Shown here piece after piece: positions 1 through 64,000 of a stretch of 64,000 bases of DNA. Under the pieces are notes generated by a model, which saw nothing but the letters and a program-made list of their open reading frames with translations, was not told where the DNA came from and ran no database searches. How positions within the stretch are numbered: position 1 is the first letter of the stretch; every line of letters begins with the position of its first letter. The stretch comes from Arenibacter sp. F26102 (lineage in GTDB: Bacteria; Bacteroidota; Bacteroidia; Flavobacteriales; Flavobacteriaceae): the NCBI RefSeq assembly GCF_023015865.1, contig NZ_JALKBC010000002.1, forward strand, positions 186,001 through 250,000, written 5' to 3'. A program made the translations under genes and the position numbers.

Positions 1-535
1 AACAGGTAATAATCCAATAGCAATTCCAGAAGGAGTAACCGTAGAGGTTAAGGAAGATGTTATTACCGTAAAAGGTAAGTTGGGAGAACTCTCCCAAGAA
101 TTTTCTGGTGCTGCTGTTAAGGTTGAGGATGGTCAAGTTTTTGTTACAAGACCTTCAGATTCCAAGGAGCATAAAGCGAAACATGGTCTTTATAGATCTT
201 TGTTTTATAATATGATCGAAGGAGTTTCTAAAGGATGGGTAAAGGAATTGGAATTGGTAGGGGTAGGATATCGCGCCAGTAACCAAGGACAAACATTGGA
301 CCTAGCTTTAGGGTTTTCACACAACATCGTTTTGGATGTGGCTTCAGAGGTAAAAGTTGAAACTGTATCCGAAAAAGGAAAGAATCCAATAATAAAGCTA
401 AGTTCGCATGATAAGCAATTAGTGGGGCAGATTGCCGCTAAGATTAGATCCTTGCGTAAGCCAGAACCTTACAAAGGAAAAGGAATTAAGTTCGTTGGCG
501 AACAATTAAGAAGAAAAGCTGGTAAATCGGCTTAA
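1..535 (+). CDS. rplF: 50S ribosomal protein L6 (5' end outside window)
   Basis: This is the large-subunit protein L6, which binds 23S rRNA near the factor-binding centre. The reading frame is open from base 2 ([12 protein letters not shown]) to the TAA at 533-535. Only about four or five N-terminal residues lie upstream of the window, so roughly 178 residues are visible, matching the family length of about 180. The C-terminal signature EPYKGKGI is intact. A TTG at 80 is internal and not the start. rplR follows 11 bp downstream in the conserved spc-operon order. Confidence 0.97.
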
Positions 536-546
536 TAATTAGCATT

Positions 547-903
547 ATGGGATTAACGAAGACTGAAAGAAGACTACGTATCAGAAGGAGAATTAGAAAA
601 ATTTCCTCAGGTACTGCAGAAAGGCCAAGGCTAGCTGTTTTTAGAAGTAATACTGGAATATACGCTCAGATTATTGATGATGTAGCCGGAACAACTATAG
701 TGTCCGCTTCCTCAAGGGATAAGGCTTTAGCTAAAGTTAAAGGAACTAAAACAGAAGTGGCTAACCAAGTTGGTAAGGCGCTTGCCGAAAAGGCAAAAGA
801 AGCAGGAATAGAAGCTGTTGCTTTTGATAGAGGTGGTAATTTATACCATGGAAGAGTAAAATCATTAGCCGATGGCGCTAGGGAAGCTGGATTAAAATTC
901 TAA
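547..903 (+). CDS. rplR: 50S ribosomal protein L18
   Basis: L18 binds 5S rRNA and helps attach it to the 50S subunit. The 118-residue protein has the usual basic N-terminus ([13 protein letters not shown]) and the C-terminal block [19 protein letters not shown], and its length is normal for the family. It lies between rplF (11-bp gap) and rpsE (7-bp gap), so the genes are almost certainly co-transcribed. Nothing unusual was seen. Confidence 0.98.
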
Positions 904-910
904 GAATATT

Positions 911-1435
911 ATGTATCAGAAATACAAAAACGTAGAGACTGTTAAGCCGGGAGGTTTAGAATTAAAAGATAGATTGGTTGGGGTACAACGTGTTACCAAA
1001 GTTACTAAAGGTGGTAGAGCGTTCGGATTTTCTGCTATCGTTGTGGTAGGTGATGAAAATGGTGTTGTAGGTCATGGTCTAGGTAAGTCTAAGGAAGTTG
1101 CTACGGCAATTGCCAAGGCTATAGAAGATGCTAAAAAGAATCTTATTAGAATTCCATTGAACAAAGGTACTTTACCGCACGAACAAAAAGGGAAATTCGG
1201 TGGAGCTAGAGTTTATATCCAGCCTGCATCGCATGGTACCGGGGTAATTGCAGGTGGTGCAGTTAGAGCGGTATTGGAAGCAGTAGGTGTACAGGACGTA
1301 TTGTCTAAATCACAAGGTTCTTCCAACCCTCACAACGTAGTAAAAGCTACTTTTGATGCTCTTTTGCAGCTTAGAGGTGCAAAGACAGTTGCTAACCAAA
1401 GAGGTATTTCTTTAGAAAAAGTTTTTAAAGGATAA
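911..1435 (+). CDS. rpsE: 30S ribosomal protein S5
   Basis: S5 is a small-subunit protein involved in decoding accuracy and mRNA entry. Its 174 residues carry the N-terminal double-stranded-RNA-binding domain (about residues 20-85, with [15 protein letters not shown] and [10 protein letters not shown]) and the C-terminal S5 domain ([18 protein letters not shown]). The gene sits between rplR and rpmD in the spc operon with very short spacers. The ATG at 911 is the natural start. Confidence 0.98.
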
Positions 1436-1448
1436 AACCAAGAATATA

Positions 1449-1628
1449 ATGGGAAAGATTAAAGTAAAACAGGTAAAGAGCAGTATTAAAAGAGCTCAAA
1501 ATCAAAAGAGAACATTAGAAGCTCTTGGTTTACGTAGAATAGGACAGGTGGTTGAACATGATGCTACCTCTAATATTCTTGGGATGATAAATAAAGTTAA
1601 ACACTTAGTTTCCACAGAGGAAGCTTAA
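1449..1628 (+). CDS. rpmD: 50S ribosomal protein L30
   Basis: This 59-residue gene begins with ATG at 1449 and ends with TAA at 1626-1628. The product starts MGKIKVKQVKSSIKR and contains LEALGLRRIGQ, the L30/L7 ferredoxin-like signature. Length and position between rpsE (13-bp gap) and rplO (15-bp gap) are exactly as expected for rpmD in the spc operon. Confidence 0.96.
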   Translation: MGKIKVKQVKSSIKRAQNQKRTLEALGLRRIGQVVEHDATSNILGMINKVKHLVSTEEA

Positions 1629-1643
1629 TATAATTTTAGTGTT

Positions 1644-2096
1644 ATGAATTTAAGTAATTTAAAACCAGCGGATGGTGCTGTCCAAAAAGCCGGTAAAGTC
1701 GTAGGTAGAGGTCAAGGTTCCGGTAAGGGAGGTACTGCTACCAGAGGGCATAAAGGAGCTAAATCCAGATCTGGTTATTCTAAGAAAATTGGTTTCGAAG
1801 GTGGTCAAATGCCATTACAGAGACGTGTACCAAAGTTTGGTTTCACGAATATCAATAGAAAGGATTATGCTGGAATCAATCTAGAGAAATTACAGGAATT
1901 GGTAGATAAAGGGGCTATTAAGGATACGGTGACTTTAGATACACTTTTTGAAAATGGATTGGTTGGTAAAAACGATTTGGTTAAGATTCTTGGCAATGGA
2001 GAGCTAAAGGCTTCCCTTAAAGTTTCTGTACATAAATTTACAGCTACCGCAAAGGCTGCTATTGAGGCTGCAGGTGGTGAGGCTATAAGTTTATAA
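1644..2096 (+). CDS. rplO: 50S ribosomal protein L15
   Basis: L15 is a late-assembling 50S protein. The 150-residue product has the Gly/Lys/Arg-rich N-terminal extension that threads into 23S rRNA (GRGQGSGKGGTATRGHKG) and a globular C-terminal domain with GGEAISL at the end. It lies directly upstream of secY with a 12-bp gap, the conserved bacterial order. No anomaly was seen. Confidence 0.98.
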   Translation: MNLSNLKPADGAVQKAGKVVGRGQGSGKGGTATRGHKGAKSRSGYSKKIGFEGGQMPLQRRVPKFGFTNINRKDYAGINLEKLQELVDKGAIKDTVTLDTLFENGLVGKNDLVKILGNGELKASLKVSVHKFTATAKAAIEAAGGEAISL

Positions 2097-2108
2097 GCAA
2101 AGAATACT

Positions 2109-3452
2109 ATGAAGAAATTTTTCGAGACATTATCAAATATTTGGAAGATTGAGGAACTAAAGGGTAGAATTATTATTACCCTTGGTTTGCTTTTGGTGTA
2201 TCGTTTTGGTGCCCAAGTTGTTCTTCCAGGTATTGATTCTACCCAGTTGGGTGCATTGGCGGCCAGTACTGATAGTGGTATATTGGGAATATTGAATGCC
2301 TTTACTGGAGGTGCGTTATCAAATGCTTCGGTTTTTGCATTGGGTATTATGCCCTATATTTCAGCATCTATTGTAGTGCAGTTAATGGGTATAGCCATTC
2401 CTTATCTTCAAAAGTTGCAGAAGGAAGGTGAAAGCGGAAGAAAGACAATCAATCAAATTACCAGATGGCTTACCATCGGTATATGTATTGTTCAAGCTCC
2501 TGCTTATTTGTATAGTTTGGGAGCCTTAGGTGTTCCTGAAAGTGCATTTGTATTTGGAAAGGGACTTAATTTTATTATCCCATCGGTAATAATTTTGGTT
2601 GCTGGAACAATTTTCGCAATGTGGTTGGGTGAGAAAATTACCGATAAAGGTATTGGTAACGGTATTTCCCTATTGATTATGGTTGGTATCATAGCCAATA
2701 TGCCTCAGAATTTTGTTCAAGAATTTATATCAAGAACCGCAAATAACAACGGTGGACTTATGTTCATGCTTATTGAGGTTATTATATGGTTCGTTGTAAT
2801 CCTATTATGTGTACTGTTGGTGATGGCTACTCGTCAGATTCCGGTTCAGTATGCAAGAAGAACAGCTTCCGGTGGTTATGAAAAGAATATCATGGGATCT
2901 AGACAGTACATTCCTTTAAAATTGAATGCTTCTGGAGTTATGCCTATTATATTTGCACAGGCTATTATGTTTGCGCCAGGACTTTTGGGTAAGACATTTA
3001 ATAACACGGCGGTTGGACAATGGATGGAGGTTCAGTTCCAGGACATTTTCGGATTGGCTTACAATCTTTTGTTCGGGTTTTTGATCATCGTTTTCACCTA
3101 TTTCTATACGGCGATTACGGTACCTACCAATAAGATGGCCGATGACTTAAAAAGAAGTGGTGGTTTTATTCCGGGAATTAGACCAGGAAAGGAAACTGGG
3201 GATTTCTTGGATAAGATAATGTCATTGATTACATTACCAGGATCTGTATTCCTTGCGTTATTGGCGGTATTGCCGGCAGTAATCGTGAAGCTTATGGATG
3301 TGCAGGCAGGCTGGGCATTGTTTTACGGCGGAACATCATTGCTGATTATGGTAGGTGTTGCGATCGATACAGTACAACAGGTAAATTCATATTTGTTGAA
3401 TAGACATTACGACGGATTGATGAAATCAGGTAAAAATAGAAAGGTAGCATAG
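2109..3452 (+). CDS. secY: Preprotein translocase subunit SecY
   Basis: SecY forms the protein-conducting channel of the Sec translocon in the inner membrane. The 447-residue protein has the expected series of about ten hydrophobic segments and starts MKKFFETLSNIWKIEELK, typical of flavobacterial SecY. Recognisable blocks are GIMPYISASIVVQLM (TM2), TDKGIGNGISLLI (TM4-5 region) and the cytosolic loop ending RRTASGGYEKNI. Placement between rplO and infA is standard. Lipoproteins and outer-membrane proteins encoded elsewhere in the window depend on this channel. Confidence 0.98.
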   Translation: MKKFFETLSNIWKIEELKGRIIITLGLLLVYRFGAQVVLPGIDSTQLGALAASTDSGILGILNAFTGGALSNASVFALGIMPYISASIVVQLMGIAIPYLQKLQKEGESGRKTINQITRWLTIGICIVQAPAYLYSLGALGVPESAFVFGKGLNFIIPSVIILVAGTIFAMWLGEKITDKGIGNGISLLIMVGIIANMPQNFVQEFISRTANNNGGLMFMLIEVIIWFVVILLCVLLVMATRQIPVQYARRTASGGYEKNIMGSRQYIPLKLNASGVMPIIFAQAIMFAPGLLGKTFNNTAVGQWMEVQFQDIFGLAYNLLFGFLIIVFTYFYTAITVPTNKMADDLKRSGGFIPGIRPGKETGDFLDKIMSLITLPGSVFLALLAVLPAVIVKLMDVQAGWALFYGGTSLLIMVGVAIDTVQQVNSYLLNRHYDGLMKSGKNRKVA

Positions 3453-3455
3453 ATT

Positions 3456-3671
3456 ATGGCTAAACAGGCAGCGATAGAGCAGGATGGAAGCATAATTGAG
3501 GCATTGTCAAATGCCATGTTCCGCGTGGAGTTGGAAAACGGTCATGTGGTAACGGCGCATATCTCTGGAAAAATGCGTATGCATTATATTAAGTTACTTC
3601 CAGGGGATAAGGTTAAGCTCGAAATGAGCCCTTACGATTTGAGTAAAGCAAGAATTACATATAGATATTAA
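3456..3671 (+). CDS. infA: Translation initiation factor IF-1
   Basis: IF-1 binds the ribosomal A site during initiation. The 71-residue product is a single S1-like OB-fold ([42 protein letters not shown] terminus) of exactly family length. It starts 3 bp after the secY stop and is followed 9 bp later by rpmJ, the standard infA-rpmJ-rpsM order. Confidence 0.98.
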
Positions 3672-3680
3672 GTAAATAGG

Positions 3681-3797
3681 ATGAAAGTTAGAGCATCAAT
3701 TAAGAAAAGAAGTGCCGAGTGCAAGATTGTACGTAGAAAAGGCAGATTGTACGTAATTAATAAAAAGAATCCTAGATTTAAACAAAGACAAGGGTAA
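3681..3797 (+). CDS. rpmJ: 50S ribosomal protein L36, zinc-less (C-) form
   Basis: This 38-residue gene runs from ATG 3681 to TAA 3795-3797. The product starts [20 protein letters not shown] and ends NPRFKQRQG, unmistakably L36. Of the four zinc ligands in the canonical (C+) protein, only Cys14 remains: position 11 is Ser, 27 is Asn, and the histidine near position 32 is replaced by Phe. It is therefore the C-minus form, which does not need zinc. rpsM begins 2 bp after the stop. Confidence 0.97.
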
Positions 3798-3799
3798 TT

Positions 3800-4174
3800 A
3801 TGGCAAGAATTGCAGGTGTAGACATACCAAAACAGAAAAGAGGGGTAATAGCCCTAACCTATATCTTTGGTATAGGAAAAAGTAGGGCTAAGGAGATTTT
3901 ATCTACTGCCCAAGTAAGTGAGGATACCAAAGTATCTGAATGGAACGATGATGAGATTGGTCGTATTCGTGAGGCAGTTTCTTCTTTGACTATAGAAGGA
4001 GAATTGCGTTCCGAAAACCAATTGAACATTAAGCGTTTAATGGATATAGGTTGTTATAGAGGTATTCGCCATAGATCGGGTCTGCCTTTAAGAGGTCAAC
4101 GTACCAAGAACAACTCTAGGACAAGAAAAGGTAAGAGGAAAACAGTTGCTAACAAGAAGAAGGCAACTAAATAA
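3800..4174 (+). CDS. rpsM: 30S ribosomal protein S13
   Basis: S13 sits in the head of the 30S subunit and contacts the P-site tRNA and L5. The 124-residue product has the helix-two-turns-helix N-terminus ([20 protein letters not shown]) and the basic C-terminal tail ([19 protein letters not shown]). It starts the alpha-operon part of the cluster: rpsM, rpsK, rpsD, rpoA, rplQ. Confidence 0.98.
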
Positions 4175-4187
4175 TAATTAGGATATT

Positions 4188-4580
4188 ATGGCAAAGGCAA
4201 GTGCAAAAGCAGCAAAGAAGCGTAAGGTTATAGTAGAGTCTGTGGGTGAAGCCCATGTTACTGCTTCTTTTAATAATATTATTATTTCTTTAACCAATAA
4301 GAAGGGTGACGTAATTTCTTGGTCTTCAGCTGGTAAAATGGGTTTCAGGGGTTCTAAAAAGAACACTCCTTATGCAGCTCAAATAGCTTCTGAGGATTGT
4401 GCTAAAGTTGCTCACGAAGCTGGTTTAAGAAAGGTAAAGGTTTATGTAAAAGGACCAGGAAATGGTAGGGAATCTGCTATCCGTTCTATACATAACTCAG
4501 GAATTGAGGTTACAGAGATCATCGATGTAACTCCAATGCCTCACAATGGTTGTAGACCACCAAAAAGAAGAAGAGTATAA
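4188..4580 (+). CDS. rpsK: 30S ribosomal protein S11
   Basis: S11 lies in the 30S platform beside the mRNA exit path. The 130-residue protein ends with the diagnostic [16 protein letters not shown] and contains [14 protein letters not shown] lysine/alanine-rich N-terminus ([13 protein letters not shown]) is usual in this phylum. It is followed by a longer than average 102-bp gap before rpsD. Confidence 0.98.
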
Positions 4581-4682
4581 TTAATAGTAATCAATTGCCC
4601 CTAGGGGTATTTCAAGGAGATGTAGATACGATTATCGAAGGATAAGCCTTAATTCATGATCACATTTCCAAACTAAAAGAAA
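4581..4682 (+). promoter_or_regulatory. rpsK-rpsD spacer, possible structured rpsD leader
   Basis: The spacer is 102 bp in an operon whose other gaps are mostly under 20 bp. It contains the palindrome CCCCTAGGGG at about 4598-4607 and further short complementary segments (GATAAGCC and GGCTT-like). A leader bound by S4 would fit its position, because S4 autoregulates translation in several bacteria, but no known leader family can be recognised by eye. The regulatory role is inference. Confidence 0.25.
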
Positions 4683-5288
4683 ATGGCAAGATATACAGGA
4701 CCAAAAACAAAAATCGCCCGTAAATTCGGTGAAGCGATTTTCGGAGATGATAAATCTTTTGAGAAAAGAAATTATCCTCCAGGACAACACGGTAATAACA
4801 GACGTCGTGGTAAAAAGTCTGAATACGCTATCCAGTTAATGGAAAAGCAAAAAGCAAAATACACTTACGGTATTTTGGAAAAACAATTCCGGAACATATT
4901 CGCGAAAGCAAATAGAAGTAAAGGAGTAACTGGTGAGGTATTACTTCAATTATGTGAATCCCGTTTAGACAACGTTGTTTACAGAATGGGTATCTCTCCT
5001 TCTAGGAGTGGTGCAAGACAATTGGTTTCCCATAGACATATTACGGTTAATGGAGAGTTGGTAAATATACCATCCTATACCTTAAAAGCTGGTGATGTTG
5101 TTGGTGTTAGGGAAAAATCAAAGTCTTTAAAAGCGATCGATGATTCACTTTCTGCAAATAGCAGCGTGTACGAATGGATCACTTGGAATTCTGAAAAAAT
5201 GGAAGGTAATTTTGTTTCCGTTCCAGAAAGAATGCAAATTCCAGAGAATATCAAAGAACAATTAATAGTCGAGTTATACTCTAAATAA
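4683..5288 (+). CDS. rpsD: 30S ribosomal protein S4
   Basis: S4 is a primary 16S rRNA-binding assembly protein. The 201-residue protein has the N-terminal domain with [20 protein letters not shown] and the S4 RNA-binding domain ([20 protein letters not shown], about residues 92-155). The typical N-terminal zinc cysteines are absent. rpoA follows after 17 bp. Confidence 0.98.
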
Positions 5289-5305
5289 ACAACACTGATC
5301 CAATT

Positions 5306-6298
5306 ATGGCATTATTAAATTTTCAGAAGCCCGATAAAGTTATAATGATTGATTCCTCCGATTTCGAAGGTAAATTCGAATTTCGACCATTGGAACCAGG
5401 TTATGGCCTAACTGTTGGGAACGCATTAAGAAGAGTTTTGCTTTCGTCCTTGGAAGGTTTTGCTATCACTTCTGTTAGAATTGATAAGGTGGAACATGAG
5501 TTCTCTGTAATTTCCGGTGTTGTGGAAGATGTTACCGAAATCATTCTAAATCTTAAACAGGTTCGTTTCAAAAGACAGATAGATGACGTTGACAGCGAAA
5601 CTGTATCTATTTCCGTTAGCGGAAAGGAACAATTGACTGCAGGTGATTTTCAAAAATTTATTTCTGGTTACCAAGTATTGAACCCAGATTTGATTATTTG
5701 TAACATGGACCCCAAGGTTAGCATTAACATGGAGGTTACCATAGATAAAGGTAGAGGGTATGTGCCGGCAGAGGAAAATAAAAAGTCCAATGCACCATTA
5801 GGTACAATTGCCGTAGATTCTATCTTTACTCCTATAAAAAATGTAAAGTACAGTATAGAAAACTTTCGTGTAGAACAAAAGACCGATTATGAGAAATTGG
5901 TTTTTGAAATTGCAACCGATGGTTCAATTCATCCAAAAGAGGCATTGACCGAAGGAGCTAAAGTTTTAATACACCACTTTATGTTGTTTTCCGATGAGCG
6001 TATTACCTTGGAGGCAGACGAGATAGCACAAACAGAGACGTATGATGAGGAATCATTGCATATGCGTCAACTATTGAAAACCAAATTGGTTGATATGGAT
6101 CTTTCTGTTAGAGCATTGAACTGTTTAAAGGCAGCAGAAGTGGATACACTTGGAGATTTGGTTTCTTTCAATAAGAACGATTTAATGAAGTTTAGAAACT
6201 TTGGTAAAAAATCCTTGACCGAATTGGAAGAGCTGGTTATCAACAAAGGCTTAAGCTTTGGAATGGATTTGTCAAAATATAAATTGGATAAAGATTAA
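5306..6298 (+). CDS. rpoA: DNA-directed RNA polymerase subunit alpha
   Basis: The alpha subunit dimerises to nucleate RNA polymerase assembly, and its C-terminal domain contacts DNA and activators. The 330-residue protein has the N-terminal dimerisation/assembly domain (about 1-235, with [20 protein letters not shown]) and the C-terminal domain (about 255-320, with [16 protein letters not shown] and [13 protein letters not shown]). Length is normal. It lies between rpsD and rplQ. Confidence 0.98.
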
Positions 6299-6355
6299 TT
6301 GAACTTTCAAAGGAATTGGGAATATCAAGACTGAGAAAGAATATAGAAAAGAACA

Positions 6356-6892
6356 ATGAGACACGGTAAGAAAGTTAATCATTTAGGAAGAAAGGCGGCC
6401 CATAGGAAATCTATGTTGGCAAACATGGCCTGTTCATTAATAGAGCATAAGCGAATTAATACAACTGTTGCTAAAGCAAAAGCTTTAAAGCAGTTTGTAG
6501 AACCATTGATTACCAAATCCAAAGCTGAAAATAATCAGTCTGTGGAAAAAGGTACCCATAATAGACGTATTGTTTTTAAAAGTCTTCGTGACAAGTACGC
6601 GGTGACAGAACTTTTCAGCAGTGTTGCTGAAAAGGTAGCAGACAGACCAGGTGGTTATACCAGAATTATTAAATTGGGTAATCGTCTTGGGGATAATGCT
6701 GACATGGCAATGATAGAGCTTGTGGATTTCAATGAAATTTACAATGCTGGTAAGCCTAAGAAACAAAAAACTACAAGAAGGGGTAGGAGCAAAAAAGTAG
6801 AGGATACCCCAGTTGTTGAAGAGGGAGCAAAAGTAGATGCTAAAGTTGAAACTAAGGCAGAAGAAAAAAAAGCTGATGATTCCCAAGAATAG
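6356..6892 (+). CDS. rplQ: 50S ribosomal protein L17 with charged C-terminal extension
   Basis: L17 lies near the peptide exit region of the 50S subunit. Residues 1 to about 120 are the conserved domain ([39 protein letters not shown]). The protein is 178 residues, about 50 longer than the E. coli homologue, with a Lys/Glu-rich low-complexity tail ([18 protein letters not shown] onward). Such tails are common in Bacteroidota L17. It is the last gene of the cluster and is followed by a terminator. Confidence 0.98.
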
Positions 6893-6920
6893 AATTGTTA
6901 TTAAATATTAATAATTGTTA

Positions 6921-6951
6921 AAGGATAAGCCTAAAAGCTTATCCTTTTTTT
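6921..6951 (+). terminator. Rho-independent terminator of the ribosomal operon
   Basis: A 10-bp perfect stem (AAGGATAAGC / GCTTATCCTT) with a 6-nt loop is followed by a T-rich run. It begins 29 bp after the rplQ stop and ends the ribosomal/rpoA transcription unit. Confidence 0.9.
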
Positions 6952-6955
6952 ATGT

Positions 6956-6963
6956 TATTTTTG
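6956..6963 (+). promoter_or_regulatory. Probable -7 element of carA
   Basis: TATTTTTG matches the Bacteroidota TAnnTTTG -7 consensus and lies 25 bp upstream of the carA ATG, just after the preceding terminator. A TTG at the proper -33 distance is not evident. Confidence 0.55.
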
Positions 6964-6988
6964 CAAAACGAAAATTGTAAGACCAAAA

Positions 6989-8101
6989 ATGAAGTATCAA
7001 ACAAGAAAAAAAGCAATACTGTTGCTGGCCGATGGGACCATTTTTCACGGTAAGGCCGTAGGAGACAAGGAAGGAACTGCCTTTGGAGAGGCTTGTTTTA
7101 ACACTGGAATGACCGGTTATCAGGAAATATTTACGGATCCATCCTATTTTGGACAATTAATGGTAACCACAAATGCCCATATTGGCAATTATGGAGCCAA
7201 TAACGAGGAGGTGGAATCCGATTCTGTGAAGATCTCAGGCTTAATATGTAAAAACTTTAGTTACAACTATTCCAGACCCGATGCTGATTTAAGTTTACAG
7301 GAATTTTTGGATAAAAATAATCTGTTTGCCATTTCCGATGTGGATACAAGGGCCTTGGTGGGTTATATCAGGGACAATGGTGCCATGAATGCTGTGATTT
7401 CTACGGATGTAGAGAATATAGAAGAACTTAAAAAGCAACTGGCAGAAGTGCCAAGTATGGAAGGCTTGGAGCTTGCTTCCAAAGTTTCTACCAAAGAACC
7501 ATATTTCTACGGGGATGAGAATGCGAAATATAAAGTATCTGCCTTGGATATAGGAATTAAGAAAAATATTTTGCGGAATTTGGCCAAAAGAGGCGCATAC
7601 ATAAAAGTTTTTCCTTACAACGCAACTTTCAAGGAAATGAGTGCTTGGAATCCTGACGGTTATTTTATTTCCAATGGTCCAGGAGATCCGGATCCATTGC
7701 AAGAGGCAATAGCTTCCGCTAAAGAAATGATCAAATCGGACAAGCCACTGTTTGGAATTTGCCTGGGACATCAGGTACTGGCGCTGGCTAACGGGGTTTC
7801 TACCTATAAAATGCACAATGGGCATAGGGGTATTAATCATCCTGTTATGAATTTGGTAACAGGAAAGGGAGAGATTACTTCCCAAAATCATGGTTTTGCC
7901 ATAAATAGGGAAGAGGCCGAATCCAATCCAGATTTGGAAGTAACCCATCTTCATCTTAATGACAACACCGTAGCTGGGATAAAAATGAAAAATAAAAATG
8001 TTTTTTCTGTTCAATATCACCCAGAAGCAAGTCCGGGTCCACATGATGCAGATTATCTTTTTGATCAATTTTTTGAAATGATCCAATCCACGGTAAACTA
8101 A
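6989..8101 (+). CDS. carA: Carbamoyl-phosphate synthase small subunit
   Basis: CarA is the glutamine amidotransferase subunit that supplies ammonia to CarB for carbamoyl phosphate, the precursor of arginine and pyrimidines. The 370-residue protein has the N-terminal CPSase_sm domain (LLLADGTIFHGKAVG, about 5-140) and a class I amidotransferase domain (about 180-365). The nucleophile motif is GICLGHQ and the His/Glu pair lies in QYHPEASPGP. carB is not in the window. The gene has its own promoter-like element and stands between terminators. Confidence 0.97.
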   Translation: MKYQTRKKAILLLADGTIFHGKAVGDKEGTAFGEACFNTGMTGYQEIFTDPSYFGQLMVTTNAHIGNYGANNEEVESDSVKISGLICKNFSYNYSRPDADLSLQEFLDKNNLFAISDVDTRALVGYIRDNGAMNAVISTDVENIEELKKQLAEVPSMEGLELASKVSTKEPYFYGDENAKYKVSALDIGIKKNILRNLAKRGAYIKVFPYNATFKEMSAWNPDGYFISNGPGDPDPLQEAIASAKEMIKSDKPLFGICLGHQVLALANGVSTYKMHNGHRGINHPVMNLVTGKGEITSQNHGFAINREEAESNPDLEVTHLHLNDNTVAGIKMKNKNVFSVQYHPEASPGPHDADYLFDQFFEMIQSTVN

Positions 8102-8178
8102 AACGTTATAGTTTTAATTTATTGTTATTAATCCATCAATAAAGCTAATAATAGTGGGGTGAAAAGCGCTTCCTTTGC

Positions 8179-8186
8179 TATATTTG
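8179..8186 (+). promoter_or_regulatory. Probable -7 element of eno
   Basis: TATATTTG is a perfect TAnnTTTG match 32 bp upstream of the eno ATG at 8219. No clear TTG occurs at the usual -33 spacing, so this is a partial promoter call. Confidence 0.55.
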
Positions 8187-8203
8187 CATATTAAATTAAC
8201 TAA

Positions 8204-9511
<1,308 letters not shown>

Positions 9512-9530
9512 TACAACATTTTTATTGTCA

Positions 9531-9567
9531 AAAAAAAGCCATTCTGTACAGAATGGCTTTTTTTTTT
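9531..9567 (+). terminator. Rho-independent terminator of eno
   Basis: A 10-bp perfect stem (AGCCATTCTG / CAGAATGGCT) with a 2-nt loop is flanked by an A-run and a T-run, so it could act in both directions. It starts 20 bp after the eno stop. Confidence 0.93.
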
Positions 9568-9664
9568 AAATATCATGGAGGTTTGTTTACATATCAGAAA
9601 TAAATAATTATATTATCATACTTATTATTAATAAACCAATTTGTACAACCAAATTCTAGATTAA

Positions 9665-11206
9665 ATGAATAACTTTCTATTTGTAGCTGCGGAGAATGAT
9701 GGTATTCCTAAATGTAAGGCCGGTGGCATGGGTGATGTGGTTAGGGATGTTCCTCGACAGATTTCGGAAAGGGGAGATACGGCACACGTTGTAGTGCCGT
9801 CCTATTCGAGATTGCATCAGAATGGAACTTTCATTACCAATCTAAATCTTAACTTGCGGGGAACGGTGTATGTTGCAGAGTTGTACGAAGTTGTCCCTAA
9901 AAAGGAGTTTGCGAATTTACATCATTATGTAATTCATCATCCGGAAATTACGGCTGGGGAAATAGGACATATATATCACGATGACCCGGAAGAAGCTTTT
10001 TATACGGATAATATTAAGTTTACTATTTTTTGTACTGCCGTGGCTGAGGCGATTAAAGTTGGGGCTTTTGGCGATTTGGATATTGTGCACATGCACGATT
10101 GGCATTCTAGCTTAGTATTGTTTTTGAAAACCTATCATCCCGAATATCAGGCGTTAAAGAAAATGCGGTATGTATATACCATTCACAATCTTGCCATTCA
10201 AGGGATACGCCCATTTTACGATAATTACTCATCACTTGGAAATTGGTTTCCCAGTATTCCCATAGATATACCGAGGTTAATGGATCATAGGTATCAAGAC
10301 TGTATTAACCTAATGGCCGTCGGTATCCGGTTGGCAGATGCCGTTCATACGGTATCTCCCTCTTACAAGGAAGATGTACTTAGGCCAAGTGCTCCACCAG
10401 AATTTATAGGGGGAGAAAGCTTGGAATCGGACTTACAGGAAGCCAATAATCAAGGGAGGTTATTCGGTATTCTCAATGGTTCCAATTACAAGAATATTCG
10501 CGCAGCGGAAAAGGGATTATTGTATCGCAATACGGTAAAAGCTTTATTTAGATGGTTGCAGGAGGAATCCAAAAAGTATAAGGCCGATTTTTTGGCGCAT
10601 ACGGGTGAGAAAGTAATGGAATATGTTACGGACAAGCCTAAATTCATTGTCTCAAGTGTAGCCCGTTTAACGGAACAGAAGTTTTACTTTTTTAAACGTT
10701 CTCCTGAGGCTTTTGTTGAAATCCTTAAACGACTTAAAAAAGTTGATGGAATCTTTATGCTCTTGGGTACTGGTGCACCTGAATACGAGGAGTTATTTCG
10801 TCAATTGAGTTACGAACACAAAAACTTTATATTTACCAACGGACAATCAGAAGACTTGATCGATTCTATTTATTTGGAGACAGATCTCTATTTTATGCCC
10901 AGTTTGTTTGAACCTTGTGGCATTAGCCAAATGTTGGCCATGCGTAATGGCAACCCTTGCCTGGTACATAATACTGGTGGTTTGAGAGATACTGTCGAGC
11001 ATATGAGAACAGGGTTCAGTTTTGACGGTAAGACCTATGACGACAAAATTAAAAATATGCTTGTTGTATTGGATCAGGCTTTGGACGTTTTTGTAAATGA
11101 CAAGCCAAAGTGGAGGGAGATTCAGGACAATGCTAAAAAAATGAGGTTCACTTGGGAAAAATCGGTGGATGATTACTATAAATATTTATATTCCATTAAT
11201 CAATAG
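9665..11206 (+). CDS. Starch/glycogen synthase-like GT5 glycosyltransferase
   Basis: The 513-residue protein resembles glycogen/starch synthases, which elongate alpha-1,4-glucan from NDP-glucose. The N-terminal GT5 domain contains a variant of the sugar-nucleotide loop (KAGGMGDVVRDVP instead of the usual KTGGLADV), MHDWHSSLV, and YTIHNLAIQG. The C-terminal domain contains SVARLTEQK and the SLFEPCGISQMLAMRNG / NTGGLRDTV active-site region. No glgC, glgB or glgP lies nearby. Family membership is clear, but the altered loop leaves donor and exact product open, so I give no gene symbol. Confidence 0.85.
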   Translation: MNNFLFVAAENDGIPKCKAGGMGDVVRDVPRQISERGDTAHVVVPSYSRLHQNGTFITNLNLNLRGTVYVAELYEVVPKKEFANLHHYVIHHPEITAGEIGHIYHDDPEEAFYTDNIKFTIFCTAVAEAIKVGAFGDLDIVHMHDWHSSLVLFLKTYHPEYQALKKMRYVYTIHNLAIQGIRPFYDNYSSLGNWFPSIPIDIPRLMDHRYQDCINLMAVGIRLADAVHTVSPSYKEDVLRPSAPPEFIGGESLESDLQEANNQGRLFGILNGSNYKNIRAAEKGLLYRNTVKALFRWLQEESKKYKADFLAHTGEKVMEYVTDKPKFIVSSVARLTEQKFYFFKRSPEAFVEILKRLKKVDGIFMLLGTGAPEYEELFRQLSYEHKNFIFTNGQSEDLIDSIYLETDLYFMPSLFEPCGISQMLAMRNGNPCLVHNTGGLRDTVEHMRTGFSFDGKTYDDKIKNMLVVLDQALDVFVNDKPKWREIQDNAKKMRFTWEKSVDDYYKYLYSINQ

Positions 11207-11269
11207 ATACACAATCATATTAGGTTTCGTGAAGATTTAATAATTATTCAATAAATAAGAATTCTTCAA

Positions 11270-11300
11270 TTGTTAACCTTGGGTGTTTTTAGTATTTTTA
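11270..11300 (+). promoter_or_regulatory. Probable gltA promoter
   Basis: A TTG at 11270-11272 and TATTTTTA at 11293-11300, separated by 20 bp, approximate the Bacteroidota TTG...TAnnTTTG promoter with a final A instead of G. The element lies 30 bp before the gltA ATG. Confidence 0.5.
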
Positions 11301-11330
11301 CGGAGAATCGAACAAAACAGGAATTTAGGA

Positions 11331-12614
11331 ATGGCGAATAACGCGAGTTTAGAATACAAAGGAAAAAAATTTGAATTTCCAGTTATAGAAGGTACCGAAA
11401 ATGAAGTGGCTATAGATATCAAAACTATGAGGGCCACTTCTGGTATGATAACGATAGATCCTGGTTTCAAGAATACTGGCTCTTGTGAGAGTGCCATTAC
11501 TTTTTTGGACGGTGAAAAGGGAATTTTACGGTATCGTGGTTATTCTATTGAGGAATTGGCGGAGAAGGCCGATTTCTTGGAAGTAGCATATTTGTTAATT
11601 TTTGGGGAGCTGCCGAATAAGGATCAATTGGCAAAATTCCATAATGATATTAAAGGCGAGTCCCATGTAGATGAGGAGATGAAGAAGATTTTGGATGGTT
11701 TTCCGAAATCAGCACATCCAATGGGTGTACTTTCAAGTTTAACCAGTGCGCTAATAGCCTTTAATCCAACATCTGTAAACGTGTCTTCCGAAAAGGAAAT
11801 GTATTGGGCCATTGTTAGGATTTTGGCAAAGTTTCCGGTTTTGGTTGCCTGGACCCTCAGAAAGAAAAAAGGATGGCCGTTAGACTATGGGGATGATTCT
11901 TTGGGTTATGTCGAGAATATCCATAAAATGATGTTCAAGAGACCAAGTCATAGGTATGAGTCGAATAAGATTGTTATAGATGCCTTGGATAAATTACTGA
12001 TCTTACATGCAGACCATGAGCAAAACTGTTCTACTTCGACGGTGCGTATTGTAGGATCTTCCCATGCAGGTTTATTCGCCTCTATTTCCGCCGGTATATG
12101 TGCTCTTTGGGGTCCATTGCACGGTGGGGCAAACCAGGCAGTATTGGAAATGCTCGAGGCCATTGAAGCTGATGGTGGAGATACTAAAAAGTATATGGCC
12201 AAGGCCAAGGATAGGAACGATCCATTCCGTTTAATGGGCTTTGGACATAGAGTGTATAAGAATTTTGATCCAAGGGCAAAGATTATCAAAAAAGCCGCGG
12301 AGGAAGTTTTGGCCGATTTGGGTATTGATGATCCTATTTTGGATATAGCCAAAGGTTTGGCCAAGGAAGCCCTGGAGGATAAATATTTTGTAGATAGAAA
12401 ATTATATCCTAATGTTGATTTTTACTCAGGTATTATATATAGGGCCTTGGGAATTCCAACAGAAATGTTTACTGTAATGTTTGCATTGGGCCGCCTACCG
12501 GGATGGATTGCCCAATGGAGGGAAATGAGATTGAAAAATGAGCCAATTGGTCGTCCACGACAAGTTTATATAGGCGAGACCTTAAGACCTTTTGTCCCTG
12601 TGGAAAAGAGATAA
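11331..12614 (+). CDS. gltA: Citrate synthase
   Basis: Citrate synthase condenses acetyl-CoA with oxaloacetate to start the TCA cycle. I use the ATG at 11331 (MANNASLEYKGKKFEFPVI), giving 427 residues, the usual size of type I/II hexameric enzymes. An in-frame upstream start at 11283 would overlap the promoter. Active-site blocks are LHADHEQNCSTSTVR, LWGPLHGGANQAV and GFGHRVYKNFDPRA, and the terminal RPRQVYIG arginines are present. It is monocistronic, ending in a terminator. Confidence 0.97.
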   Translation: MANNASLEYKGKKFEFPVIEGTENEVAIDIKTMRATSGMITIDPGFKNTGSCESAITFLDGEKGILRYRGYSIEELAEKADFLEVAYLLIFGELPNKDQLAKFHNDIKGESHVDEEMKKILDGFPKSAHPMGVLSSLTSALIAFNPTSVNVSSEKEMYWAIVRILAKFPVLVAWTLRKKKGWPLDYGDDSLGYVENIHKMMFKRPSHRYESNKIVIDALDKLLILHADHEQNCSTSTVRIVGSSHAGLFASISAGICALWGPLHGGANQAVLEMLEAIEADGGDTKKYMAKAKDRNDPFRLMGFGHRVYKNFDPRAKIIKKAAEEVLADLGIDDPILDIAKGLAKEALEDKYFVDRKLYPNVDFYSGIIYRALGIPTEMFTVMFALGRLPGWIAQWREMRLKNEPIGRPRQVYIGETLRPFVPVEKR

Positions 12615-12633
12615 GTAAGGTATAAATTATAAT

Positions 12634-12675
12634 AAACTGCCCTTTGTGTATTTTTCACAAAGGGCAGTTTTTATT
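12634..12675 (+). terminator. Rho-independent terminator of gltA
   Basis: A stem of about 13 bp (ACTGCCCTTTGTG / CACAAAGGGCAGT) with a 7-nt loop is followed by a T-rich run, about 20 bp after the gltA stop. Confidence 0.92.
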
Positions 12676-12715
12676 TATCAAAATAAGTATTTCTATCTTT
12701 ACATAAAATTCGGGT

Positions 12716-13630
12716 ATGCTAAAGTTGAATGTACAGGATGAAACTTCGCGATTAAGATCTGTGGTGCTGGGGACTGCCAAAAGCTGTGGCCCCACTCCAA
12801 AACCAGATGAAGCCTACGATCCCAAATCATTGGAGCATATATTGGCCGGCACCTATCCCAAAGAGGAGGATATGGTACAGGAAATGGATGGTTTTGCCAA
12901 GGTATTTACAAAATACGACGTGCAGGTCTTTAGGCCTAGGGTTTTAAAGGATTGTAATCAAATATTCTCGAGGGATATCGCTTTTGTAATTGATGACAAG
13001 CTCGTGAAGGCCAATATTCTTCCGGATAGGGAAAAGGAATTTCAAGCTATCAAATATGTACTTAATAAAATTAATGAAGATCAGATTATTTATCCCCCGA
13101 ATGAGGTACATATAGAAGGGGGTGATGTTATGCCATGGGGAGAGTATATTTTTATGGGAACCTATACGGGTTTGGACTACCCGGATTATATTACGGCCCG
13201 TACAAATAAGGTGGCAGTAGATTTTATTGCCAAACAATTTCCGCATAAAAAGGTAAAGGCATTTGAGCTTCGAAAGTCAAATACCAATGCACGTGAAAAT
13301 GCACTGCATTTGGATTGTTGTTTTCAGCCCGTTGGTAAGGATAAGGCAATTTTACATAAAAATGGTTTTTTAAAGGAAGAAGAATATCTATGGTTGTTGA
13401 ATTATTTTGGGAGTGACAATGTTTTTGAGATTACCAAAGAGGAGATGTACAATATGATGAGCAACGTTTTTTCCATTTCCCCGACCGTAGTGGTTTCGGA
13501 GCGTAATTTTACCAGATTGAATAATTGGTTACGGGAACATGGCTTTACGGTTGAGGAAATTGCCTACGCAGAGATAGCCAAACAAGAAGGGCTCTTAAGA
13601 TGTAGCACTTTACCTTTGGTAAGGGATTAA
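12716..13630 (+). CDS. Amidinotransferase-superfamily hydrolase, DDAH/arginine deiminase-like
   Basis: The 304-residue protein belongs to the guanidine-modifying (pentein) superfamily, which hydrolyses or transfers the guanidino group of arginine derivatives through a catalytic cysteine. Visible catalytic elements are FSRDIAFVID (substrate-binding Asp), VHIEGGDV, His198 in ALHLDCCF and Cys296 in LLRCSTLPLV. A TATCTTTA element at 12694-12701 is a possible -7 site. The next gene is a second family member, CtlX-like. Whether the substrate is arginine, citrulline or methylarginine cannot be decided here. Confidence 0.85.
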   Translation: MLKLNVQDETSRLRSVVLGTAKSCGPTPKPDEAYDPKSLEHILAGTYPKEEDMVQEMDGFAKVFTKYDVQVFRPRVLKDCNQIFSRDIAFVIDDKLVKANILPDREKEFQAIKYVLNKINEDQIIYPPNEVHIEGGDVMPWGEYIFMGTYTGLDYPDYITARTNKVAVDFIAKQFPHKKVKAFELRKSNTNARENALHLDCCFQPVGKDKAILHKNGFLKEEEYLWLLNYFGSDNVFEITKEEMYNMMSNVFSISPTVVVSERNFTRLNNWLREHGFTVEEIAYAEIAKQEGLLRCSTLPLVRD

Positions 13631-13678
13631 TGTAGTCCTAAATTTATCCATATGGCCCATACTGGGAAATAAATAAAC

Positions 13679-13686
13679 TAATTTTG
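13679..13686 (+). promoter_or_regulatory. Probable -7 element of the ctlX-like gene
   Basis: TAATTTTG is an exact TAnnTTTG match 43 bp upstream of the GTG start at 13730, suggesting this gene can be transcribed separately from its neighbour. Confidence 0.5.
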
Positions 13687-13729
13687 CAGAGATTTAATGC
13701 GAAAGTGTTTTGTAATACCCAATTGAAAA

Positions 13730-14671
13730 GTGAATAATAAAAAGCAAGTTACCAATACCATTTTGATGGTTCGCCCCGTAAATTTTAGAATGAACGAGCA
13801 AACCGCAGTTAATAATTATTTTCAGGAGGATCTTGATTTAAAAAATCAGGAAATAAATGCCAGGGCACAGGAGGAGTTTGATGCCCTTGTATTAGTTCTA
13901 AGGGAAAAGGGGGTAAATGTTATAGTGGTAGATGACAAAAAGGATGTAGATACCCCAGATTCCATATTCCCAAACAATTGGGTGTCCTTCCATGCAGATG
14001 GGACTGTGGGGATTTATCCTATGTTTGCCGAGAACAGAAGAAATGAACGAAGGGAGGATATTCTTGCCATATTGGAACAAAGGGGGTTCGTTATAGAAAA
14101 TGTAATGGACTATACTTCTGCTGAGGAGGAAGGCTTTTTTCTTGAAGGTACAGGAAGTATTGTTATGGATAGGGTAAATGAAAAGGCGTATTGCGCTCTT
14201 TCGGGCAGGGCGGATGAGGATTTATTTATTGAGTTTTGTGAGGATTTTGAATATACCCCTGTTGTGTTTACAGCTAATCAATCCGTGGCCGGTACCCGAA
14301 AACCTATTTATCATACAAACGTAATGATGTGTTTGGCTGAAACGTTCGCGGTGATATGTTTGGATTCGATCGACGATAAAAAAGAAAAAAAGAATGTCGT
14401 AAACCATTTAAAGCAAGATGGTAAAGAAATTATTGCCATTTCCGAAAAGCAGATGTACCATTTTGCAGGGAATATGCTTCAGGTCTTGGGGATGGGTGAT
14501 AAACGCTTTTTGGTAATGAGTACGGCTGCCTATAATAGTTTAAGACCTGATCAGGTACAGGCGTTGGAAAAGCATTGTGCCATTATGCATAGTTCTTTGG
14601 ATACTATTGAAACCTGCGGAGGTGGTAGTGCACGTTGTATGATGGCAGAGGTATTTCTGCCGAAGAATTAA
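13730..14671 (+). CDS. ctlX: CtlX-like citrulline/arginine-type hydrolase
   Basis: The 313-residue product matches the CtlX (citrulline utilisation hydrolase) type of the amidinotransferase superfamily. It starts with GTG; no better in-frame ATG lies upstream. Motifs are LMVRPVNFRMN, SIFPNNWVSFHADG, EGTGSIVMD, YHTNVMMCL (catalytic His region) and TCGGGSARCMMAEV with probable nucleophile Cys303. Together with the preceding DDAH-like gene it forms a pair acting on guanidino or ureido amino acids. The subfamily name is from recognition of the whole pattern. Activity is inferred. Confidence 0.8.
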   Translation: MNNKKQVTNTILMVRPVNFRMNEQTAVNNYFQEDLDLKNQEINARAQEEFDALVLVLREKGVNVIVVDDKKDVDTPDSIFPNNWVSFHADGTVGIYPMFAENRRNERREDILAILEQRGFVIENVMDYTSAEEEGFFLEGTGSIVMDRVNEKAYCALSGRADEDLFIEFCEDFEYTPVVFTANQSVAGTRKPIYHTNVMMCLAETFAVICLDSIDDKKEKKNVVNHLKQDGKEIIAISEKQMYHFAGNMLQVLGMGDKRFLVMSTAAYNSLRPDQVQALEKHCAIMHSSLDTIETCGGGSARCMMAEVFLPKN

Positions 14672-14688
14672 GATCTTAAATCATTTTT

Positions 14689-16176
14689 TTAATTTTTATT
14701 GGCTTTTAGGTAGGAATTCTTATGGTGTCCAAAAAGTTCTTTTAGAAAGACAAAGGTCATAAAGACCATAAAAAAAGCAAAGGGTAGTGAGGTTATGATC
14801 AATAGCTTTTGCGCAGCAATCAATACATCCACCTCCGGTTTTGCATTGCCCAATAGAATTAGCGCGATCGTAGCAAGAAAGATAAAAAGGGACCAAATTA
14901 AGCGATGCCTCTTGCTGGGGTCTTTTTTGCCTTTATCAGAAAACATACTTAATACAAAAACAGCAGAATCTACGGAGGTTACCAAAAAACCGATTAATAA
15001 GACTATAGTGGTAATATTTAGAACCGTGGCAAAGGGATAGTTTCCGAAAAACACAAATATCGAGGAAAATACCCCATCAAATTCACCCTTGTAACTTCCC
15101 CACCCTTCTATAAGTTGAAAGGCCGAGGTTCCAAATACCGAAAACCAAAAAAACGTACCCAAACTTGGAATGACCAAAACTCCCAATAACAACTGCCTTA
15201 GGCTGCGCCCTTTCGATATTCTAGCGATAAAAATCCCTGTGAAAGGAGCCCATGCCAACCAAAATGCCCAGTAGTAGAAGGTCCAATCGGTAAGAAAAGC
15301 CATACCTGGATCGTAACTGCCAAATGCTAAACTCAGGGGTATAAAGTCAATTATATACTGGAAGGTAGCGGCGAAAAAATTGTTCATGACCTTAGGGATG
15401 TCGCTTTTAATAAGCGTAAAAAGCAATACCGCCAATGTAATAAGGATGTTGACTTTGGACAATACTTGTATTCCCTTGTTTACTCCTTTCCATGCTGAAT
15501 AGAAAGCCAAGGCCGAAATGATGGTGGTGAGCAATAGTGTGGCCATTAGACCGAAATTGGAGGAGGAAATGTAATTTAAGCCACCGTTAATTTGGGTAGT
15601 CCCTAAGCCTATAGCCGCGACCAACCCGAAAACCGTTGTCATAATGGTAAGCACATCTATACCTGTCCGAGCAACTTTGTTTGGAATTATGTCTTCTATA
15701 GTTGAACTTACCAGTACTTTTTTCTTTTTAACAAAGAGATAATAACCAATAATCATTGCAAAAAGTCCATAAAAAGCCCAAGCGGTAAATCCCCACTGGT
15801 AAAAGGTGAACTCCAAGGCAAGAATTTCTGGGGGCAAATCCGAAAGGTAAGGCGGGTTTTGTTGCATATAAGTGGGTTCTTGAACCGCTCGGAGTAAAAT
15901 TCCCGCTCCCATTCCCGCGCTATAGAGCATAGCTGTCCAAGCCCAGACAGTATACTCGGGTTTTTCATTTTTCTTTCCTAATTTAATTTTCCCCAAGGGT
16001 GATAGGGCAATTGCAAGCAAAAGAAGAACACATCCTAGCCCGAGATATAAATAGAAATATCCAAAGTGGTTCCTTACCCAAATAGAAGTCATTTCAATAA
16101 AATTGTAGGTGGCTTTGGTGGCCACAAACACAATTAAAGTGGATATGGATAGAATTCCAATTGAAATGGAAAGCAA
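14689..16176 (-). CDS. BCCT-family (betaine/choline/carnitine) transporter
   Basis: This inner-membrane transporter of about 495 residues belongs to the BCCT family, which imports trimethylammonium compounds such as betaine, usually driven by Na+ or H+. It has about twelve hydrophobic segments, the family block VWAWTAMLYSAGMGAGILL, and the TM8 region FLTDWTFYYWAFWLAWAPFTG with its conserved tryptophans. The start is uncertain. TTG at 16174-16176 is the only conventional start, yet the frame stays open upstream and encodes FNSYRKNPL, which looks like genuine BCCT N-terminus. The frame converges on ctlX. Confidence 0.88.
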   Translation of the reverse strand: MLSISIGILSISTLIVFVATKATYNFIEMTSIWVRNHFGYFYLYLGLGCVLLLLAIALSPLGKIKLGKKNEKPEYTVWAWTAMLYSAGMGAGILLRAVQEPTYMQQNPPYLSDLPPEILALEFTFYQWGFTAWAFYGLFAMIIGYYLFVKKKKVLVSSTIEDIIPNKVARTGIDVLTIMTTVFGLVAAIGLGTTQINGGLNYISSSNFGLMATLLLTTIISALAFYSAWKGVNKGIQVLSKVNILITLAVLLFTLIKSDIPKVMNNFFAATFQYIIDFIPLSLAFGSYDPGMAFLTDWTFYYWAFWLAWAPFTGIFIARISKGRSLRQLLLGVLVIPSLGTFFWFSVFGTSAFQLIEGWGSYKGEFDGVFSSIFVFFGNYPFATVLNITTIVLLIGFLVTSVDSAVFVLSMFSDKGKKDPSKRHRLIWSLFIFLATIALILLGNAKPEVDVLIAAQKLLIITSLPFAFFMVFMTFVFLKELFGHHKNSYLKANKN

Positions 16177-16334
16177 CGGATTTTTGCGGTAGGAATTAAA
16201 TATTTTGATAATATGGATTTTTAGACAAGGTACTAAAAAGCTCCTGAATTTTATGTGATGGTTTTGGACGTTTATCGTGGAATTTATCTGCTTTTATTCT
16301 ATGGTGGACCATAATATATTTATAAAAAAATATC

Positions 16335-16760
16335 TTAAATATCCTCTATATTGGGCGGGGCATTGTCGGCCCTATGACCTAGTAATTTGGTAAAGAATTT
16401 CTGAATGGCCTTGGTGTCGGATTTTATTTTGATAAAGTATTGGTCCCTGTAAATGGTGTATATGCCAAGATCGGTCTTGTACAGGGTAAACTTGTAATAT
16501 GGAATAATAAGGCCAAAGGTTTCCAACAGGGATCGAAAACGAATTATGATTCCTTTTGGTCTCAATTCTATATTGCAGGAATTGGTATTGTTGTCCAAAA
16601 TCAATAGATTTTTAATTTCGATGCTGCTGTCCACAATGAATAATTTGGGAGAGCCTATTCCGTCCAGGGCAAAGCGTTCTTTTAACGTAAAAGGTTTTCC
16701 TACTTCTTCGTCTATTTTTCTGGTAATTTCTTTGTTGTTATAGGAAACGTTTAAAAGCAT
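16335..16760 (-). CDS. Conserved hypothetical protein, function unknown
   Basis: A 141-residue soluble protein with an ATG start and no signal peptide or membrane segment. It alternates beta-strand-like stretches (LFIVDSSIEIKNLLILD, NIELRPKGIIIRFRSLLE, YYKFTLYKTDLGIYTIYRD) and ends with an amphipathic helix (AIQKFFTKLLG). I do not recognise a family. The shape is compatible with a small beta-rich domain, but that is only an impression. It lies 158 bp upstream of the BCCT gene on the same strand, and co-transcription is possible. Confidence 0.65.
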   Translation of the reverse strand: MLLNVSYNNKEITRKIDEEVGKPFTLKERFALDGIGSPKLFIVDSSIEIKNLLILDNNTNSCNIELRPKGIIIRFRSLLETFGLIIPYYKFTLYKTDLGIYTIYRDQYFIKIKSDTKAIQKFFTKLLGHRADNAPPNIEDI

Positions 16761-17081
16761 AATTTTTAAGGGTATATAGGTCTAGTTCACGTACTTCGCG
16801 TAATTTGGTTTAATAAAGTTATAAAAATATTTCTTCTTTATGATGTACTTATCGCTTTCGTTAACAGTTGTTAAACAAAAAATGGTAGCATAATTTTTAT
16901 TGATTAATTCTTGATGCCGTAGAGGTTAGAAATTTTAAACATGGCAATAGTTACTGTTCTAAATTTTAACGCAATAATGTGCAAAAAGTACTGTAAAAAA
17001 GTAATTGACGAATTCTTGAACAGGCGCTAAGGGGTGAAGAATAAAAATTGCTTAATTTTGCAGCCGTAAACCACGAAATTA
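16761..17081. other. Intergenic region between divergent genes, argS promoter
   Basis: This 321-bp AT-rich spacer separates the divergent 141-aa gene and argS. TAATTTTG at 17053-17060 is an exact -7 match 21 bp before the argS ATG. No RNA gene or convincing riboswitch was seen. A 29-codon ATG frame (16941-17030) exists but has no start context. Confidence 0.6.
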
Positions 17082-18866
17082 ATGAACATTCAAGAAGTCC
17101 TTACCCAAAAGGTAAAAGAAGCCGTTAGCTCAATTTTTAAAGTTGATTTGCCAAGTGTGGAATTTCAACCTACCCGAAAGGATTTCGCTGGTGATATTAC
17201 CGCGGTTATTTTTCCAATGTTGCGATTTGTAAAAGGAAATCCTGTGCAAATAGGGGAGCAGATAGGTCAGTTCTTGAAAGATCATGTTAATGAGGTGACC
17301 GACTTCAATGTGGTTAAAGGATTTTTGAATATTACCATCAGTAACGAATATTACCTCGATTTTTTTGCTGGTATAAGAAATCAACAAGATTATGGTTTTG
17401 TGGCTGAAAAGGAAGGTGAAGCTATGATGGTGGAATATTCTTCACCCAATACCAATAAACCTTTGCATTTGGGCCATGTAAGAAATAATTTGTTGGGATA
17501 TTCCGTGGCGGAGATTCTTAAGGCTTCGGGAAAGAAGGTTTATAAAACCCAAATAATTAACGATAGGGGAATCCATATTTGTAAAAGCATGTTGGCATGG
17601 CAACGCTTTGGTAATGGAGAAACGCCGGAGAGTAGTGGACTAAAAGGGGATAAGTTGGTCGGGAACTATTATGTGGCATTTGACAAGGCCTATAAAGCTG
17701 AAATTGCTGCTATGGTTTCTAATGGGGTTGATCAAAAGGTGGCAGAAAAAGAGGCGCCTATCTTGTTGGAGGCCCAAGACATGCTAAGGAAATGGGAGGC
17801 CGGAGATGAGGAGGTGGTTTCCTTATGGAAAACTATGAACCAATGGGTTTATGCTGGGTTTGATGTTACGTACAAAAACATGGGGGTCGATTTTGATCAG
17901 CTTTATTACGAAAGCAATACCTATTTGTTGGGAAAAGATTTTGTTGAGGATGGGTTGCAAAGAGGTGTCTTTTATAAAAAGGAGGATGGCAGTGTTTGGA
18001 TAGACCTAACGGATGAAGGGCTTGATGAAAAAATTGTGCTTCGTTCAGATGGTACTGCAGTGTATATGACCCAAGATATTGGTACCGCAATACAAAGGGT
18101 GAAGGATAATCCCGATGTAGGTGGTATGGTCTATACAGTAGGTAACGAACAGGATTATCACTTTAAGGTGTTGTTCCTTATCCTAAAAAAATTAGGATTT
18201 TCGTGGGCTGAAAAATTGTACCATTTAAGTTATGGCATGGTAGATTTGCCGAGTGGAAAGATGAAGAGTAGGGAAGGTACTGTGGTGGACGCCGATGAAT
18301 TAATGGACGATATGACCAGGACGGCAGCCGAAATTTCTGAAGAATTAGGTAAGTTGGAAGATTACTCACAGGAGGAGAAGCAAGAACTTTATAAAATTAT
18401 AGGGCTAGGCGCTCTAAAGTATTATATTCTTAAGGTAGATCCCAAAAAGAGAATTTTGTTCAATCCAGAGGAATCTGTGGATTTTCAAGGAAATACAGGA
18501 CCTTTTATTCAGTATACCTATGCAAGGATCCAGTCTATTTTGAGAAAGGCGGAAGAATTGGAATATGACTTGAGCAGCACTCCAAAGTTGGTGGATCTGC
18601 ATGAAAAAGAGAAAGAGTTACTAAAGCAATTGCAGTTATTTCCGGATACAATACAATTGGCAGCGGATAACTTTAGTCCGGCTTTAATTGCGAATTATAC
18701 CTATGATTTGGTGAAGGAGTTTAATTCTTTTTATCAGAATGTCTCCATATTGGGGGAGCAGGATGAGAACAAAAAGGTTTTTAGGGTTCAATTGGCAAAG
18801 AAGGTCAGCGACGTGATAAAATCGGCCTTTGGTCTTTTAGGGATACAGGTGCCAGAAAGGATGTAA
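17082..18866 (+). CDS. argS: Arginyl-tRNA synthetase
   Basis: ArgRS charges tRNA-Arg. The 594-residue class I enzyme has the N-terminal additional domain (about 1-110), the HIGH-type motif in PLHLGHVRNNLLGY, and a KMSKS-type region reading GKMKSREGTVVDADEL. The C-terminal DALR anticodon-binding domain starts with GPFIQYTYARIQSIL and ends with QVPERM. Length is normal and a -7 promoter element lies just upstream. Confidence 0.97.
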   Translation: MNIQEVLTQKVKEAVSSIFKVDLPSVEFQPTRKDFAGDITAVIFPMLRFVKGNPVQIGEQIGQFLKDHVNEVTDFNVVKGFLNITISNEYYLDFFAGIRNQQDYGFVAEKEGEAMMVEYSSPNTNKPLHLGHVRNNLLGYSVAEILKASGKKVYKTQIINDRGIHICKSMLAWQRFGNGETPESSGLKGDKLVGNYYVAFDKAYKAEIAAMVSNGVDQKVAEKEAPILLEAQDMLRKWEAGDEEVVSLWKTMNQWVYAGFDVTYKNMGVDFDQLYYESNTYLLGKDFVEDGLQRGVFYKKEDGSVWIDLTDEGLDEKIVLRSDGTAVYMTQDIGTAIQRVKDNPDVGGMVYTVGNEQDYHFKVLFLILKKLGFSWAEKLYHLSYGMVDLPSGKMKSREGTVVDADELMDDMTRTAAEISEELGKLEDYSQEEKQELYKIIGLGALKYYILKVDPKKRILFNPEESVDFQGNTGPFIQYTYARIQSILRKAEELEYDLSSTPKLVDLHEKEKELLKQLQLFPDTIQLAADNFSPALIANYTYDLVKEFNSFYQNVSILGEQDENKKVFRVQLAKKVSDVIKSAFGLLGIQVPERM

Positions 18867-19026
18867 ACATTGCTGTACCTTTCTTGGATAGTCGGTTTTA
18901 TTTGACTTAAAATTGAATTGTTCAGTATAGATATACTTCGGATAACTTCCTTGGACGAAATTTTATTTATTCTTAGTAAATTGCGTGGTTAACATAAATG
19001 CCCAATCTGGGATTATAACGTAAATA

Positions 19027-21342
19027 TTGCTAAGAATTAGTCCATTTTCTAAATTTTGTTTGCTGTTTTTGCTTTTTTCAATGAAAGTGGGAATAGCTCA
19101 GCAATATCATCTTCTTTCGGAAGAGGATAAATGGAAAATACGGCTACAATCACACGTTTTAATAGATATAGATGAAATTACAACGGATAATTTACCTACA
19201 CTTCTTAAAGGTAATACTCCTTTAGCCCTTTATATTTCAAATTACCAAGAAAATTACAAGCCAATTCTGGGACGATTGATAGGGGAAATGGATTCGCTTA
19301 TAGTGGTGGGCGATAAGGTTTTTGATGATGATTTTTTTTCAGAGGCATGGGTTCCTCAGATACCAATTCAAAAGGTAGAAACAATTCAATTGGATACCCT
19401 TGTCAAGAGTGAGGGTTCCTGGAAGCTAGCTGCAGCAAAGGAATTGGTGGCACTGGAGGTATTGGACAAGGAATTTATAAATGATAGCGTTTTTGTGGAT
19501 TATTGGAGGCTTTTGGGGAAAATTCCCAATTTTATTCAGATCAGTCCCATTTTCTTCCCTATCGCAGATAGTATTGCTTTGATGTTAAACAAGAGAAGCA
19601 AGGTTTTTGGTGCCATAAGATCCAAGGAGGGATTGTTGTATGGGGTAAATTTTAAGAACCATAAGAATCTTATTGTCGACGGATATTTTAGCCTTCCGAT
19701 AGATTTAAAGGAAAACCTACCTGTGTTTATTCCCCATAAGGCGGGTTATTATTTTTCTCCCGATATAATTTACACGACTCCTGAAAACAGTAATAATCTA
19801 AAGGAGTTCATTGGATTCCCCTTAGATTTTGAATATGGATTAACAGATCATTTTGCATTTGGGACTACTATAAAAAATACGATCAGGAAAAATAATAAAG
19901 AATTAATTATTAATGAGGTAAAGATTCAGGATGATGCGGTTCAGGGAAAGGTGGGCTATTTTAGTAAGGGTGCCTATGTAGATGCCGGACTTGACAGTAG
20001 AACTGCACTGAAAGGAAGTTTTACAATATCTGCTTGGGTAAAGCCTACTGTTCTCAATAATAATAATAGCATCCTCGGGAAAGGGGATAATTTTGTTTTA
20101 AAGCTACATGAGGGCTTATTGACCTTTACTATGGCGGATATCAAGGATTATATATCCGACACATCCCCTGTGCCTTTAAATGAATGGACACATGTTGCCT
20201 TAGTACATTCCAAACTGAACAATGAGCTCTTGTTTTTTGTTAACGGGGTGCAGACGGATAAGATCCAACTCATTGAGGACTATGACACCTCCGACTATAA
20301 TATTTTAATAGGAAGTAATTTATGGCAGGAGTTTTTTGTTGGATACCTGACAAATATTAAAATATGGGAGCGTGAATTGAATGCCTTTGAAATTGCCAAG
20401 GAGTACCATAAGATAGAATTGAACCAGCCAGAGGAATTATCCCTTTATGCGATAATAGGAATTGTTATAATTTTCCTTGTGGTTATGACTATTTGGCTAT
20501 TGAAGAGAGGAGCTGCCAAGAGAAAGGTTACTTCAATATCCAAAGGATTTAGAAAAACACAGCCCAATAGTGACTTCAAGAGCTCAAATGATGCTTCCGA
20601 AAAAATACTTTGTTTTGGTCCTTTGCGTATAATTACCTCAGAAGGTAATGATATAGCCAAGAAATTGTCGCCAAAACTAAAGCAGTTATTTGTTATTGTT
20701 TTGCTGCATAGCATTGGGGATAAAGATGGAATCAGTACTAAAAAGCTTACGGAAGCACTTTGGCCCGGGGTTGGCCTAAAGAATGCAAAAAACACCAGAG
20801 GAACCAATATACAGAACCTCAGGGCTATTTTGTCCGTTACCAAAGAAATGAATTTGACATTTCGGGATAAAAATTGGTATTTGGAAATTGGGGAAGATTG
20901 CTTTTGTGATTATCAAGCGGTGCTTAATTATTTAAATGACTTGAGTAGGAATGATTTAACAATCAGCTATTTGGAAGAATATTTACCAAAATTGTTTGCT
21001 ATTTTAAAGGAGGATCGTTTTTTTGTGAATATGAGCAATTCTTGGTTGGATCCCATTGTGGAAAAAATGAGTAATGGAATTATCGAATTCTGCTATGATA
21101 TATCAAAGAGGTTAGATCTGGAGAAGCACAGCTCCCTGTTGTATGATTTGGCATCGGTGATGTACATCTATGATGATTTAAATGAGAATGCGCTGCAGAT
21201 TAAATTGCAAATTCTTATTGGTCAGGGAAAATTGAGTTTGGCGCATACGGTGTACGATAATTTCACCAAGCTTTATGAAAAGATTTATGGTGAAATGTAT
21301 ACCGTTAAATTTGAGGATATGGTTGTTGGTAACACCCCATAA
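19027..21342 (+). CDS. Membrane-spanning LamG / winged-helix transcriptional regulator
   Basis: A 771-residue protein whose layout suggests a one-component transmembrane sensor. It starts with TTG at 19027, preceded by an in-frame stop, and residues 1-25 form a signal peptide (CLLFLLFSMKVGIAQQ). An uncharacterised periplasmic part is followed by a LamG/concanavalin-like domain (about 307-460: GSFTISAWVKPTV, LNEWTHVALVHS). A single TM helix (about 472-492) comes next, then a cytosolic OmpR/SARP-like winged helix (about 526-625: ILCFGPLRI, KLTEALWPG) and a helical tail. It lies 145 bp upstream of an exported sugar oxidoreductase and a DUF1080 protein. Control of those genes is inferred. Confidence 0.75.
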   Translation: MLRISPFSKFCLLFLLFSMKVGIAQQYHLLSEEDKWKIRLQSHVLIDIDEITTDNLPTLLKGNTPLALYISNYQENYKPILGRLIGEMDSLIVVGDKVFDDDFFSEAWVPQIPIQKVETIQLDTLVKSEGSWKLAAAKELVALEVLDKEFINDSVFVDYWRLLGKIPNFIQISPIFFPIADSIALMLNKRSKVFGAIRSKEGLLYGVNFKNHKNLIVDGYFSLPIDLKENLPVFIPHKAGYYFSPDIIYTTPENSNNLKEFIGFPLDFEYGLTDHFAFGTTIKNTIRKNNKELIINEVKIQDDAVQGKVGYFSKGAYVDAGLDSRTALKGSFTISAWVKPTVLNNNNSILGKGDNFVLKLHEGLLTFTMADIKDYISDTSPVPLNEWTHVALVHSKLNNELLFFVNGVQTDKIQLIEDYDTSDYNILIGSNLWQEFFVGYLTNIKIWERELNAFEIAKEYHKIELNQPEELSLYAIIGIVIIFLVVMTIWLLKRGAAKRKVTSISKGFRKTQPNSDFKSSNDASEKILCFGPLRIITSEGNDIAKKLSPKLKQLFVIVLLHSIGDKDGISTKKLTEALWPGVGLKNAKNTRGTNIQNLRAILSVTKEMNLTFRDKNWYLEIGEDCFCDYQAVLNYLNDLSRNDLTISYLEEYLPKLFAILKEDRFFVNMSNSWLDPIVEKMSNGIIEFCYDISKRLDLEKHSSLLYDLASVMYIYDDLNENALQIKLQILIGQGKLSLAHTVYDNFTKLYEKIYGEMYTVKFEDMVVGNTP

Positions 21343-21487
21343 CACTCGCAAGGATTTGAAATAAAATTTACATAATTCCCTGTTTTTCAATTTTATTACC
21401 CCAAATATTACCCCTTTTTTTACGCATTGCGGTTTTTCTTTGTGAGTTTAAATATCAAAACTTCAAATAATTAATAGAATAGAATCA

Positions 21488-22756
21488 ATGGAGAAAAAAT
21501 CAACCAGCCGTAGGGATTTTGTAAAAAGGTCGCTAGTGGCAGCTGCAGGTATCAGTATTATTCCAAGACATGTAATGGGCGGAACCAATTTTATTCCCCC
21601 TAGTGATCAATTGACCAAGGCGGTAATAGGAGTCGGTGGCATGGGCCAGGGACATTTGGATTATGAAGGAACAAGGTTATTGGCAATTTGTGATGCTGAT
21701 GCAAATCACCTGTCCAACACCCTTAAAAAAGTAGGAAGCAGTGTAAAGGGATATCGGGATTTTAGGGAAGTTTTGCAACGCCCTGATGTGGATATTGTAC
21801 ATATAGCTACTCCTCCCCACTGGCACGGTCTTATGTCTATTATGGCGGCTGAAGCAGGAAAGGATGTTTGGTGTGAAAAACCGATGACAAGGACAATAGG
21901 TGAAGGTAAAAAAGTAGTGGAGGCCATGCAACAGCATGGAAAGATGTTCCGTTTGAATACATGGTTCCGTTTTAAGGACAATTTTTACGGAATGGGTACT
22001 CCTGTAAAAAAATTGAAGAAGGTAGTGGATAGTGGTGCACTGGGATGGCCACTAAAGGTAACCATCAGTGGTGTTACTGGGTTTAATTGGAAATTTTATT
22101 GGGTAGGAAAGGAAAATCTAACGCCTCAGTCAATACCTTCGGAATTGGACTATAACATGTGGCTGGGGCCTGCCCCGGAAAAGCCTTATCATCCACATAG
22201 GGTGCACGGCACCTTTAGGGGGTATTGGGATTACGATGGTGGTGGATTGGGCGATATGGGCCAGCACTATATTGATCCGGTACAATACTTTTTAGGAAAA
22301 GATAACACCAGTCCTGTTAAGGTTGAGGTGGATGCACCAGAACAACACTATGATGCCATAGGTACCTGGAGAAGAATTACATACACTTATGCCGATGGTT
22401 GTCAAATTATTTTGGACGGTGAAAATAGTGATAAGGATGCCGCATATATAGAAGGACCAAATGGAAAAATATATAACGGTTTTAAATCTACGATCCCTAA
22501 TATTGAGGGATTAATAAATAGTATTCCTGATCCCGAGGAGCAGATTACCGTTTTTTCCGAATCTGTAAAAACCAGACAAAAATTTGCCCTTAATGAAGAA
22601 AATGGCCACCGTTCGGCCACTGTAGTAAATATGGGTATTATCGCCTTGAGATTGGGACGTACTTTGGAATTTGATCCGGTAAAACAAGAATTTATCAATG
22701 ATGAAGAAGCCAATAGATTAATAGACCAACCAATGAGGTCCTCTTGGGCTTATTAA
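21488..22756 (+). CDS. Gfo/Idh/MocA-family oxidoreductase, Tat-exported
   Basis: This 422-residue NAD(P)-dependent oxidoreductase of the Gfo/Idh/MocA family typically oxidises a sugar or inositol hydroxyl. Residues 1-30 form a Tat signal (STSRRDFVKRS then AAAGISII), so the enzyme is exported folded with cofactor. The nucleotide-binding domain contains AVIGVGGMGQGH and the catalytic DVWCEKPMTRT block. The C-terminal domain carries GGGLGDMGQHYIDPVQYFLG. The HEAT/DUF1080 gene follows 22 bp downstream, so the two are probably co-transcribed. Together they fit a 3-keto-glycoside route, though the substrate is unknown. Confidence 0.9.
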   Translation: MEKKSTSRRDFVKRSLVAAAGISIIPRHVMGGTNFIPPSDQLTKAVIGVGGMGQGHLDYEGTRLLAICDADANHLSNTLKKVGSSVKGYRDFREVLQRPDVDIVHIATPPHWHGLMSIMAAEAGKDVWCEKPMTRTIGEGKKVVEAMQQHGKMFRLNTWFRFKDNFYGMGTPVKKLKKVVDSGALGWPLKVTISGVTGFNWKFYWVGKENLTPQSIPSELDYNMWLGPAPEKPYHPHRVHGTFRGYWDYDGGGLGDMGQHYIDPVQYFLGKDNTSPVKVEVDAPEQHYDAIGTWRRITYTYADGCQIILDGENSDKDAAYIEGPNGKIYNGFKSTIPNIEGLINSIPDPEEQITVFSESVKTRQKFALNEENGHRSATVVNMGIIALRLGRTLEFDPVKQEFINDEEANRLIDQPMRSSWAY

Positions 22757-22778
22757 CCAATTAATTAGAATTAATAAA

Positions 22779-25700
22779 ATGAATACATTATATAAAAATA
22801 TAGGTGTGCTAATGTTGTTTTTAGCTACCCTTACCATTAGCGCACAGGATAATAGAACCTTGGATACCAAGGTAGCCGATATTTTGATGCAGTTACCAAC
22901 GGAAGACCTCGGGCATTCCGATCGTCTAATGCAGGAAATAATCGACTTAGGTGAGAATGGTATCCTCAAATTTACGGAGAAGCTTATGCCTCTTGGTAGC
23001 GGAGATGACACCAAAGCGAGATATGCCATACAGAGTGTGGCTATATTCAGTGGAGGGCAACAATCAAAAATCCATAACAGTGTTGTTGAAAGTGCCTTGC
23101 TGAAAGCCCTGGAGTCATCGTCTAACAAGGAGGTGAAAACCTTCTTAATGGATCGTCTGATTTATGTAGGAACAGAAGTAAGCGTTCCCGTATTAAGCGA
23201 GTACTTGTCCAACAACGATTTATTTAAACCTGCTTTGGCCGCTTTGACATCAATTGGGACTACCGATGCTGCCTTGGCCATTTTGGAAGCTACTGAGGTT
23301 GAGGATGTAAACAAACAAGCTGCATTTATAGAGGCTTTGGGAGCCCTGCAATTTGCACCGGCAGAAGAAGTACTGAAGGCTAGGGTAAATTCAACTTCAA
23401 AAATAGTTCAACAAAGAGCTTTAATGGCATTGGCAGAGATAGCAAGTCCAAGTTCTTATGAGGTACTTGAAAAAGCTGTCGGGAATTCTGCATATCAATT
23501 GGATGACACAAAAAGTATTATTTCTTTTATACACTACGGAAATAGATTGCAGAAAGAGGGCAATACATCCTTAAGTAATACCGTGGCCAACGCCTTGCTT
23601 AAAAATTGTAAGATGGACGGCCAGTTGCATTTTCGGTCTGCGGGAATTCATATATTAAGTGCCAATGAAGGAACCTCCTTTACCAAGACACTGCTAAAGG
23701 AATCCAAGAATAGTAATAAGAATTATGTGGGTGCCGTATTGGATGCTGCCAGTTCAAATCTTTCACCCAGTGAAGTTGCTCTTTGGGTTAAACAGTATAA
23801 GAAGTCATCCACGGAAATTAAGCCTCTTATTATTCGGATGCTCAGTAAAAGTGATGCCGATCTTGTTTTTGACAAGGTTATTTTGAATGCGGTGGTAGAC
23901 AAGAATATTTCGGTTCGTGAGGCTGGAATAAAATCGTTGTCCTATCAGAATAAAAGCAAGGCATTTCCGGTGTTGTCCAAGAGTTTAAAATTGGCTACAT
24001 CCCCCGAGGAATATAATGCTATCGAGGAAACCTTGTTGAGGTTGGTCGACGCCAAGGATAGTCAATTATTGGCTAGTCAACTTTCCAGTGTGAATGATCC
24101 GGCCAAGGAAGTATTGATCAATGTATTGGCGGCCAGAAACGCTACAGATCAATTTGATACATTAACCGGTGTTGTCGAAACTGGAAGTGAAAATGTTGTT
24201 GGTGCAGTATATAAGGCTCTGCCCTCTATTGCATCGGAAAAGGATTTTTCTGCGTTAATTAACCTTTTGGACAAGACAGAAAAGCCAGAAAATATAAAAA
24301 ATGCCCAGATAGCCATATTGAACATTTTGAATGAAAGTAACGGTAAATATTCAGATGCTGTATTTAAAGAATATAATGGAGCGGCAGATAAGTCGAAATT
24401 GTTACCTGTATTGGCTTCTTTAAGTAGTAAGGAGGCATTGGAATTAGTTTCTCAAAGACTTTCTACAGGTAATGAAAGTGAGAAAATGATTGCTTTGGAT
24501 GCTCTTGCAAGTTGGAAAAACAATGATGCTTTACCGTATCTATTTAAGACGGCCATAACTAGCACTGATGGAGCTATAAGAAAGAATGCTTTTGCTAACT
24601 ATCTTTCCAAAATACGAAAATCGGATTACCCAGCTGATCAGAAGTTACTTTTGGTAAGGAAATTGATGCCTGAAGCCAAAACCATCACGGAAAAAAAGCA
24701 AGTGTTATCTGCAGCACGAAGTATAAAAACTTTTCTTTCCCTGATTTTTGTATCGGAATATTTAGATGACCAAGACTTGTTGACTACCGCTTCCAATGCA
24801 GCTATTGCCATTGCTTTGCCAACTCCTGGTGTACAGGATGGCCTAAGTGGCGAAGTGGTCAGGGATATTGTCTCTAGAAGTATAGACAACCTTACAGGTC
24901 CAGACAGTCAGTATATTAAAATTGATGTAAAGGAATTTCTGGATAAAATGCCCAATGAAAAAGGCTTTGAGACCATCTTTAATGGAAAGGACTTTGCAGG
25001 ATGGGAAGGATTGGTACAAAACCCAATTGCCCGTTCCAAAATGTCCTCCAGAAAATTGGCAGCGGAACAGGCCAAGGCCAATGAGCAAATGATGAGGGAT
25101 TGGTATATTGAAAATGGAGTTATCGGCTTTAAAGGGGAGGGATATAATAATATCTGTACCGTAAAGGATTATGGCGATTTTGAAATGATCGTGGATTGGA
25201 AGATTACCAATGGCGGCGATAGTGGTATTTATCTTAGAGGTACGCCCCAGGTTCAAATTTGGGATATCGCTAGAGTGGATGCGGGTGCGCAAGTTGGTTC
25301 AGGTGGCTTGTACAACAACCAGAAACATGAGAGCAAACCACTTCAGGTAGCGGACAACCCTATTGATGAGTGGAATACCTTTAGAATTAAAATGGTTGGT
25401 GAGCGAGTTACCGTACATTTAAATGGAGTCTTGGTAACGGACAATGTTGTTTTGGAAAACTATTGGGATCGCAAACAGGCCATTTTTGCCAAAGAAGCCA
25501 TAGAATTACAGGCCCATGGGGAAGATCTTGGCTTTAGGAATATTTATGTGAGGGAGATTGGTTCTGGTGATGATCAATTGACAGAAGCCGAAAAGAAAGA
25601 AGGTTTTAAGTCTTTGTTGAACGGAAAGGATCTTGATCATTGGGTAGGAAATAAGACCGACTATGTTATGGAAAACAATGAGCTTCTGGTACGCCCTAAA

Positions 25701-26180
25701 AGAGGTGGGCACGGTGACTTGTTTACGGCGGAAGAATATTCCGATTTCATTTTCAGATTTGACTTTAAGTTAACACCAGGGGCCAATAATGGTTTGGGTA
25801 TTCACGCTCCATTGGAAGGGGATGCTGCCTATGAAGGTAAGGAACTGCAGATTTTGGACGACACTGCCGAAATATATGCCAATCTAAAACCTTACCAATA
25901 CCATGGTTCCGTATACGGAATTATTGCGGCAAAAAGAGGTGCCCTGAACCCAGTAGGGGAGTGGAATTCACAAGAGGTGGTCGTTAAAGGAAATCACGTT
26001 AAAATAACCTTGAATGGTACCGTAATAGTGGATGGAGATTGGAAAGAAGCCTCCAAGAACGGGACGGCAGACCATAAAGAACACCCAGGCCTGGAAAGGA
26101 ATACGGGTCATATTGGTTTCTTGGGGCATGGTGCCGAATTGGCCTTTAGGAATATTAGAATAAAGGATTTGAGCAAATAA
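22779..26180 (+). CDS. Secreted HEAT-repeat protein with two DUF1080 (3-keto-disaccharide hydrolase) domains
   Basis: The 1133-residue protein has a signal peptide (MLFLATLTISAQ), about 650 residues of alpha-helical HEAT-type repeats (for example LMALAEIASPSSYEVLEKAV), and two DUF1080 domains. The first runs from about 728 to 935, beginning FETIFNGKDFAGWEG. The second runs from about 941 to 1133, beginning FKSLLNGKDLDHWVG. DUF1080 is a jellyroll fold whose characterised members hydrolyse 3-keto-glycosides. The preceding Gfo/Idh enzyme could supply such oxidised sugars. A terminator follows. The function of the HEAT part is unknown. Confidence 0.88.
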   Translation: MNTLYKNIGVLMLFLATLTISAQDNRTLDTKVADILMQLPTEDLGHSDRLMQEIIDLGENGILKFTEKLMPLGSGDDTKARYAIQSVAIFSGGQQSKIHNSVVESALLKALESSSNKEVKTFLMDRLIYVGTEVSVPVLSEYLSNNDLFKPALAALTSIGTTDAALAILEATEVEDVNKQAAFIEALGALQFAPAEEVLKARVNSTSKIVQQRALMALAEIASPSSYEVLEKAVGNSAYQLDDTKSIISFIHYGNRLQKEGNTSLSNTVANALLKNCKMDGQLHFRSAGIHILSANEGTSFTKTLLKESKNSNKNYVGAVLDAASSNLSPSEVALWVKQYKKSSTEIKPLIIRMLSKSDADLVFDKVILNAVVDKNISVREAGIKSLSYQNKSKAFPVLSKSLKLATSPEEYNAIEETLLRLVDAKDSQLLASQLSSVNDPAKEVLINVLAARNATDQFDTLTGVVETGSENVVGAVYKALPSIASEKDFSALINLLDKTEKPENIKNAQIAILNILNESNGKYSDAVFKEYNGAADKSKLLPVLASLSSKEALELVSQRLSTGNESEKMIALDALASWKNNDALPYLFKTAITSTDGAIRKNAFANYLSKIRKSDYPADQKLLLVRKLMPEAKTITEKKQVLSAARSIKTFLSLIFVSEYLDDQDLLTTASNAAIAIALPTPGVQDGLSGEVVRDIVSRSIDNLTGPDSQYIKIDVKEFLDKMPNEKGFETIFNGKDFAGWEGLVQNPIARSKMSSRKLAAEQAKANEQMMRDWYIENGVIGFKGEGYNNICTVKDYGDFEMIVDWKITNGGDSGIYLRGTPQVQIWDIARVDAGAQVGSGGLYNNQKHESKPLQVADNPIDEWNTFRIKMVGERVTVHLNGVLVTDNVVLENYWDRKQAIFAKEAIELQAHGEDLGFRNIYVREIGSGDDQLTEAEKKEGFKSLLNGKDLDHWVGNKTDYVMENNELLVRPKRGGHGDLFTAEEYSDFIFRFDFKLTPGANNGLGIHAPLEGDAAYEGKELQILDDTAEIYANLKPYQYHGSVYGIIAAKRGALNPVGEWNSQEVVVKGNHVKITLNGTVIVDGDWKEASKNGTADHKEHPGLERNTGHIGFLGHGAELAFRNIRIKDLSK

Positions 26181-26203
26181 TTTGATTGATTATTTATTTA
26201 TAT

Positions 26204-26249
26204 GCCGGGAGTTTTGGATAAGTGTTATCCTAAAGCTTCCGGCTTTTTT
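26204..26249 (+). terminator. Terminator after the DUF1080 gene
   Basis: Nested inverted repeats (GCCGG...CCGGC enclosing GGATAA...TTATCC) are followed by TTTTTT, 23 bp past the stop codon. Confidence 0.8.
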
Positions 26250-26337
26250 GTGGCAATAATCCAAGGTGAATGAATTTAATTAATCCGGATAAGGTCCTAA
26301 ACCGGTTATCTAGCTCTGACTTTTGTAGCTGTAATAC

Positions 26338-28899
26338 CTAAAAGCTCATTCGGAAACTAAAGTTGGGTGTAATGCCAAGGGATATCTGTTCGACCGTTTC
26401 AATTTCATTTTGGTCATCTATGCGGTAATAGGTGTTGAGGATATTTTTTTTGTTCAAAATATTCAACACGGAAGCGCCAACAGAAGATTTTATACCTGTG
26501 CCTATTTTAAAGTTATAGATAACGGAAGCATCTGCCCTCAGATAGGCGGGAAGTCTACTGCTGTTAGGGTCTTCGTAGTTAATTTTGTTGGGAAAAACAT
26601 CGATTATTATAGAATTGTTTCCCTCTTGTGGCTTTGTGTAGGGTTTTCCCGTATGATAATTGGCGCCAAGTCCCATTCTGAAATTTTTATAGGTATATGT
26701 TCCAGCAAAAGTTAGGGTGTGTTTTATGTCCAGGTTATTGGGGAATTTGCTAGGTGTAATATTCTCAAAAGTATAATTGTTGGTATTATAGGCATAGCTG
26801 AACCAAGTGCTATAGGTAGCTGTTTTTTTGTTGATTAAAAATTCGATGCCGGAAACATCATACTTTCCTATTTCGCCACTAAATTGATTCTGATTTTGAA
26901 ATCCCTGTGTAGCGGTACTTATGCCGTCAACCTTTTTGTAGAACCCTTCAATTCCCACGTAAAGTGTGTTTTTGTCGTAGTTAAGACCTAATGATATTTG
27001 CTTACTTTTTGTAATAGGCAGGATATCGTCGTCCGAAAGAATCCATCGCCTTTTTTCAATTCCCAGAAAATTCTGCTCCAAGTCGATTATTTGGTTGGTG
27101 GTCTGACTTTTGAATTCTCCCAACAATTCGGTCTTAAAACCATCGGCCAAGGCATAATTGATGTTTAGTCTAGGCTCAAGGATTATTTTCTCAAAAGTTT
27201 TAAAAGTTTTAAGATTTTTAATGTAGTTTAATCTAAGCCCTCCTCTGGCTATCAATTTTTTATTCTTGGACTCATAATCCAATTCCGAAAAAAGGGAATG
27301 GGTCAATATAACCCCTTTGATATTGCTTTTGTAAGTAGGTTGACTAACTTGAGTGAAATTGGTTATGCCTACTTCGTTCAATTGATATCCATTAAGCCAG
27401 TTAAGTCCATTTGCCAATTTGTAATTGGTGTTTAGCTTTACAGCCTTTTCCAAAACCTGGTTACTTTGAAAAAGTTGTTGGGATTCCGAAGGAATGTTTT
27501 GGGAGTCCAAGTTGTAACTGGTATAGTATAGGTTTAAATGAGTGCTCCATTTGGAATTCCATATACTTTCCAGACTACCTCCAAAGGAAAGGTTGGCTTG
27601 ATCCAATAAACTTGTTGCGGTGCGATCCTCAGTTTTTTCAGTATACCTAAGGTGATTATTGGTGTTGATAAGGCTTATTCTCACTTTTTGATTTTCATTG
27701 ATGTCATAAAGCAATTTGCCTGTAAAATCATAAAAGTAAAAATCCTCGTTCCTCACAATATTTTCATCATTGGAGGGGTTGTCATTGTCCTTAACTTCAC
27801 TATCCTGAAAAACCTTATCAAAAAATCGATTGTAAGTTGGGGTGTTAATAAAATCTGTGGTAGAACGTCTGCCTGAAAATTGAACGGAAACTTTTTCTGA
27901 AAGGGGAAGATGTCCGTACACATCGCCACTTAATAAATTAAATCCCGCTCCTCCAATGAATGAATCTGTTATGTTGTTTCTAGTGCTGATGTTTATAACA
28001 CTACTCACTCCATCACCATATTGAACGCTGGTACCGTTTTTTATAATGTTGACCTTTTCTATTAAATAGGGGTTAAAGGCGGATATCAAGCCAAAAAAAT
28101 GTCCGGATTGGTACATTTTGATCCCATCCCAAAGCACCAAATTTTGGTCGTTTGTACCTCCCCTAACGTTAATGTCGGACACTGTTTCGTCTACACTCTT
28201 AATTCCTGGTAAAGCCTGAATGGTCTGAAGAACATCTGGTTCTATTAGACCAGGTAAAATTCCGAATTTATCCGTATTTAATTCTATGCTGGCATCGGGT
28301 TTCTTGGTTATACCTGTGGTTAGGAACTGGTAAACAACCACCTCTTCCAATTGTTGGTAGTTTGGTGATAATAAGATGGTCTTGCAAGGATTGTTTCCTG
28401 TTAGTTCTTCCGCTGTCAAATATTTGGTTTTAAACCCAAGGTGTTTAATCGCTATATTGGCGTTTCTAGGAACCTCCTTTAAATAAAACTTTCCTTCCAA
28501 ATCTGTAATTTGTGATATGCTGTTGCCCAAAACTTCTACAGTGGCATTCATTATAGTGCTGTTCTCAAAATTGTCAACAACATTGGCGCAGATATCCACG
28601 AAGTTAGGTTTGGATATGGCAAAATACCGCTCATCCAATTTGGTAATGTTAAGCAGGGTATTCTTGCGTAGGTCCTCAATTATTTCAGGTAGCGAATTGC
28701 TATCGGGAACTGTAATCTGTATGGGTCGTAAGTCTTCATCTGCATAGGAGAACTTTATATTAAATTCTCTTTCCAGTTCCTCTATATAGCTTATTAGGTT
28801 TGTTTTTTGGGTAGAAGTTATCTGTGCTCTAGCGGGTGAAGCAACTAGACATATATAAAGACCAATAAGAAATACATAGTATTTATGGTGTTTCAGCAT
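26338..28899 (-). CDS. FecA-type TonB-dependent outer-membrane receptor
   Basis: An 853-residue outer-membrane receptor that takes up a ligand using TonB energy and can signal inward. Order: signal peptide (residues 1-25, ending SPARAQ), STN signalling domain (about 27-95), CarboxypepD_reg-like domain (about 105-190, EGKFYLKEVPRNANIAIKHL), plug domain (GIKSVDETVSDINVRGGTNDQ, DGVSSVINISTRNN) and a C-terminal beta-barrel ending FSFRMSF. Its start overlaps the end of fecR by 17 bp, so the two are translationally coupled. The STN domain is the feature expected for signalling to the adjacent FecR/sigma pair. The ligand is unknown. Confidence 0.92.
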   Translation of the reverse strand: MLKHHKYYVFLIGLYICLVASPARAQITSTQKTNLISYIEELEREFNIKFSYADEDLRPIQITVPDSNSLPEIIEDLRKNTLLNITKLDERYFAISKPNFVDICANVVDNFENSTIMNATVEVLGNSISQITDLEGKFYLKEVPRNANIAIKHLGFKTKYLTAEELTGNNPCKTILLSPNYQQLEEVVVYQFLTTGITKKPDASIELNTDKFGILPGLIEPDVLQTIQALPGIKSVDETVSDINVRGGTNDQNLVLWDGIKMYQSGHFFGLISAFNPYLIEKVNIIKNGTSVQYGDGVSSVINISTRNNITDSFIGGAGFNLLSGDVYGHLPLSEKVSVQFSGRRSTTDFINTPTYNRFFDKVFQDSEVKDNDNPSNDENIVRNEDFYFYDFTGKLLYDINENQKVRISLINTNNHLRYTEKTEDRTATSLLDQANLSFGGSLESIWNSKWSTHLNLYYTSYNLDSQNIPSESQQLFQSNQVLEKAVKLNTNYKLANGLNWLNGYQLNEVGITNFTQVSQPTYKSNIKGVILTHSLFSELDYESKNKKLIARGGLRLNYIKNLKTFKTFEKIILEPRLNINYALADGFKTELLGEFKSQTTNQIIDLEQNFLGIEKRRWILSDDDILPITKSKQISLGLNYDKNTLYVGIEGFYKKVDGISTATQGFQNQNQFSGEIGKYDVSGIEFLINKKTATYSTWFSYAYNTNNYTFENITPSKFPNNLDIKHTLTFAGTYTYKNFRMGLGANYHTGKPYTKPQEGNNSIIIDVFPNKINYEDPNSSRLPAYLRADASVIYNFKIGTGIKSSVGASVLNILNKKNILNTYYRIDDQNEIETVEQISLGITPNFSFRMSF

Positions 28900-29791
28900 A
28901 GAATAGCACTTTATTCCCCTCTAATTTATATTTCATTTGAGAAGGAGTACTTATACTTTGCAACGCTAAATCTCTGTTGGTATTGCTAAAGGACCCGGTA
29001 AATAATTGTTCGGTGTCAATATTTTGGGTAACGACCTCTAAATTGAACTGCCTTTGAAATTCATCCAAAACATATTTCAATGGAATACTTTTGAAATTAC
29101 TTTCGTCGCGGATCCAGGATGGTTCCTTAATATTAGGGATTTCCAAGGCATGTGCTTCGCCATTGATGACTACCAAGGAATTTCCTGCAGGAAGTTTAAC
29201 CTCCTTTTTGTTGTAGATAACACTTACCAACCCCTCATAACAAGCAACTTCAAAGTAGTCTTTTCTGTTTTCTACATTGAACTGTGTACCTAATACGGTA
29301 ACGGTTCCATTTTCTGTAGTGACGGTAAAACGTTTGCCTTTAGCAACTTTAAAAAAAGCTTCCCCGTTAAGGGCTATATTTCGTTTGTTATCCCAATTCT
29401 TTTTACTGTAGGAAATTTGGGAATCCGCATTTAATTGAACTTCCGAGGCATCGGGAAGTACTATTTCCGCCCTTTCCGCATATTGAGTGCTTACTTCTTC
29501 GTTCAAAGAACCGTAATATAAAAAGGTGGCCGTAAAAATCAAGGCTATGGCAGCAGCAATGCTCAAATACTTTTTAAAAGGATTTAGTTTAACTACTTTG
29601 ATCTCTTTGGAAACTTTTTGCTTGTTTAGGTCTTCCCACGCTTTAGCCATGTCAAAATCCGGGCCAACCAAATTATCGGTGGCCTCACGTAATTTCACAT
29701 ACGAGGCGTATTCCTTGGACTCTTTAAATTTAACGACCTCCTCTTCGGAAAGTTCGTTGTTGAGCCATTTTGCCAAATAATTTTCTTGCAT
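28883..29791 (-). CDS. FecR-family anti-sigma factor
   Basis: This 302-residue inner-membrane anti-sigma regulator has a cytosolic N-terminal part (residues 1-75, with LSEEEVVKFKES), one TM segment (about 76-92, YLSIAAAIALIFTATFLYY), a FecR periplasmic domain (about 100-205, EIVLPDASEVQLNADSQISY, VTVLGTQFNV) and a C-terminal STN-interacting domain (DUF4974 type). It would hold the upstream ECF sigma factor until the receptor's STN domain signals. An ECF-type promoter-like element lies just before its ATG, so the fecR-receptor pair forms a unit distinct from the sigma gene. Confidence 0.93.
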   Translation of the reverse strand: MQENYLAKWLNNELSEEEVVKFKESKEYASYVKLREATDNLVGPDFDMAKAWEDLNKQKVSKEIKVVKLNPFKKYLSIAAAIALIFTATFLYYGSLNEEVSTQYAERAEIVLPDASEVQLNADSQISYSKKNWDNKRNIALNGEAFFKVAKGKRFTVTTENGTVTVLGTQFNVENRKDYFEVACYEGLVSVIYNKKEVKLPAGNSLVVINGEAHALEIPNIKEPSWIRDESNFKSIPLKYVLDEFQRQFNLEVVTQNIDTEQLFTGSFSNTNRDLALQSISTPSQMKYKLEGNKVLFYAETP

Positions 29792-29800
29792 GGTTTCTAG

Positions 29801-29840
29801 CTTTATATAGGTATAACAATCAAAAAAGAAAATACCCTAC
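29801..29840 (-). promoter_or_regulatory. Candidate ECF-sigma promoter of fecR-receptor operon
   Basis: Read on the minus strand, the element begins GTAGGGTATTTT and continues through TTGTTATA and TATATA, ending 9 bp before the fecR ATG. It aligns without gaps to 30545-30584 on the plus strand: the first 12 bases are identical, and 27 of 40 match overall by my count. The sharing is seen directly. Use by the adjacent ECF sigma factor is inferred. Confidence 0.65.
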
Positions 29841-29977
29841 TTTTAAATAAACATTTATTATTGGTATTGAGTTTTTAATATTGAGTATGGGGGACTGGTA
29901 CTTCAGCATAAAATGAAAATTTTATGACCCTATTTAACATAAAACAATCCAGTTGCTCATTAACTCATTACTATCCC

Positions 29978-30490
29978 TTATATCCCTTCAATCTGTTCCC
30001 TGAGCGTTTTTAAGGCCAAATGCATCCTTTTTTCAATAGCTTTTACACTTACTCCTTCCATATCCGCGATTTCTGCATATTTCTTTCCATCAATCCTATT
30101 CAGTAAAAATGTAGTGCGCTGGTTTTCTGGTAAGGCCTGCAGCGCACGTTCCAATTTTTCTTTATATTCTTGTTCCTCCATGATAAAGTCAGGTGATTCA
30201 TTCACCACGGCATTGGTTTCCGGTGCGTACTTTAATCTAACTTTTTCTGCCTTTATTACGTTTAAATATAAGTTGTTCGCAATGGTATATACGTAAGATT
30301 TTGCCTTGTCCGGAGCAACCTTGGAACAGTTCTCCCATAATTTTATAAAGGCCTCCTGTACAACGTCATACGCTTTCTCCTCATTGCCGAACTTATAATA
30401 TATATAATTAAAAACCGTTTTGGAATGGGTGCTGAAGATGGAAGCGTAAACTTTATCCTCGCATACATGTTCTTCTTTGATAGCTTTCAA
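29978..30490 (-). CDS. ECF RNA polymerase sigma factor (FecI-like)
   Basis: The 170-residue sigma-70 family member has region 2 (about residues 12-80: YYKFGNEEKAYDVVQEAFIKLWEN, SYVYTIANNLYLN) and region 4 (about 110-165: LPENQRTTFLLNRIDGKKYAEIA, GVSVKAIEKRMHLALK). The start is TTG at 30488-30490, the only available one after an in-frame stop, immediately preceded by AAGGA. A housekeeping -7 element lies 23 bp upstream. It is followed on the same strand, after 186 bp, by fecR and the receptor, the standard Bacteroidota trans-envelope signalling order. Confidence 0.94.
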   Translation of the reverse strand: MKAIKEEHVCEDKVYASIFSTHSKTVFNYIYYKFGNEEKAYDVVQEAFIKLWENCSKVAPDKAKSYVYTIANNLYLNVIKAEKVRLKYAPETNAVVNESPDFIMEEQEYKEKLERALQALPENQRTTFLLNRIDGKKYAEIADMEGVSVKAIEKRMHLALKTLREQIEGI

Positions 30491-30513
30491 TCCTTCTTAT
30501 TTTTATTTTTTTT

Positions 30514-30521
30514 CAAAGATA
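30514..30521 (-). promoter_or_regulatory. Housekeeping -7 element of the ECF sigma gene
   Basis: TATCTTTG on the minus strand is an exact TAnnTTTG match 23 bp before the TTG start. It suggests the sigma gene is transcribed by the primary sigma factor, unlike fecR. Confidence 0.5.
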
Positions 30522-30544
30522 TTTTAAAAAAAATGAAATATCGG

Positions 30545-30584
30545 GTAGGGTATTTTAAAAGTGGGTTGTTTTAGATATATACGA
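30545..30584 (+). promoter_or_regulatory. Candidate ECF-sigma promoter of the acidic lipoprotein gene
   Basis: It begins GTAGGGTATTTT and continues through TTGTTTTA to TATATA, 21 bp before the lipoprotein ATG. It is the plus-strand counterpart of the element in front of fecR (29840-29801) with the same spacing between conserved blocks, so both units may form one regulon. Confidence 0.65.
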
Positions 30585-30605
30585 ACAAATAAAAACCAAA
30601 TCGTT

Positions 30606-32360
30606 ATGAAAAAGTTTATGTCATATTTAATGTACGGGAGCCTACTGCTGGTGGCATTAAATTTCACCTCTTGTCAAGAAGAGTTTGAAGAATTACCTGG
30701 AGAGGATAACCAGGAAGCTATTTTAGCCAGTTCAAGTACTGGAATATTAATACAAAGAACTTCTTCCAAAGATGGTTCATATGATAATATAGTTGATGGT
30801 GCCAGTTGTTTTGCAATCAACTTTCCTTATGTGGTAACTGTGAATGGCTTAGATGTCCATATCGATGCTGTTGAAGATTTAAAGTTGATAAAGCAAATTT
30901 TTAATGAAGTAGAGGTAGATGATGATATCTTGGAAATTATTTTCCCTATACAGATAACTTTATCGGATTATACCGAAATAACTATAAATAGCAAGGAACA
31001 ACTACGTGAGAGGGTAGAGGAATGTATTGAAGGTGGTGATGACGATGACATAGAATGTATAGATTTTGTGTATCCTATCGTAGTGTATTCCTTTGATATT
31101 AATCTACAGCAAACCGGTAATGTAACCGTGGAAAATGATATGCAATTAAGACGCTATTTTGCGGAGCGTGGAGATGATGATCTTCTGAGTTTTGATTTCC
31201 CAATTACCTTGGAGTTATATGACGATACCAAGGTGAGTGTAAGTAATAATGCTGAATTGGCCAATGCTATTGAAACAGCCAAAAGTGAATGTGATGAGGA
31301 TGATGATGACGATTATGATGATGACTTTACCCAAGAGCGTTTGGAAGAATATCTTGTTGCCTGCCCATGGTTGGTGAATGAAGTAATAAGGGCTAATGTA
31401 GACAACACAGGTCAGTATTTTGACTACGTAATGAATTTTACCGAAGACGGAAGTGTGGTAATGAAAGATAGGGTCGGTAACAGTTTAATGGGAACTTGGA
31501 GCACCAGAATTGGTGAGAACAGGGTGTTGTTGAAGTTGGAGTTTGAGGCTTTGGCCGATTTTGATCTGGAGTGGTTTGTTTATGATCTGGAAGATGGTAA
31601 AATTAAATTGTATGCCGGTGAAGGAGAGAAGATCATTATGAAAAAGGCATGTGATATCGTAGACAATACACCAGATACCTTGAGGGAAATTTTGAAAGAA
31701 TGTAGCTGGGTCATTAAAAAGGTGAAGCTGAACAACGAGGATGTTGATAGACTTTTAGGATATGAGTTTAGTTTTCATGCTGAAGGAGTGGTAACTTTAA
31801 GTAACGAGTCCAATATTTCCGAAGGAACATGGGCTATCACTACCAATGCCCAAGGACGTTTGGTAATGGCCATTACCATGGGAGACGAGCCAGGGGTAAG
31901 CTTTGAATGGTTGTTGTCCGATCTAAGGGACAAACGCTTAGGGTTTAGTATTGAGGATTCCAATTATGAACTTATTTTGGAAAGGGTTTGTGATGATAAT
32001 TCCGATGATGACGATGTTGCCGAAATAAGAAATATTATGATGGGTGGTGAATGGGTGATTGCAAAATATACGGAGGGCGTTAATGATGAAACCCAGAATT
32101 ATGCTGCATTTACCTTTGCTTTTCAAGCAGAACTTGCCGTTCATGTTACCACAGGAGAAACTGGACCTACCTTCCCAGGACTATGGAGAATAATCAGGGA
32201 TAGCGAGGGGGAATTGAAATGTTATCTTAATTTTGGTTTGGCCACTGCTATGCAGGTCTTAATGGACGACTGGGAAATTGTTTCCATAACCAATGAACGT
32301 ATAGAGTTAAAGATGATTAATGAGAACAGCATAGAGGTTCTCGTTTTCGAAAAGAAATAA
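30606..32360 (+). CDS. Asp-rich repetitive surface lipoprotein, unknown function
   Basis: Starting at the ATG 30606 (an upstream in-frame start at 30561 falls inside the promoter element), the 584-residue product has a lipoprotein signal (LLVALNFTSC). It then has four tandem ~42-residue modules starting near residues 68, 110, 151 and 193, each with an aromatic-Pro strand such as INFPYVV, IIFPIQI, FVYPIVV or FDFPITL. Three ~113-residue lipocalin-like modules follow (near 253, 366 and 481: CPWLVNEV, CSWVIKKV, GEWVIAKY). Asp clusters such as DEDDDDDYDDD separate modules and may bind Ca2+ (inference). No family was recognised. It diverges from the ECF sigma gene and shares a promoter motif with fecR. 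Confidence 0.8.
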   Translation: MKKFMSYLMYGSLLLVALNFTSCQEEFEELPGEDNQEAILASSSTGILIQRTSSKDGSYDNIVDGASCFAINFPYVVTVNGLDVHIDAVEDLKLIKQIFNEVEVDDDILEIIFPIQITLSDYTEITINSKEQLRERVEECIEGGDDDDIECIDFVYPIVVYSFDINLQQTGNVTVENDMQLRRYFAERGDDDLLSFDFPITLELYDDTKVSVSNNAELANAIETAKSECDEDDDDDYDDDFTQERLEEYLVACPWLVNEVIRANVDNTGQYFDYVMNFTEDGSVVMKDRVGNSLMGTWSTRIGENRVLLKLEFEALADFDLEWFVYDLEDGKIKLYAGEGEKIIMKKACDIVDNTPDTLREILKECSWVIKKVKLNNEDVDRLLGYEFSFHAEGVVTLSNESNISEGTWAITTNAQGRLVMAITMGDEPGVSFEWLLSDLRDKRLGFSIEDSNYELILERVCDDNSDDDDVAEIRNIMMGGEWVIAKYTEGVNDETQNYAAFTFAFQAELAVHVTTGETGPTFPGLWRIIRDSEGELKCYLNFGLATAMQVLMDDWEIVSITNERIELKMINENSIEVLVFEKK

Positions 32361-32385
32361 AAATTTTGCCCCAATTTTTGGAAAA

Positions 32386-32417
32386 GGGTGGCTTCTTTAA
32401 GAGGCTGCCCTTTTTTT
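32386..32417 (+). terminator. Terminator after the acidic lipoprotein gene
   Basis: A 10-bp stem including G-T pairs (GGGTGGCTTC / GAGGCTGCCC) with a short loop is followed by seven T, 25 bp past the stop. Confidence 0.82.
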
Positions 32418-32464
32418 GCGTTTATATTTTTCATCTCCGGCTTCAGACTTACGGCAGTTATTCT

Positions 32465-32472
32465 TAAATTTG
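32465..32472 (+). promoter_or_regulatory. Probable -7 element of ffh
   Basis: TAAATTTG is an exact TAnnTTTG match 26 bp upstream of the ffh ATG. A -33 TTG is not clear. Confidence 0.5.
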
Positions 32473-32498
32473 CCCTTTCTTGATAATTCAGTAAGACT

Positions 32499-33836
32499 AT
32501 GTTCGACAATTTAAGTGAAAAGTTAGATAAGGCGTTACATGTTCTAAAAGGGCATGGACAAATTACGGAGATTAATGTTGCGGAAACCTTAAAGGAAGTG
32601 CGTAGGGCACTTTTGGATGCGGATGTCAACTTTAAGATAGCCAAGGAATTTACCAACAAGGTCAAGGAAAAGGCGTTGGGACAAGATGTATTGACCTCCC
32701 TACAACCTGGCCAGTTAATGGTGAAGTTGGTAAAGGATGAGCTTACAGAACTTATGGGCGGTGATGCAGAGGGCATCGATCTGTCAGGAACACCTTCAGT
32801 AATCCTAATGTCCGGTTTACAAGGTTCGGGTAAAACGACCTTTTCCGGGAAATTGGCCAATTATCTTCTTACCAAAAAGAATAAGAAACCGTTGTTGGTA
32901 GCCTGTGATGTTTATAGACCAGCGGCTATTGATCAACTTCATGTGGTTGGTGAGCAGATTGGAGTAGAAGTTTTTTCCGATAGGGGCAACAATGATCCAG
33001 TAGCCATATCCAAGGCAGGTATTGCCCATGCAATGGCCAATGGTTTTAATGTGGTTATTATAGATACAGCGGGTCGTTTGGCGGTGGATGAGCAAATGAT
33101 GAATGAAATTGCCAACATTCATAAAGCCATACAACCTCAGGAAACTCTATTTGTGGTCGACTCCATGACTGGTCAGGATGCGGTTAATACGGCCAAAGCG
33201 TTTAACGATGTACTTAATTTTGATGGTGTTATACTAACAAAATTGGATGGGGATACCCGTGGTGGAGCCGCAATTTCCATTAAATCGGTTGTTAATAAAC
33301 CCATTAAGTTTATTGGTACCGGAGAAAAGATGGATGCCATAGATGTCTTCTATCCTTCCCGTATGGCCGAGAGAATCCTCGGAATGGGTGATGTTGTGTC
33401 TTTGGTGGAAAGGGCCCAAGAGCAGTTTGACGAAGAGGAAGCTAGAAAAATTCAAAAGAAAATAGCCAAGAACAAATTTGGTTTCGATGATTTTTTAAGC
33501 CAGATCCAGCAGATAAAAAAGATGGGTAGTCTTAAAGATCTTATGGGAATGATCCCAGGTGCAGGAAAGGCGTTAAAGGGATTGGATATAGATGATGATG
33601 CCTTTAAACACATAGAGGCCATTATACATTCCATGACCCCGGACGAGCGTTCTACGCCTGCGAAATTAAATGCGAGTCGTAAAAAGCGAATAGCCAAAGG
33701 TAGCGGTACCAGCATTCAGGAGATAAATCAATTGTTGAAGCAATTTGATCAAATGAGCAAGATGATGAAAATGATGCAAGGCGGTGGGGGCAAAAAAATG
33801 ATGCAAATGATGGGTGCCATGAAGGGGATGAAGTAA
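32499..33836 (+). CDS. ffh: Signal recognition particle protein Ffh/SRP54
   Basis: Ffh binds SRP RNA and signal sequences to target membrane proteins to SecY. The 445-residue GTPase has the N domain (1-90), the G domain with P-loop GLQGSGKTTFSGKLA and the blocks DVYRPAAIDQL, DTAGRLAVDEQ and TKLDGDTRGGAA, and a Met-rich M domain (about 325-445) ending KKMMQMMGAMKGMK. Length is normal. It forms its own unit between terminator 32386 and folD. Confidence 0.98.
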   Translation: MFDNLSEKLDKALHVLKGHGQITEINVAETLKEVRRALLDADVNFKIAKEFTNKVKEKALGQDVLTSLQPGQLMVKLVKDELTELMGGDAEGIDLSGTPSVILMSGLQGSGKTTFSGKLANYLLTKKNKKPLLVACDVYRPAAIDQLHVVGEQIGVEVFSDRGNNDPVAISKAGIAHAMANGFNVVIIDTAGRLAVDEQMMNEIANIHKAIQPQETLFVVDSMTGQDAVNTAKAFNDVLNFDGVILTKLDGDTRGGAAISIKSVVNKPIKFIGTGEKMDAIDVFYPSRMAERILGMGDVVSLVERAQEQFDEEEARKIQKKIAKNKFGFDDFLSQIQQIKKMGSLKDLMGMIPGAGKALKGLDIDDDAFKHIEAIIHSMTPDERSTPAKLNASRKKRIAKGSGTSIQEINQLLKQFDQMSKMMKMMQGGGGKKMMQMMGAMKGMK

Positions 33837-34004
33837 TATTGGGCAAGGGTCTAGGTTCCCGGTGTAAAAGAGATGTCCAAATGGCAAAGATTGAAAGGCT
33901 TGAATATTTGGAAATAGGAAGATTATTACAATACATGATTAACAACCCGGGCAAGTTTGGTGTGTATGGACTGCTAACTGCCACTGGGAACTGAATACTA
34001 AAAA

Positions 34005-34889
34005 ATGGAATTACTAGACGGTAAAAAAGTATCGAATCAAATTAAGGAGGAAATAGCTGCCGAAGTAGCTAAAATGAGGGAGCGTGGTGAAAAGGTACCA
34101 CATTTGGCAGCGGTAATAGTAGGGAACGATGGTGCCAGTCTTACCTATGTTGGCAGTAAGGTAAGGTCCTGTGAGAAAGTGGGGTTCGAATCTACTTTGG
34201 TGCAGCTGCCCAGCACAACCTCCGAACAGGAGTTGTTGAGCAAAATCGAAGAACTTAACCAGAATGAGGATATAGACGGATTTATAGTTCAGTTGCCTTT
34301 GCCGGAGCAGATCAATACCCAGCGCGTTTTGTTGGCAGTAGATCCGGATAAGGATGTGGACGGATTTCATCCAACCAATTTTGGAAAGATGGCCTTGGAT
34401 ATGAGTACTTTTATTCCGGCAACTCCTTTTGGAATTCTGGAACTTTTGGAAAGATATAAGGTTGAGACCAAGGGGAAACATACCGTCGTTATTGGCCGAA
34501 GCCATATTGTGGGTAGGCCTATGAGTATACTTATGGGAAGAAAAGGCTGGCCGGGAAACTCCACGGTAACCTTGACGCATAGCCATACCAAGAACATTAC
34601 ACAAATAATTTCACAGGCAGACATTGTTATTTCTGCGTTGGGAGTGCCCAACTTTTTAAAGGCCGAAATGGTTAAGGACGATGCAGTAATCATCGATGTG
34701 GGTATTACGCGTGTCCCGGATGACACCAAAGAAAGAGGATATTATATCACTGGTGATGTAGATTTTGAGAACGTAAGCAAGAAGGCCTCCTTTATTACTC
34801 CGGTTCCTGGAGGTGTGGGGCCAATGACAATTGCGATGTTGTTAAAAAACACTTTATTGGCAAGGGAAAGGCATAGAAGCCTAAAATAA
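34005..34889 (+). CDS. folD: Bifunctional methylenetetrahydrofolate dehydrogenase/cyclohydrolase FolD
   Basis: FolD converts 5,10-methylene-THF to 10-formyl-THF for purine and formyl-Met synthesis. The 294-residue protein has the substrate domain with YVGSKVRSCEKVG (catalytic Lys) and DGFIVQLPLPEQI. The Rossmann domain carries VIGRSHIVGRPMSILM, and the terminal signature TPVPGGVGPMTIAML is present. A strong terminator follows. The 168-bp gap before it shows no other gene. Confidence 0.98.
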   Translation: MELLDGKKVSNQIKEEIAAEVAKMRERGEKVPHLAAVIVGNDGASLTYVGSKVRSCEKVGFESTLVQLPSTTSEQELLSKIEELNQNEDIDGFIVQLPLPEQINTQRVLLAVDPDKDVDGFHPTNFGKMALDMSTFIPATPFGILELLERYKVETKGKHTVVIGRSHIVGRPMSILMGRKGWPGNSTVTLTHSHTKNITQIISQADIVISALGVPNFLKAEMVKDDAVIIDVGITRVPDDTKERGYYITGDVDFENVSKKASFITPVPGGVGPMTIAMLLKNTLLARERHRSLK

Positions 34890-34898
34890 TACTGGAAG

Positions 34899-34930
34899 AC
34901 CGCAAAACCTTTAATTTGCGGTTTTTTTTT
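34899..34930 (+). terminator. Rho-independent terminator of folD
   Basis: An 8-bp stem (ACCGCAAA / TTTGCGGT) with an 8-nt loop is followed by eight or more T, starting 10 bp after the stop. Confidence 0.92.
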
Positions 34931-35062
34931 GTTTTAGTAATGTACTTGAAATATTTCTTAAGATAAAGGTTTGAATATTTACTCGTCCGGATGAAGTGGA
35001 ATGGTGGGACTAACTAAAGTAATTGAATGTTTTTTTTTAATTAAAAACCGTATATTTCCATA

Positions 35063-36145
35063 ATGCTAGAATCCCATATGCAGAATTCTAAAAACCTTAG
35101 CCTTGAACCGTTTTTTAATCTTTCCATGGATCTGCTATGTATAGCTGGATTTGATGGTTATTTTAAAAAAGTGAATCCAGCCTTGATCCAGCTTCTTGGT
35201 TATTCGGAGGAGGAGTTATTTTCTAGAAAAATCAGAGAGTTTATTTATGAGGAGGACAGGGATCTAACGGCCAGATATAGGGATAATTTGACGAATAATG
35301 TTCCTCTAGTCAATTATGAAAATAGATATGTCTGCAAATCTGGAGAGATAATATGGTTGCATTGGACTTCGATTCCATTGGAGGATGAAAATTTAATATA
35401 TGCCATTGCCAAAAATATTACCCACAAAAAGAAATTGGAGAAAGAGCGCATAGACCATCTTGTAAAACTTGTAAATAAAAACCAAGAATTAAAACAACTT
35501 AATTATACCACTTCGCACGATTTAAGGTCGCCGGTAAACAATCTATTATCCATATTTGGATTTCTGGATTTTAGTAAAATTGACGATACCGATGTTTTGG
35601 AAACCTTGGATTACATGAAAATGGCTACGGAGGGACTCAACAAATCCCTTAACAAGTATGTGGATCTGTTGAGCAAGAAAGATACCGCGAAGTTAGATCT
35701 AGAGGAGGTAGATTTTAAGTTGGCCCTCAAACAGGTTAAATTATCCATCAGTTCCTTATTGAATAATGCCAATGTTACCTTTAATGTCGATTTTTCTGCT
35801 TTAAAAGGTGTCCAGTACAACATAAATTTTATGGAAAGTATTTTCCTAAATCTATTGACCAATTCCATAAAATACGCCAGACCGGATGTTGCTCCGGTGA
35901 TTTCTATAACATCACGGGTTGAAGAGGGTAGGAAACAGCTGATTTATACGGATAATGGTCTTGGTTTTGACATGGAAAAGTTTGGGGATAAAATTTTTGG
36001 GTTAAATCAAAAGTTTCATCATAATGGGGATAGTAAAGGGGTTGGACTCTATCTAGTCTATAATCATATTACTAGCCTAGGGGGTACTATTGCCATAGAA
36101 AGTGAAGTTAATAAGGGAGTTACCTTTACTATAACCTTTAAATAA
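35063..36145 (+). CDS. PAS-domain sensor histidine kinase
   Basis: A soluble 360-residue kinase with one PAS domain (about residues 15-125: LLCIAGFDGYFKKVNPALIQLLGYS), a HisKA dimerisation domain with His152 in TTSHDLRSPVNNLL, and a complete HATPase domain with N-box NLLTNSIKYA, G1 YTDNGLGFDM and G2 DSKGVGLYLV. No TM segment is visible, so it senses a cytosolic cue. TATATTTC at 35050-35057 resembles a -7 element only 5 bp before the ATG, so the true start may be the ATG at 35078 (MQNSKNLSLE). No response regulator lies next to it: an orphan kinase. Confidence 0.9.
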   Translation: MLESHMQNSKNLSLEPFFNLSMDLLCIAGFDGYFKKVNPALIQLLGYSEEELFSRKIREFIYEEDRDLTARYRDNLTNNVPLVNYENRYVCKSGEIIWLHWTSIPLEDENLIYAIAKNITHKKKLEKERIDHLVKLVNKNQELKQLNYTTSHDLRSPVNNLLSIFGFLDFSKIDDTDVLETLDYMKMATEGLNKSLNKYVDLLSKKDTAKLDLEEVDFKLALKQVKLSISSLLNNANVTFNVDFSALKGVQYNINFMESIFLNLLTNSIKYARPDVAPVISITSRVEEGRKQLIYTDNGLGFDMEKFGDKIFGLNQKFHHNGDSKGVGLYLVYNHITSLGGTIAIESEVNKGVTFTITFK

Positions 36146-36210
36146 TCCTATCCTTAACTATGTAGGGATCAAATCTAATAATCAGATAATAAAGTAAGGA
36201 AAACGAAAAG

Positions 36211-36253
36211 AAAAGGTCGATTTAGAGCATGATAATCTCCAAATCGACCTTTT
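36211..36253. terminator. Bidirectional terminator between convergent genes
   Basis: A 13-bp perfect stem (AAAAGGTCGATTT / AAATCGACCTTTT) flanked by A and T runs lies between the PAS kinase gene (+) and the small lipoprotein gene (-), and can serve both. Confidence 0.88.
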
Positions 36254-36260
36254 TTATGCC

Positions 36261-36410
36261 CTATTCCATCGGTTCAAGAATTGTTACAGAGGTCTGTGTT
36301 TCCTCCGTTGGTGTAAGCACATCAATTTTTTCGTCATCTTCATCATTGGTACAACTGTTTAAGGCAATGATGCAAAAGAGGAATGTTGCTAAGTAGCTTA
36401 TTTTTTTCAT
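36261..36410 (-). CDS. Small lipoprotein (49 aa), unknown function
   Basis: ATG at 36408-36410 (minus strand) opens a 49-codon gene ending at TAG 36261-36263. The product has a short basic N-terminus and hydrophobic stretch (KKISYLATFLFCIIALNSC) ending in a lipobox, then an acidic tail (NDEDDEKIDV) containing repeated Thr. After lipidation only about 30 residues remain. The bidirectional terminator 8 bp beyond its stop supports a real transcript. Function is unknown. Confidence 0.7.
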   Translation of the reverse strand: MKKISYLATFLFCIIALNSCTNDEDDEKIDVLTPTEETQTSVTILEPME

Positions 36411-36524
36411 GAGTTCAGAGTTTAGTGGATATATCCAAATTCAATTTGTTTTATAACGTTTTAATTTCAAATTTGTTTTATGGTATTTAATGATTCATTG
36501 GGACAGGAATGACATGAATAATTC

Positions 36525-36564
36525 CTATAAACCCCATCGATTTATAAATCGATGGGGTTTATAG
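36525..36564. repeat. Perfect 40-bp palindrome upstream of the M19 dipeptidase gene
   Basis: The left arm begins CTATAAACCCCATCGATTTA and the right arm is its exact reverse complement with no loop, giving a 20-bp stem. It lies 54 bp before the dipeptidase ATG and 115 bp upstream of the small lipoprotein gene. It is not followed by a strong T-run, so a terminator role is possible but not certain. Confidence 0.85.
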
Positions 36565-36618
36565 TTGTTTTTAATTTTTAATTGATTAATTTTTGGGTTA
36601 TTAAAGTGGCAAAATTGC

Positions 36619-37782
36619 ATGAAAAAAATCCTTAGATACACTTTGGCCATTGTGCTATTCCTTTATTTCTTAACAACCCTTGTCGTTTCTCCTATTTTGG
36701 ACGGGCAGATGAACCTTGTGGAATACAACGGCCCAAGAGAACTCGGGACCGAAGCAAAGAAACTGTACAATTCTCTTAATTTTATTGCCGATCTGCACTG
36801 TGATGCCCTTCTGTGGAATCGTGACCTGACCAAACGACTGGATTATGCCCATTTGGATTTTCCGAGAATGCAGGACGCTAAAATGAGTTTACAGGCATTT
36901 ACCATAGTTACCAAATCTCCTAAAGGACAGAATTTCAACCAAAATAGCGCAGATGCGTTCGATAAAATTACAATGTTGAATTTTGTGCAGGGTCGGTTGC
37001 CGGACAAATGGTTTAGTCTTTACAAGCGAGCTGTTTATCAGGCAAGAGCATTACATGACTATCCAAAAAAGTACGACGGTAAGTTTATATTGGTAAAATC
37101 GGCCCAAGATTTGAAACATTTGATAGATTTAAAGAAAGTAGATCCTATGGTTATTGGCGGTTTTTTGGGTGTTGAAGGAGCGCATTGCCTGGAAGGGGAA
37201 TTGGATAATCTACAAAATCTTTACTACGAAGGGGTCAGGATGATGGCTCCTACCCACTTTTTTGACAATGAACTTGGTGGTTCTGCCCACGGCATGTCAG
37301 GGGAGGGGCTTACCGATTTTGGCAGGGAGGTAATTAATAAGATGGATCAATTGGGAATAATAATCGATGTGGCACATGTGTCGCAAAAAATGATCGATGA
37401 TATTTTGGATCTAACTATAAGACCTGTTTTGGTGTCCCATACAGGTGTAAAGGGAACCAAGGATAGTCCCAGAAATATATCGGATCACCATATAAAGAGA
37501 ATAGCTGCCTCAGGGGGGCTAATAGGTATAGGGTTTTTTAAGGGAGCCATAAAAGGGGAAATTAAACATATTGCGGAGGCTATGAAATATGTACGGGATT
37601 TGGTGGGTGTTGACCATGTGGCGCTAGGTTCCGATTTTGACGGTGCGGCAACCACGCCAATAGATGTAACCGGCCTGCCTTTTTTGGTTCAGGAATTAAT
37701 GAACCAAGGGTTTTCGGAAAATGAGATCAGAGCCATTATGGGCGAGAATGTTAAGCGATTTCTGCTGGAGCAATTGCCATAG
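36619..37782 (+). CDS. Membrane dipeptidase, peptidase family M19
   Basis: This 387-residue renal-dipeptidase-type metallopeptidase hydrolyses dipeptides with a binuclear zinc site. An N-terminal TM/signal anchor (YTLAIVLFLYFLTTLVVSPI) places it in the periplasm or on the membrane. Zinc-ligand motifs are ADLHCDALLW (HxD), GGFLGVEGAHCLEG (bridging Glu), IIDVAHVS and RPVLVSHTG, with GSDFDGA near the C-terminus. The gene stands alone and is preceded by the 40-bp palindrome. Confidence 0.93.
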   Translation: MKKILRYTLAIVLFLYFLTTLVVSPILDGQMNLVEYNGPRELGTEAKKLYNSLNFIADLHCDALLWNRDLTKRLDYAHLDFPRMQDAKMSLQAFTIVTKSPKGQNFNQNSADAFDKITMLNFVQGRLPDKWFSLYKRAVYQARALHDYPKKYDGKFILVKSAQDLKHLIDLKKVDPMVIGGFLGVEGAHCLEGELDNLQNLYYEGVRMMAPTHFFDNELGGSAHGMSGEGLTDFGREVINKMDQLGIIIDVAHVSQKMIDDILDLTIRPVLVSHTGVKGTKDSPRNISDHHIKRIAASGGLIGIGFFKGAIKGEIKHIAEAMKYVRDLVGVDHVALGSDFDGAATTPIDVTGLPFLVQELMNQGFSENEIRAIMGENVKRFLLEQLP

Positions 37783-37944
37783 AATAGGGCTAATTATAAT
37801 AAAATCCACATTAAAAGATGCAATTTCGGCCACTACAACTTTGTCTTTTGAATCTTTTATATATCTTCGGTTATTGGGAAAATTATAAATAATATGCACC
37901 ATGATACATCCTACCTCGGGGGAGTGCAAAAAATAAATTAAGAA

Positions 37945-39132
37945 ATGATAATAGAGCCTAGAACACGCGGATTTATTTGCCTGACTTCACATCCTAAAGG
38001 GTGCGAACAAAATGTTATAGATCAAATTGAATATGTTAAGTCCAAAGGGACCATAGATGGAGCAAAAAAAGTTTTAGTAATAGGGGCCTCAACAGGTTTT
38101 GGATTGGCCTCAAGGATTACAAGTGCCTTTGGTTCCGGGGCCTCTACCATAGGAGTATTTTTTGAAAAACCACCTTCAGAAGGACGTCCGGCTTCACCAG
38201 GATGGTACAATAGTGCAGCCTTTGAAAAAGAGGCAAATAAGGCAGGTCTTTACGCAAAAAGCATTAACGGGGACGCCTTTTCCAATGAAATTAAAAAACA
38301 AACCCTAGATCTGATCAAAGCTGATTTAGGTCAAATAGATATGGTTATCTATAGTTTGGCTTCTCCGGTAAGGACACATCCAGATACTGGAGTAAAATAT
38401 AAATCGGTTTTAAAACCAATCGGTGGCAAATTTCAAAATAAAACGGTCGACTTTCATACAGGAGTTGTATCGGAGGTGTCCATTGAACCTGCTCAAGGGG
38501 AGGATATAGAGAATACGGTAGCGGTTATGGGAGGTGAAGATTGGAAAATGTGGATCGATGCCTTAAAAAAGGAAGGATTGCTTTCTGAAGGATTTACAAC
38601 CATAGCCTACTCTTATATAGGGCCATCACTTACCGAAGCTGTGTATAGAAAAGGAACCATTGGTCGTGCCAAGGATCATTTGGAATCTACTGCTTTTGCC
38701 ATAACCGACAGTTTAAAACCATTAAATGGCAATGCTTATGTATCCGTGAACAAGGCATTGGTTACCCAAGCTAGTTCTGCCATTCCGGTTATTCCATTAT
38801 ATATCTCCCTATTGTACAAAGTAATGAAGGAGGAGGGAATACATGAAGGATGTATTGAGCAGATTCAACGCTTGTTCCAAGATCGTTTGTATGCAGCTAA
38901 TATGCCCACAGATGATCAAGGGAGAATACGTATAGATGATTGGGAAATGAGAGAAGATGTACAGGCCAAGGTAGCTGAACTTTGGAAGGTGGCTACTACA
39001 GAATCCTTACCGAAGATCGGGGATCTTAAAGGTTATGAAAAAGATTTCTTCAATTTGTTTGGGTTTATGGTAGACGGAGTGGATTATGATATGGACGTGA
39101 ACGAAATGGTCGAAATTCCAGGGCTTCAATAA
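37945..39132 (+). CDS. fabV: Trans-2-enoyl-CoA/ACP reductase FabV
   Basis: FabV is the NADH-dependent enoyl reductase completing each fatty-acid elongation cycle, and is an alternative to FabI. The 395-residue protein begins IIEPRTRGFICLTSHPKGCE, has the nucleotide-binding GASTGFGLASRI, and carries SLASPVRTHPDTG and the active-site stretch IAYSYIGPSLTEAVYRKGTI. Its length of about 395 fits FabV and is far longer than FabI. The 162-bp upstream spacer shows no gene. Confidence 0.96.
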   Translation: MIIEPRTRGFICLTSHPKGCEQNVIDQIEYVKSKGTIDGAKKVLVIGASTGFGLASRITSAFGSGASTIGVFFEKPPSEGRPASPGWYNSAAFEKEANKAGLYAKSINGDAFSNEIKKQTLDLIKADLGQIDMVIYSLASPVRTHPDTGVKYKSVLKPIGGKFQNKTVDFHTGVVSEVSIEPAQGEDIENTVAVMGGEDWKMWIDALKKEGLLSEGFTTIAYSYIGPSLTEAVYRKGTIGRAKDHLESTAFAITDSLKPLNGNAYVSVNKALVTQASSAIPVIPLYISLLYKVMKEEGIHEGCIEQIQRLFQDRLYAANMPTDDQGRIRIDDWEMREDVQAKVAELWKVATTESLPKIGDLKGYEKDFFNLFGFMVDGVDYDMDVNEMVEIPGLQ

Positions 39133-39193
39133 ATAGGATGCTTTCAATACCACCTCGATTTATTCCTATAGGATTTAAGAAAACCATAATAAA

Positions 39194-40054
39194 ATGAAAA
39201 AGAACGTACTATTGCTATGGGCACTCATTTGTGCATTGCCAATTGCAGGACAGAGTGGAAAAGTATTCGACGCACTTACCATGAAGAGTGAAATTCTCAA
39301 AAGTGATAGGAAATTTGCTGTGTATTTACCGCCGGACTACGAAACTTCCAATAGGAGCTACCCAGTGCTTTATTTACTACATGGTGCTGGTGATGATCAA
39401 ACGGGTTGGGTGCAATTTGGAGAGGTGTTGCGTATTACCGACAACGCTATTAGAGAGGGAAAAGCTACTCCTATGATCATTATTATGCCGGATGCCAATA
39501 CCGGAACTAGGGGGTATTTCAATTCCATTAAAAGGGATTGGCGTTATGAAGATTTCTTTTTTGAGGAATTAATGCCATATGTCGAGAAGAAGTATCGCAT
39601 TAAGGGGGAGAAGCGCTTTAGGGCAATTGCCGGTCTTTCAATGGGAGGCGGTGGTTCGTTCATGTATGCCTTGCGCCATCCTGAATTGTTTTCGTCTGCT
39701 TGTCCGTTGAGTGCCTATATCGGTGCTCTAAGTTTGGACGATTTTAAACAACGGCTAAAAAGTAATAACGAGAATTATGAAGATAGCGTTGTTAGCACAT
39801 ATCACGAAAAACACAACGCACTGTCCTTGATTCAAACTTCATCGGTAGAGGACATGAAATCTGTTAGATGGTTTATAGATTGTGGTGATGACGATTTTCT
39901 TTATGAAGGGAATAGTTTGGTGCACATTGCAATGAAAAAGAAAGATGTACCGCATGAATATAGGGTAAGGGAAGGTCGCCATAGTTGGACCTACTGGAGG
40001 GAGTCCCTTCCCGTGGTTTTGGAGTTTGTCTCCGATGCCTTCCATCAGTATTGA
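39194..40054 (+). CDS. Secreted esterase-D/feruloyl-esterase-like alpha/beta hydrolase
   Basis: The 286-residue protein has a cleavable signal peptide (MKKNVLLLWALICALPIAGQ) and a putative esterase fold. Motifs are YPVLYLLHGAGDDQTGW (oxyanion region), the nucleophile elbow GLSMGGGGSF, DCGDDDFLYEGN (Asp region) and GRHSWTYWRESL (catalytic His). It resembles the esterase family often attached to carbohydrate esterases, acting outside the cytoplasm on acylated sugars or small esters. The true substrate is unknown. It follows fabV by 61 bp. Confidence 0.85.
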   Translation: MKKNVLLLWALICALPIAGQSGKVFDALTMKSEILKSDRKFAVYLPPDYETSNRSYPVLYLLHGAGDDQTGWVQFGEVLRITDNAIREGKATPMIIIMPDANTGTRGYFNSIKRDWRYEDFFFEELMPYVEKKYRIKGEKRFRAIAGLSMGGGGSFMYALRHPELFSSACPLSAYIGALSLDDFKQRLKSNNENYEDSVVSTYHEKHNALSLIQTSSVEDMKSVRWFIDCGDDDFLYEGNSLVHIAMKKKDVPHEYRVREGRHSWTYWRESLPVVLEFVSDAFHQY

Positions 40055-40125
40055 GCAATAAATAACGTGAATTCAATTGATTTTTAATTGTTAATGAGTT
40101 GTTTAGTGTAATGTTGTCCGGTCCA

Positions 40126-40210
40126 GCCTGCCTTGCCGCCAGGCAGGCGCAGTCGAGACCTCATTTTAAAGCTGTAATTGTCAATAACCTCTCGACTGCG
40201 CTCGAGGAGA
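40126..40210. repeat. Composite palindromic intergenic repeat
   Basis: Two inverted repeats are nested in the 268-bp spacer between the esterase and aldo/keto reductase genes. GCCTGCC / GGCAGGC forms one hairpin (40126-40148). GCGCAGTCGAGA (40147-40158) pairs with TCTCGACTGCGC (40190-40201), and that copy continues CTCGAGGAGA. The CTCGACTGCGCTCGAG core resembles a GC-rich repeat I recall as scattered in flavobacterial genomes. Copy number cannot be seen from one window. Confidence 0.7.
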
Positions 40211-40322
40211 CAGAAACATTAGCTTTAATCAATTGGTATTTAGTTGTTTGCGTTTAATTTTAGATCGAACTCACCTTAACTAGTATCCAGGATTTCTGGG
40301 AGCAAGAAAGTAAAGAAGAAAT

Positions 40323-41294
40323 ATGATTTTTAGAAAATTTGGTAAGACCCATTGGGAGGTAAGTGAAATAGGATATGGAATGTGGGGCATGGGCGGATGG
40401 ACAGAGTCCGACGATTTATTGTCTGCCAAATCGTTAGATCTGGCCGTGGAAAACGGTGTTAATTTTTTTGATACTGCATGGGCTTACGGGCATGGACACA
40501 GTGAAAAATTATTGGGTGATCTATTGCGCAGGTATCCCGATAAAAAGCTTTTTACTGCCAGCAAGATTCCAGCGAAAAATTTTAAATGGCCGGCAAAACC
40601 GGAATATAGTTTGGAGGAATCCTATCCTACTTCCCATATTCTAGAGTATACGGAAAAGACCCTTAAGAATTTAGGGGCGGACCAAATAGATTTGATGCAA
40701 TTCCATACTTGGGACGACAGTTGGTCCGATCGAGAGGAATGGCAAAGAGCGGTGGAAGATTTAAAAACGTCCGGAAAGGTTGTTGCCATGGGTATCAGTG
40801 TAAACCGTTGGGAGCCAGAAAATGGGATTATGGCTCTTAAGACCGGAATGTTCGATGCAGTGCAGGTGATTTACAATATTTTTGACCAAGCTCCCGAGGA
40901 CATTCTTTTTCCCTTATGTGAAGAGTTAAATATCGCTGTTATTGCAAGGGTTCCTTTTGATGAAGGTACCTTGACCGGTAATATTACCAAGGAGACTACT
41001 TTCCCTGAAGGGGATTGGAGGGGGACGTATTTTGTTCCCGAGAATTTAATTGCGAGTGCAGAAAGGGCAGACCTGCTGAGGCCATTGGTTCCGGAAGGAA
41101 TGACCATGGCAGAAATGGCTTTGCGCTTTATTACAATGAACAAAACGGTAAGTACCATTATCCCTGGAATGCGCAAGGAAAAAAATGTTCTAATGAATAC
41201 GGCATTGAGTGATGGTAAAGGCTTGTCCAAAGAGTTATATCAGGAATTGAAAGGCCACAGATGGGATAGGAAGCCCACTTCATGGTCGCAGTAA
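40323..41294 (+). CDS. Aldo/keto reductase
   Basis: A 323-residue (beta/alpha)8 NAD(P)H-dependent oxidoreductase. The catalytic tetrad is visible: Asp and Tyr in FFDTAWAYGHGHSEKLLG, Lys in FTASKIPAKN, His in DLMQFHTWDD. Cofactor-binding GMRKEKNV lies near the C-terminus. The next gene, a sugar-isomerase-like protein, starts 15 bp downstream, so the two are co-transcribed and probably act on the same sugar or polyol. Substrate is unknown. Confidence 0.92.
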   Translation: MIFRKFGKTHWEVSEIGYGMWGMGGWTESDDLLSAKSLDLAVENGVNFFDTAWAYGHGHSEKLLGDLLRRYPDKKLFTASKIPAKNFKWPAKPEYSLEESYPTSHILEYTEKTLKNLGADQIDLMQFHTWDDSWSDREEWQRAVEDLKTSGKVVAMGISVNRWEPENGIMALKTGMFDAVQVIYNIFDQAPEDILFPLCEELNIAVIARVPFDEGTLTGNITKETTFPEGDWRGTYFVPENLIASAERADLLRPLVPEGMTMAEMALRFITMNKTVSTIIPGMRKEKNVLMNTALSDGKGLSKELYQELKGHRWDRKPTSWSQ

Positions 41295-41309
41295 TAAAAG
41301 AATAAATAT

Positions 41310-42146
41310 ATGACAACCAGAAAAGATTTTTTAGTTCAGTCGGGAATGTTGGCAGCGGGGGTGGTATTGTTGCCATCGTTTACTTTGCCTTATAAGAATC
41401 CGAAAAAGAATTTAGGGGTTCAGTTGTACACCTTTCGCAAAGAAATGACCGAAGATGCTGTTGGAACTTTAAAGAAAATAGCGGGACTGGGAATTAAGCA
41501 AATTGAATCGGCTAGAAGCCCAAAAGGACTTTATTACGGTCTAAAGCCCAAAGAAATGAAAGATGTTTGCAGCGATTTTGGCATGACCCTTAGGAGTGGT
41601 CACGTTGCCTTGGACGAACATTGGCAAAACACCATGGATCAAGCCGCTGAATCAGGTCAGGAATATTTAATTTGTTCTTCCATGCCCACTGAGGGGCAAA
41701 CCGCGGATAATTACAAGTCGGTTGCAGAGGCCTTTAATAAGGCCGGGGAAGAATGTAAGGCTAGAAATATAAAATTTGGATACCACAACCACGAATATGA
41801 ATTTGAATCCGAAAATGGGGAGGTATTCTACGATATTTTATTGAACAATACACAACCGGACCTTGTACATATGGAACTTGATCTGGGATGGGTAGTCGTG
41901 GCAGGAAAAGATCCCTTGGACTATTTTAAACGCTATAAGGGAAGATTTCCTTTATGGCATTTAAAGGATATGGATATGGTAAAAAAGGAAAGCACCGAGT
42001 TTGGAAAAGGAGGGTTGAATATTGCCCAAATGCTGGAGTATAAAAAGGAGTCTGGATTAAAATATATTTTTATAGAGCAAGAGGAGTACGCTAGTACGCC
42101 ATTTGAGAGTATGGCGCATAATATGAAGTTTATGAAAAATCTATAG
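41310..42146 (+). CDS. Sugar phosphate isomerase/epimerase-like TIM-barrel protein, exported
   Basis: A 278-residue AP-endonuclease-2/xylose-isomerase-like TIM barrel. The N-terminus TTRKDFLVQSGMLAAGVVLL resembles a Tat-type signal, so the protein is probably exported. Metal-binding blocks include KFGYHNHEYEF, MELDLGWVVVAGKDP, WHLKDMD and IFIEQEEY, placing Glu, Asp and His residues at the barrel mouth. With the preceding aldo/keto reductase it forms a two-gene sugar-modifying unit. Similar proteins accompany Gfo/Idh and DUF1080 proteins in Bacteroidota, which here lie 15-20 kb away. Confidence 0.88.
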   Translation: MTTRKDFLVQSGMLAAGVVLLPSFTLPYKNPKKNLGVQLYTFRKEMTEDAVGTLKKIAGLGIKQIESARSPKGLYYGLKPKEMKDVCSDFGMTLRSGHVALDEHWQNTMDQAAESGQEYLICSSMPTEGQTADNYKSVAEAFNKAGEECKARNIKFGYHNHEYEFESENGEVFYDILLNNTQPDLVHMELDLGWVVVAGKDPLDYFKRYKGRFPLWHLKDMDMVKKESTEFGKGGLNIAQMLEYKKESGLKYIFIEQEEYASTPFESMAHNMKFMKNL

Positions 42147-42207
42147 CTTTATAAGCTTCTCTTTGTTCGATAAATAACGGAATAAAATGTTATGGACTGT
42201 GGGATGG

Positions 42208-42633
42208 TTATTTGGCAAATAACTGTCCCATATCTTTAAAGGCTTTGAATTCCAGTGCATTTCCGGCCGGATCCAAAAAGAACATGGTGGCCTGTTCACC
42301 AATCTCTCCCTTAAATCGGATATAGGGCTCTATAACAAAGTTGACCCCTTTGCCAATAAGTTCCTCAGAAAAGGATTTAAAGGTATCCCACGGTAGTACT
42401 ACTCCGTAATGTGGTACGGGTACATTTTTGCCATCTACTGGATTAACGTGTAATTCTTCGTCTTTGGCTTTTGGTTTGTAATGTATTACCAATTGGTGGC
42501 CAAATAGATTAAAATCTACCCAATGGTCACTGCTTCTTCCTTCTTCGCAATTTAATATCTCCCTGTAAAAGGCACGGCATTCTACTAGATTATGTACCGG
42601 TATGGCAATATGAAAGGGTGTTATTTCTGACAT
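42208..42633 (-). CDS. VOC-family (glyoxalase-like) protein
   Basis: The 141-residue protein has the paired beta-alpha-beta-beta-beta modules of the vicinal-oxygen-chelate fold: [20 protein letters not shown] in the first half, [14 protein letters not shown] in the second and [15 protein letters not shown] at the end. His/Glu positions suit a metal site. Members include glyoxalases, dioxygenases and resistance proteins, and the reaction cannot be assigned. It is convergent with the sugar isomerase gene. Confidence 0.88.
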
Positions 42634-42737
42634 AGATCAAAGTATTTCGTTTTCAGAGACGGACCTAAGTCCCATTGCCTAAAAATAAGCAATATTAAAG
42701 AAGTAAACATCCCTTGACCTGGAAATGGCCCAAAATT

Positions 42738-43577
42738 TTAAGTCTTTAAAAAATCTACTATCTGTAAGTTGAGGTCTTCTTGTTGTAAGGAATGGCCAAG
42801 CCCCTGGGTTTTTATCAGTCTGCTGTTTTTCCAGTTTTTGTGCAGCCGTTCCGAAGCGCTAAAGGGAGTTATGGAATCCCATTCATCATGTATGATCAAT
42901 CCTTTTTGGGTGATAGATTTTGCAAACTTGGGCGTGGAAATATCGTTAATTCGAAAATTGTGATGCTCGTAAAGATGTTGGTCTAAACCCTTTAGAACCT
43001 TATTGTTGAATTTAAGCAGATTCTGGTAATGGGCCATTAATTCGGACAGTTCTGCTGGGGCCCCGAGGGTCACTATTTTTTCGATGGAAGTATTTGGATT
43101 TTGATATTGATGGTGGAGTGTGGCAAGCCCGCCCATAGAATGCCCAATTATATATTTGGGTTGGTACATGTCTATAAGATGGCGGGCACTTTCGGCATAG
43201 GTGACAACATTCAAGTTTTTCCCTTCGGAATATCCATGGCCTGGAGCATCGAAGGCAATGATATTAAATTCCCTTTGCTGTAATTTTTCAATGAGATTCC
43301 TCCACCTAAAGGCATTGCTTTCCCATCCGTGTAACAACAGGACGGTTTCCTGTGTCCCGGGCCATTGATAGGTCTGTAGGCTAGTACTGTTTGCCAATAT
43401 CCTTTCGCCTAGGAACTTTTGTAGATATTCCTCCTGTTCCGGTAAAACCCTACCTTTTCTTGGGGTACTAAAAAGTTTAAAGGCCTTTTGGCCCACTTCC
43501 TTTTCAGAGAATAGGGCTATGGAATTAAAGTAGGCACCATAAGATAGTGCTAGAATATGGTATAATAATTTTTGCAC
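42738..43577 (-). CDS. Alpha/beta hydrolase
   Basis: A 279-residue serine hydrolase starting with GTG. It has LLHGWESNAFRWRNLIEKL (oxyanion HG motif), the nucleophile elbow IIGHSMGGLAT, a late acid-containing strand (IIHDEWDSITPFSAS) and the terminal His in TQGLGHSLQQED. The hydrophobic N-terminus (LLYHILALSYGAYFNSIALF) could anchor it to the membrane. It follows the small lipoprotein gene by 13 bp, so both probably share a transcript. Substrate is unknown. Confidence 0.88.
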   Translation of the reverse strand: MQKLLYHILALSYGAYFNSIALFSEKEVGQKAFKLFSTPRKGRVLPEQEEYLQKFLGERILANSTSLQTYQWPGTQETVLLLHGWESNAFRWRNLIEKLQQREFNIIAFDAPGHGYSEGKNLNVVTYAESARHLIDMYQPKYIIGHSMGGLATLHHQYQNPNTSIEKIVTLGAPAELSELMAHYQNLLKFNNKVLKGLDQHLYEHHNFRINDISTPKFAKSITQKGLIIHDEWDSITPFSASERLHKNWKNSRLIKTQGLGHSLQQEDLNLQIVDFLKT

Positions 43578-43590
43578 AAGATAGTTTTAG

Positions 43591-44139
43591 CTAGTCCCAG
43601 CCCACCATCATGTATTTTATTTTGGCATTATCAGGAATCTGAACAGCTTCAATATTGGCGCTGGCTCCATATTGTAAATTGCTCGGAAGTTCTGTTTTTG
43701 CAATAGTAAAATAGGCGTCGGAGTCTTTTAGGAATATAACTATATTATTAAGGGCTGAAGTTATTTTTTTAATGGTGTGCTTTTCTTCAATATCCTTAAA
43801 TGTACTGTTGAGTCCAACTCCTTTTTCGGTAACATACCTAGGGTCATAAATACGTATGATCCCAATTTTTGGAATACTATCTGTATTCGGAGTAAGGGTC
43901 AGCAATTGTTTGCCTCCTTTTTCATAGATATTGATTTTTTTTACAGCTGCCCCAATTCTGGTCATAGTGGTATCCCTAACTATGGAATCAGCGGCAAATA
44001 TGGTTTCAAGTTCTTCAATGGTGTTGGATTTTTGCAATTTGCCTACTTGGTCTTTGGCAATGACAAAATCTGTATTGGTGTTACATTGAATAAATAGTAG
44101 TGACGTTAATGCCACGGTAAAAATCGATTTTCTTATCAT
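43591..44139 (-). CDS. Lipoprotein of unknown function
   Basis: A 182-residue protein with a lipoprotein signal (FTVALTSLLFIQC, Cys19) and a mature domain dominated by predicted beta-strands (KKINIYEKGGKQLLTLTP, IGIIRIYDPRYVTEKGVGLN). GLNSTFKDIEEKHTIKKI is a short helical element. I do not recognise a family. It is the first gene before the alpha/beta hydrolase on the minus strand (13-bp gap). Confidence 0.75.
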   Translation of the reverse strand: MIRKSIFTVALTSLLFIQCNTNTDFVIAKDQVGKLQKSNTIEELETIFAADSIVRDTTMTRIGAAVKKINIYEKGGKQLLTLTPNTDSIPKIGIIRIYDPRYVTEKGVGLNSTFKDIEEKHTIKKITSALNNIVIFLKDSDAYFTIAKTELPSNLQYGASANIEAVQIPDNAKIKYMMVGWD

Positions 44140-44204
44140 CTGTTGTAGAAAGGAATACTTTATTAATTAGTTCTTGTTTATTTATAATATATATCTGGAA
44201 TAGA

Positions 44205-45719
44205 TCAGCGCATCATCTTTTTTAGCACCCCTAAAACTCCCCTTATAAAAGTAGCACTGGTCAATACTTTTATCACCGGATTTTGGCGAGTACTTGCTCT
44301 TCTGGTCGTTGATCTTTTGGATCTACTGCTCGAGGTAGATTTTTCTTCTTCTGCTAGTTTTTCTGCCCGTTCGATCTTTACGTTAAGTAGCTCATAGGCA
44401 CTTTCCCGGTCTATGGTTTCGTTGTATTTTCCAACCAATTTAGATCTGTCAATTACCTCTTTAAGCTCACTATTGGTAAGAATATCCATACGGCTCATTG
44501 GAGCCCTAAGCATTGTAGCTGCCAAAGGTGTTGGTCTTCCCTTTTCATCAAGGGCGGAGATTAGGGCCTCTCCAATTCCTAGGGAGGTTAAGACTTCCTT
44601 GGTGTCATAATATTCTGAAATAGGGTAATTTTCGGCGGTAAGCTTTATGGCTTTTCTATCTTTTGCCGTAAATGCCCGTAAGGCATGCTGCACCTTTAAC
44701 CCCAATTGGGATAGAACGGCATCAGGAACATCGGTCGGGTTTTGAGTCACAAAATACACCCCTATACCTTTAGATCGTATTAATTTTACAATGTTCTCTA
44801 TTTGATTTAGAAGGGCTTTTGACGCCTCGTTGAAAATGAGGTGTGCCTCATCTATAAAAAGGACCAATTCCGGTCTTCCGGTATCACCTTGCTCAGGGAA
44901 GGTATCGTAAATTTCTGCCAATAGACTCAACATAAAAGTTGAGAATAATTTAGGTCTGTCCTGTATATCAGTTAAGCGAAGTATGTTGATATAACCCCTG
45001 CCATTTTCGTCAATACGGGTAAGGTCCTCTACATCAAAAGATTTTTCACCAAAGAACAATTCGGCTCCTTGCTGTTCCAGTTCTATTATTTTTCTTAGAA
45101 TAGTTCCTGTAGAACTGGTAGAGATACGGCCATAGGCATCGGAGAATTCCTTTTTGCCCTCTCCGGTAGCATATTGTAGTACTTTTTTAAAGTCTTTTAG
45201 GTCTAGCAGCGGAAGCTTATTGTCATCACAATATTTAAAAACTACGGCTACAATACCCTCTTGTGTAACTGAAAGATCTAAAATTCGGCTTAAGAGAACT
45301 GGTCCAAATTCTGAAACTGTGGCACGTAATTTTACACCATCCTGCTCGGAGAGGGAGAGTATTTCTACAGGAAAAGCCGAAGGTGCAAAAGGCAGACCAA
45401 TTTTTGCGTGACGTTCATCAATTTTTGGGTGCCCAGGACTGGGTTGTGCCAGGCCACTTAAATCCCCTTTAAGATCCATTAGCAATACCGGAATTCCTTT
45501 ATCCGATAAATTTTCTGCTATTATCTGTAATGTTTTTGTCTTTCCGGTACCGGTTGCCCCAGCAATGAGACCATGGCGGTTAAGGGTCTTTAACGGGATT
45601 TTTACATGTGCATTGGTTATGGTCTCCCCATTTAGCATGGCCGCTCCCATAGTAATAAAGTCCCCTTTTGTGGTATATCCTTCCTCTATATGAGCAAAGA
45701 ATTTGTCTTTGATGTCCAT
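44205..45719 (-). CDS. HerA-like ATPase (DUF853 helicase family)
   Basis: The chosen start is the ATG at 45717-45719 (MDIKDKFFAHIEEGY), giving 504 residues. A start 13 codons upstream has no family support. The protein has a Walker A motif GATGTGKTKT, Walker B ELVLFIDEAHLIFNEA, and the sensor region GVYFVTQNPTDVPDAVLSQLG of the HerA/FtsK-like DUF853 group. The C-terminal tail is basic and Ser/Arg-rich (STSSSRSKRSTTRRAS). These P-loop ATPases are usually soluble and of unclear role. No NurA-type nuclease is adjacent. Confidence 0.9.
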   Translation of the reverse strand: MDIKDKFFAHIEEGYTTKGDFITMGAAMLNGETITNAHVKIPLKTLNRHGLIAGATGTGKTKTLQIIAENLSDKGIPVLLMDLKGDLSGLAQPSPGHPKIDERHAKIGLPFAPSAFPVEILSLSEQDGVKLRATVSEFGPVLLSRILDLSVTQEGIVAVVFKYCDDNKLPLLDLKDFKKVLQYATGEGKKEFSDAYGRISTSSTGTILRKIIELEQQGAELFFGEKSFDVEDLTRIDENGRGYINILRLTDIQDRPKLFSTFMLSLLAEIYDTFPEQGDTGRPELVLFIDEAHLIFNEASKALLNQIENIVKLIRSKGIGVYFVTQNPTDVPDAVLSQLGLKVQHALRAFTAKDRKAIKLTAENYPISEYYDTKEVLTSLGIGEALISALDEKGRPTPLAATMLRAPMSRMDILTNSELKEVIDRSKLVGKYNETIDRESAYELLNVKIERAEKLAEEEKSTSSSRSKRSTTRRASTRQNPVIKVLTSATFIRGVLGVLKKMMR

Positions 45720-45975
45720 TGGGCTAATTTTTGATAAAAATAGGCTAATTTTAGTCAAAAGAAAAGTTGTGGATTTTGAAGTTATCCCTATAACTTCAAA
45801 ATGTAGGGTGCATAATAAAGATTCTGGGTAAGAAACAATTGTAACAGGTTTGTTGATATTCCACGAAAATTTCTTTGTCGTAATTTCTATGACGTTTATT
45901 TGATATTTTATTGAATTTGGTATATTATTCCTATTTTAAACGTATTTTCAAACGCCCAAATTAAATAGAAACTGA

Positions 45976-48900
45976 ATGACCATAGATTTAAGAAGAATCT
46001 GTATTTTTTTTATCGTCTTATGTCTTTTTATACCAAATTCATGGTCTCAAAAAGCTGTTCCAAAATTAAATTTCGTCAATATAAAGGAAGGAATCTCCAA
46101 AGTAGGGGTTTATTCCATTTTACAGGACGATTATGGCTTTATTTGGATCGGGACCAATGGGTCGGGATTGTACCGCTATGATGGCATAGATTATAATTCA
46201 TACAAGCACATTATTAATGATTCCACTTCTATCAGCAGTAGCCAGATTAATTGTTCATATTTAGACAGTAGGAATAGATTATGGGTGGGTACAGAAGTTG
46301 GCCTAAACCTTTACGATCGGGAAAAGGACCAGTTTAAGAGGATTCCGGTAGTATCTACCAATGTGCACGACGGCCCTATAATGCCCATAAGTGCATTAAA
46401 GGAGGATAATGATGGTAATCTGCTTATAGGCTCTTTCCGCTTTGGAATGTTTAAAATGAATCTCGATAATTTTGAGGTGGAGAAAGTAACCGTCAACGAA
46501 GCGGATGATTCAGATCTCTTGGTGGTAAGGGCTATTCAGACGGATTCCCGTGGGAAAATTTATGCTGGGACCAATATGGGCCTATATGTAATGGATGATA
46601 AATCTGGGGTTCTTAAACGTTTTGGTATTTGGAACAAAGGGGAGTTGAAATCCATTGAGGTCTCTATAAGATCCTTGCTTATTGATGATGCCAATAATAT
46701 TTGGGTAGGGACTTTCTACGATGGCTTGTATAAAGTGAAAATAGGGAATTCTAATGTTGACGAACCTGCGGTTATAGAGAAGTACGCTTTTTCCACCCAT
46801 CCCTTTTTTACTTTAATGACGCTCCCCGATGGTACGCTGATGTGCGGGACGGAAAACGATGGGTTGTTTCATATAAATGATAGTGGGGTTGTATTGAATC
46901 ATTATTTAACCAACAAAAAAGATGAAAAAAGCCTCTTGTCCAATTCTATATGGACCTTGTATTTGGATAACGATCAAAAAATATGGCTCGGTTATTACAA
47001 TAAAGGGGTAGCTGTTTATGATAAGTTATATGATAAGTTTAAAGACATAGAAAGTCTGTACAACAACCCAAATTCTTTGCAAATTAGTTCGGTTACCTCA
47101 ATTGTTAAAGACCCCTCGGATAAGCTATGGATAGGAATGGATGGTGGCGGAATAGATGTTCTGGACATGAAAAATAATGATTACAGTCATATTAACAAGG
47201 CCAGCAACAAGGATTATTCAGGTCTGACCAGTGATTATATACAGACCATTTTTATAGATAGTAAAGAAAATATTTGGGCAGGAAGTTGGGATGGTGGAAT
47301 CTATTTCCTGAAAAAAGGATCTAATAGGTTCATTAATTTTAATACCAATAATACCCAGGGTGGTTTAACATCCAATACGGTAATGAGTTTTGATGAGGAC
47401 AAGGGTGGTATTGTTTGGATCGGGACTTATCACAGCGGTTTGCATTCCTTCGATCCAAATACAAAACAGATTAAACAATATAATTCCTTGCCTTTTACTG
47501 ATCAAGGAGTCAATAGTAGCAGTGTATATAAGGTCTTGGTGGATTTTCAGGACAATGTGTGGTTGGGTACTACGCAAGGACTGTATAAGATAACGAAGCA
47601 GGAAGGCCAAAAGTTTTCTGTGGTATCCATGGTCGATAGAATGTCTCAGGAGTCGACCAATAATTCCGCGTCCAATTATATTTTATCACTTTATGAAAGT
47701 AGTGACCGAACTATTTGGATAGGGACTAAGGGAGCAGGTCTATGTAACTACCAGCCTAAAACCGATTCTATTATTTGGTACGATAAGCGCAAAGGCTTGG
47801 AAGAAGAAAATGTGTGTGGTATTATTGAAAGTTTGGATGGCAACATTTGGGTAGGCGGTAATGCTGGAATTTCGAAAATGGACGTAAAGACCAGGGAATT
47901 TAGCAATTTCACCACAGATGATGGTCTACTTGCCAACGATTTCAATATCAATTCCACTTTTAGGGATAATGGGGGTAATATTTATTTTGGAAGTTATCAG
48001 GGAGTCAATTACTTTAATCCTTCGCAGATAATTACCAACACCAACGAGACTTCGTTGTATCTGTCTGAATTTAGGTTATTCAATGAAAAAGTCTTGCCTA
48101 CTCAAGAAGATTCCCCATTGAAGAAGGTGATTTCCGAAACGGACAGTATTGTGTTGAATCATAGTCAGTCTGTTTTTACTATTGAGTATTCGGGCATAAA
48201 CTACACCCGTCCAGAAAAAAATGAATATGCCTATTATTTGGAGGGGTATGAAGAATCATGGAATTATGTTGGAAAAAAAAGAAGTGCTACCTATACCAAC
48301 TTGGATCCTGGGAATTATACCTTTAAATTAAAAGCAGCCAATAATGATGGCGTTTGGAACGCTTCACCTTTAACTTTACACATTACGGTTTTATCGCCCT
48401 GGTGGAAAACTAATTGGGCTTTACTGTCTTATATAGCATTATTTGTATTAGGCGTTTATCTGCTGAATAAAATGACCCAGTCTAGGATAAGGGAAAGGCA
48501 AATAATACATTCAGAACGCGAAAAAAGGTTGCAGGAAAAAGATCTAGATGAAAAAAAGTTTCAATTTTTCACTAATATATCGCACGAGTTCAGAACCCCA
48601 CTCACCTTGATAATTAATCCACTTAAGGATATCCTTAATGACGATAGTTTAAGCCTGCCACCTAGGATAAGGGAAAAGCACGGTATAATTTATAAGAATA
48701 CAGATCGACTTTATAGGTTGGTGAACGAGTTGTTGGACTTTAGAAAATTGGAGTTAAATAAAATTGGGGTTAGAGCCAAAGAACTCAACTTGATAGATTT
48801 AACTCAGGAAGTCATAAGCCATTTCAAGGAGGAAGCATTGGATAAAAATATACATCTTAGCTTGGATTCGGATGCCGAGGATTTAAATATATGGGCCGAC

Positions 48901-50157
48901 GAGAGTATGTTGGAGAAAATTATTTTCAATCTGCTTTCCAACGCCTTTAAGGTTACCCCAGAAGATGGGGCCATTAATATTCAACTACTCTCTAAGCATG
49001 AAATGTACGGCTTGCCATTGGTAGATAAAACAAATCCTACACCAGGGGTAGAGCTAATTATTTCGGATACTGGCCCAGGACTCAAACAAGAAGAAACAAA
49101 GAAGATTTTTGAACGCTTTTATCAAGTGGAAAACTTGAATAAGACCTATTACGGAGGAACAGGTATTGGTTTGGAGGTGGTCCAAAGTTTTGTGGACCTG
49201 CACAAAGGGAAAATTGAAGTAAAGAGCGAGGTTGGTAGTGGAACGTCCTTTAGGATAATTTTGCCAAAAGGAACAGGGCACTTTAAAGCGAATGAAATCT
49301 TGTCGGATGTTAAAGAACCTGATTCCCATAAGGAACGGGTCAACTTGGTTAGTTCCAAAATTGAAGAGGTGTCGGAGGTTGGTCCGGAGGAAGCGAGCAT
49401 GGCCTATACCTTATTGATCGTTGAAGATAATGGTGAACTTAGGAGTTACCTAAAAAATGAACTTAAAAATCAATATAAGATACTTTTGGCCAAAAATGGC
49501 AAGGAGGGCTTGGAATTGGCCAAGTCGGCACTTCCCGATATTATTATTACAGATGTTATTATGCCCGAGATGGATGGTTTTGAATTTTGTAAAAAAATTA
49601 AGGGGGATTTGAGGACCAGTCATATACCTTTATTGATGCTTACGGCAAAAGCGCGGATAGATGATAGAATGGAAGGGATTGAAACGGGAGCAGATGCTTA
49701 TATGGTTAAACCTTTCGATTTAAGACTACTAAGACTAAGGTTATCGCAACTAATAACCAGTAGGCAACTAATTTTCAATAAATATTTCAGTGTTATCAGT
49801 GATGTACCAGTGAACAAAAATACTACCTCCTTAGATAAGGATTTTATTGAAAAAGTTTTGAATTACATCAACAAAAATATCGACGATCCCGAACTAAGTG
49901 TTGAAGCTTTGGCTTCGCATTTAAATTTGAGCAGGAGCCAGTTTTATAGAAAAATAAAGGCGCTTACCAACCAAACGGCTAATGAATTATTGAGAAATAT
50001 AAGGATCGAAAGGGCCAAACAAATTATTGAAAACGGAAACAGGAATATAAGTGAGGTTTGTTACAAGGTTGGGTTCTCCACTCCTTCATATTTTACAAAA
50101 TGCTTTAAAGAACATTTTGGGATTCTGCCTACAGAGGTTGATTCAATAAAATCTTAA
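45976..50157 (+). CDS. Hybrid two-component system regulator (HTCS) of the beta-glucan PUL
   Basis: A 1393-residue one-protein sensor and regulator. The signal peptide (1-24, FFIVLCLFIPNSWSQ) is followed by about 14 periplasmic Reg_prop beta-propeller repeats (WIGTNGSGLYRYDG, WVGTEVGLNLYDR, WIGMDGGGIDVLD), a Y_Y_Y domain (about 735-805) and a TM helix (about 815-835). HisKA has His870 in NISHEFRTPLTLI, and HATPase has NLLSNAFKV and GGTGIGLEVV. REC (about 1143-1260) has Asp1193 in TDVIMPEMDG, and an AraC DNA-binding domain occupies about 1285-1390. In PULs such proteins bind oligosaccharide in the periplasm and activate the adjacent susCD genes, which here follow downstream. Confidence 0.96.
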   Translation: MTIDLRRICIFFIVLCLFIPNSWSQKAVPKLNFVNIKEGISKVGVYSILQDDYGFIWIGTNGSGLYRYDGIDYNSYKHIINDSTSISSSQINCSYLDSRNRLWVGTEVGLNLYDREKDQFKRIPVVSTNVHDGPIMPISALKEDNDGNLLIGSFRFGMFKMNLDNFEVEKVTVNEADDSDLLVVRAIQTDSRGKIYAGTNMGLYVMDDKSGVLKRFGIWNKGELKSIEVSIRSLLIDDANNIWVGTFYDGLYKVKIGNSNVDEPAVIEKYAFSTHPFFTLMTLPDGTLMCGTENDGLFHINDSGVVLNHYLTNKKDEKSLLSNSIWTLYLDNDQKIWLGYYNKGVAVYDKLYDKFKDIESLYNNPNSLQISSVTSIVKDPSDKLWIGMDGGGIDVLDMKNNDYSHINKASNKDYSGLTSDYIQTIFIDSKENIWAGSWDGGIYFLKKGSNRFINFNTNNTQGGLTSNTVMSFDEDKGGIVWIGTYHSGLHSFDPNTKQIKQYNSLPFTDQGVNSSSVYKVLVDFQDNVWLGTTQGLYKITKQEGQKFSVVSMVDRMSQESTNNSASNYILSLYESSDRTIWIGTKGAGLCNYQPKTDSIIWYDKRKGLEEENVCGIIESLDGNIWVGGNAGISKMDVKTREFSNFTTDDGLLANDFNINSTFRDNGGNIYFGSYQGVNYFNPSQIITNTNETSLYLSEFRLFNEKVLPTQEDSPLKKVISETDSIVLNHSQSVFTIEYSGINYTRPEKNEYAYYLEGYEESWNYVGKKRSATYTNLDPGNYTFKLKAANNDGVWNASPLTLHITVLSPWWKTNWALLSYIALFVLGVYLLNKMTQSRIRERQIIHSEREKRLQEKDLDEKKFQFFTNISHEFRTPLTLIINPLKDILNDDSLSLPPRIREKHGIIYKNTDRLYRLVNELLDFRKLELNKIGVRAKELNLIDLTQEVISHFKEEALDKNIHLSLDSDAEDLNIWADESMLEKIIFNLLSNAFKVTPEDGAINIQLLSKHEMYGLPLVDKTNPTPGVELIISDTGPGLKQEETKKIFERFYQVENLNKTYYGGTGIGLEVVQSFVDLHKGKIEVKSEVGSGTSFRIILPKGTGHFKANEILSDVKEPDSHKERVNLVSSKIEEVSEVGPEEASMAYTLLIVEDNGELRSYLKNELKNQYKILLAKNGKEGLELAKSALPDIIITDVIMPEMDGFEFCKKIKGDLRTSHIPLLMLTAKARIDDRMEGIETGADAYMVKPFDLRLLRLRLSQLITSRQLIFNKYFSVISDVPVNKNTTSLDKDFIEKVLNYINKNIDDPELSVEALASHLNLSRSQFYRKIKALTNQTANELLRNIRIERAKQIIENGNRNISEVCYKVGFSTPSYFTKCFKEHFGILPTEVDSIKS

Positions 50158-50663
50158 AGCCTTACTCTTTGATTCTGGTTTAGGAATTATATATATGTCA
50201 TTATGTTGGGGTAGAACATTGGTCTGTCCTGTTACAAAATGTTTCAAGGGGGCTGGTCTGGTGCTGCCTTTTTATTTCCGTCAAATGCTAAAAGGCAACG
50301 CAACTAATTTTTGACAAAAAGCAAACACGGTTGCCCTATATTTTAATTTTTATAATTCTTCATTTCAATACATCAACTTTTTGATTTACAGTCCATGTTC
50401 TTCAGCCTATTATTTTATATAATAGGGCCTCCACACGCCTTCTATAAGCCCAGTTAATTTTAACATAAGGTTAAATTGTCATTTTAAGGAAGTCCTTTAA
50501 AATTAGTTTCTCTCCATTGTACTGAAAAAATACTATAACAATTGATGCACGCTATGCAAATGATGTTGCATACCGGAATTATAGATGAAAGTTGCAGCAA
50601 AACTTCTACGTGTTGCACCATATCTAGCATGCACAATTTAATATTTATTTAACATTTGAAGGA
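50158..50663. other. 506-bp regulatory spacer between HTCS and PUL structural genes
   Basis: No convincing gene. GGCAAC / GTTGCC at 50294-50299 and 50330-50335 forms a weak inverted repeat. The 50540-50635 stretch is rich in TGCA-containing words. The best-defined signal is the perfect inverted repeat at 50553-50572. I could not assign a definite -7 element, although TAATTTTTG near 50304 is close to the consensus with one extra base. Confidence 0.5.
50553..50572. promoter_or_regulatory. Perfect inverted repeat, candidate HTCS operator
   Basis: TATGCAA, 6-bp spacer ATGATG, then TTGCATA: a perfect 7-bp inverted repeat 92 bp before the small-peptide gene. Two further GTTGCA words lie within about 60 bp downstream. 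A dimeric AraC-type output domain would suit such a site, but binding is inferred. Confidence 0.5.
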
Positions 50664-50768
50664 ATGAAAATTAACAATCCAAAATTCAAATGGAAGCAGT
50701 TCATAGAGATACTGCTGATAATAGCCATCGTTGCATTGCTGGTTTTTGTCATCGTTTTTATTCTCTAA
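50664..50768 (+). CDS. 34-aa single-pass membrane peptide at the head of the PUL
   Basis: ATG at 50664, preceded by AAGGA, opens a 34-codon frame ending TAA 50766-50768. The product is MKINNPKFKWKQF followed by an uninterrupted 20-residue hydrophobic helix (LLIIAIVALLVFVIVFIL end). Positive charge before the helix predicts the N-terminus in the cytoplasm. It lies between the putative operator and susC, so it is probably the first gene of the PUL transcript. No family recognised and no cysteine or lipobox. Confidence 0.55.
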   Translation: MKINNPKFKWKQFIEILLIIAIVALLVFVIVFIL

Positions 50769-50823
50769 ATAGATAATAATTAAGGCCTTTTGGTTCACTG
50801 AAAAAACATAAGATTTAATACTA

Positions 50824-50862
50824 ATGAAAACTCAATTAATTAACCTAAACTATTTTATATGA
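50824..50862 (+). other. Possible 12-codon leader ORF overlapping the susC start
   Basis: ATG 50824 encodes MKTQLINLNYFI and its TGA (50860-50862) overlaps the susC ATG at 50859. The overlap would allow translational coupling. There is no independent evidence of translation. Confidence 0.25.
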
Positions 50863-53800
50863 TGCTAAAGTTTAAATTCTTGATTATCACTTTGGTAATG
50901 GTGTGCGCGCAAAACCTAGTTTCGCAGACCAAGACCATAACAGGACTGGTGTCCGATGAGTCGGGCTTACCGTTGCCCGGAGTAACGGTCGTTGTAAAAG
51001 GTACCGTTAATGGAACCAATACCGATTTCGATGGGAATTATTCTATTGATAACGTAGGGCCTGAAGATCGACTTGTTTTTACCTATATAGGAATGGTTGA
51101 CCAGACAATTTTGATTGGACAACAGACAGTTGTAAATGTAACTCTTCAAGAATCATATGAGTCATTGGAAGAAGTTGTTGTAGTGGGGTACGGAGTTCAA
51201 AAGAAGGCTTTGACCACTGGGGCCAATATTAACGTGAAAGGTGATGATATTGCCGAGTTGAACACATCAACAGCGATGGAGGCACTTCAAGGTATAGCAC
51301 CAGGGGTAAGCGTTACTAGGAATAATGGCCAGCCAGGCGCAGGTACCAAGGTTACTATTCGTGGTCTAGGCACCATAGGGAATTCCAGTCCATTATATAT
51401 TGTGGATGGGGTAGCTGTTGGCAATATTGATTATTTAAACGGATCGGATATTGAATCTATTGATGTTCTGAAGGATGCTGCTTCGGCTGCAATTTATGGT
51501 TCCAGGGCTGCCAATGGGGTAGTGCTGGTAACAACGCATAAAGGAAGAAAAGGAAGACAAGCGCAGGTGCAGTATGATACCTATTATGGATTTCAAAATA
51601 TTTACAAGAACTTATCGCCACTTAATGCCCAAGAGTACATGTATATTATGGATGAGGGCAGGGTCAATGATGGGTTGGCACCGAACGATTGGGAAGCCAT
51701 ACTTCAAAATAATAGCTGGCTAAATAATAATTATCCCAACAATTTGGGAACCCAACTGGGTACCGAAATATGGAGCATGCTTCAAAATGGTTGGGAAGGT
51801 ACCAATTGGATAGATGAAATGACTACCAAAAGTGCTCCTATTTCAAGTCACTCCGTGAATATTACCGGAGGAGGTGAGGATAGTACCTATGCATTTGGGG
51901 TTTCTTATTTGGATCAAACCGGGATGATCGGCGGCAATATTACCGATGCTGGGTATAAGAGACTTACGGCCCGTATGAACACGGAATTTGTACTTTTCAA
52001 AAACGAGGATCACAGTATTGTTACCGTAGGTGAGAATTTCACTTATACCAATACCGAAAACAGAAGTGTTGCAACAGGAAATATCTACTGGAACGACCTT
52101 CACAATGCGTTGGTGCAAAATCCTTTGATGCCTGCCTATTGGGATAAATCGCCCGATGCCAATGGCTTTACTCCTACCTTGGACGGATTATCCAATAACC
52201 AGACCAATCCACTTGCAGTAATGTTTTACAGACATAACTACAGTAATTTGGGCAACAAGAACAATACGATAGTCGGAAACGTGTATTTGGAAATAGAGCC
52301 CGTAAAAGACCTGAAATTTAGATCTTCATACGGCTTGGATTCATGGTTTGGCCATGGAAGATCCTGGACACCTACCTATGCTTTGGGGGTTCTTTATAGC
52401 AATGCCAATGATGGGGCAGCCCAGAATCAGTATTTGGGAGCCAACCTAACATGGACGAATACCATTTCCTATGAGCGTCTTTTTGGTGATCATAAGGTGA
52501 CTGCCTTGATCGGTAATGAGGTGTATAAAAATCAGATCAACAATTCCGTTGGGGGCAGCAAGGCGAATACCAGATTTGGATTGCCAGAGTATGCCTATTT
52601 GAACAATGTGGATAAGACCGATGTAAACTCCATTAATACTTACGGTGCGGATTGGGCTGCAGGGGGTGGCGGACTACTATCTTATATAGCTAGGGCACAA
52701 TATGATTACAAGGAAAAATATCTATTATCAGCTACGATGAGGGCAGATGGTTCGTCCAACTTTGCCGAAGGCAATAGATGGGGGTATTTCCCATCGGTGT
52801 CAGCAGGATGGATTTTGACTAATGAGGATTTTATTGGAAATGACAATGGTGTTTTAGACTTTGCCAAATTAAGGGGAAGTTGGGGACAGAACGGAAATCA
52901 ATCCATAGATAATTTTATCTACAGTTCCAATATCGCATATCTAAATCCAGGTTATTATTTTGGTGATACAAAACCTATTTCAGGACCTACAGCGGTCCCT
53001 GCTAGGGTAACCAATCCAGATGTTACTTGGGAAACCTCGGAACAGTTGAACGTTGGTTTGGATGCCAGGCTCTTTAACTCAAAACTAGCCTTTACAGCAG
53101 ATTGGTACAAGAAGACCACGAAAGACTGGTTGGTTATTGCTCCAATTCAAGGTACGTCTGGTGCTGGGGCACCTTATATAAATGGAGGTGATATTGAAAA
53201 CTCGGGTTACGAACTTATGTTGTCATGGAACGATTATGATGGGGAATTTAAGTATGGAGCTACTATAAGCGGAGCCTTCAACAAGAATGAAATTACAAAA
53301 ATTGCGAATTCGGATGGAATAATTCAAGGTCCTAGTTCGGTGTTGTCACAAGGAACCGCTTCTGTGTCAAGGGCAGAAGTAGGTAAGCCTATAGGATTCT
53401 TTTACGGATACGAAACAGATGGTATTTTGCAAACACAGGATGAGGTGGATGCCTATGTGAAACCAACGGATGGCACCCCATACTTTAGCGATCAGCGTCC
53501 AGGAGATGTAAGGTTCGTAGACCAAAATCAGGATGGTGTTATAGATGAGAACGATAAAAAAATGTTGGGGAACCCCAATCCGGATTTCGAATTGGGAATT
53601 CAACTTAATGCAGAATACAAAGGTTTTTACGCCAATGTTACCCTTTCCGGGAAATACGGTATGCAGGTAATGCAATCTTACCGTTCTTTCGCTGATAATT
53701 TTGATCAAAACTATACCACGGAAATATTCGGACGTTGGCACGGTGCCGGAACTTCAAATACACTACCTCGCTTAAGTTCTGTATCCAATAGGAATACTAA

Positions 53801-54074
53801 CTGGATTTCCGATATATATATGCAGGATGCAGATTACTTAAGGATCAATAATTTAACGGTAGGTTTTAAGTTGGGCGAGTATATCAAGGACATTAAATTT
53901 ATTTCCGATATTAAAATTTACGGTGCAATCAACAACCTATATACGTTTACAAATTTTAAAGGCATGGATCCAGAAGTTTCCTTTGGTCACGATGCAGGTT
54001 GGGCCTCGGGTATCGACCTAGGTCTATATCCCTTACCAAGAACTGTAATGTTCGGATTTAGTGTTGATTTTTAA
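50859..54074 (+). CDS. SusC/RagA-family TonB-linked outer-membrane transporter
   Basis: The 1071-residue protein imports oligosaccharides in complex with the SusD-like lipoprotein. It has a signal peptide (LIITLVMVCAQNLVSQ), a CarboxypepD_reg-like domain (about 25-105: GLPLPGVTVVVKGT), the TonB box/plug region VVVVGYGVQKKALTTGANI, and the diagnostic SusC motif PLYIVDGVAV followed by ESIDVLKDAASAAIYGSRAA. The beta-barrel ends VMFGFSVDF. ATG at 50859 is directly followed by another ATG at 50862. susD follows after 15 bp. Given the GH16 downstream, the substrate is likely a beta-glucan. Confidence 0.96.
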   Translation: MMLKFKFLIITLVMVCAQNLVSQTKTITGLVSDESGLPLPGVTVVVKGTVNGTNTDFDGNYSIDNVGPEDRLVFTYIGMVDQTILIGQQTVVNVTLQESYESLEEVVVVGYGVQKKALTTGANINVKGDDIAELNTSTAMEALQGIAPGVSVTRNNGQPGAGTKVTIRGLGTIGNSSPLYIVDGVAVGNIDYLNGSDIESIDVLKDAASAAIYGSRAANGVVLVTTHKGRKGRQAQVQYDTYYGFQNIYKNLSPLNAQEYMYIMDEGRVNDGLAPNDWEAILQNNSWLNNNYPNNLGTQLGTEIWSMLQNGWEGTNWIDEMTTKSAPISSHSVNITGGGEDSTYAFGVSYLDQTGMIGGNITDAGYKRLTARMNTEFVLFKNEDHSIVTVGENFTYTNTENRSVATGNIYWNDLHNALVQNPLMPAYWDKSPDANGFTPTLDGLSNNQTNPLAVMFYRHNYSNLGNKNNTIVGNVYLEIEPVKDLKFRSSYGLDSWFGHGRSWTPTYALGVLYSNANDGAAQNQYLGANLTWTNTISYERLFGDHKVTALIGNEVYKNQINNSVGGSKANTRFGLPEYAYLNNVDKTDVNSINTYGADWAAGGGGLLSYIARAQYDYKEKYLLSATMRADGSSNFAEGNRWGYFPSVSAGWILTNEDFIGNDNGVLDFAKLRGSWGQNGNQSIDNFIYSSNIAYLNPGYYFGDTKPISGPTAVPARVTNPDVTWETSEQLNVGLDARLFNSKLAFTADWYKKTTKDWLVIAPIQGTSGAGAPYINGGDIENSGYELMLSWNDYDGEFKYGATISGAFNKNEITKIANSDGIIQGPSSVLSQGTASVSRAEVGKPIGFFYGYETDGILQTQDEVDAYVKPTDGTPYFSDQRPGDVRFVDQNQDGVIDENDKKMLGNPNPDFELGIQLNAEYKGFYANVTLSGKYGMQVMQSYRSFADNFDQNYTTEIFGRWHGAGTSNTLPRLSSVSNRNTNWISDIYMQDADYLRINNLTVGFKLGEYIKDIKFISDIKIYGAINNLYTFTNFKGMDPEVSFGHDAGWASGIDLGLYPLPRTVMFGFSVDF

Positions 54075-54089
54075 TTTTAAAAACAGTAG

Positions 54090-55805
54090 ATGATGAAAAA
54101 ACTAGTATATAATATATGCATTGCGGCTTTGGTTTTTACTACAAGTTGCAGCGAGAAATTTTTGGACACTGAAAATCTTTACGAAAAAAGTTTAGACAAC
54201 TTTTACAGTAGTCCAAAAGATATAGATGAGGCCATGTCAGGTGTTTATAACGCCATGTATACAGGCGGTGTTCATAGTGATGAGGGTATTGCCGCCAATC
54301 TACTTTCCGATATGATGTTGGGTGGTGGCGGTCCAGATGATAAATCTGCAAAAAATGTAGATAAATTTGAAGATCCTGAGGAGGATACCTACCGCGATTT
54401 ATGGGTGGAAACCTACAATGGGGTTACTAGGGCAAATGCCATAATTGAAAAGGTTGAGGAGGTAGATTTTACTTCTTTCTTTGATACGCCCGAAGAGGCC
54501 GTAGCTTTTAAAAACCAGACTATTGGGGAAGCCTATTTTATGAGGGGGTATTATTATTTAAGAGCAGCAAAGTTCTTCGGCGGTCTGCCTTTGATTCTTG
54601 CTATCAACGACCCTCGTGATGCGCCTAGGGCCTCCTTTACCGAGACTTTTGCCCAGATAGCATCAGATTTTAAAGTGGCCATAGAAACTATGCCCTCTAC
54701 CAATTCCAATGACATCCCTACTTCCAGTTATGGACATGCCAATAAATGGGTGGCGGAAGCCTATATGGCAAGAGCTTACCTTTTCTATACTGGGTATATG
54801 AGTAATATTGAAGGCCAGTCTACTTCAGATTTGCCTTTGGCAGATGGAGGGTCATTGTCCAAAAGTAGTGTTCTTGCTTATTTGGATGATTGTATTAATA
54901 ATAGTGGCTACGAATTAGCCACAGACTTCAGAAATTTATGGCCTTATTCCTATGTAAACCAAAGTGCAGGTACAACGGTGCTACCATGGGCACAAACAGA
55001 AGGATTGGCCTGGGTTGGACAGGACGGACACACTCCTACTTTTGGCACGGGCAATAAAGAAACCATGTTTGCTCTGAGATACTCCACCACTAGTTGGGGA
55101 GAAGGGCAGAAATATAATAACAGAATGCCATTGTTTATGGGAATTCGTGATAACTCCATGGTCCCTTTTGGACAAGGCTGGGGCTGGGGAACCATAAACC
55201 CAAAACTTTGGAACCAGTGGAACGATGCCGATAAAAGAAAAGTTGGTTCCATTATAGAGGTGGGGAATGCCGACCAAGGAACTGGGGGGTATGAAGCCGA
55301 CAAAGGTGATCATGAAACCGGCTTTTTTAATAAAAAATACACTACGGTACAACATCCTGATCCAGACGGAGTGGACGGGGTGAAAGGTATGTTCTACTTT
55401 TTGTACGATATGAACAATGGAGATCCCATGCAGTTATGGGCAGCACAAGATTATATATTGATGCGATTTGCAGATGTGCTATTGATGCATTCTGAAATTT
55501 CGGGTACAGCAACAGGAATGAACAGGGTACGCGTTAGGGCCGGTCTGGGAGAAATAGGATATTCTTTGGAAGCCTTAAAGGAAGAGCGTTTACATGAATT
55601 GGCTTTTGAAGGAATACGATGGTTCGATTTGGTTCGTTGGGGCGATGTTAATACTGCTTTTGGCGATGCTATCAATGTTAGGAATTCGGGTATAGATGCC
55701 GTATATAAAGTTACCTACCGTCCGGAAACCAAAGGTTTGGTTCCAGTTCCAGAAACTGAGATAAGATTATCCGGAGGAGTGTACACACAAAACCCAGGCT
55801 GGTAA
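54090..55805 (+). CDS. SusD/RagB-family glycan-binding lipoprotein
   Basis: A 571-residue surface lipoprotein that caps the SusC barrel and binds glycan. Signal peptide with lipobox VFTTSC followed by SEKFLDTENLY, the typical SusD start. TPR-like helices include AYFMRGYYYLRAAKFFGGLPL, and the C-terminal SusD domain has LRFADVLLMHSE-type sequence (ILMRFADVLLMHSEI) and EERLHELAFEGIRWFDLVRW. It is 15 bp after susC and followed by a surface lipoprotein gene 29 bp later. Confidence 0.96.
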   Translation: MMKKLVYNICIAALVFTTSCSEKFLDTENLYEKSLDNFYSSPKDIDEAMSGVYNAMYTGGVHSDEGIAANLLSDMMLGGGGPDDKSAKNVDKFEDPEEDTYRDLWVETYNGVTRANAIIEKVEEVDFTSFFDTPEEAVAFKNQTIGEAYFMRGYYYLRAAKFFGGLPLILAINDPRDAPRASFTETFAQIASDFKVAIETMPSTNSNDIPTSSYGHANKWVAEAYMARAYLFYTGYMSNIEGQSTSDLPLADGGSLSKSSVLAYLDDCINNSGYELATDFRNLWPYSYVNQSAGTTVLPWAQTEGLAWVGQDGHTPTFGTGNKETMFALRYSTTSWGEGQKYNNRMPLFMGIRDNSMVPFGQGWGWGTINPKLWNQWNDADKRKVGSIIEVGNADQGTGGYEADKGDHETGFFNKKYTTVQHPDPDGVDGVKGMFYFLYDMNNGDPMQLWAAQDYILMRFADVLLMHSEISGTATGMNRVRVRAGLGEIGYSLEALKEERLHELAFEGIRWFDLVRWGDVNTAFGDAINVRNSGIDAVYKVTYRPETKGLVPVPETEIRLSGGVYTQNPGW

Positions 55806-55834
55806 AATAGTTGAATCTAAAAAAATATAGACAG

Positions 55835-56638
55835 ATGAAAAACAATAGAATAATAATTTTAGGATGGTTTATTGCTTCTCTATTCTTGGTGACCGTGGGC
55901 TGTGAGCCAATTGAAGACCGGGATTATTTAGAGAACACGACCGATGTGGCAGGGGTACAGCTTGTTGCCACCCAAAGTTCAGCTGGTGGTAATAAGATAG
56001 AACTAAATATGGCTACTCCAGGTGTTACAGGCTACTGGGACTACAATTTGGGTAGGGCATATTCGGATAAAGTAGAGTTTGTATATCCTATTCCTGGAAC
56101 AGCTACTTTTACTTTTACGGGAACCTTAGGGGCCGAGTTTTTTACTAAATCCATCGACGTACAGATCGATCAGTTGGACAGTGCCTTGGACCAAGATTGG
56201 TATGATTTGGTGAGTGAGAGTACCTCCGCAGGTAAAACATGGGTTTTCAATGGAGGACCTTCGCCAGATGGTGGCAGATGGTGGTATATGTCCCCGCCTA
56301 ACGATCCAGGTGCCTGGGCAACTGCTTGGTGGAATGCTGCGGGGGATTGTTGTCCTCCAGCTGATGCTGCCGGTAAAATGAAGTTCGATCTGGATGGAGG
56401 TGCAAATTTCACCTATTATTCAGGCCCGGATGCCACTCCACAATCAGGGAATTTTGTTTTGGATGTTGCAAATCAGACCTTAAAAATTAACAATGCAAAC
56501 ATTTTGGGTGCAGAGGAGCCCAGAGGAAATCCAAACGGTCTTTATACTATTATTTCCTTGACAGAGGATGAGTTGGTGTTGTATGTTGACAATAACGGTG
56601 GTGGTACAGGTTGGACCTGGATTTTTAGACCGGAATAG
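55835..56638 (+). CDS. PUL surface lipoprotein, putative glycan-binding protein
   Basis: ATG at 55835 gives a 267-residue lipoprotein (IASLFLVTVGC). A TTG 24 bp upstream is less likely. The N-terminal half is beta-rich (residues 30-115). The C-terminal half is strikingly rich in Trp, Gly and Pro (GGRWWYMSPP, WATAWWNAAGDCCPP, GWTWIFRPE), suiting carbohydrate stacking. The position directly after susD is where SusE/F-like or surface glycan-binding proteins normally lie. Binding of laminarin-type glucan is inferred from the neighbouring GH16. No catalytic motif was seen. Confidence 0.8.
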   Translation: MKNNRIIILGWFIASLFLVTVGCEPIEDRDYLENTTDVAGVQLVATQSSAGGNKIELNMATPGVTGYWDYNLGRAYSDKVEFVYPIPGTATFTFTGTLGAEFFTKSIDVQIDQLDSALDQDWYDLVSESTSAGKTWVFNGGPSPDGGRWWYMSPPNDPGAWATAWWNAAGDCCPPADAAGKMKFDLDGGANFTYYSGPDATPQSGNFVLDVANQTLKINNANILGAEEPRGNPNGLYTIISLTEDELVLYVDNNGGGTGWTWIFRPE

Positions 56639-56790
56639 TTGTTATAATAGGAGTACATAGATTTGAATAAGGGTTTAAAGGTCTAATCCAATCCTTATTG
56701 TTAATATTTTTGAAAAGGGTTGTGTTGCATTTTTTTGTAATCATAATGGAATTTAAACCTTTTCGAGTTGGTTAATTTAGTTTTTTGGAA

Positions 56791-56826
56791 GCCTTGCTGA
56801 TCTATGTCAAAGTCAGCAAGGTTTTT
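56791..56826 (+). terminator. Intercistronic terminator between PUL lipoprotein and GH16 genes
   Basis: A 9-bp perfect stem (CCTTGCTGA / TCAGCAAGG) with a 12-nt loop is followed by TTTTT. It lies 153 bp after the lipoprotein stop and 37 bp before the GH16 ATG, so GH16 expression depends on read-through or its own promoter. Confidence 0.8.
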
Positions 56827-56862
56827 AATTATAGCAAAGCTTTTTTTTATTAAAAGTGGATT

Positions 56863-57972
56863 ATGAGATTGATATTATTTATTTTGATTGCAATTGTCGT
56901 CGGTTGTGGAGGCAGTAAGAATGAGGAGAGTGGTTTTGTCTATACTGATGGGGAAAAGGAGAAAACTTTACCTACCGAGCTTGGGCTGTCCATTGAGGTT
57001 TTAGGAGTAGATGCCAGTAATCCATATGGCGATGGTAAAGGCGTGGTAAAGTTTTCGGCTATAGCCAAAAATGCCGTTAAATATGGTTATAAGTTTAACG
57101 ATGGAAAAGAGGAAGTAAGTACGGATGGCACTTTCACTTATGCCTTTAAGGAAGAAGGAACCCACGATTATAAAATAACGGTCTTGGCCTATTCCCGTAC
57201 AGGCGATTCTATTAATAGTTCTAAAACGCTAACTGTTTTTGTTGCAGAACATGAATCTAAACTTATCTGGTCCGATGAGTTTGAGGTGGATGGAGCCATT
57301 TCTCAGGAACACTGGAAATTTGAAACTATTGCTCCAGATAACGGAAGTTGGTGGAATGGGGAATTACAACATTATACCAATAGAATGGACAACGCCTATG
57401 TTTCGGAAGGGACTCTTAAAATTGTGGCAAAAAAAGAACAATATACAACCCAGGGTACCACGAAGGAATATACTTCGGCCAGATTAAACTCTCTGTTTTC
57501 CTTTACCTATGGTAGGGTAGAGGTGAGGGCAAAGCTTCCCTATGGACATGGTACATGGCCTGCCATTTGGATGTTAGGGTCTAATATTGAAACGGTTGGT
57601 TGGCCTGCCTGTGGTGAAATAGATATTATGGAACATTGGGGACATGAACCGGAGAAAATCTCCAGTGCCACCCATACCCCTTCATGCTCAGGGGGATGCT
57701 CTCAAGTGACCGTAGGTACTACAAAGATTTCGGATTATGACACAGAGTTTCATGTTTATGCGGTTGAATGGACAAAGAATTCGTTACGATTCCTTATAGA
57801 TAATGAATTTGTGTATTCCTATAATCCCAACGTAAAAAATAGTGATTCTTGGCCCTTTACGGCGGATCAGTTTATAATTTTAAATGTAGCCATGGGGGGC
57901 AGTTGGTTTGCAGTAGATTCCAATTTCGTTTCCTCCAGTATGGAGGTCGATTATGTACGGGTGTATCAATAG
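56863..57972 (+). CDS. GH16 endo-beta-glucanase (laminarinase-type) lipoprotein with PKD-like domain
   Basis: The 369-residue enzyme has a lipoprotein signal (LIAIVVGC, Cys15), a PKD-like domain (about 40-125: FKEEGTHDYKITVLAYSRTG) and a GH16 domain (about 130-369). The catalytic motif GEIDIMEHWG supplies nucleophile Glu252, assisting Asp254 and acid/base Glu257. The six-residue E-x-D-x-x-E spacing (bulge form) is characteristic of laminarinases and related beta-1,3-glucanases. Substrate-cleft aromatics include GSWWNGELQHY and GHGTWPAIWML. A cell-surface lipoprotein would cut beta-1,3-glucan for SusCD import. Exact specificity is inferred. Confidence 0.93.
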   Translation: MRLILFILIAIVVGCGGSKNEESGFVYTDGEKEKTLPTELGLSIEVLGVDASNPYGDGKGVVKFSAIAKNAVKYGYKFNDGKEEVSTDGTFTYAFKEEGTHDYKITVLAYSRTGDSINSSKTLTVFVAEHESKLIWSDEFEVDGAISQEHWKFETIAPDNGSWWNGELQHYTNRMDNAYVSEGTLKIVAKKEQYTTQGTTKEYTSARLNSLFSFTYGRVEVRAKLPYGHGTWPAIWMLGSNIETVGWPACGEIDIMEHWGHEPEKISSATHTPSCSGGCSQVTVGTTKISDYDTEFHVYAVEWTKNSLRFLIDNEFVYSYNPNVKNSDSWPFTADQFIILNVAMGGSWFAVDSNFVSSSMEVDYVRVYQ

Positions 57973-58072
57973 GGCTTTACAGTCTATTTGGTCCGTGTCA
58001 AAACCTCTGTGAATGGATTAAACTTTCCAGAAAGTGCAAAATAAAGTCTTAAAGTGTGGACGAGGAAACAGC

Positions 58073-58471
58073 CTATTCCTGTAGTTCCAAATATTCCATA
58101 AGCACCGGTACTTTTTCAATCTTTTCCTTGGTCAAAGGTTTTTGAATAAAATGTACAATGTTGGCATATGTTTTGGATTTATCCAAATCTGCGTAATCCG
58201 CAGAGGAAGTTAAAATTATGACGCTGATGCTTTTTTCCAAGCCATGGTTGCAAATCTCATCCATAAATTCCCAACCATTCATTACAGGCATATTTATATC
58301 CAAAAGCAACATATAGGAAATGTCGGGACCATTATTATCGAGTATATGGTCTAGAGCCAATTTTCCATTCTTAAATTGGTCAATTTTGGAATTGGTGTAT
58401 TTTGAAAACAGTTTGTTATGCAAAAAAAGAATTACGGGGTCGTCATCAATCTGCAATAATCTGTAGGTCAT
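58073..58471 (-). CDS. Single-domain response regulator
   Basis: A 132-residue CheY-like receiver without output domain. The acidic pocket is QIDDDPV, the phosphoacceptor is Asp58 in LLLDINMPVMNG, the Thr/Ser switch is in VIILTSSAD, and the Lys is in FIQKPLTKEKI. The gene overlaps the end of the upstream PAS protein by 26 bp, so the two are translationally coupled. In flavobacteria such stand-alone receivers relay phosphate or act by protein contact. Confidence 0.93.
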   Translation of the reverse strand: MTYRLLQIDDDPVILFLHNKLFSKYTNSKIDQFKNGKLALDHILDNNGPDISYMLLLDINMPVMNGWEFMDEICNHGLEKSISVIILTSSADYADLDKSKTYANIVHFIQKPLTKEKIEKVPVLMEYLELQE

Positions 58472-59819
58472 TCTTTTTCTCTTTTAGTTGGGTGTCGTTA
58501 ATAATCTTGGCTATATTTTTGGTCATTATATCCATTTCATTGGCCGAATTTGTAATTTCGGTATTGATATAATGCCTTTCCTCCTTACATATGGATTCAT
58601 GATCTGTGAGTAAATTTATTAGACCCATTAAGCGTACCAAAGGCGCTCTCAGTTCATGGGATTGCATCCAGCCTATCTTTTTTAGACTCTTATTTTGATT
58701 TTCTATGAATTTTAAATATTTCATTTTTTCTGAAATATCTATGGCGATGATTTGCCTACATTTTTGGCCATTATAGGTAATAGGACTACTATATAGATGC
58801 ACTGTTAATATTTCTCCCTTTTTGGTAATATGTTTAAAATGGCCATCGAAAAGGTTTAAATAATTTTGCCGAGTTATTTGAACCTGTTTTTCCAGATTTG
58901 TCAACTCACATTTTGGCCTTATGTCTGCCAAAGTCATGCCCATGAACTCTTCTTTGCTATAACCATATTTTTCTATAGCAGCCGTATTAACATTTAAAAA
59001 TGATAATGTTTCTAGGTCATACACCCATGAAGGCTGGGGAGAATGCTGAAATAGGCTATGGTATTTTTCTTCGGATACCTGAAGTTGTTCGGTATACAAT
59101 TTCTCCTTAGTGATATCGGTAATTACAATGTCTAGAAAACAACTGCCATCTTTATCCTTTATAGGTGTGCCTACACCCTGACACCAAAGAATCTCGTCTT
59201 CATTTGAAATCACACGCCATTGGCATTCGAAAAATTCCATTTTCGCAAATGAATTGCTCAGGGCGTATCTAATTCTACCAAGATCATCCTTATGTGCTAA
59301 ATTACGTAAATAGTCTTCATCCTTTAAAAGGGTTTTACATGGTATATTCCAGTGTTGTAGGGCTTCCTCACTTATATACTCAACTTTAAGATTGTTGCTG
59401 GAATCTTGTCGTAAGCGCAGTATTATAATGGAAACGTTTTTAAGGATGGATTTTAATTGGGTATTCTTTTTTTTCTTGTCCGTAACCTCCTGTATGGTTC
59501 CAATTCCGCCTATAGGACTATTGGAGGTGCTAAATTCATTGGCTAGACCAGATTCTTTTATCCATCTCCAGGACCCATCCTTATGCTTAAACCTATAGGA
59601 CATTTCAAAGGAGTGATTGGTGCCTTTTTTATATTCCTTCCATGATTTTTGAAGTAAATCAAAATCTCCAGGATAAAATAACTTCTTGAAACTGTCCGAA
59701 GTAAATGATTGATCGGCGGGTTCTACATATCCCAGGACATTTTTAATGTATTCAAGATTCTTGAATATAGGGTCTTCTTCATCCCATCTCCATCCATAAT
59801 ACTTGTTCTGCGTTCCCAT
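58446..59819 (-). CDS. Triple-PAS protein with HisKA-like H-box but no ATPase domain
   Basis: A 457-residue soluble protein with three PAS domains (about 5-118, 120-242 and 250-370; second PAS of the PAS_3 type, third with SWVYDLETLSFLNVNTAAI), then a coiled HisKA-like segment with His388 in MQSHELRAPLVRLMG. Only 69 residues follow the His and the frame ends inside the overlapping response-regulator gene. No N, G1 or G2 boxes exist in this or any neighbouring frame. It therefore cannot autophosphorylate alone. It may be a phosphatase, a substrate for another kinase such as the orphan PAS kinase at 35 kb, or a scaffold. Confidence 0.88.
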   Translation of the reverse strand: MGTQNKYYGWRWDEEDPIFKNLEYIKNVLGYVEPADQSFTSDSFKKLFYPGDFDLLQKSWKEYKKGTNHSFEMSYRFKHKDGSWRWIKESGLANEFSTSNSPIGGIGTIQEVTDKKKKNTQLKSILKNVSIIILRLRQDSSNNLKVEYISEEALQHWNIPCKTLLKDEDYLRNLAHKDDLGRIRYALSNSFAKMEFFECQWRVISNEDEILWCQGVGTPIKDKDGSCFLDIVITDITKEKLYTEQLQVSEEKYHSLFQHSPQPSWVYDLETLSFLNVNTAAIEKYGYSKEEFMGMTLADIRPKCELTNLEKQVQITRQNYLNLFDGHFKHITKKGEILTVHLYSSPITYNGQKCRQIIAIDISEKMKYLKFIENQNKSLKKIGWMQSHELRAPLVRLMGLINLLTDHESICKEERHYINTEITNSANEMDIMTKNIAKIINDTQLKEKKNDLQIIAD

Positions 59820-60181
59820 ACTCGTTAAAGATTACCTAGTTGCTTGTCCTATATTCTAATAACTTAGTAGACTAACCTGGACTTAGCCTTGTCCAAATTA
59901 AATTTAAATGTTAAGATATGATTCAATTTAGATAATATATAATGCAAACGGCTTATTTTTCAAATACGTATGTCCTTTTATGCTTTTTGTGTCTTTAATT
60001 GGTGCCGAATACCTTAGTACATTGGAATATTACCATTAAGAAGTGAGAATGTATAATACTTAGTTCATTTTGGGTACGGTCTAATTGACTGGCATGTAAT
60101 ATGTGGAATTAAATAAAGGGTTAGTCCAGGTTGCCATCGGGCCTTCGCAGACAGGTAATGGTGTACAGCGTTTGATTCGAC
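59820..60181. other. Intergenic region with no recognised gene
   Basis: This 362-bp AT-rich spacer lies between the S9 peptidase gene and the PAS gene, both on the minus strand. I see no ORF with coding character and no clear terminator hairpin. A GC-richer patch at about 60130-60165 (ATCGGGCCTTCGCAGACAGG) stands out in composition but gives no clear structure. Confidence 0.5.
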
Positions 60182-62557
60182 TTAGTTTTTATTTAGCAAA
60201 CTTTGTTGGAAGAGCTTAAAGATACGGGTGTATTCATCTGTCCAGCTACTGGGCTCCACAAAACCGTGCCGTTCTACCGGGTATACTGCCATTTCCCAAT
60301 TGTGTTTCTCCAATTCGATCAGGCGTTGGGATAATCTCACCATATCCTGAAAATGTACGTTGTCATCTATCATGCCGTGCAAGATCAATAAATCGCCCTT
60401 TAATCCGTCCGCAAAATAAATAGGGGAACTTCTTCGGTAGGCCAAACTATCCGTGACCGGAGTGTTTAAGATCCGTGCCGTATATCCGTGGCTGTATGCT
60501 GCCCAGTCTCCTACGGACCTGATCGCTGCACCCGCTTTAAAAATGTCAGGGGTGGTAAACATTCCCATTAAGGTTATAAATCCTCCATAGGAGCCACCAT
60601 AGATGCCTATTTTATCCTGGTCTATTCCTAATTCCCGTACCAAATACGCTGCTCCATCCACTTGGTCAGTCAAGTCCTTTCCACCCATATGTCTGTAAAT
60701 TCCAGTACGCCAGTCCCGACCATAACCAGCACTGCCCCTATAATCTATATCCAACACGGTATAACCATTGTCCAACAAGAGATTGTGGAACATATACTCT
60801 CTGTAATAGGTACTCCACCATTTATGGGCGTTTTGCAAATATCCCGCACCATGTACAAAAATTACCGCAGCCTTATTTTTTATATCGGAATTGGGTTTGT
60901 ACAATCGGGCATGTACCGCTTCGCCATCCATGGCCTTAAAAGTTATTATTTCTGGGTCACGCCATTGGTACGCCTGAAAATCTTTGGTAGTGGAGTAGGT
61001 GATTTGTTTTGCCTCTGCTTTGGATTTTACCCAAATAGGATTGTCCTGCAGATAAAGTTCCGTGGGCTTGTTGGTGTAAGAATGCAGTATGGCCATTTTA
61101 CGCTCGTCTGGGGACAGGGTAACCTCGTTGGCTCCGGTCATTTGGGTTAGCTGTTGAAGTTTTCCACCTCCAATGGGCATGCTATAAAACTGGCGATCCC
61201 CGGGATGGTTCTTATTGGCCGTAAAATACCAGCGTTTTTTATCCTTTGAGATTTGAGGGTTGTAAATTTCAAATTCACCCGAAGTTAATGCCGTAACTTT
61301 TTTGGAGTTTACATCTATGATGTAAAGATGTGAATAGCCCGTTTTTTCGGATTGGAACCATATACTTTTTCCGTCGGGCATCCAGCCCATTTCGCCTCCA
61401 TCGTATCCTCCAATGCCAGGTCCGGCGATCCAAGCTTCGTCATGTTGGCGATCTAACTGCGTAACCGTACCTTTTTGTGGATCTAGAAGTACGATCCACC
61501 GGTCCTTATAGTCGTTGCTATTTATATCCAGCACCGCATATTTTCCGTCCTCGCTCCAAATAGGGCCATCAATATAGCCTAGCCTGTTTTTGTTTTCATA
61601 AGTCTTATCCGGATAATCCTTGGTGTACTCAGGTACGTAATCCAACCCTTCCAGGCTGTCCAGGACCACTGGAAAGGCTTTTCTGTTGGCAATGTCATAT
61701 ACGAACAATTCATATTCGTAAGGTTCGTTGCCCACCTTAGATCTTGTATTTTCATCTTCGGTATAGCCCGATTCGGTTACGTAATGGGGAACAATGGTAC
61801 CCTTATTGCCATTTGGAGATTTAGCAGCTATGTAAGTAATATACTTTCCATTGGGGCTAATCCTTTGATTGTAAATTGATTTGTCTTCGGGGTCAATAGG
61901 TAAAGGTTCCTTAGCCTCCAAGCGTTTGTTCATTTCCTCGGCCGCGTCTTTCTTTGTTTTTCGTTCACGCAGTACATCAAATAGGCTTAATTGATCTTCG
62001 TATAACCATTGATCTTTTTGGCTTTTTTCGTCCTCCGTTTTTTTGGACTTAATTTTGGTAAGCTGTACGGTACTCCCGTTGGCTATGTTCCAGGTAAAAA
62101 GTTTTTTATCCTTTTGGTAGGCCACTTTGGTGCCATTCTCCGTGAAATGGGGGCTGCTTTCGTATTCTTCGGTCTGGGTTATCTGGGTAATATGTTGGTT
62201 TTTAAGATTTAATAGAAATATATCGCCCCGTTTGGCATATAATTTCAGAGATCGATCCTGGTTATAAACCCCGTTAGTACTTGGTAGAGCGTATTCGGTC
62301 TCAAAATCGGTTTTTATCGTCTTGGCCGATTTTAAATGGTAGGTGTAAAGGGAGTCACTTTGTGCGTGTATGGGGTTCCAATCAAAATATAGAGTCTGAC
62401 CATTTATGGACCACCGGGGGTTGGAAGGAAGATGCCCCACAAAGTCATCGCCCTGCATAATTTCCTTAATTGTTAATGTTGAGGTATTACCTTGCTGAGC
62501 AAGACAAGGGATAATGGACAATAGAAATATGCCGCAGAGTAGACAAATGTTCTTCAT
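60182..62557 (-). CDS. Secreted S9-family prolyl oligopeptidase / DPP-IV-like peptidase
   Basis: A 791-residue serine peptidase with a signal peptide (CLLCGIFLLSIIPCLAQQ), an N-terminal beta-propeller (about 40-520; WTIAG-like WDPx repeats such as GGEMGWMPDGKSIWFQSEKTG) and a C-terminal alpha/beta-hydrolase domain (about 545-791). Catalytic residues sit in IYGGSYGGFITL (Ser), LILHGMIDDNVHFQD (Asp) and YPVERHGFVEPSSW (His). It trims peptides in the periplasm, probably dipeptides or small peptides. It is monocistronic by spacing. Confidence 0.93.
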   Translation of the reverse strand: MKNICLLCGIFLLSIIPCLAQQGNTSTLTIKEIMQGDDFVGHLPSNPRWSINGQTLYFDWNPIHAQSDSLYTYHLKSAKTIKTDFETEYALPSTNGVYNQDRSLKLYAKRGDIFLLNLKNQHITQITQTEEYESSPHFTENGTKVAYQKDKKLFTWNIANGSTVQLTKIKSKKTEDEKSQKDQWLYEDQLSLFDVLRERKTKKDAAEEMNKRLEAKEPLPIDPEDKSIYNQRISPNGKYITYIAAKSPNGNKGTIVPHYVTESGYTEDENTRSKVGNEPYEYELFVYDIANRKAFPVVLDSLEGLDYVPEYTKDYPDKTYENKNRLGYIDGPIWSEDGKYAVLDINSNDYKDRWIVLLDPQKGTVTQLDRQHDEAWIAGPGIGGYDGGEMGWMPDGKSIWFQSEKTGYSHLYIIDVNSKKVTALTSGEFEIYNPQISKDKKRWYFTANKNHPGDRQFYSMPIGGGKLQQLTQMTGANEVTLSPDERKMAILHSYTNKPTELYLQDNPIWVKSKAEAKQITYSTTKDFQAYQWRDPEIITFKAMDGEAVHARLYKPNSDIKNKAAVIFVHGAGYLQNAHKWWSTYYREYMFHNLLLDNGYTVLDIDYRGSAGYGRDWRTGIYRHMGGKDLTDQVDGAAYLVRELGIDQDKIGIYGGSYGGFITLMGMFTTPDIFKAGAAIRSVGDWAAYSHGYTARILNTPVTDSLAYRRSSPIYFADGLKGDLLILHGMIDDNVHFQDMVRLSQRLIELEKHNWEMAVYPVERHGFVEPSSWTDEYTRIFKLFQQSLLNKN

Positions 62558-62702
62558 TTACTTTATTTAAAAGCCTAGGGTGACCTTAGTTTGGATTTAC
62601 CAGTTTTTCTTAAAACATGGAAGCCGTAAATATCCTAAATCTTGGCTAATATCACAAAGTTGTGGAGAAGATATTCTATTATAGGAGTTTGGACCGGAAG
62701 TT

Positions 62703-63314
62703 TTAGTACGCGTGCCTTTCTTCAAATTCAGGGCAATCCAACCTAATATCCGTATTCAATAATTCCTTGTTCAACAAATTACAATAGTCCTGCTCGTTGT
62801 TCCTACTGTAAAATTTACAGCCGTAACAGGTCCTTTGAACGGTAAGTATTCCACTTCTATTTAATTGATAGATAAGTTTGCTTATGGTGCCGAATAAACC
62901 TTCCAGGTCGGTCTGATTTATATTTGTGAGCTGAGCTTTTAAGGGATTGGCAAAATTGGAGGTTTCTTCCACCATTTTATTGCCAGTTGTGGACAAACCA
63001 ATGGAATAACTTCTACTATCATTGGAGGAGTAGTTTTTGGTTATTAAGGCTTTCTTGTCCAACACTTTAATAGCATCACTTATAGTTGGTTTGGTAATAT
63101 TGAATTCTTTGGCCAAGTGACTTACATTACAAAATTCGGTTTTGTGGTAAGCGATGAAAATTAAGATTTGGATTTGAATGGGACTTAATCCCAATAATTT
63201 AGCTTTATCCCATAGCAATACCTTGAACGCTTCGGATATACGTTCAAGTCCGGCAACAATTTTACTGGAAACGTCCATCTCCTGATGGTCTGGATTAAAA
63301 ATACTCTTGTCCAT
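62703..63314 (-). CDS. MarR-family regulator with a C-terminal four-cysteine motif
   Basis: A 203-residue winged-helix regulator: dimerisation helix at the N-terminus (KIVAGLERISEAFKVLLWD), helix-turn-helix HLAKEFNITKPTISDAIKVL (about 85-105) and wing KNYSSNDSRSYSIGL. Unlike ordinary MarR proteins of about 150 residues, it has a tail containing Cys163, Cys166, Cys178 and Cys194 (C-x2-C-x11-C-x15-C). This spacing suits a metal or Fe-S site or redox switch (inference). Palindromic operator-like sites precede this gene and its two neighbours, a broken DUF2024 gene and a thioredoxin-like gene. Confidence 0.88.
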   Translation of the reverse strand: MDKSIFNPDHQEMDVSSKIVAGLERISEAFKVLLWDKAKLLGLSPIQIQILIFIAYHKTEFCNVSHLAKEFNITKPTISDAIKVLDKKALITKNYSSNDSRSYSIGLSTTGNKMVEETSNFANPLKAQLTNINQTDLEGLFGTISKLIYQLNRSGILTVQRTCYGCKFYSRNNEQDYCNLLNKELLNTDIRLDCPEFEERHAY

Positions 63315-63316
63315 AT

Positions 63317-63347
63317 AAAAAGCCTGCCGGGATTTTGCCCGACAGGC
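63317..63347 (-). terminator. Terminator hairpin immediately before the marR-type gene
   Basis: Minus-strand GCCTGTCGGG / CCCGGCAGGC forms a 10-bp stem with one mismatch and a 6-nt loop, followed by TTTTT and then 2 bp to the ATG. Because the -7 element abuts the hairpin, only transcripts coming from the upstream DUF2024/thioredoxin genes contain it whole. Confidence 0.7.
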
Positions 63348-63379
63348 AAAGTTAGTTATCCTAATTATATTATTGGCAA
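63347..63379 (-). promoter_or_regulatory. marR-type gene promoter with operator-like palindrome
   Basis: TTG at 63377-63379, 22 bp, then TAACTTTG at 63354-63347 on the minus strand matches the Bacteroidota promoter. Degenerate palindrome TTAGTTATCCTAA (63352-63364) overlaps the -7 element, consistent with autoregulation. Confidence 0.65.
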
Positions 63380-63642
63380 TTTTTCATTTCTATGATATAA
63401 TACCCATTTTTATTGATGGTATCCGCTATGGTATCTGGAACTTGTTCCATATGGTAGAACTTACATTCCTTGGAGGATAATTCAGCTGTTTGGAACGGCT
63501 TTTTGGATAGAAATTCACGACCGTAACTAAAAATAAAGTCCTTATTTTTCATAGTACTGGGTACTAGTATATCAAAATTCATGGTCTATTGGTCTTCACG
63601 GGCTACGTAGGTGTCCCAAACCCATATTTTCATGGCGTTCAT
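63370..63642 (-). pseudogene. DUF2024-family gene interrupted by an in-frame amber codon
   Basis: Read from ATG 63640-63642, 18 codons encode MNAMKIWVWDTYVAREDQ. An in-frame TAG (63586-63588) follows, and then the frame continues TMNFDILVPSTMKNKDFIF to a final EMKNC near the stop at 63370. Both halves match the DUF2024 family, whose members begin with a KVAVWDTYV-type strand and continue HFDILVP. One base change (AAG to TAG) would restore the full protein. The 70-residue part after the stop has its own ATG at 63580-63582 and could be separately translated. Either a recent nonsense mutation, read-through, reinitiation or a sequencing error. Confidence 0.8.
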
Positions 63643-63665
63643 TACTAAAATTATGAAATAAATTA

Positions 63666-63678
63666 TTAGGAATCCTAA
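63666..63678. promoter_or_regulatory. Operator-like palindrome upstream of the DUF2024 gene
   Basis: TTAGGAATCCTAA: 5-bp arms TTAGG/CCTAA around AAT, 23 bp before the DUF2024 start codon. The same word, with small changes, occurs upstream of the two neighbouring genes. Confidence 0.65.
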
Positions 63679-63697
63679 CTTTTTGGGTTAATTTTTT

Positions 63698-63931
63698 TTA
63701 ACCCTTTACATCTGCCATGGAAGCGCCAAAGTTAATGTGGAGCACATTTCCAGTAGGGGTAACCAAAGCTGGAACCGATTTAACACCTGCTTTTTCGGCT
63801 TCGGGAATACGAGATTTGCTGGTACCGAAATGTACAATTTCTACATTGTCTTTTCCTACTAATTCTAAGATCTCATGTTCTGCACTTAGGCATACTGGAC
63901 ATCCTGCGTGATAAAAAACTGATTTTTTCAT
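63698..63931 (-). CDS. Small thioredoxin/glutaredoxin-like protein with CPVC active site
   Basis: The 77-residue protein MKKSVFYHAGCPVCLSAEHE... shows the thioredoxin-fold start and the dithiol motif Cys11-Pro-Val-Cys14, with a cis-Pro region KSVPALVTPTG. It has no signal peptide and is shorter than classic thioredoxin (about 105 residues), nearer to glutaredoxin size. It is presumably a cytosolic thiol-disulfide exchange protein. Its promoter carries the same palindrome as the MarR-type and DUF2024 genes, implying shared control. Confidence 0.87.
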   Translation of the reverse strand: MKKSVFYHAGCPVCLSAEHEILELVGKDNVEIVHFGTSKSRIPEAEKAGVKSVPALVTPTGNVLHINFGASMADVKG

Positions 63932-63966
63932 TGTTCTTAAATTTAGGTTATAGCATTATTGCAATA

Positions 63967-63996
63967 CAAATATAGTAAGGAATCCTAACTATTCAA
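63967..63996 (-). promoter_or_regulatory. Promoter of the thioredoxin-like gene with operator in the spacer
   Basis: On the minus strand TTG (63994-63996), 19 bp, then TATATTTG (63974-63967) is a textbook Bacteroidota promoter. Its spacer is nearly filled by a 21-bp near-perfect palindrome (63972-63992: ATAGT.AGG.AAT.CCT.ACTAT), containing AAGGAATCCTAA. Repressor binding here would block RNA polymerase. Confidence 0.75.
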
Positions 63997-64000
63997 ATTA

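Follow-up and report, generated by a model that had tools for sequence, protein, structure and literature searches.

A candidate four-cysteine MarR-family repressor and its predicted palindromic operator in Arenibacter sp. F26102 and related loci

Results

Genes and features of the locus

The locus lies at the end of a 64,000-nucleotide stretch of contig NZ_JALKBC010000002.1 of Arenibacter sp. F26102, referred to here as the window, and its features are listed in Table 1. The closest named relatives of the MarR protein are found in Arenibacter, with that of A. arenosicollis sharing 91 % identity.

Table 1. Features of the marR locus (positions are those of the window)
Feature	Position	Strand	Basis
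marR, 203-aa MarR-family protein	62703..63314	-	Pfam, Foldseek, orthologue alignment
Terminator-like hairpin, marR leader	63322..63347	-	10-pair stem, TTTTTAT then runs to ATG
marR -7 box TAACTTTG, overlapping the operator	63347..63354	-	TAnnTTTG at +10 in 64/99
Predicted marR operator, coding strand TTAGGATAACTAA	63352..63364	-	Kept in 99/115 loci
Decayed DUF2024 gene	63370..63633	-	TAG at codon 16; PF09630 2.1e-17
DUF2024 remnant, ATG ORF	63370..63582	-	Truncated by in-frame TAG
Site O2, trx-DUF2024 gap, coding strand TTAGGATTCCTAA	63666..63678	-	19 nt past trx stop
trx, 77-aa CPVC thioredoxin-like protein	63698..63931	-	2k8s match 6.5e-25
trx -7 box TATATTTG	63967..63974	-	TAnnTTTG 14 nt after operator start, 90/100
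Predicted trx operator O1, coding strand TTAGGATTCCTTA	63976..63988	-	Between -33 TTG and -7 TATATTTG

The MarR protein contains a MarR_2 domain (PF12802; 43.4 bits against a cut-off of 27, E 3.8e-11). Its AF2 model (pLDDT 72) is of the MarR type, and in a Foldseek search the top match was MepR (1.5e-7); RovA and SlyA also ranked within the top 25. Four C-terminal cysteines (C163, C166, C178 and C194) were conserved in 45 of 45 orthologues and C62 in 38 of the 45. The spacing in the window protein is C-x2-C-x11-C-x15-C, and the middle gap is longer in other phyla. Most of the cysteine tail was modelled at pLDDT below 50, which counts against the interpretation preferred below, and no PDB homologue of the tail was found below E 0.4. 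Scores for the NCBIfam OhrR equivalog (NF052638; 24.6 bits against a cut-off of 200) and for the Rrf2 Pfam domain (18.9 bits against 30) place the protein outside both groups. No viral relatives were confirmed in viral_contigs, and PADLOC returned only weak matches, to the CARF3, Csa3 and CasR models.

The trx product is a homologue of the solved structure 2k8s, named Thioredoxin (6.5e-25), and fell below the cut-off for both PF13192 (18.3 against 24.8) and PF13098 (15.7 against 27). DUF2024 is a homologue of the solved structure 2hfq; we take the source organism of both structures to be Nitrosomonas europaea. A reading of the window made from the sequence only had listed DUF2024 among the genes. 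An intact gene is not supported: the frame is broken by a TAG at codon 16, so the ORF starting at ATG is a truncated remnant, still recognised by PF09630 (63.2 bits against a cut-off of 27, E 2.1e-17). The 80 named loci (the best of 346) yielded 61 distinct DUF2024 proteins, all of them at least 85 aa long and with both MHFD and CxxCH retained; the window copy has lost both motifs. Compared with A. arenosicollis, dN/dS was 0.71 for DUF2024, 0.11 for marR and 0.02 for trx, and DUF2024 values against six other Arenibacter loci were 0.17–0.44. The window copy therefore looks recently decayed. A sequencing error is a possible source of the stop codon but would leave the other losses unexplained.

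A further gene, lip, encodes an uncharacterised secreted protein that belongs to no Pfam family. It is absent from the window, and no lip homologue was found in the rest of this genome at E 0.001. The best Foldseek match to the lip model (pLDDT 70) was not below E 0.19. Homologues of lip adjoin MarR in Deinococcus and Rhizobiaceae.

Palindromes in the window and the chance background

The sequence-only reading had reported a palindrome upstream of each of the three genes, and a check of the window recovered all three. The copy at 63666–63678 (TTAGGAATCCTAA) is exact, that at 63976–63988 (TAAGGAATCCTAA) has one mismatch and that at 63352–63364 (TTAGTTATCCTAA) has two. Their placement on the coding strand, with the trx palindrome between TTG and TATATTTG and the marR palindrome overlapping TAACTTTG, was also as it had described.

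Matches with up to three mismatches numbered 51 in the window, against 36.6 expected. The strict pattern TTAGGANTCCTWA occurs in two places in the 5.44-Mb genome, both in this locus, and the reversed control pattern gave three forward and two reverse matches in the same genome. Over 45 genomes the strict pattern gave 107 strand matches against 90 for the reversed control, which weighs against our preferred interpretation, and TTAGN5CTAA occurred three times in 308,645 bases of flanks. Match counts alone do not exclude chance; the signal is carried by position and conservation.

The strict matches in the 45 genomes fall in 76 distinct places, with 52 in the module and 24 outside it. All but one of the module places are within 5 kb of marR (51 of 52); the exception precedes a trx-lip operon 26 kb away on the same contig (genome G102, locus L138). 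Among the 20 of the 24 off-module places examined, 14 were inside mechanically called ORFs and six between them, with no recurring gene, and a wider regulon built from these places was rejected.

Conservation of the operator in orthologous loci

Of 199 sampled genomes of the family, 45 carry a MarR orthologue (E <= 1e-20). These 45 loci and 80 named loci, the best of 346 relatives, gave 125 loci, of which 115 were unique after removal of identical marR DNA. Each was scanned within 150 bp of the gene start for sites with at most two mismatches to the TTAGGANTCCTWA type. Such a site preceded trx in 100 of 106 unique loci, lip in 54 of 57, marR in 99 of 115 and DUF2024 in 19 of 78; the corresponding counts for the reversed consensus, used as a control, were 1, 8, 7 and 2. 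Absence of the palindrome upstream of orthologues in related genomes had been named beforehand as the observation that would tell against it; the palindrome is present there. The commonest variants were TTAGGATTCCTTA for trx (67 loci), TTAGGATTCCTAA for lip (27 loci) and TTAGGATTACTAA for marR (46 loci), and lip was missing from all 19 loci with a DUF2024 site. No gene family beyond trx, DUF2024, lip and marR was common to more than 12 of the 115 loci.

trx was detected in 38 of the 199 family genomes (E <= 1e-12), and all 38 are among the 45 with MarR (P = 4.6e-34 if the genomes were independent). On comparative evidence the palindrome is a predicted operator, and the window MarR very probably uses it as such. 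The proposed link between regulator and operator gains from the pairing of trx with MarR in 38 of 38 genomes, from retention of the operator at targets away from marR and from its recurrence in other phyla (see below).

A related palindrome, TTAGNTNAACTAA, was found in four diverged MarR loci (L064, L066, L067 and L069). The recognition-helix substitution D80E was considered as its cause and rejected, because L266 and L267 carry the E form and have the standard operator.

Promoter geometry and a hairpin in the marR leader

In PMC9723704 the -7 box of flavobacterial sigma-A promoters is given as TAnnTTTG at -12 to -5. In 90 of 100 trx promoters this box begins at a distance of exactly 14 nt downstream from the operator start, and in 64 of 99 marR promoters it is found at +10, within the operator. 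From these positions, O1 and the marR site would therefore be placed to block polymerase, and repression with autoregulation, as the sequence-only reading had suggested, is likely.

Beyond the sequence-only reading, the marR promoter overlaps a conserved hairpin that resembles a terminator. In the window the gap from the -7 box to the ATG is occupied by a 10-pair stem and the TTTTT run after it, and the 5' arm of the stem starts at the last base of that box. Among 92 related marR leaders of 25–60 nt, 79 have a stem of at least seven pairs, and 65 of these 79 have TTTT within 8 nt downstream. The mean folding energy was -15.2 kcal/mol, against -3.9 kcal/mol for shuffled sequences. The paired bases vary at nearly every position of the stem, with the outermost pair being G-C, T-A or A-T. 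Both stem and box are present in 59 leaders, and in 58 of these the 5' arm begins upstream of the start site that the -12 to -5 rule predicts. Transcription running on from the trx operon would produce the whole terminator and stop there, and RNA from marR's own promoter, without part of the 5' arm, would pass it. The terminator may in this way insulate the repressor gene from its own operon.

Site O2 as operator or hairpin

The palindrome claimed upstream of DUF2024 is there, but the box expected of a promoter is not: TAnnTTTG follows O2 in two of 54 lip cases and in none of the 19 DUF2024 cases, which include the window. In 36 of 73 loci O2 is followed downstream by a second arm that matches at least seven of the eight positions of TCCTAACT. 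In 35 of these 36 the palindrome's free central base pairs with its partner (T-A 17, T-G 8, G-C 4, A-T 3, C-G 3; 27 Watson-Crick), a result equalled by none of 20,000 shuffles. With a slightly different pattern, a downstream half-site was found for 35 of 73 O2 sites, 0 of 100 O1 sites, one of 99 marR sites and 34 of 5000 random stretches. All these counts are of sequences, not of independent events. O2 is thus also the 5' arm of a predicted covarying, RNA-like hairpin in about half of the relatives.

It is conceivable, if rather unlikely, that O2 is primarily an mRNA hairpin, a stability or attenuation element that resembles an operator and is not one. The pairing of the second arm and of the central base favours this, as does the missing -7 box, which also counts against O2 as part of the preferred interpretation, and O2 lies 14–21 nt past the trx stop in 37 of the 38 listed loci with a measurable distance. 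However, the full 13-bp palindrome is retained where a hairpin would need only its left part, and 37 of the 73 loci miss the second-arm threshold, including the window, where the second arm is missing.

Protoglobin and P460 genes in other Bacteroidota

MarR was found in 28 of 395 Bacteroidota genomes (E <= 1e-15). The four-cysteine pattern was present in 25 of 26 newly fetched loci, and the remaining one (L328) has four cysteines at a longer spacing. In 23 diverged loci (314,877 bases) there were 22 sites with at most one mismatch, against 0.7 expected from a Markov model (maximum of 3 in 30 runs) and one for the reversed control. Nineteen of the 22 precede a trx, lip, DUF2024, protoglobin, P460 or marR gene by no more than about 200 nt, and the other three (in L336, L345 and one in L338) do not. 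The seven protoglobin and P460 proteins tested were confirmed by Pfam (PF11563 and PF16694).

As a control, P460 and protoglobin genes were located across the phylum and compared between genomes with MarR and MarR-less genomes, meaning those not among the 28 matched. Of 16 such genes in MarR genomes, 10 (six of 10 for P460 and four of six for protoglobin) have a site with at most two mismatches no more than 72 nt from the start, whereas none of the 17 genes in MarR-less genomes has one in the 300 nt searched (Fisher, 8.7e-5). The P460s of the MarR-less genomes share no more than about 31 % identity with the queries. For close protoglobin orthologues alone the figures were 4 of 6 and 0 of 6 (P = 0.06). 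Three unplaceable MarR-less protoglobin rows (L373, L384 and L385) were left out; four MarR-less genes (L367, L377, L379 and L386) were placed by weak matches (E 5e-4, 3e-4, 6e-4 and 5, respectively); and L387 re-found the first of two protoglobin genes in G697, the second being counted as a miss.

In genomes G634 and G886 the P460 gene lies on a contig other than that of marR and is preceded by an exact operator (the sites of L352 and L354 were retained). Several cases count against our preferred interpretation. P460 is also on another contig in G811 and G817 and has no near site; in G571 it adjoins marR and its site is about 330 nt upstream; and a near site is lacking in two of the six protoglobin genes of MarR genomes.

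The operator in other phyla

Fourteen plasmid-borne MarR loci were examined, two from Cytophagales and 12 from other phyla, and every one of them shows the four-cysteine tail. With one mismatch allowed, six of the 14 have a site; counting the core TAGGANTCCTA as well brings the number to 10, namely those of Spirosoma, Thermus, Sphingopyxis, Nostoc, Deinococcus, Novosphingobium and four Rhizobiaceae. The site of Spirosoma is 213 nt before DUF2024, and each of the other nine lies no more than about 55 nt from where marR or the cytochrome gene starts. Weaker versions of the operator were seen in Hymenobacter and Tistrella.

The first analysis covered nine MarR loci outside Bacteroidota and the two Cytophagales plasmid loci, and the nine (78,200 bases) contained seven sites against 0.13 expected. 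Six loci tested afterwards, three with MarR (L296, L300 and L301) and three with trx and no detected relative of the window MarR (L289, L290 and L292), had no site with at most one mismatch. No operator was found in two Paraburkholderia loci with a four-cysteine MarR or with the trx homologues of Cytobacillus, Thiothrix and Citrobacter, and both results tell against the interpretation we prefer.

The operator is present near a diverged four-cysteine MarR in four phyla, with Thermus, Deinococcus, Nostoc and Alphaproteobacteria among the taxa. Among the products of genes neighbouring MarR are Hmp, catalase, hexameric tyrosine-coordinated haem protein (HTHP), protoglobin, Tpx, MOSC, TlpA-like proteins and globins. 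The target in Thermus matches the solved structure 7ead (1e-94), which we equate with the cytochrome c'-beta of T. thermophilus that PMC11928373 names. In T. thermophilus HB27 the MarR gene is TT_RS10585 and the cytochrome gene TT_RS10590. In distant Bacteroidota and in Thermus, the shared operator precedes protoglobin and cytochrome P460/c'-beta genes.

Discussion

We propose, with a probability of about 0.66, that this MarR is an autoregulated local repressor that senses reactive nitrogen or a related oxidant through its cysteine tail and is thereby released. The proposal is built on the conservation of the operator, the co-occurrence of trx with MarR, the conservation at targets away from marR, the position of the sites in the promoters and the invariance of the cysteines. 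Its predicted parts are binding, the dimer, repression, the Cys4 chemistry and the signal. A MarR dimer would bind TTAGGANTCCTWA, with the core TAGGANTCCTA, sitting between -33 and -7 on the trx promoter and over the -7 box on the marR promoter, and from either position the bound dimer should obstruct RNA polymerase. In Flavobacteriaceae the regulon would be tiny, comprising trx, lip (a secreted protein), DUF2024 and marR. Reactive nitrogen or a related oxidant would trigger release from the DNA, most likely through modification of the four-cysteine tail, as a labile Fe-S cluster, a zinc site or thiols. We lean towards the tail as the sensor, and give reactive nitrogen an even chance of being the main signal.

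The protoglobin and cytochrome P460/c'-beta families bind NO or act on hydroxylamine. The redox role put forward in the sequence-only reading is plausible, and the wider regulon with protoglobin and P460 points at least equally to reactive nitrogen. The same repressor and operator might instead answer peroxide, disulphide stress or sulfane sulfur, with trx and lip repairing oxidised thiols. This fits the CPVC thioredoxin, thiol peroxidase, catalase, TlpA-like redoxins and CMD-family peroxidase-related enzyme among targets and neighbours, and the peroxide enzymes do count against a nitrogen signal. We find this alternative doubtful, since in distant Bacteroidota and Thermus the position of trx is held by protoglobin and P460/c'-beta, which are better known for NO and hydroxylamine.

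Less probable still is that the four cysteines hold a structural zinc and that the regulator answers another ligand, for instance a metal or a small aromatic compound. Many MarR proteins are ligand sensors, the C-x2-C ... C ... C pattern, which a His follows in the majority of relatives from other phyla, may form a zinc site, and a transporter-like gene (family assigned by eye) lies upstream in five of 115 loci, including that of the window's genome. However, the families shared by more than 12 loci do not extend to such a gene, and the wider regulon includes redox and haem genes. That the palindrome is bound by another, unlinked regulator with MarR as a co-regulated passenger would suit a link drawn from comparison and the fact that TTAG...CTAA boxes, typical of MarR-family repressors, are common, but is very improbable given MarR in 38 of 38 trx genomes, an operator before haem genes only where MarR is present and its recurrence beside MarR in other phyla.

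More tentatively, the regulator proposed here may belong to an undescribed family spanning Bacteroidota, Deinococcota, Cyanobacteriota and Pseudomonadota, in which a MarR repressor carries a C-terminal Fe-S (Cys4) sensor of NO or hydroxylamine, with an ancient operator, TAGGANTCCTA, swapped targets and layered control DNA; we rate this somewhat below an even chance. The targets exchanged would be protoglobin, cytochrome P460/c'-beta or the trx-lip-DUF2024 set, and the last would then be an unrecognised reactive-nitrogen defence. The layers in flavobacteria would be an operator that doubles as a hairpin arm and a terminator that overlaps the marR promoter.

MarR repressors are a known kind of regulator, and the four-cysteine subfamily, its operator and its regulon may be undescribed. 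No title or abstract opening that described them was found in the open-licence PMC literature, which leaves out most subscription journals, and the only match there to the four operator strings sought was a mouse stem cell paper. If the proposal is correct, DUF2024 and the lip family, which has no Pfam model, gain the testable function that both now lack. A module present in 45 of the 199 family genomes sampled would be assigned its regulator and its operator, and nitrogen-oxide or redox response genes in several phyla could be predicted from a DNA motif.

Like MepR, SlyA/RovA and MarR, the protein described here has a winged-helix core, with palindromes in its predicted target promoters and in its own. 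It differs from all of these in the four-cysteine C-terminal tail, in a predicted regulon of redox, secreted and haem genes and in an operator conserved across phyla. OhrR, a thiol-switch MarR with an N-terminal cysteine that controls ohr, shares the MarR fold, and cysteine-based sensing is proposed for the present protein as well, but here the four cysteines are at the C-terminus. NsrR and IscR are Fe-S- and NO-responsive regulators of the Rrf2 family; a possible cysteine-ligated cluster and nearby NO-detoxification genes are in common, and the protein family is different. For 2k8s and 2hfq, the solved homologues of trx and DUF2024, structures are available and we found no function or regulation. 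The cytochrome c'-beta locus of Thermus thermophilus has an adjacent four-cysteine MarR and the operator TTAGGAATCCCAA 24 nt before the cytochrome gene, and differs from the flavobacterial loci in that the target is a c-type haem protein rather than trx, lip or DUF2024.

Hairpins in the control regions

The leader of marR, the gene for a predicted autoregulated MarR-family repressor with a four-cysteine C-terminal tail, contains a conserved, terminator-like hairpin in the window and in relatives. This hairpin starts within the marR promoter and ends right before the ATG, and its stem comprises at least seven pairs in 79 of the 92 marR leaders. In relatives (e.g. L078, L237 and L099), a hairpin containing the operator palindrome, the putative MarR binding site, lies in the gap between trx, the CPVC thioredoxin-like gene, and either lip, a secreted-protein gene, or DUF2024. 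The centre base of this palindrome covaries with its pairing partner, and hence the one stretch may serve as both DNA operator and RNA structure.

Locations of the features described
Feature	Sequence	Position
Hairpin in marR leader	Window	63322-63347
DUF2024 frame	Window	63370-63633
88-aa protein gene, immediately 5' of marR	L286 (Cytophagales)	5734-6000
95-aa protein gene, immediately 5' of marR	L287 (Cytophagales)	5703-5990
Region with four-cysteine MarR gene divergent from trx homologue and palindrome between them	L292 (Citrobacter plasmid)	4887-5000

Variation in the module and its neighbours

The DUF2024 frame in the window is interrupted by an in-frame TAG and has also lost two motifs that are invariant elsewhere. 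Every other Arenibacter genome that yielded the gene (L183-L187, L189, L192 and L193) has an intact copy.

A diverged clade (L064, L066, L067 and L069) carries TTAGNTNAACTAA in one or two positions where the operator normally lies. This is a putative natural change of specificity, which could be mapped to MarR residues.

The small Cytophagales proteins had no Pfam match and, by eye, give the impression of ROF proteins. Among the 115 loci distinct by marR sequence, an ArsR-like gene was found near the module in 10 and an SRPBCC-like gene in nine, upstream of marR in L070, L075 and others (both family names assigned by eye).

Distant relatives on plasmids

The MarR gene of the Citrobacter plasmid is more distant. 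The divergent trx homologue is followed by a ROF-family gene, and related trx genes are present on 56 Enterobacter plasmids. The long palindrome lying between the divergent genes, AATTATAGTATCGAATCGATACTATAATT, differs from the operator of the module.
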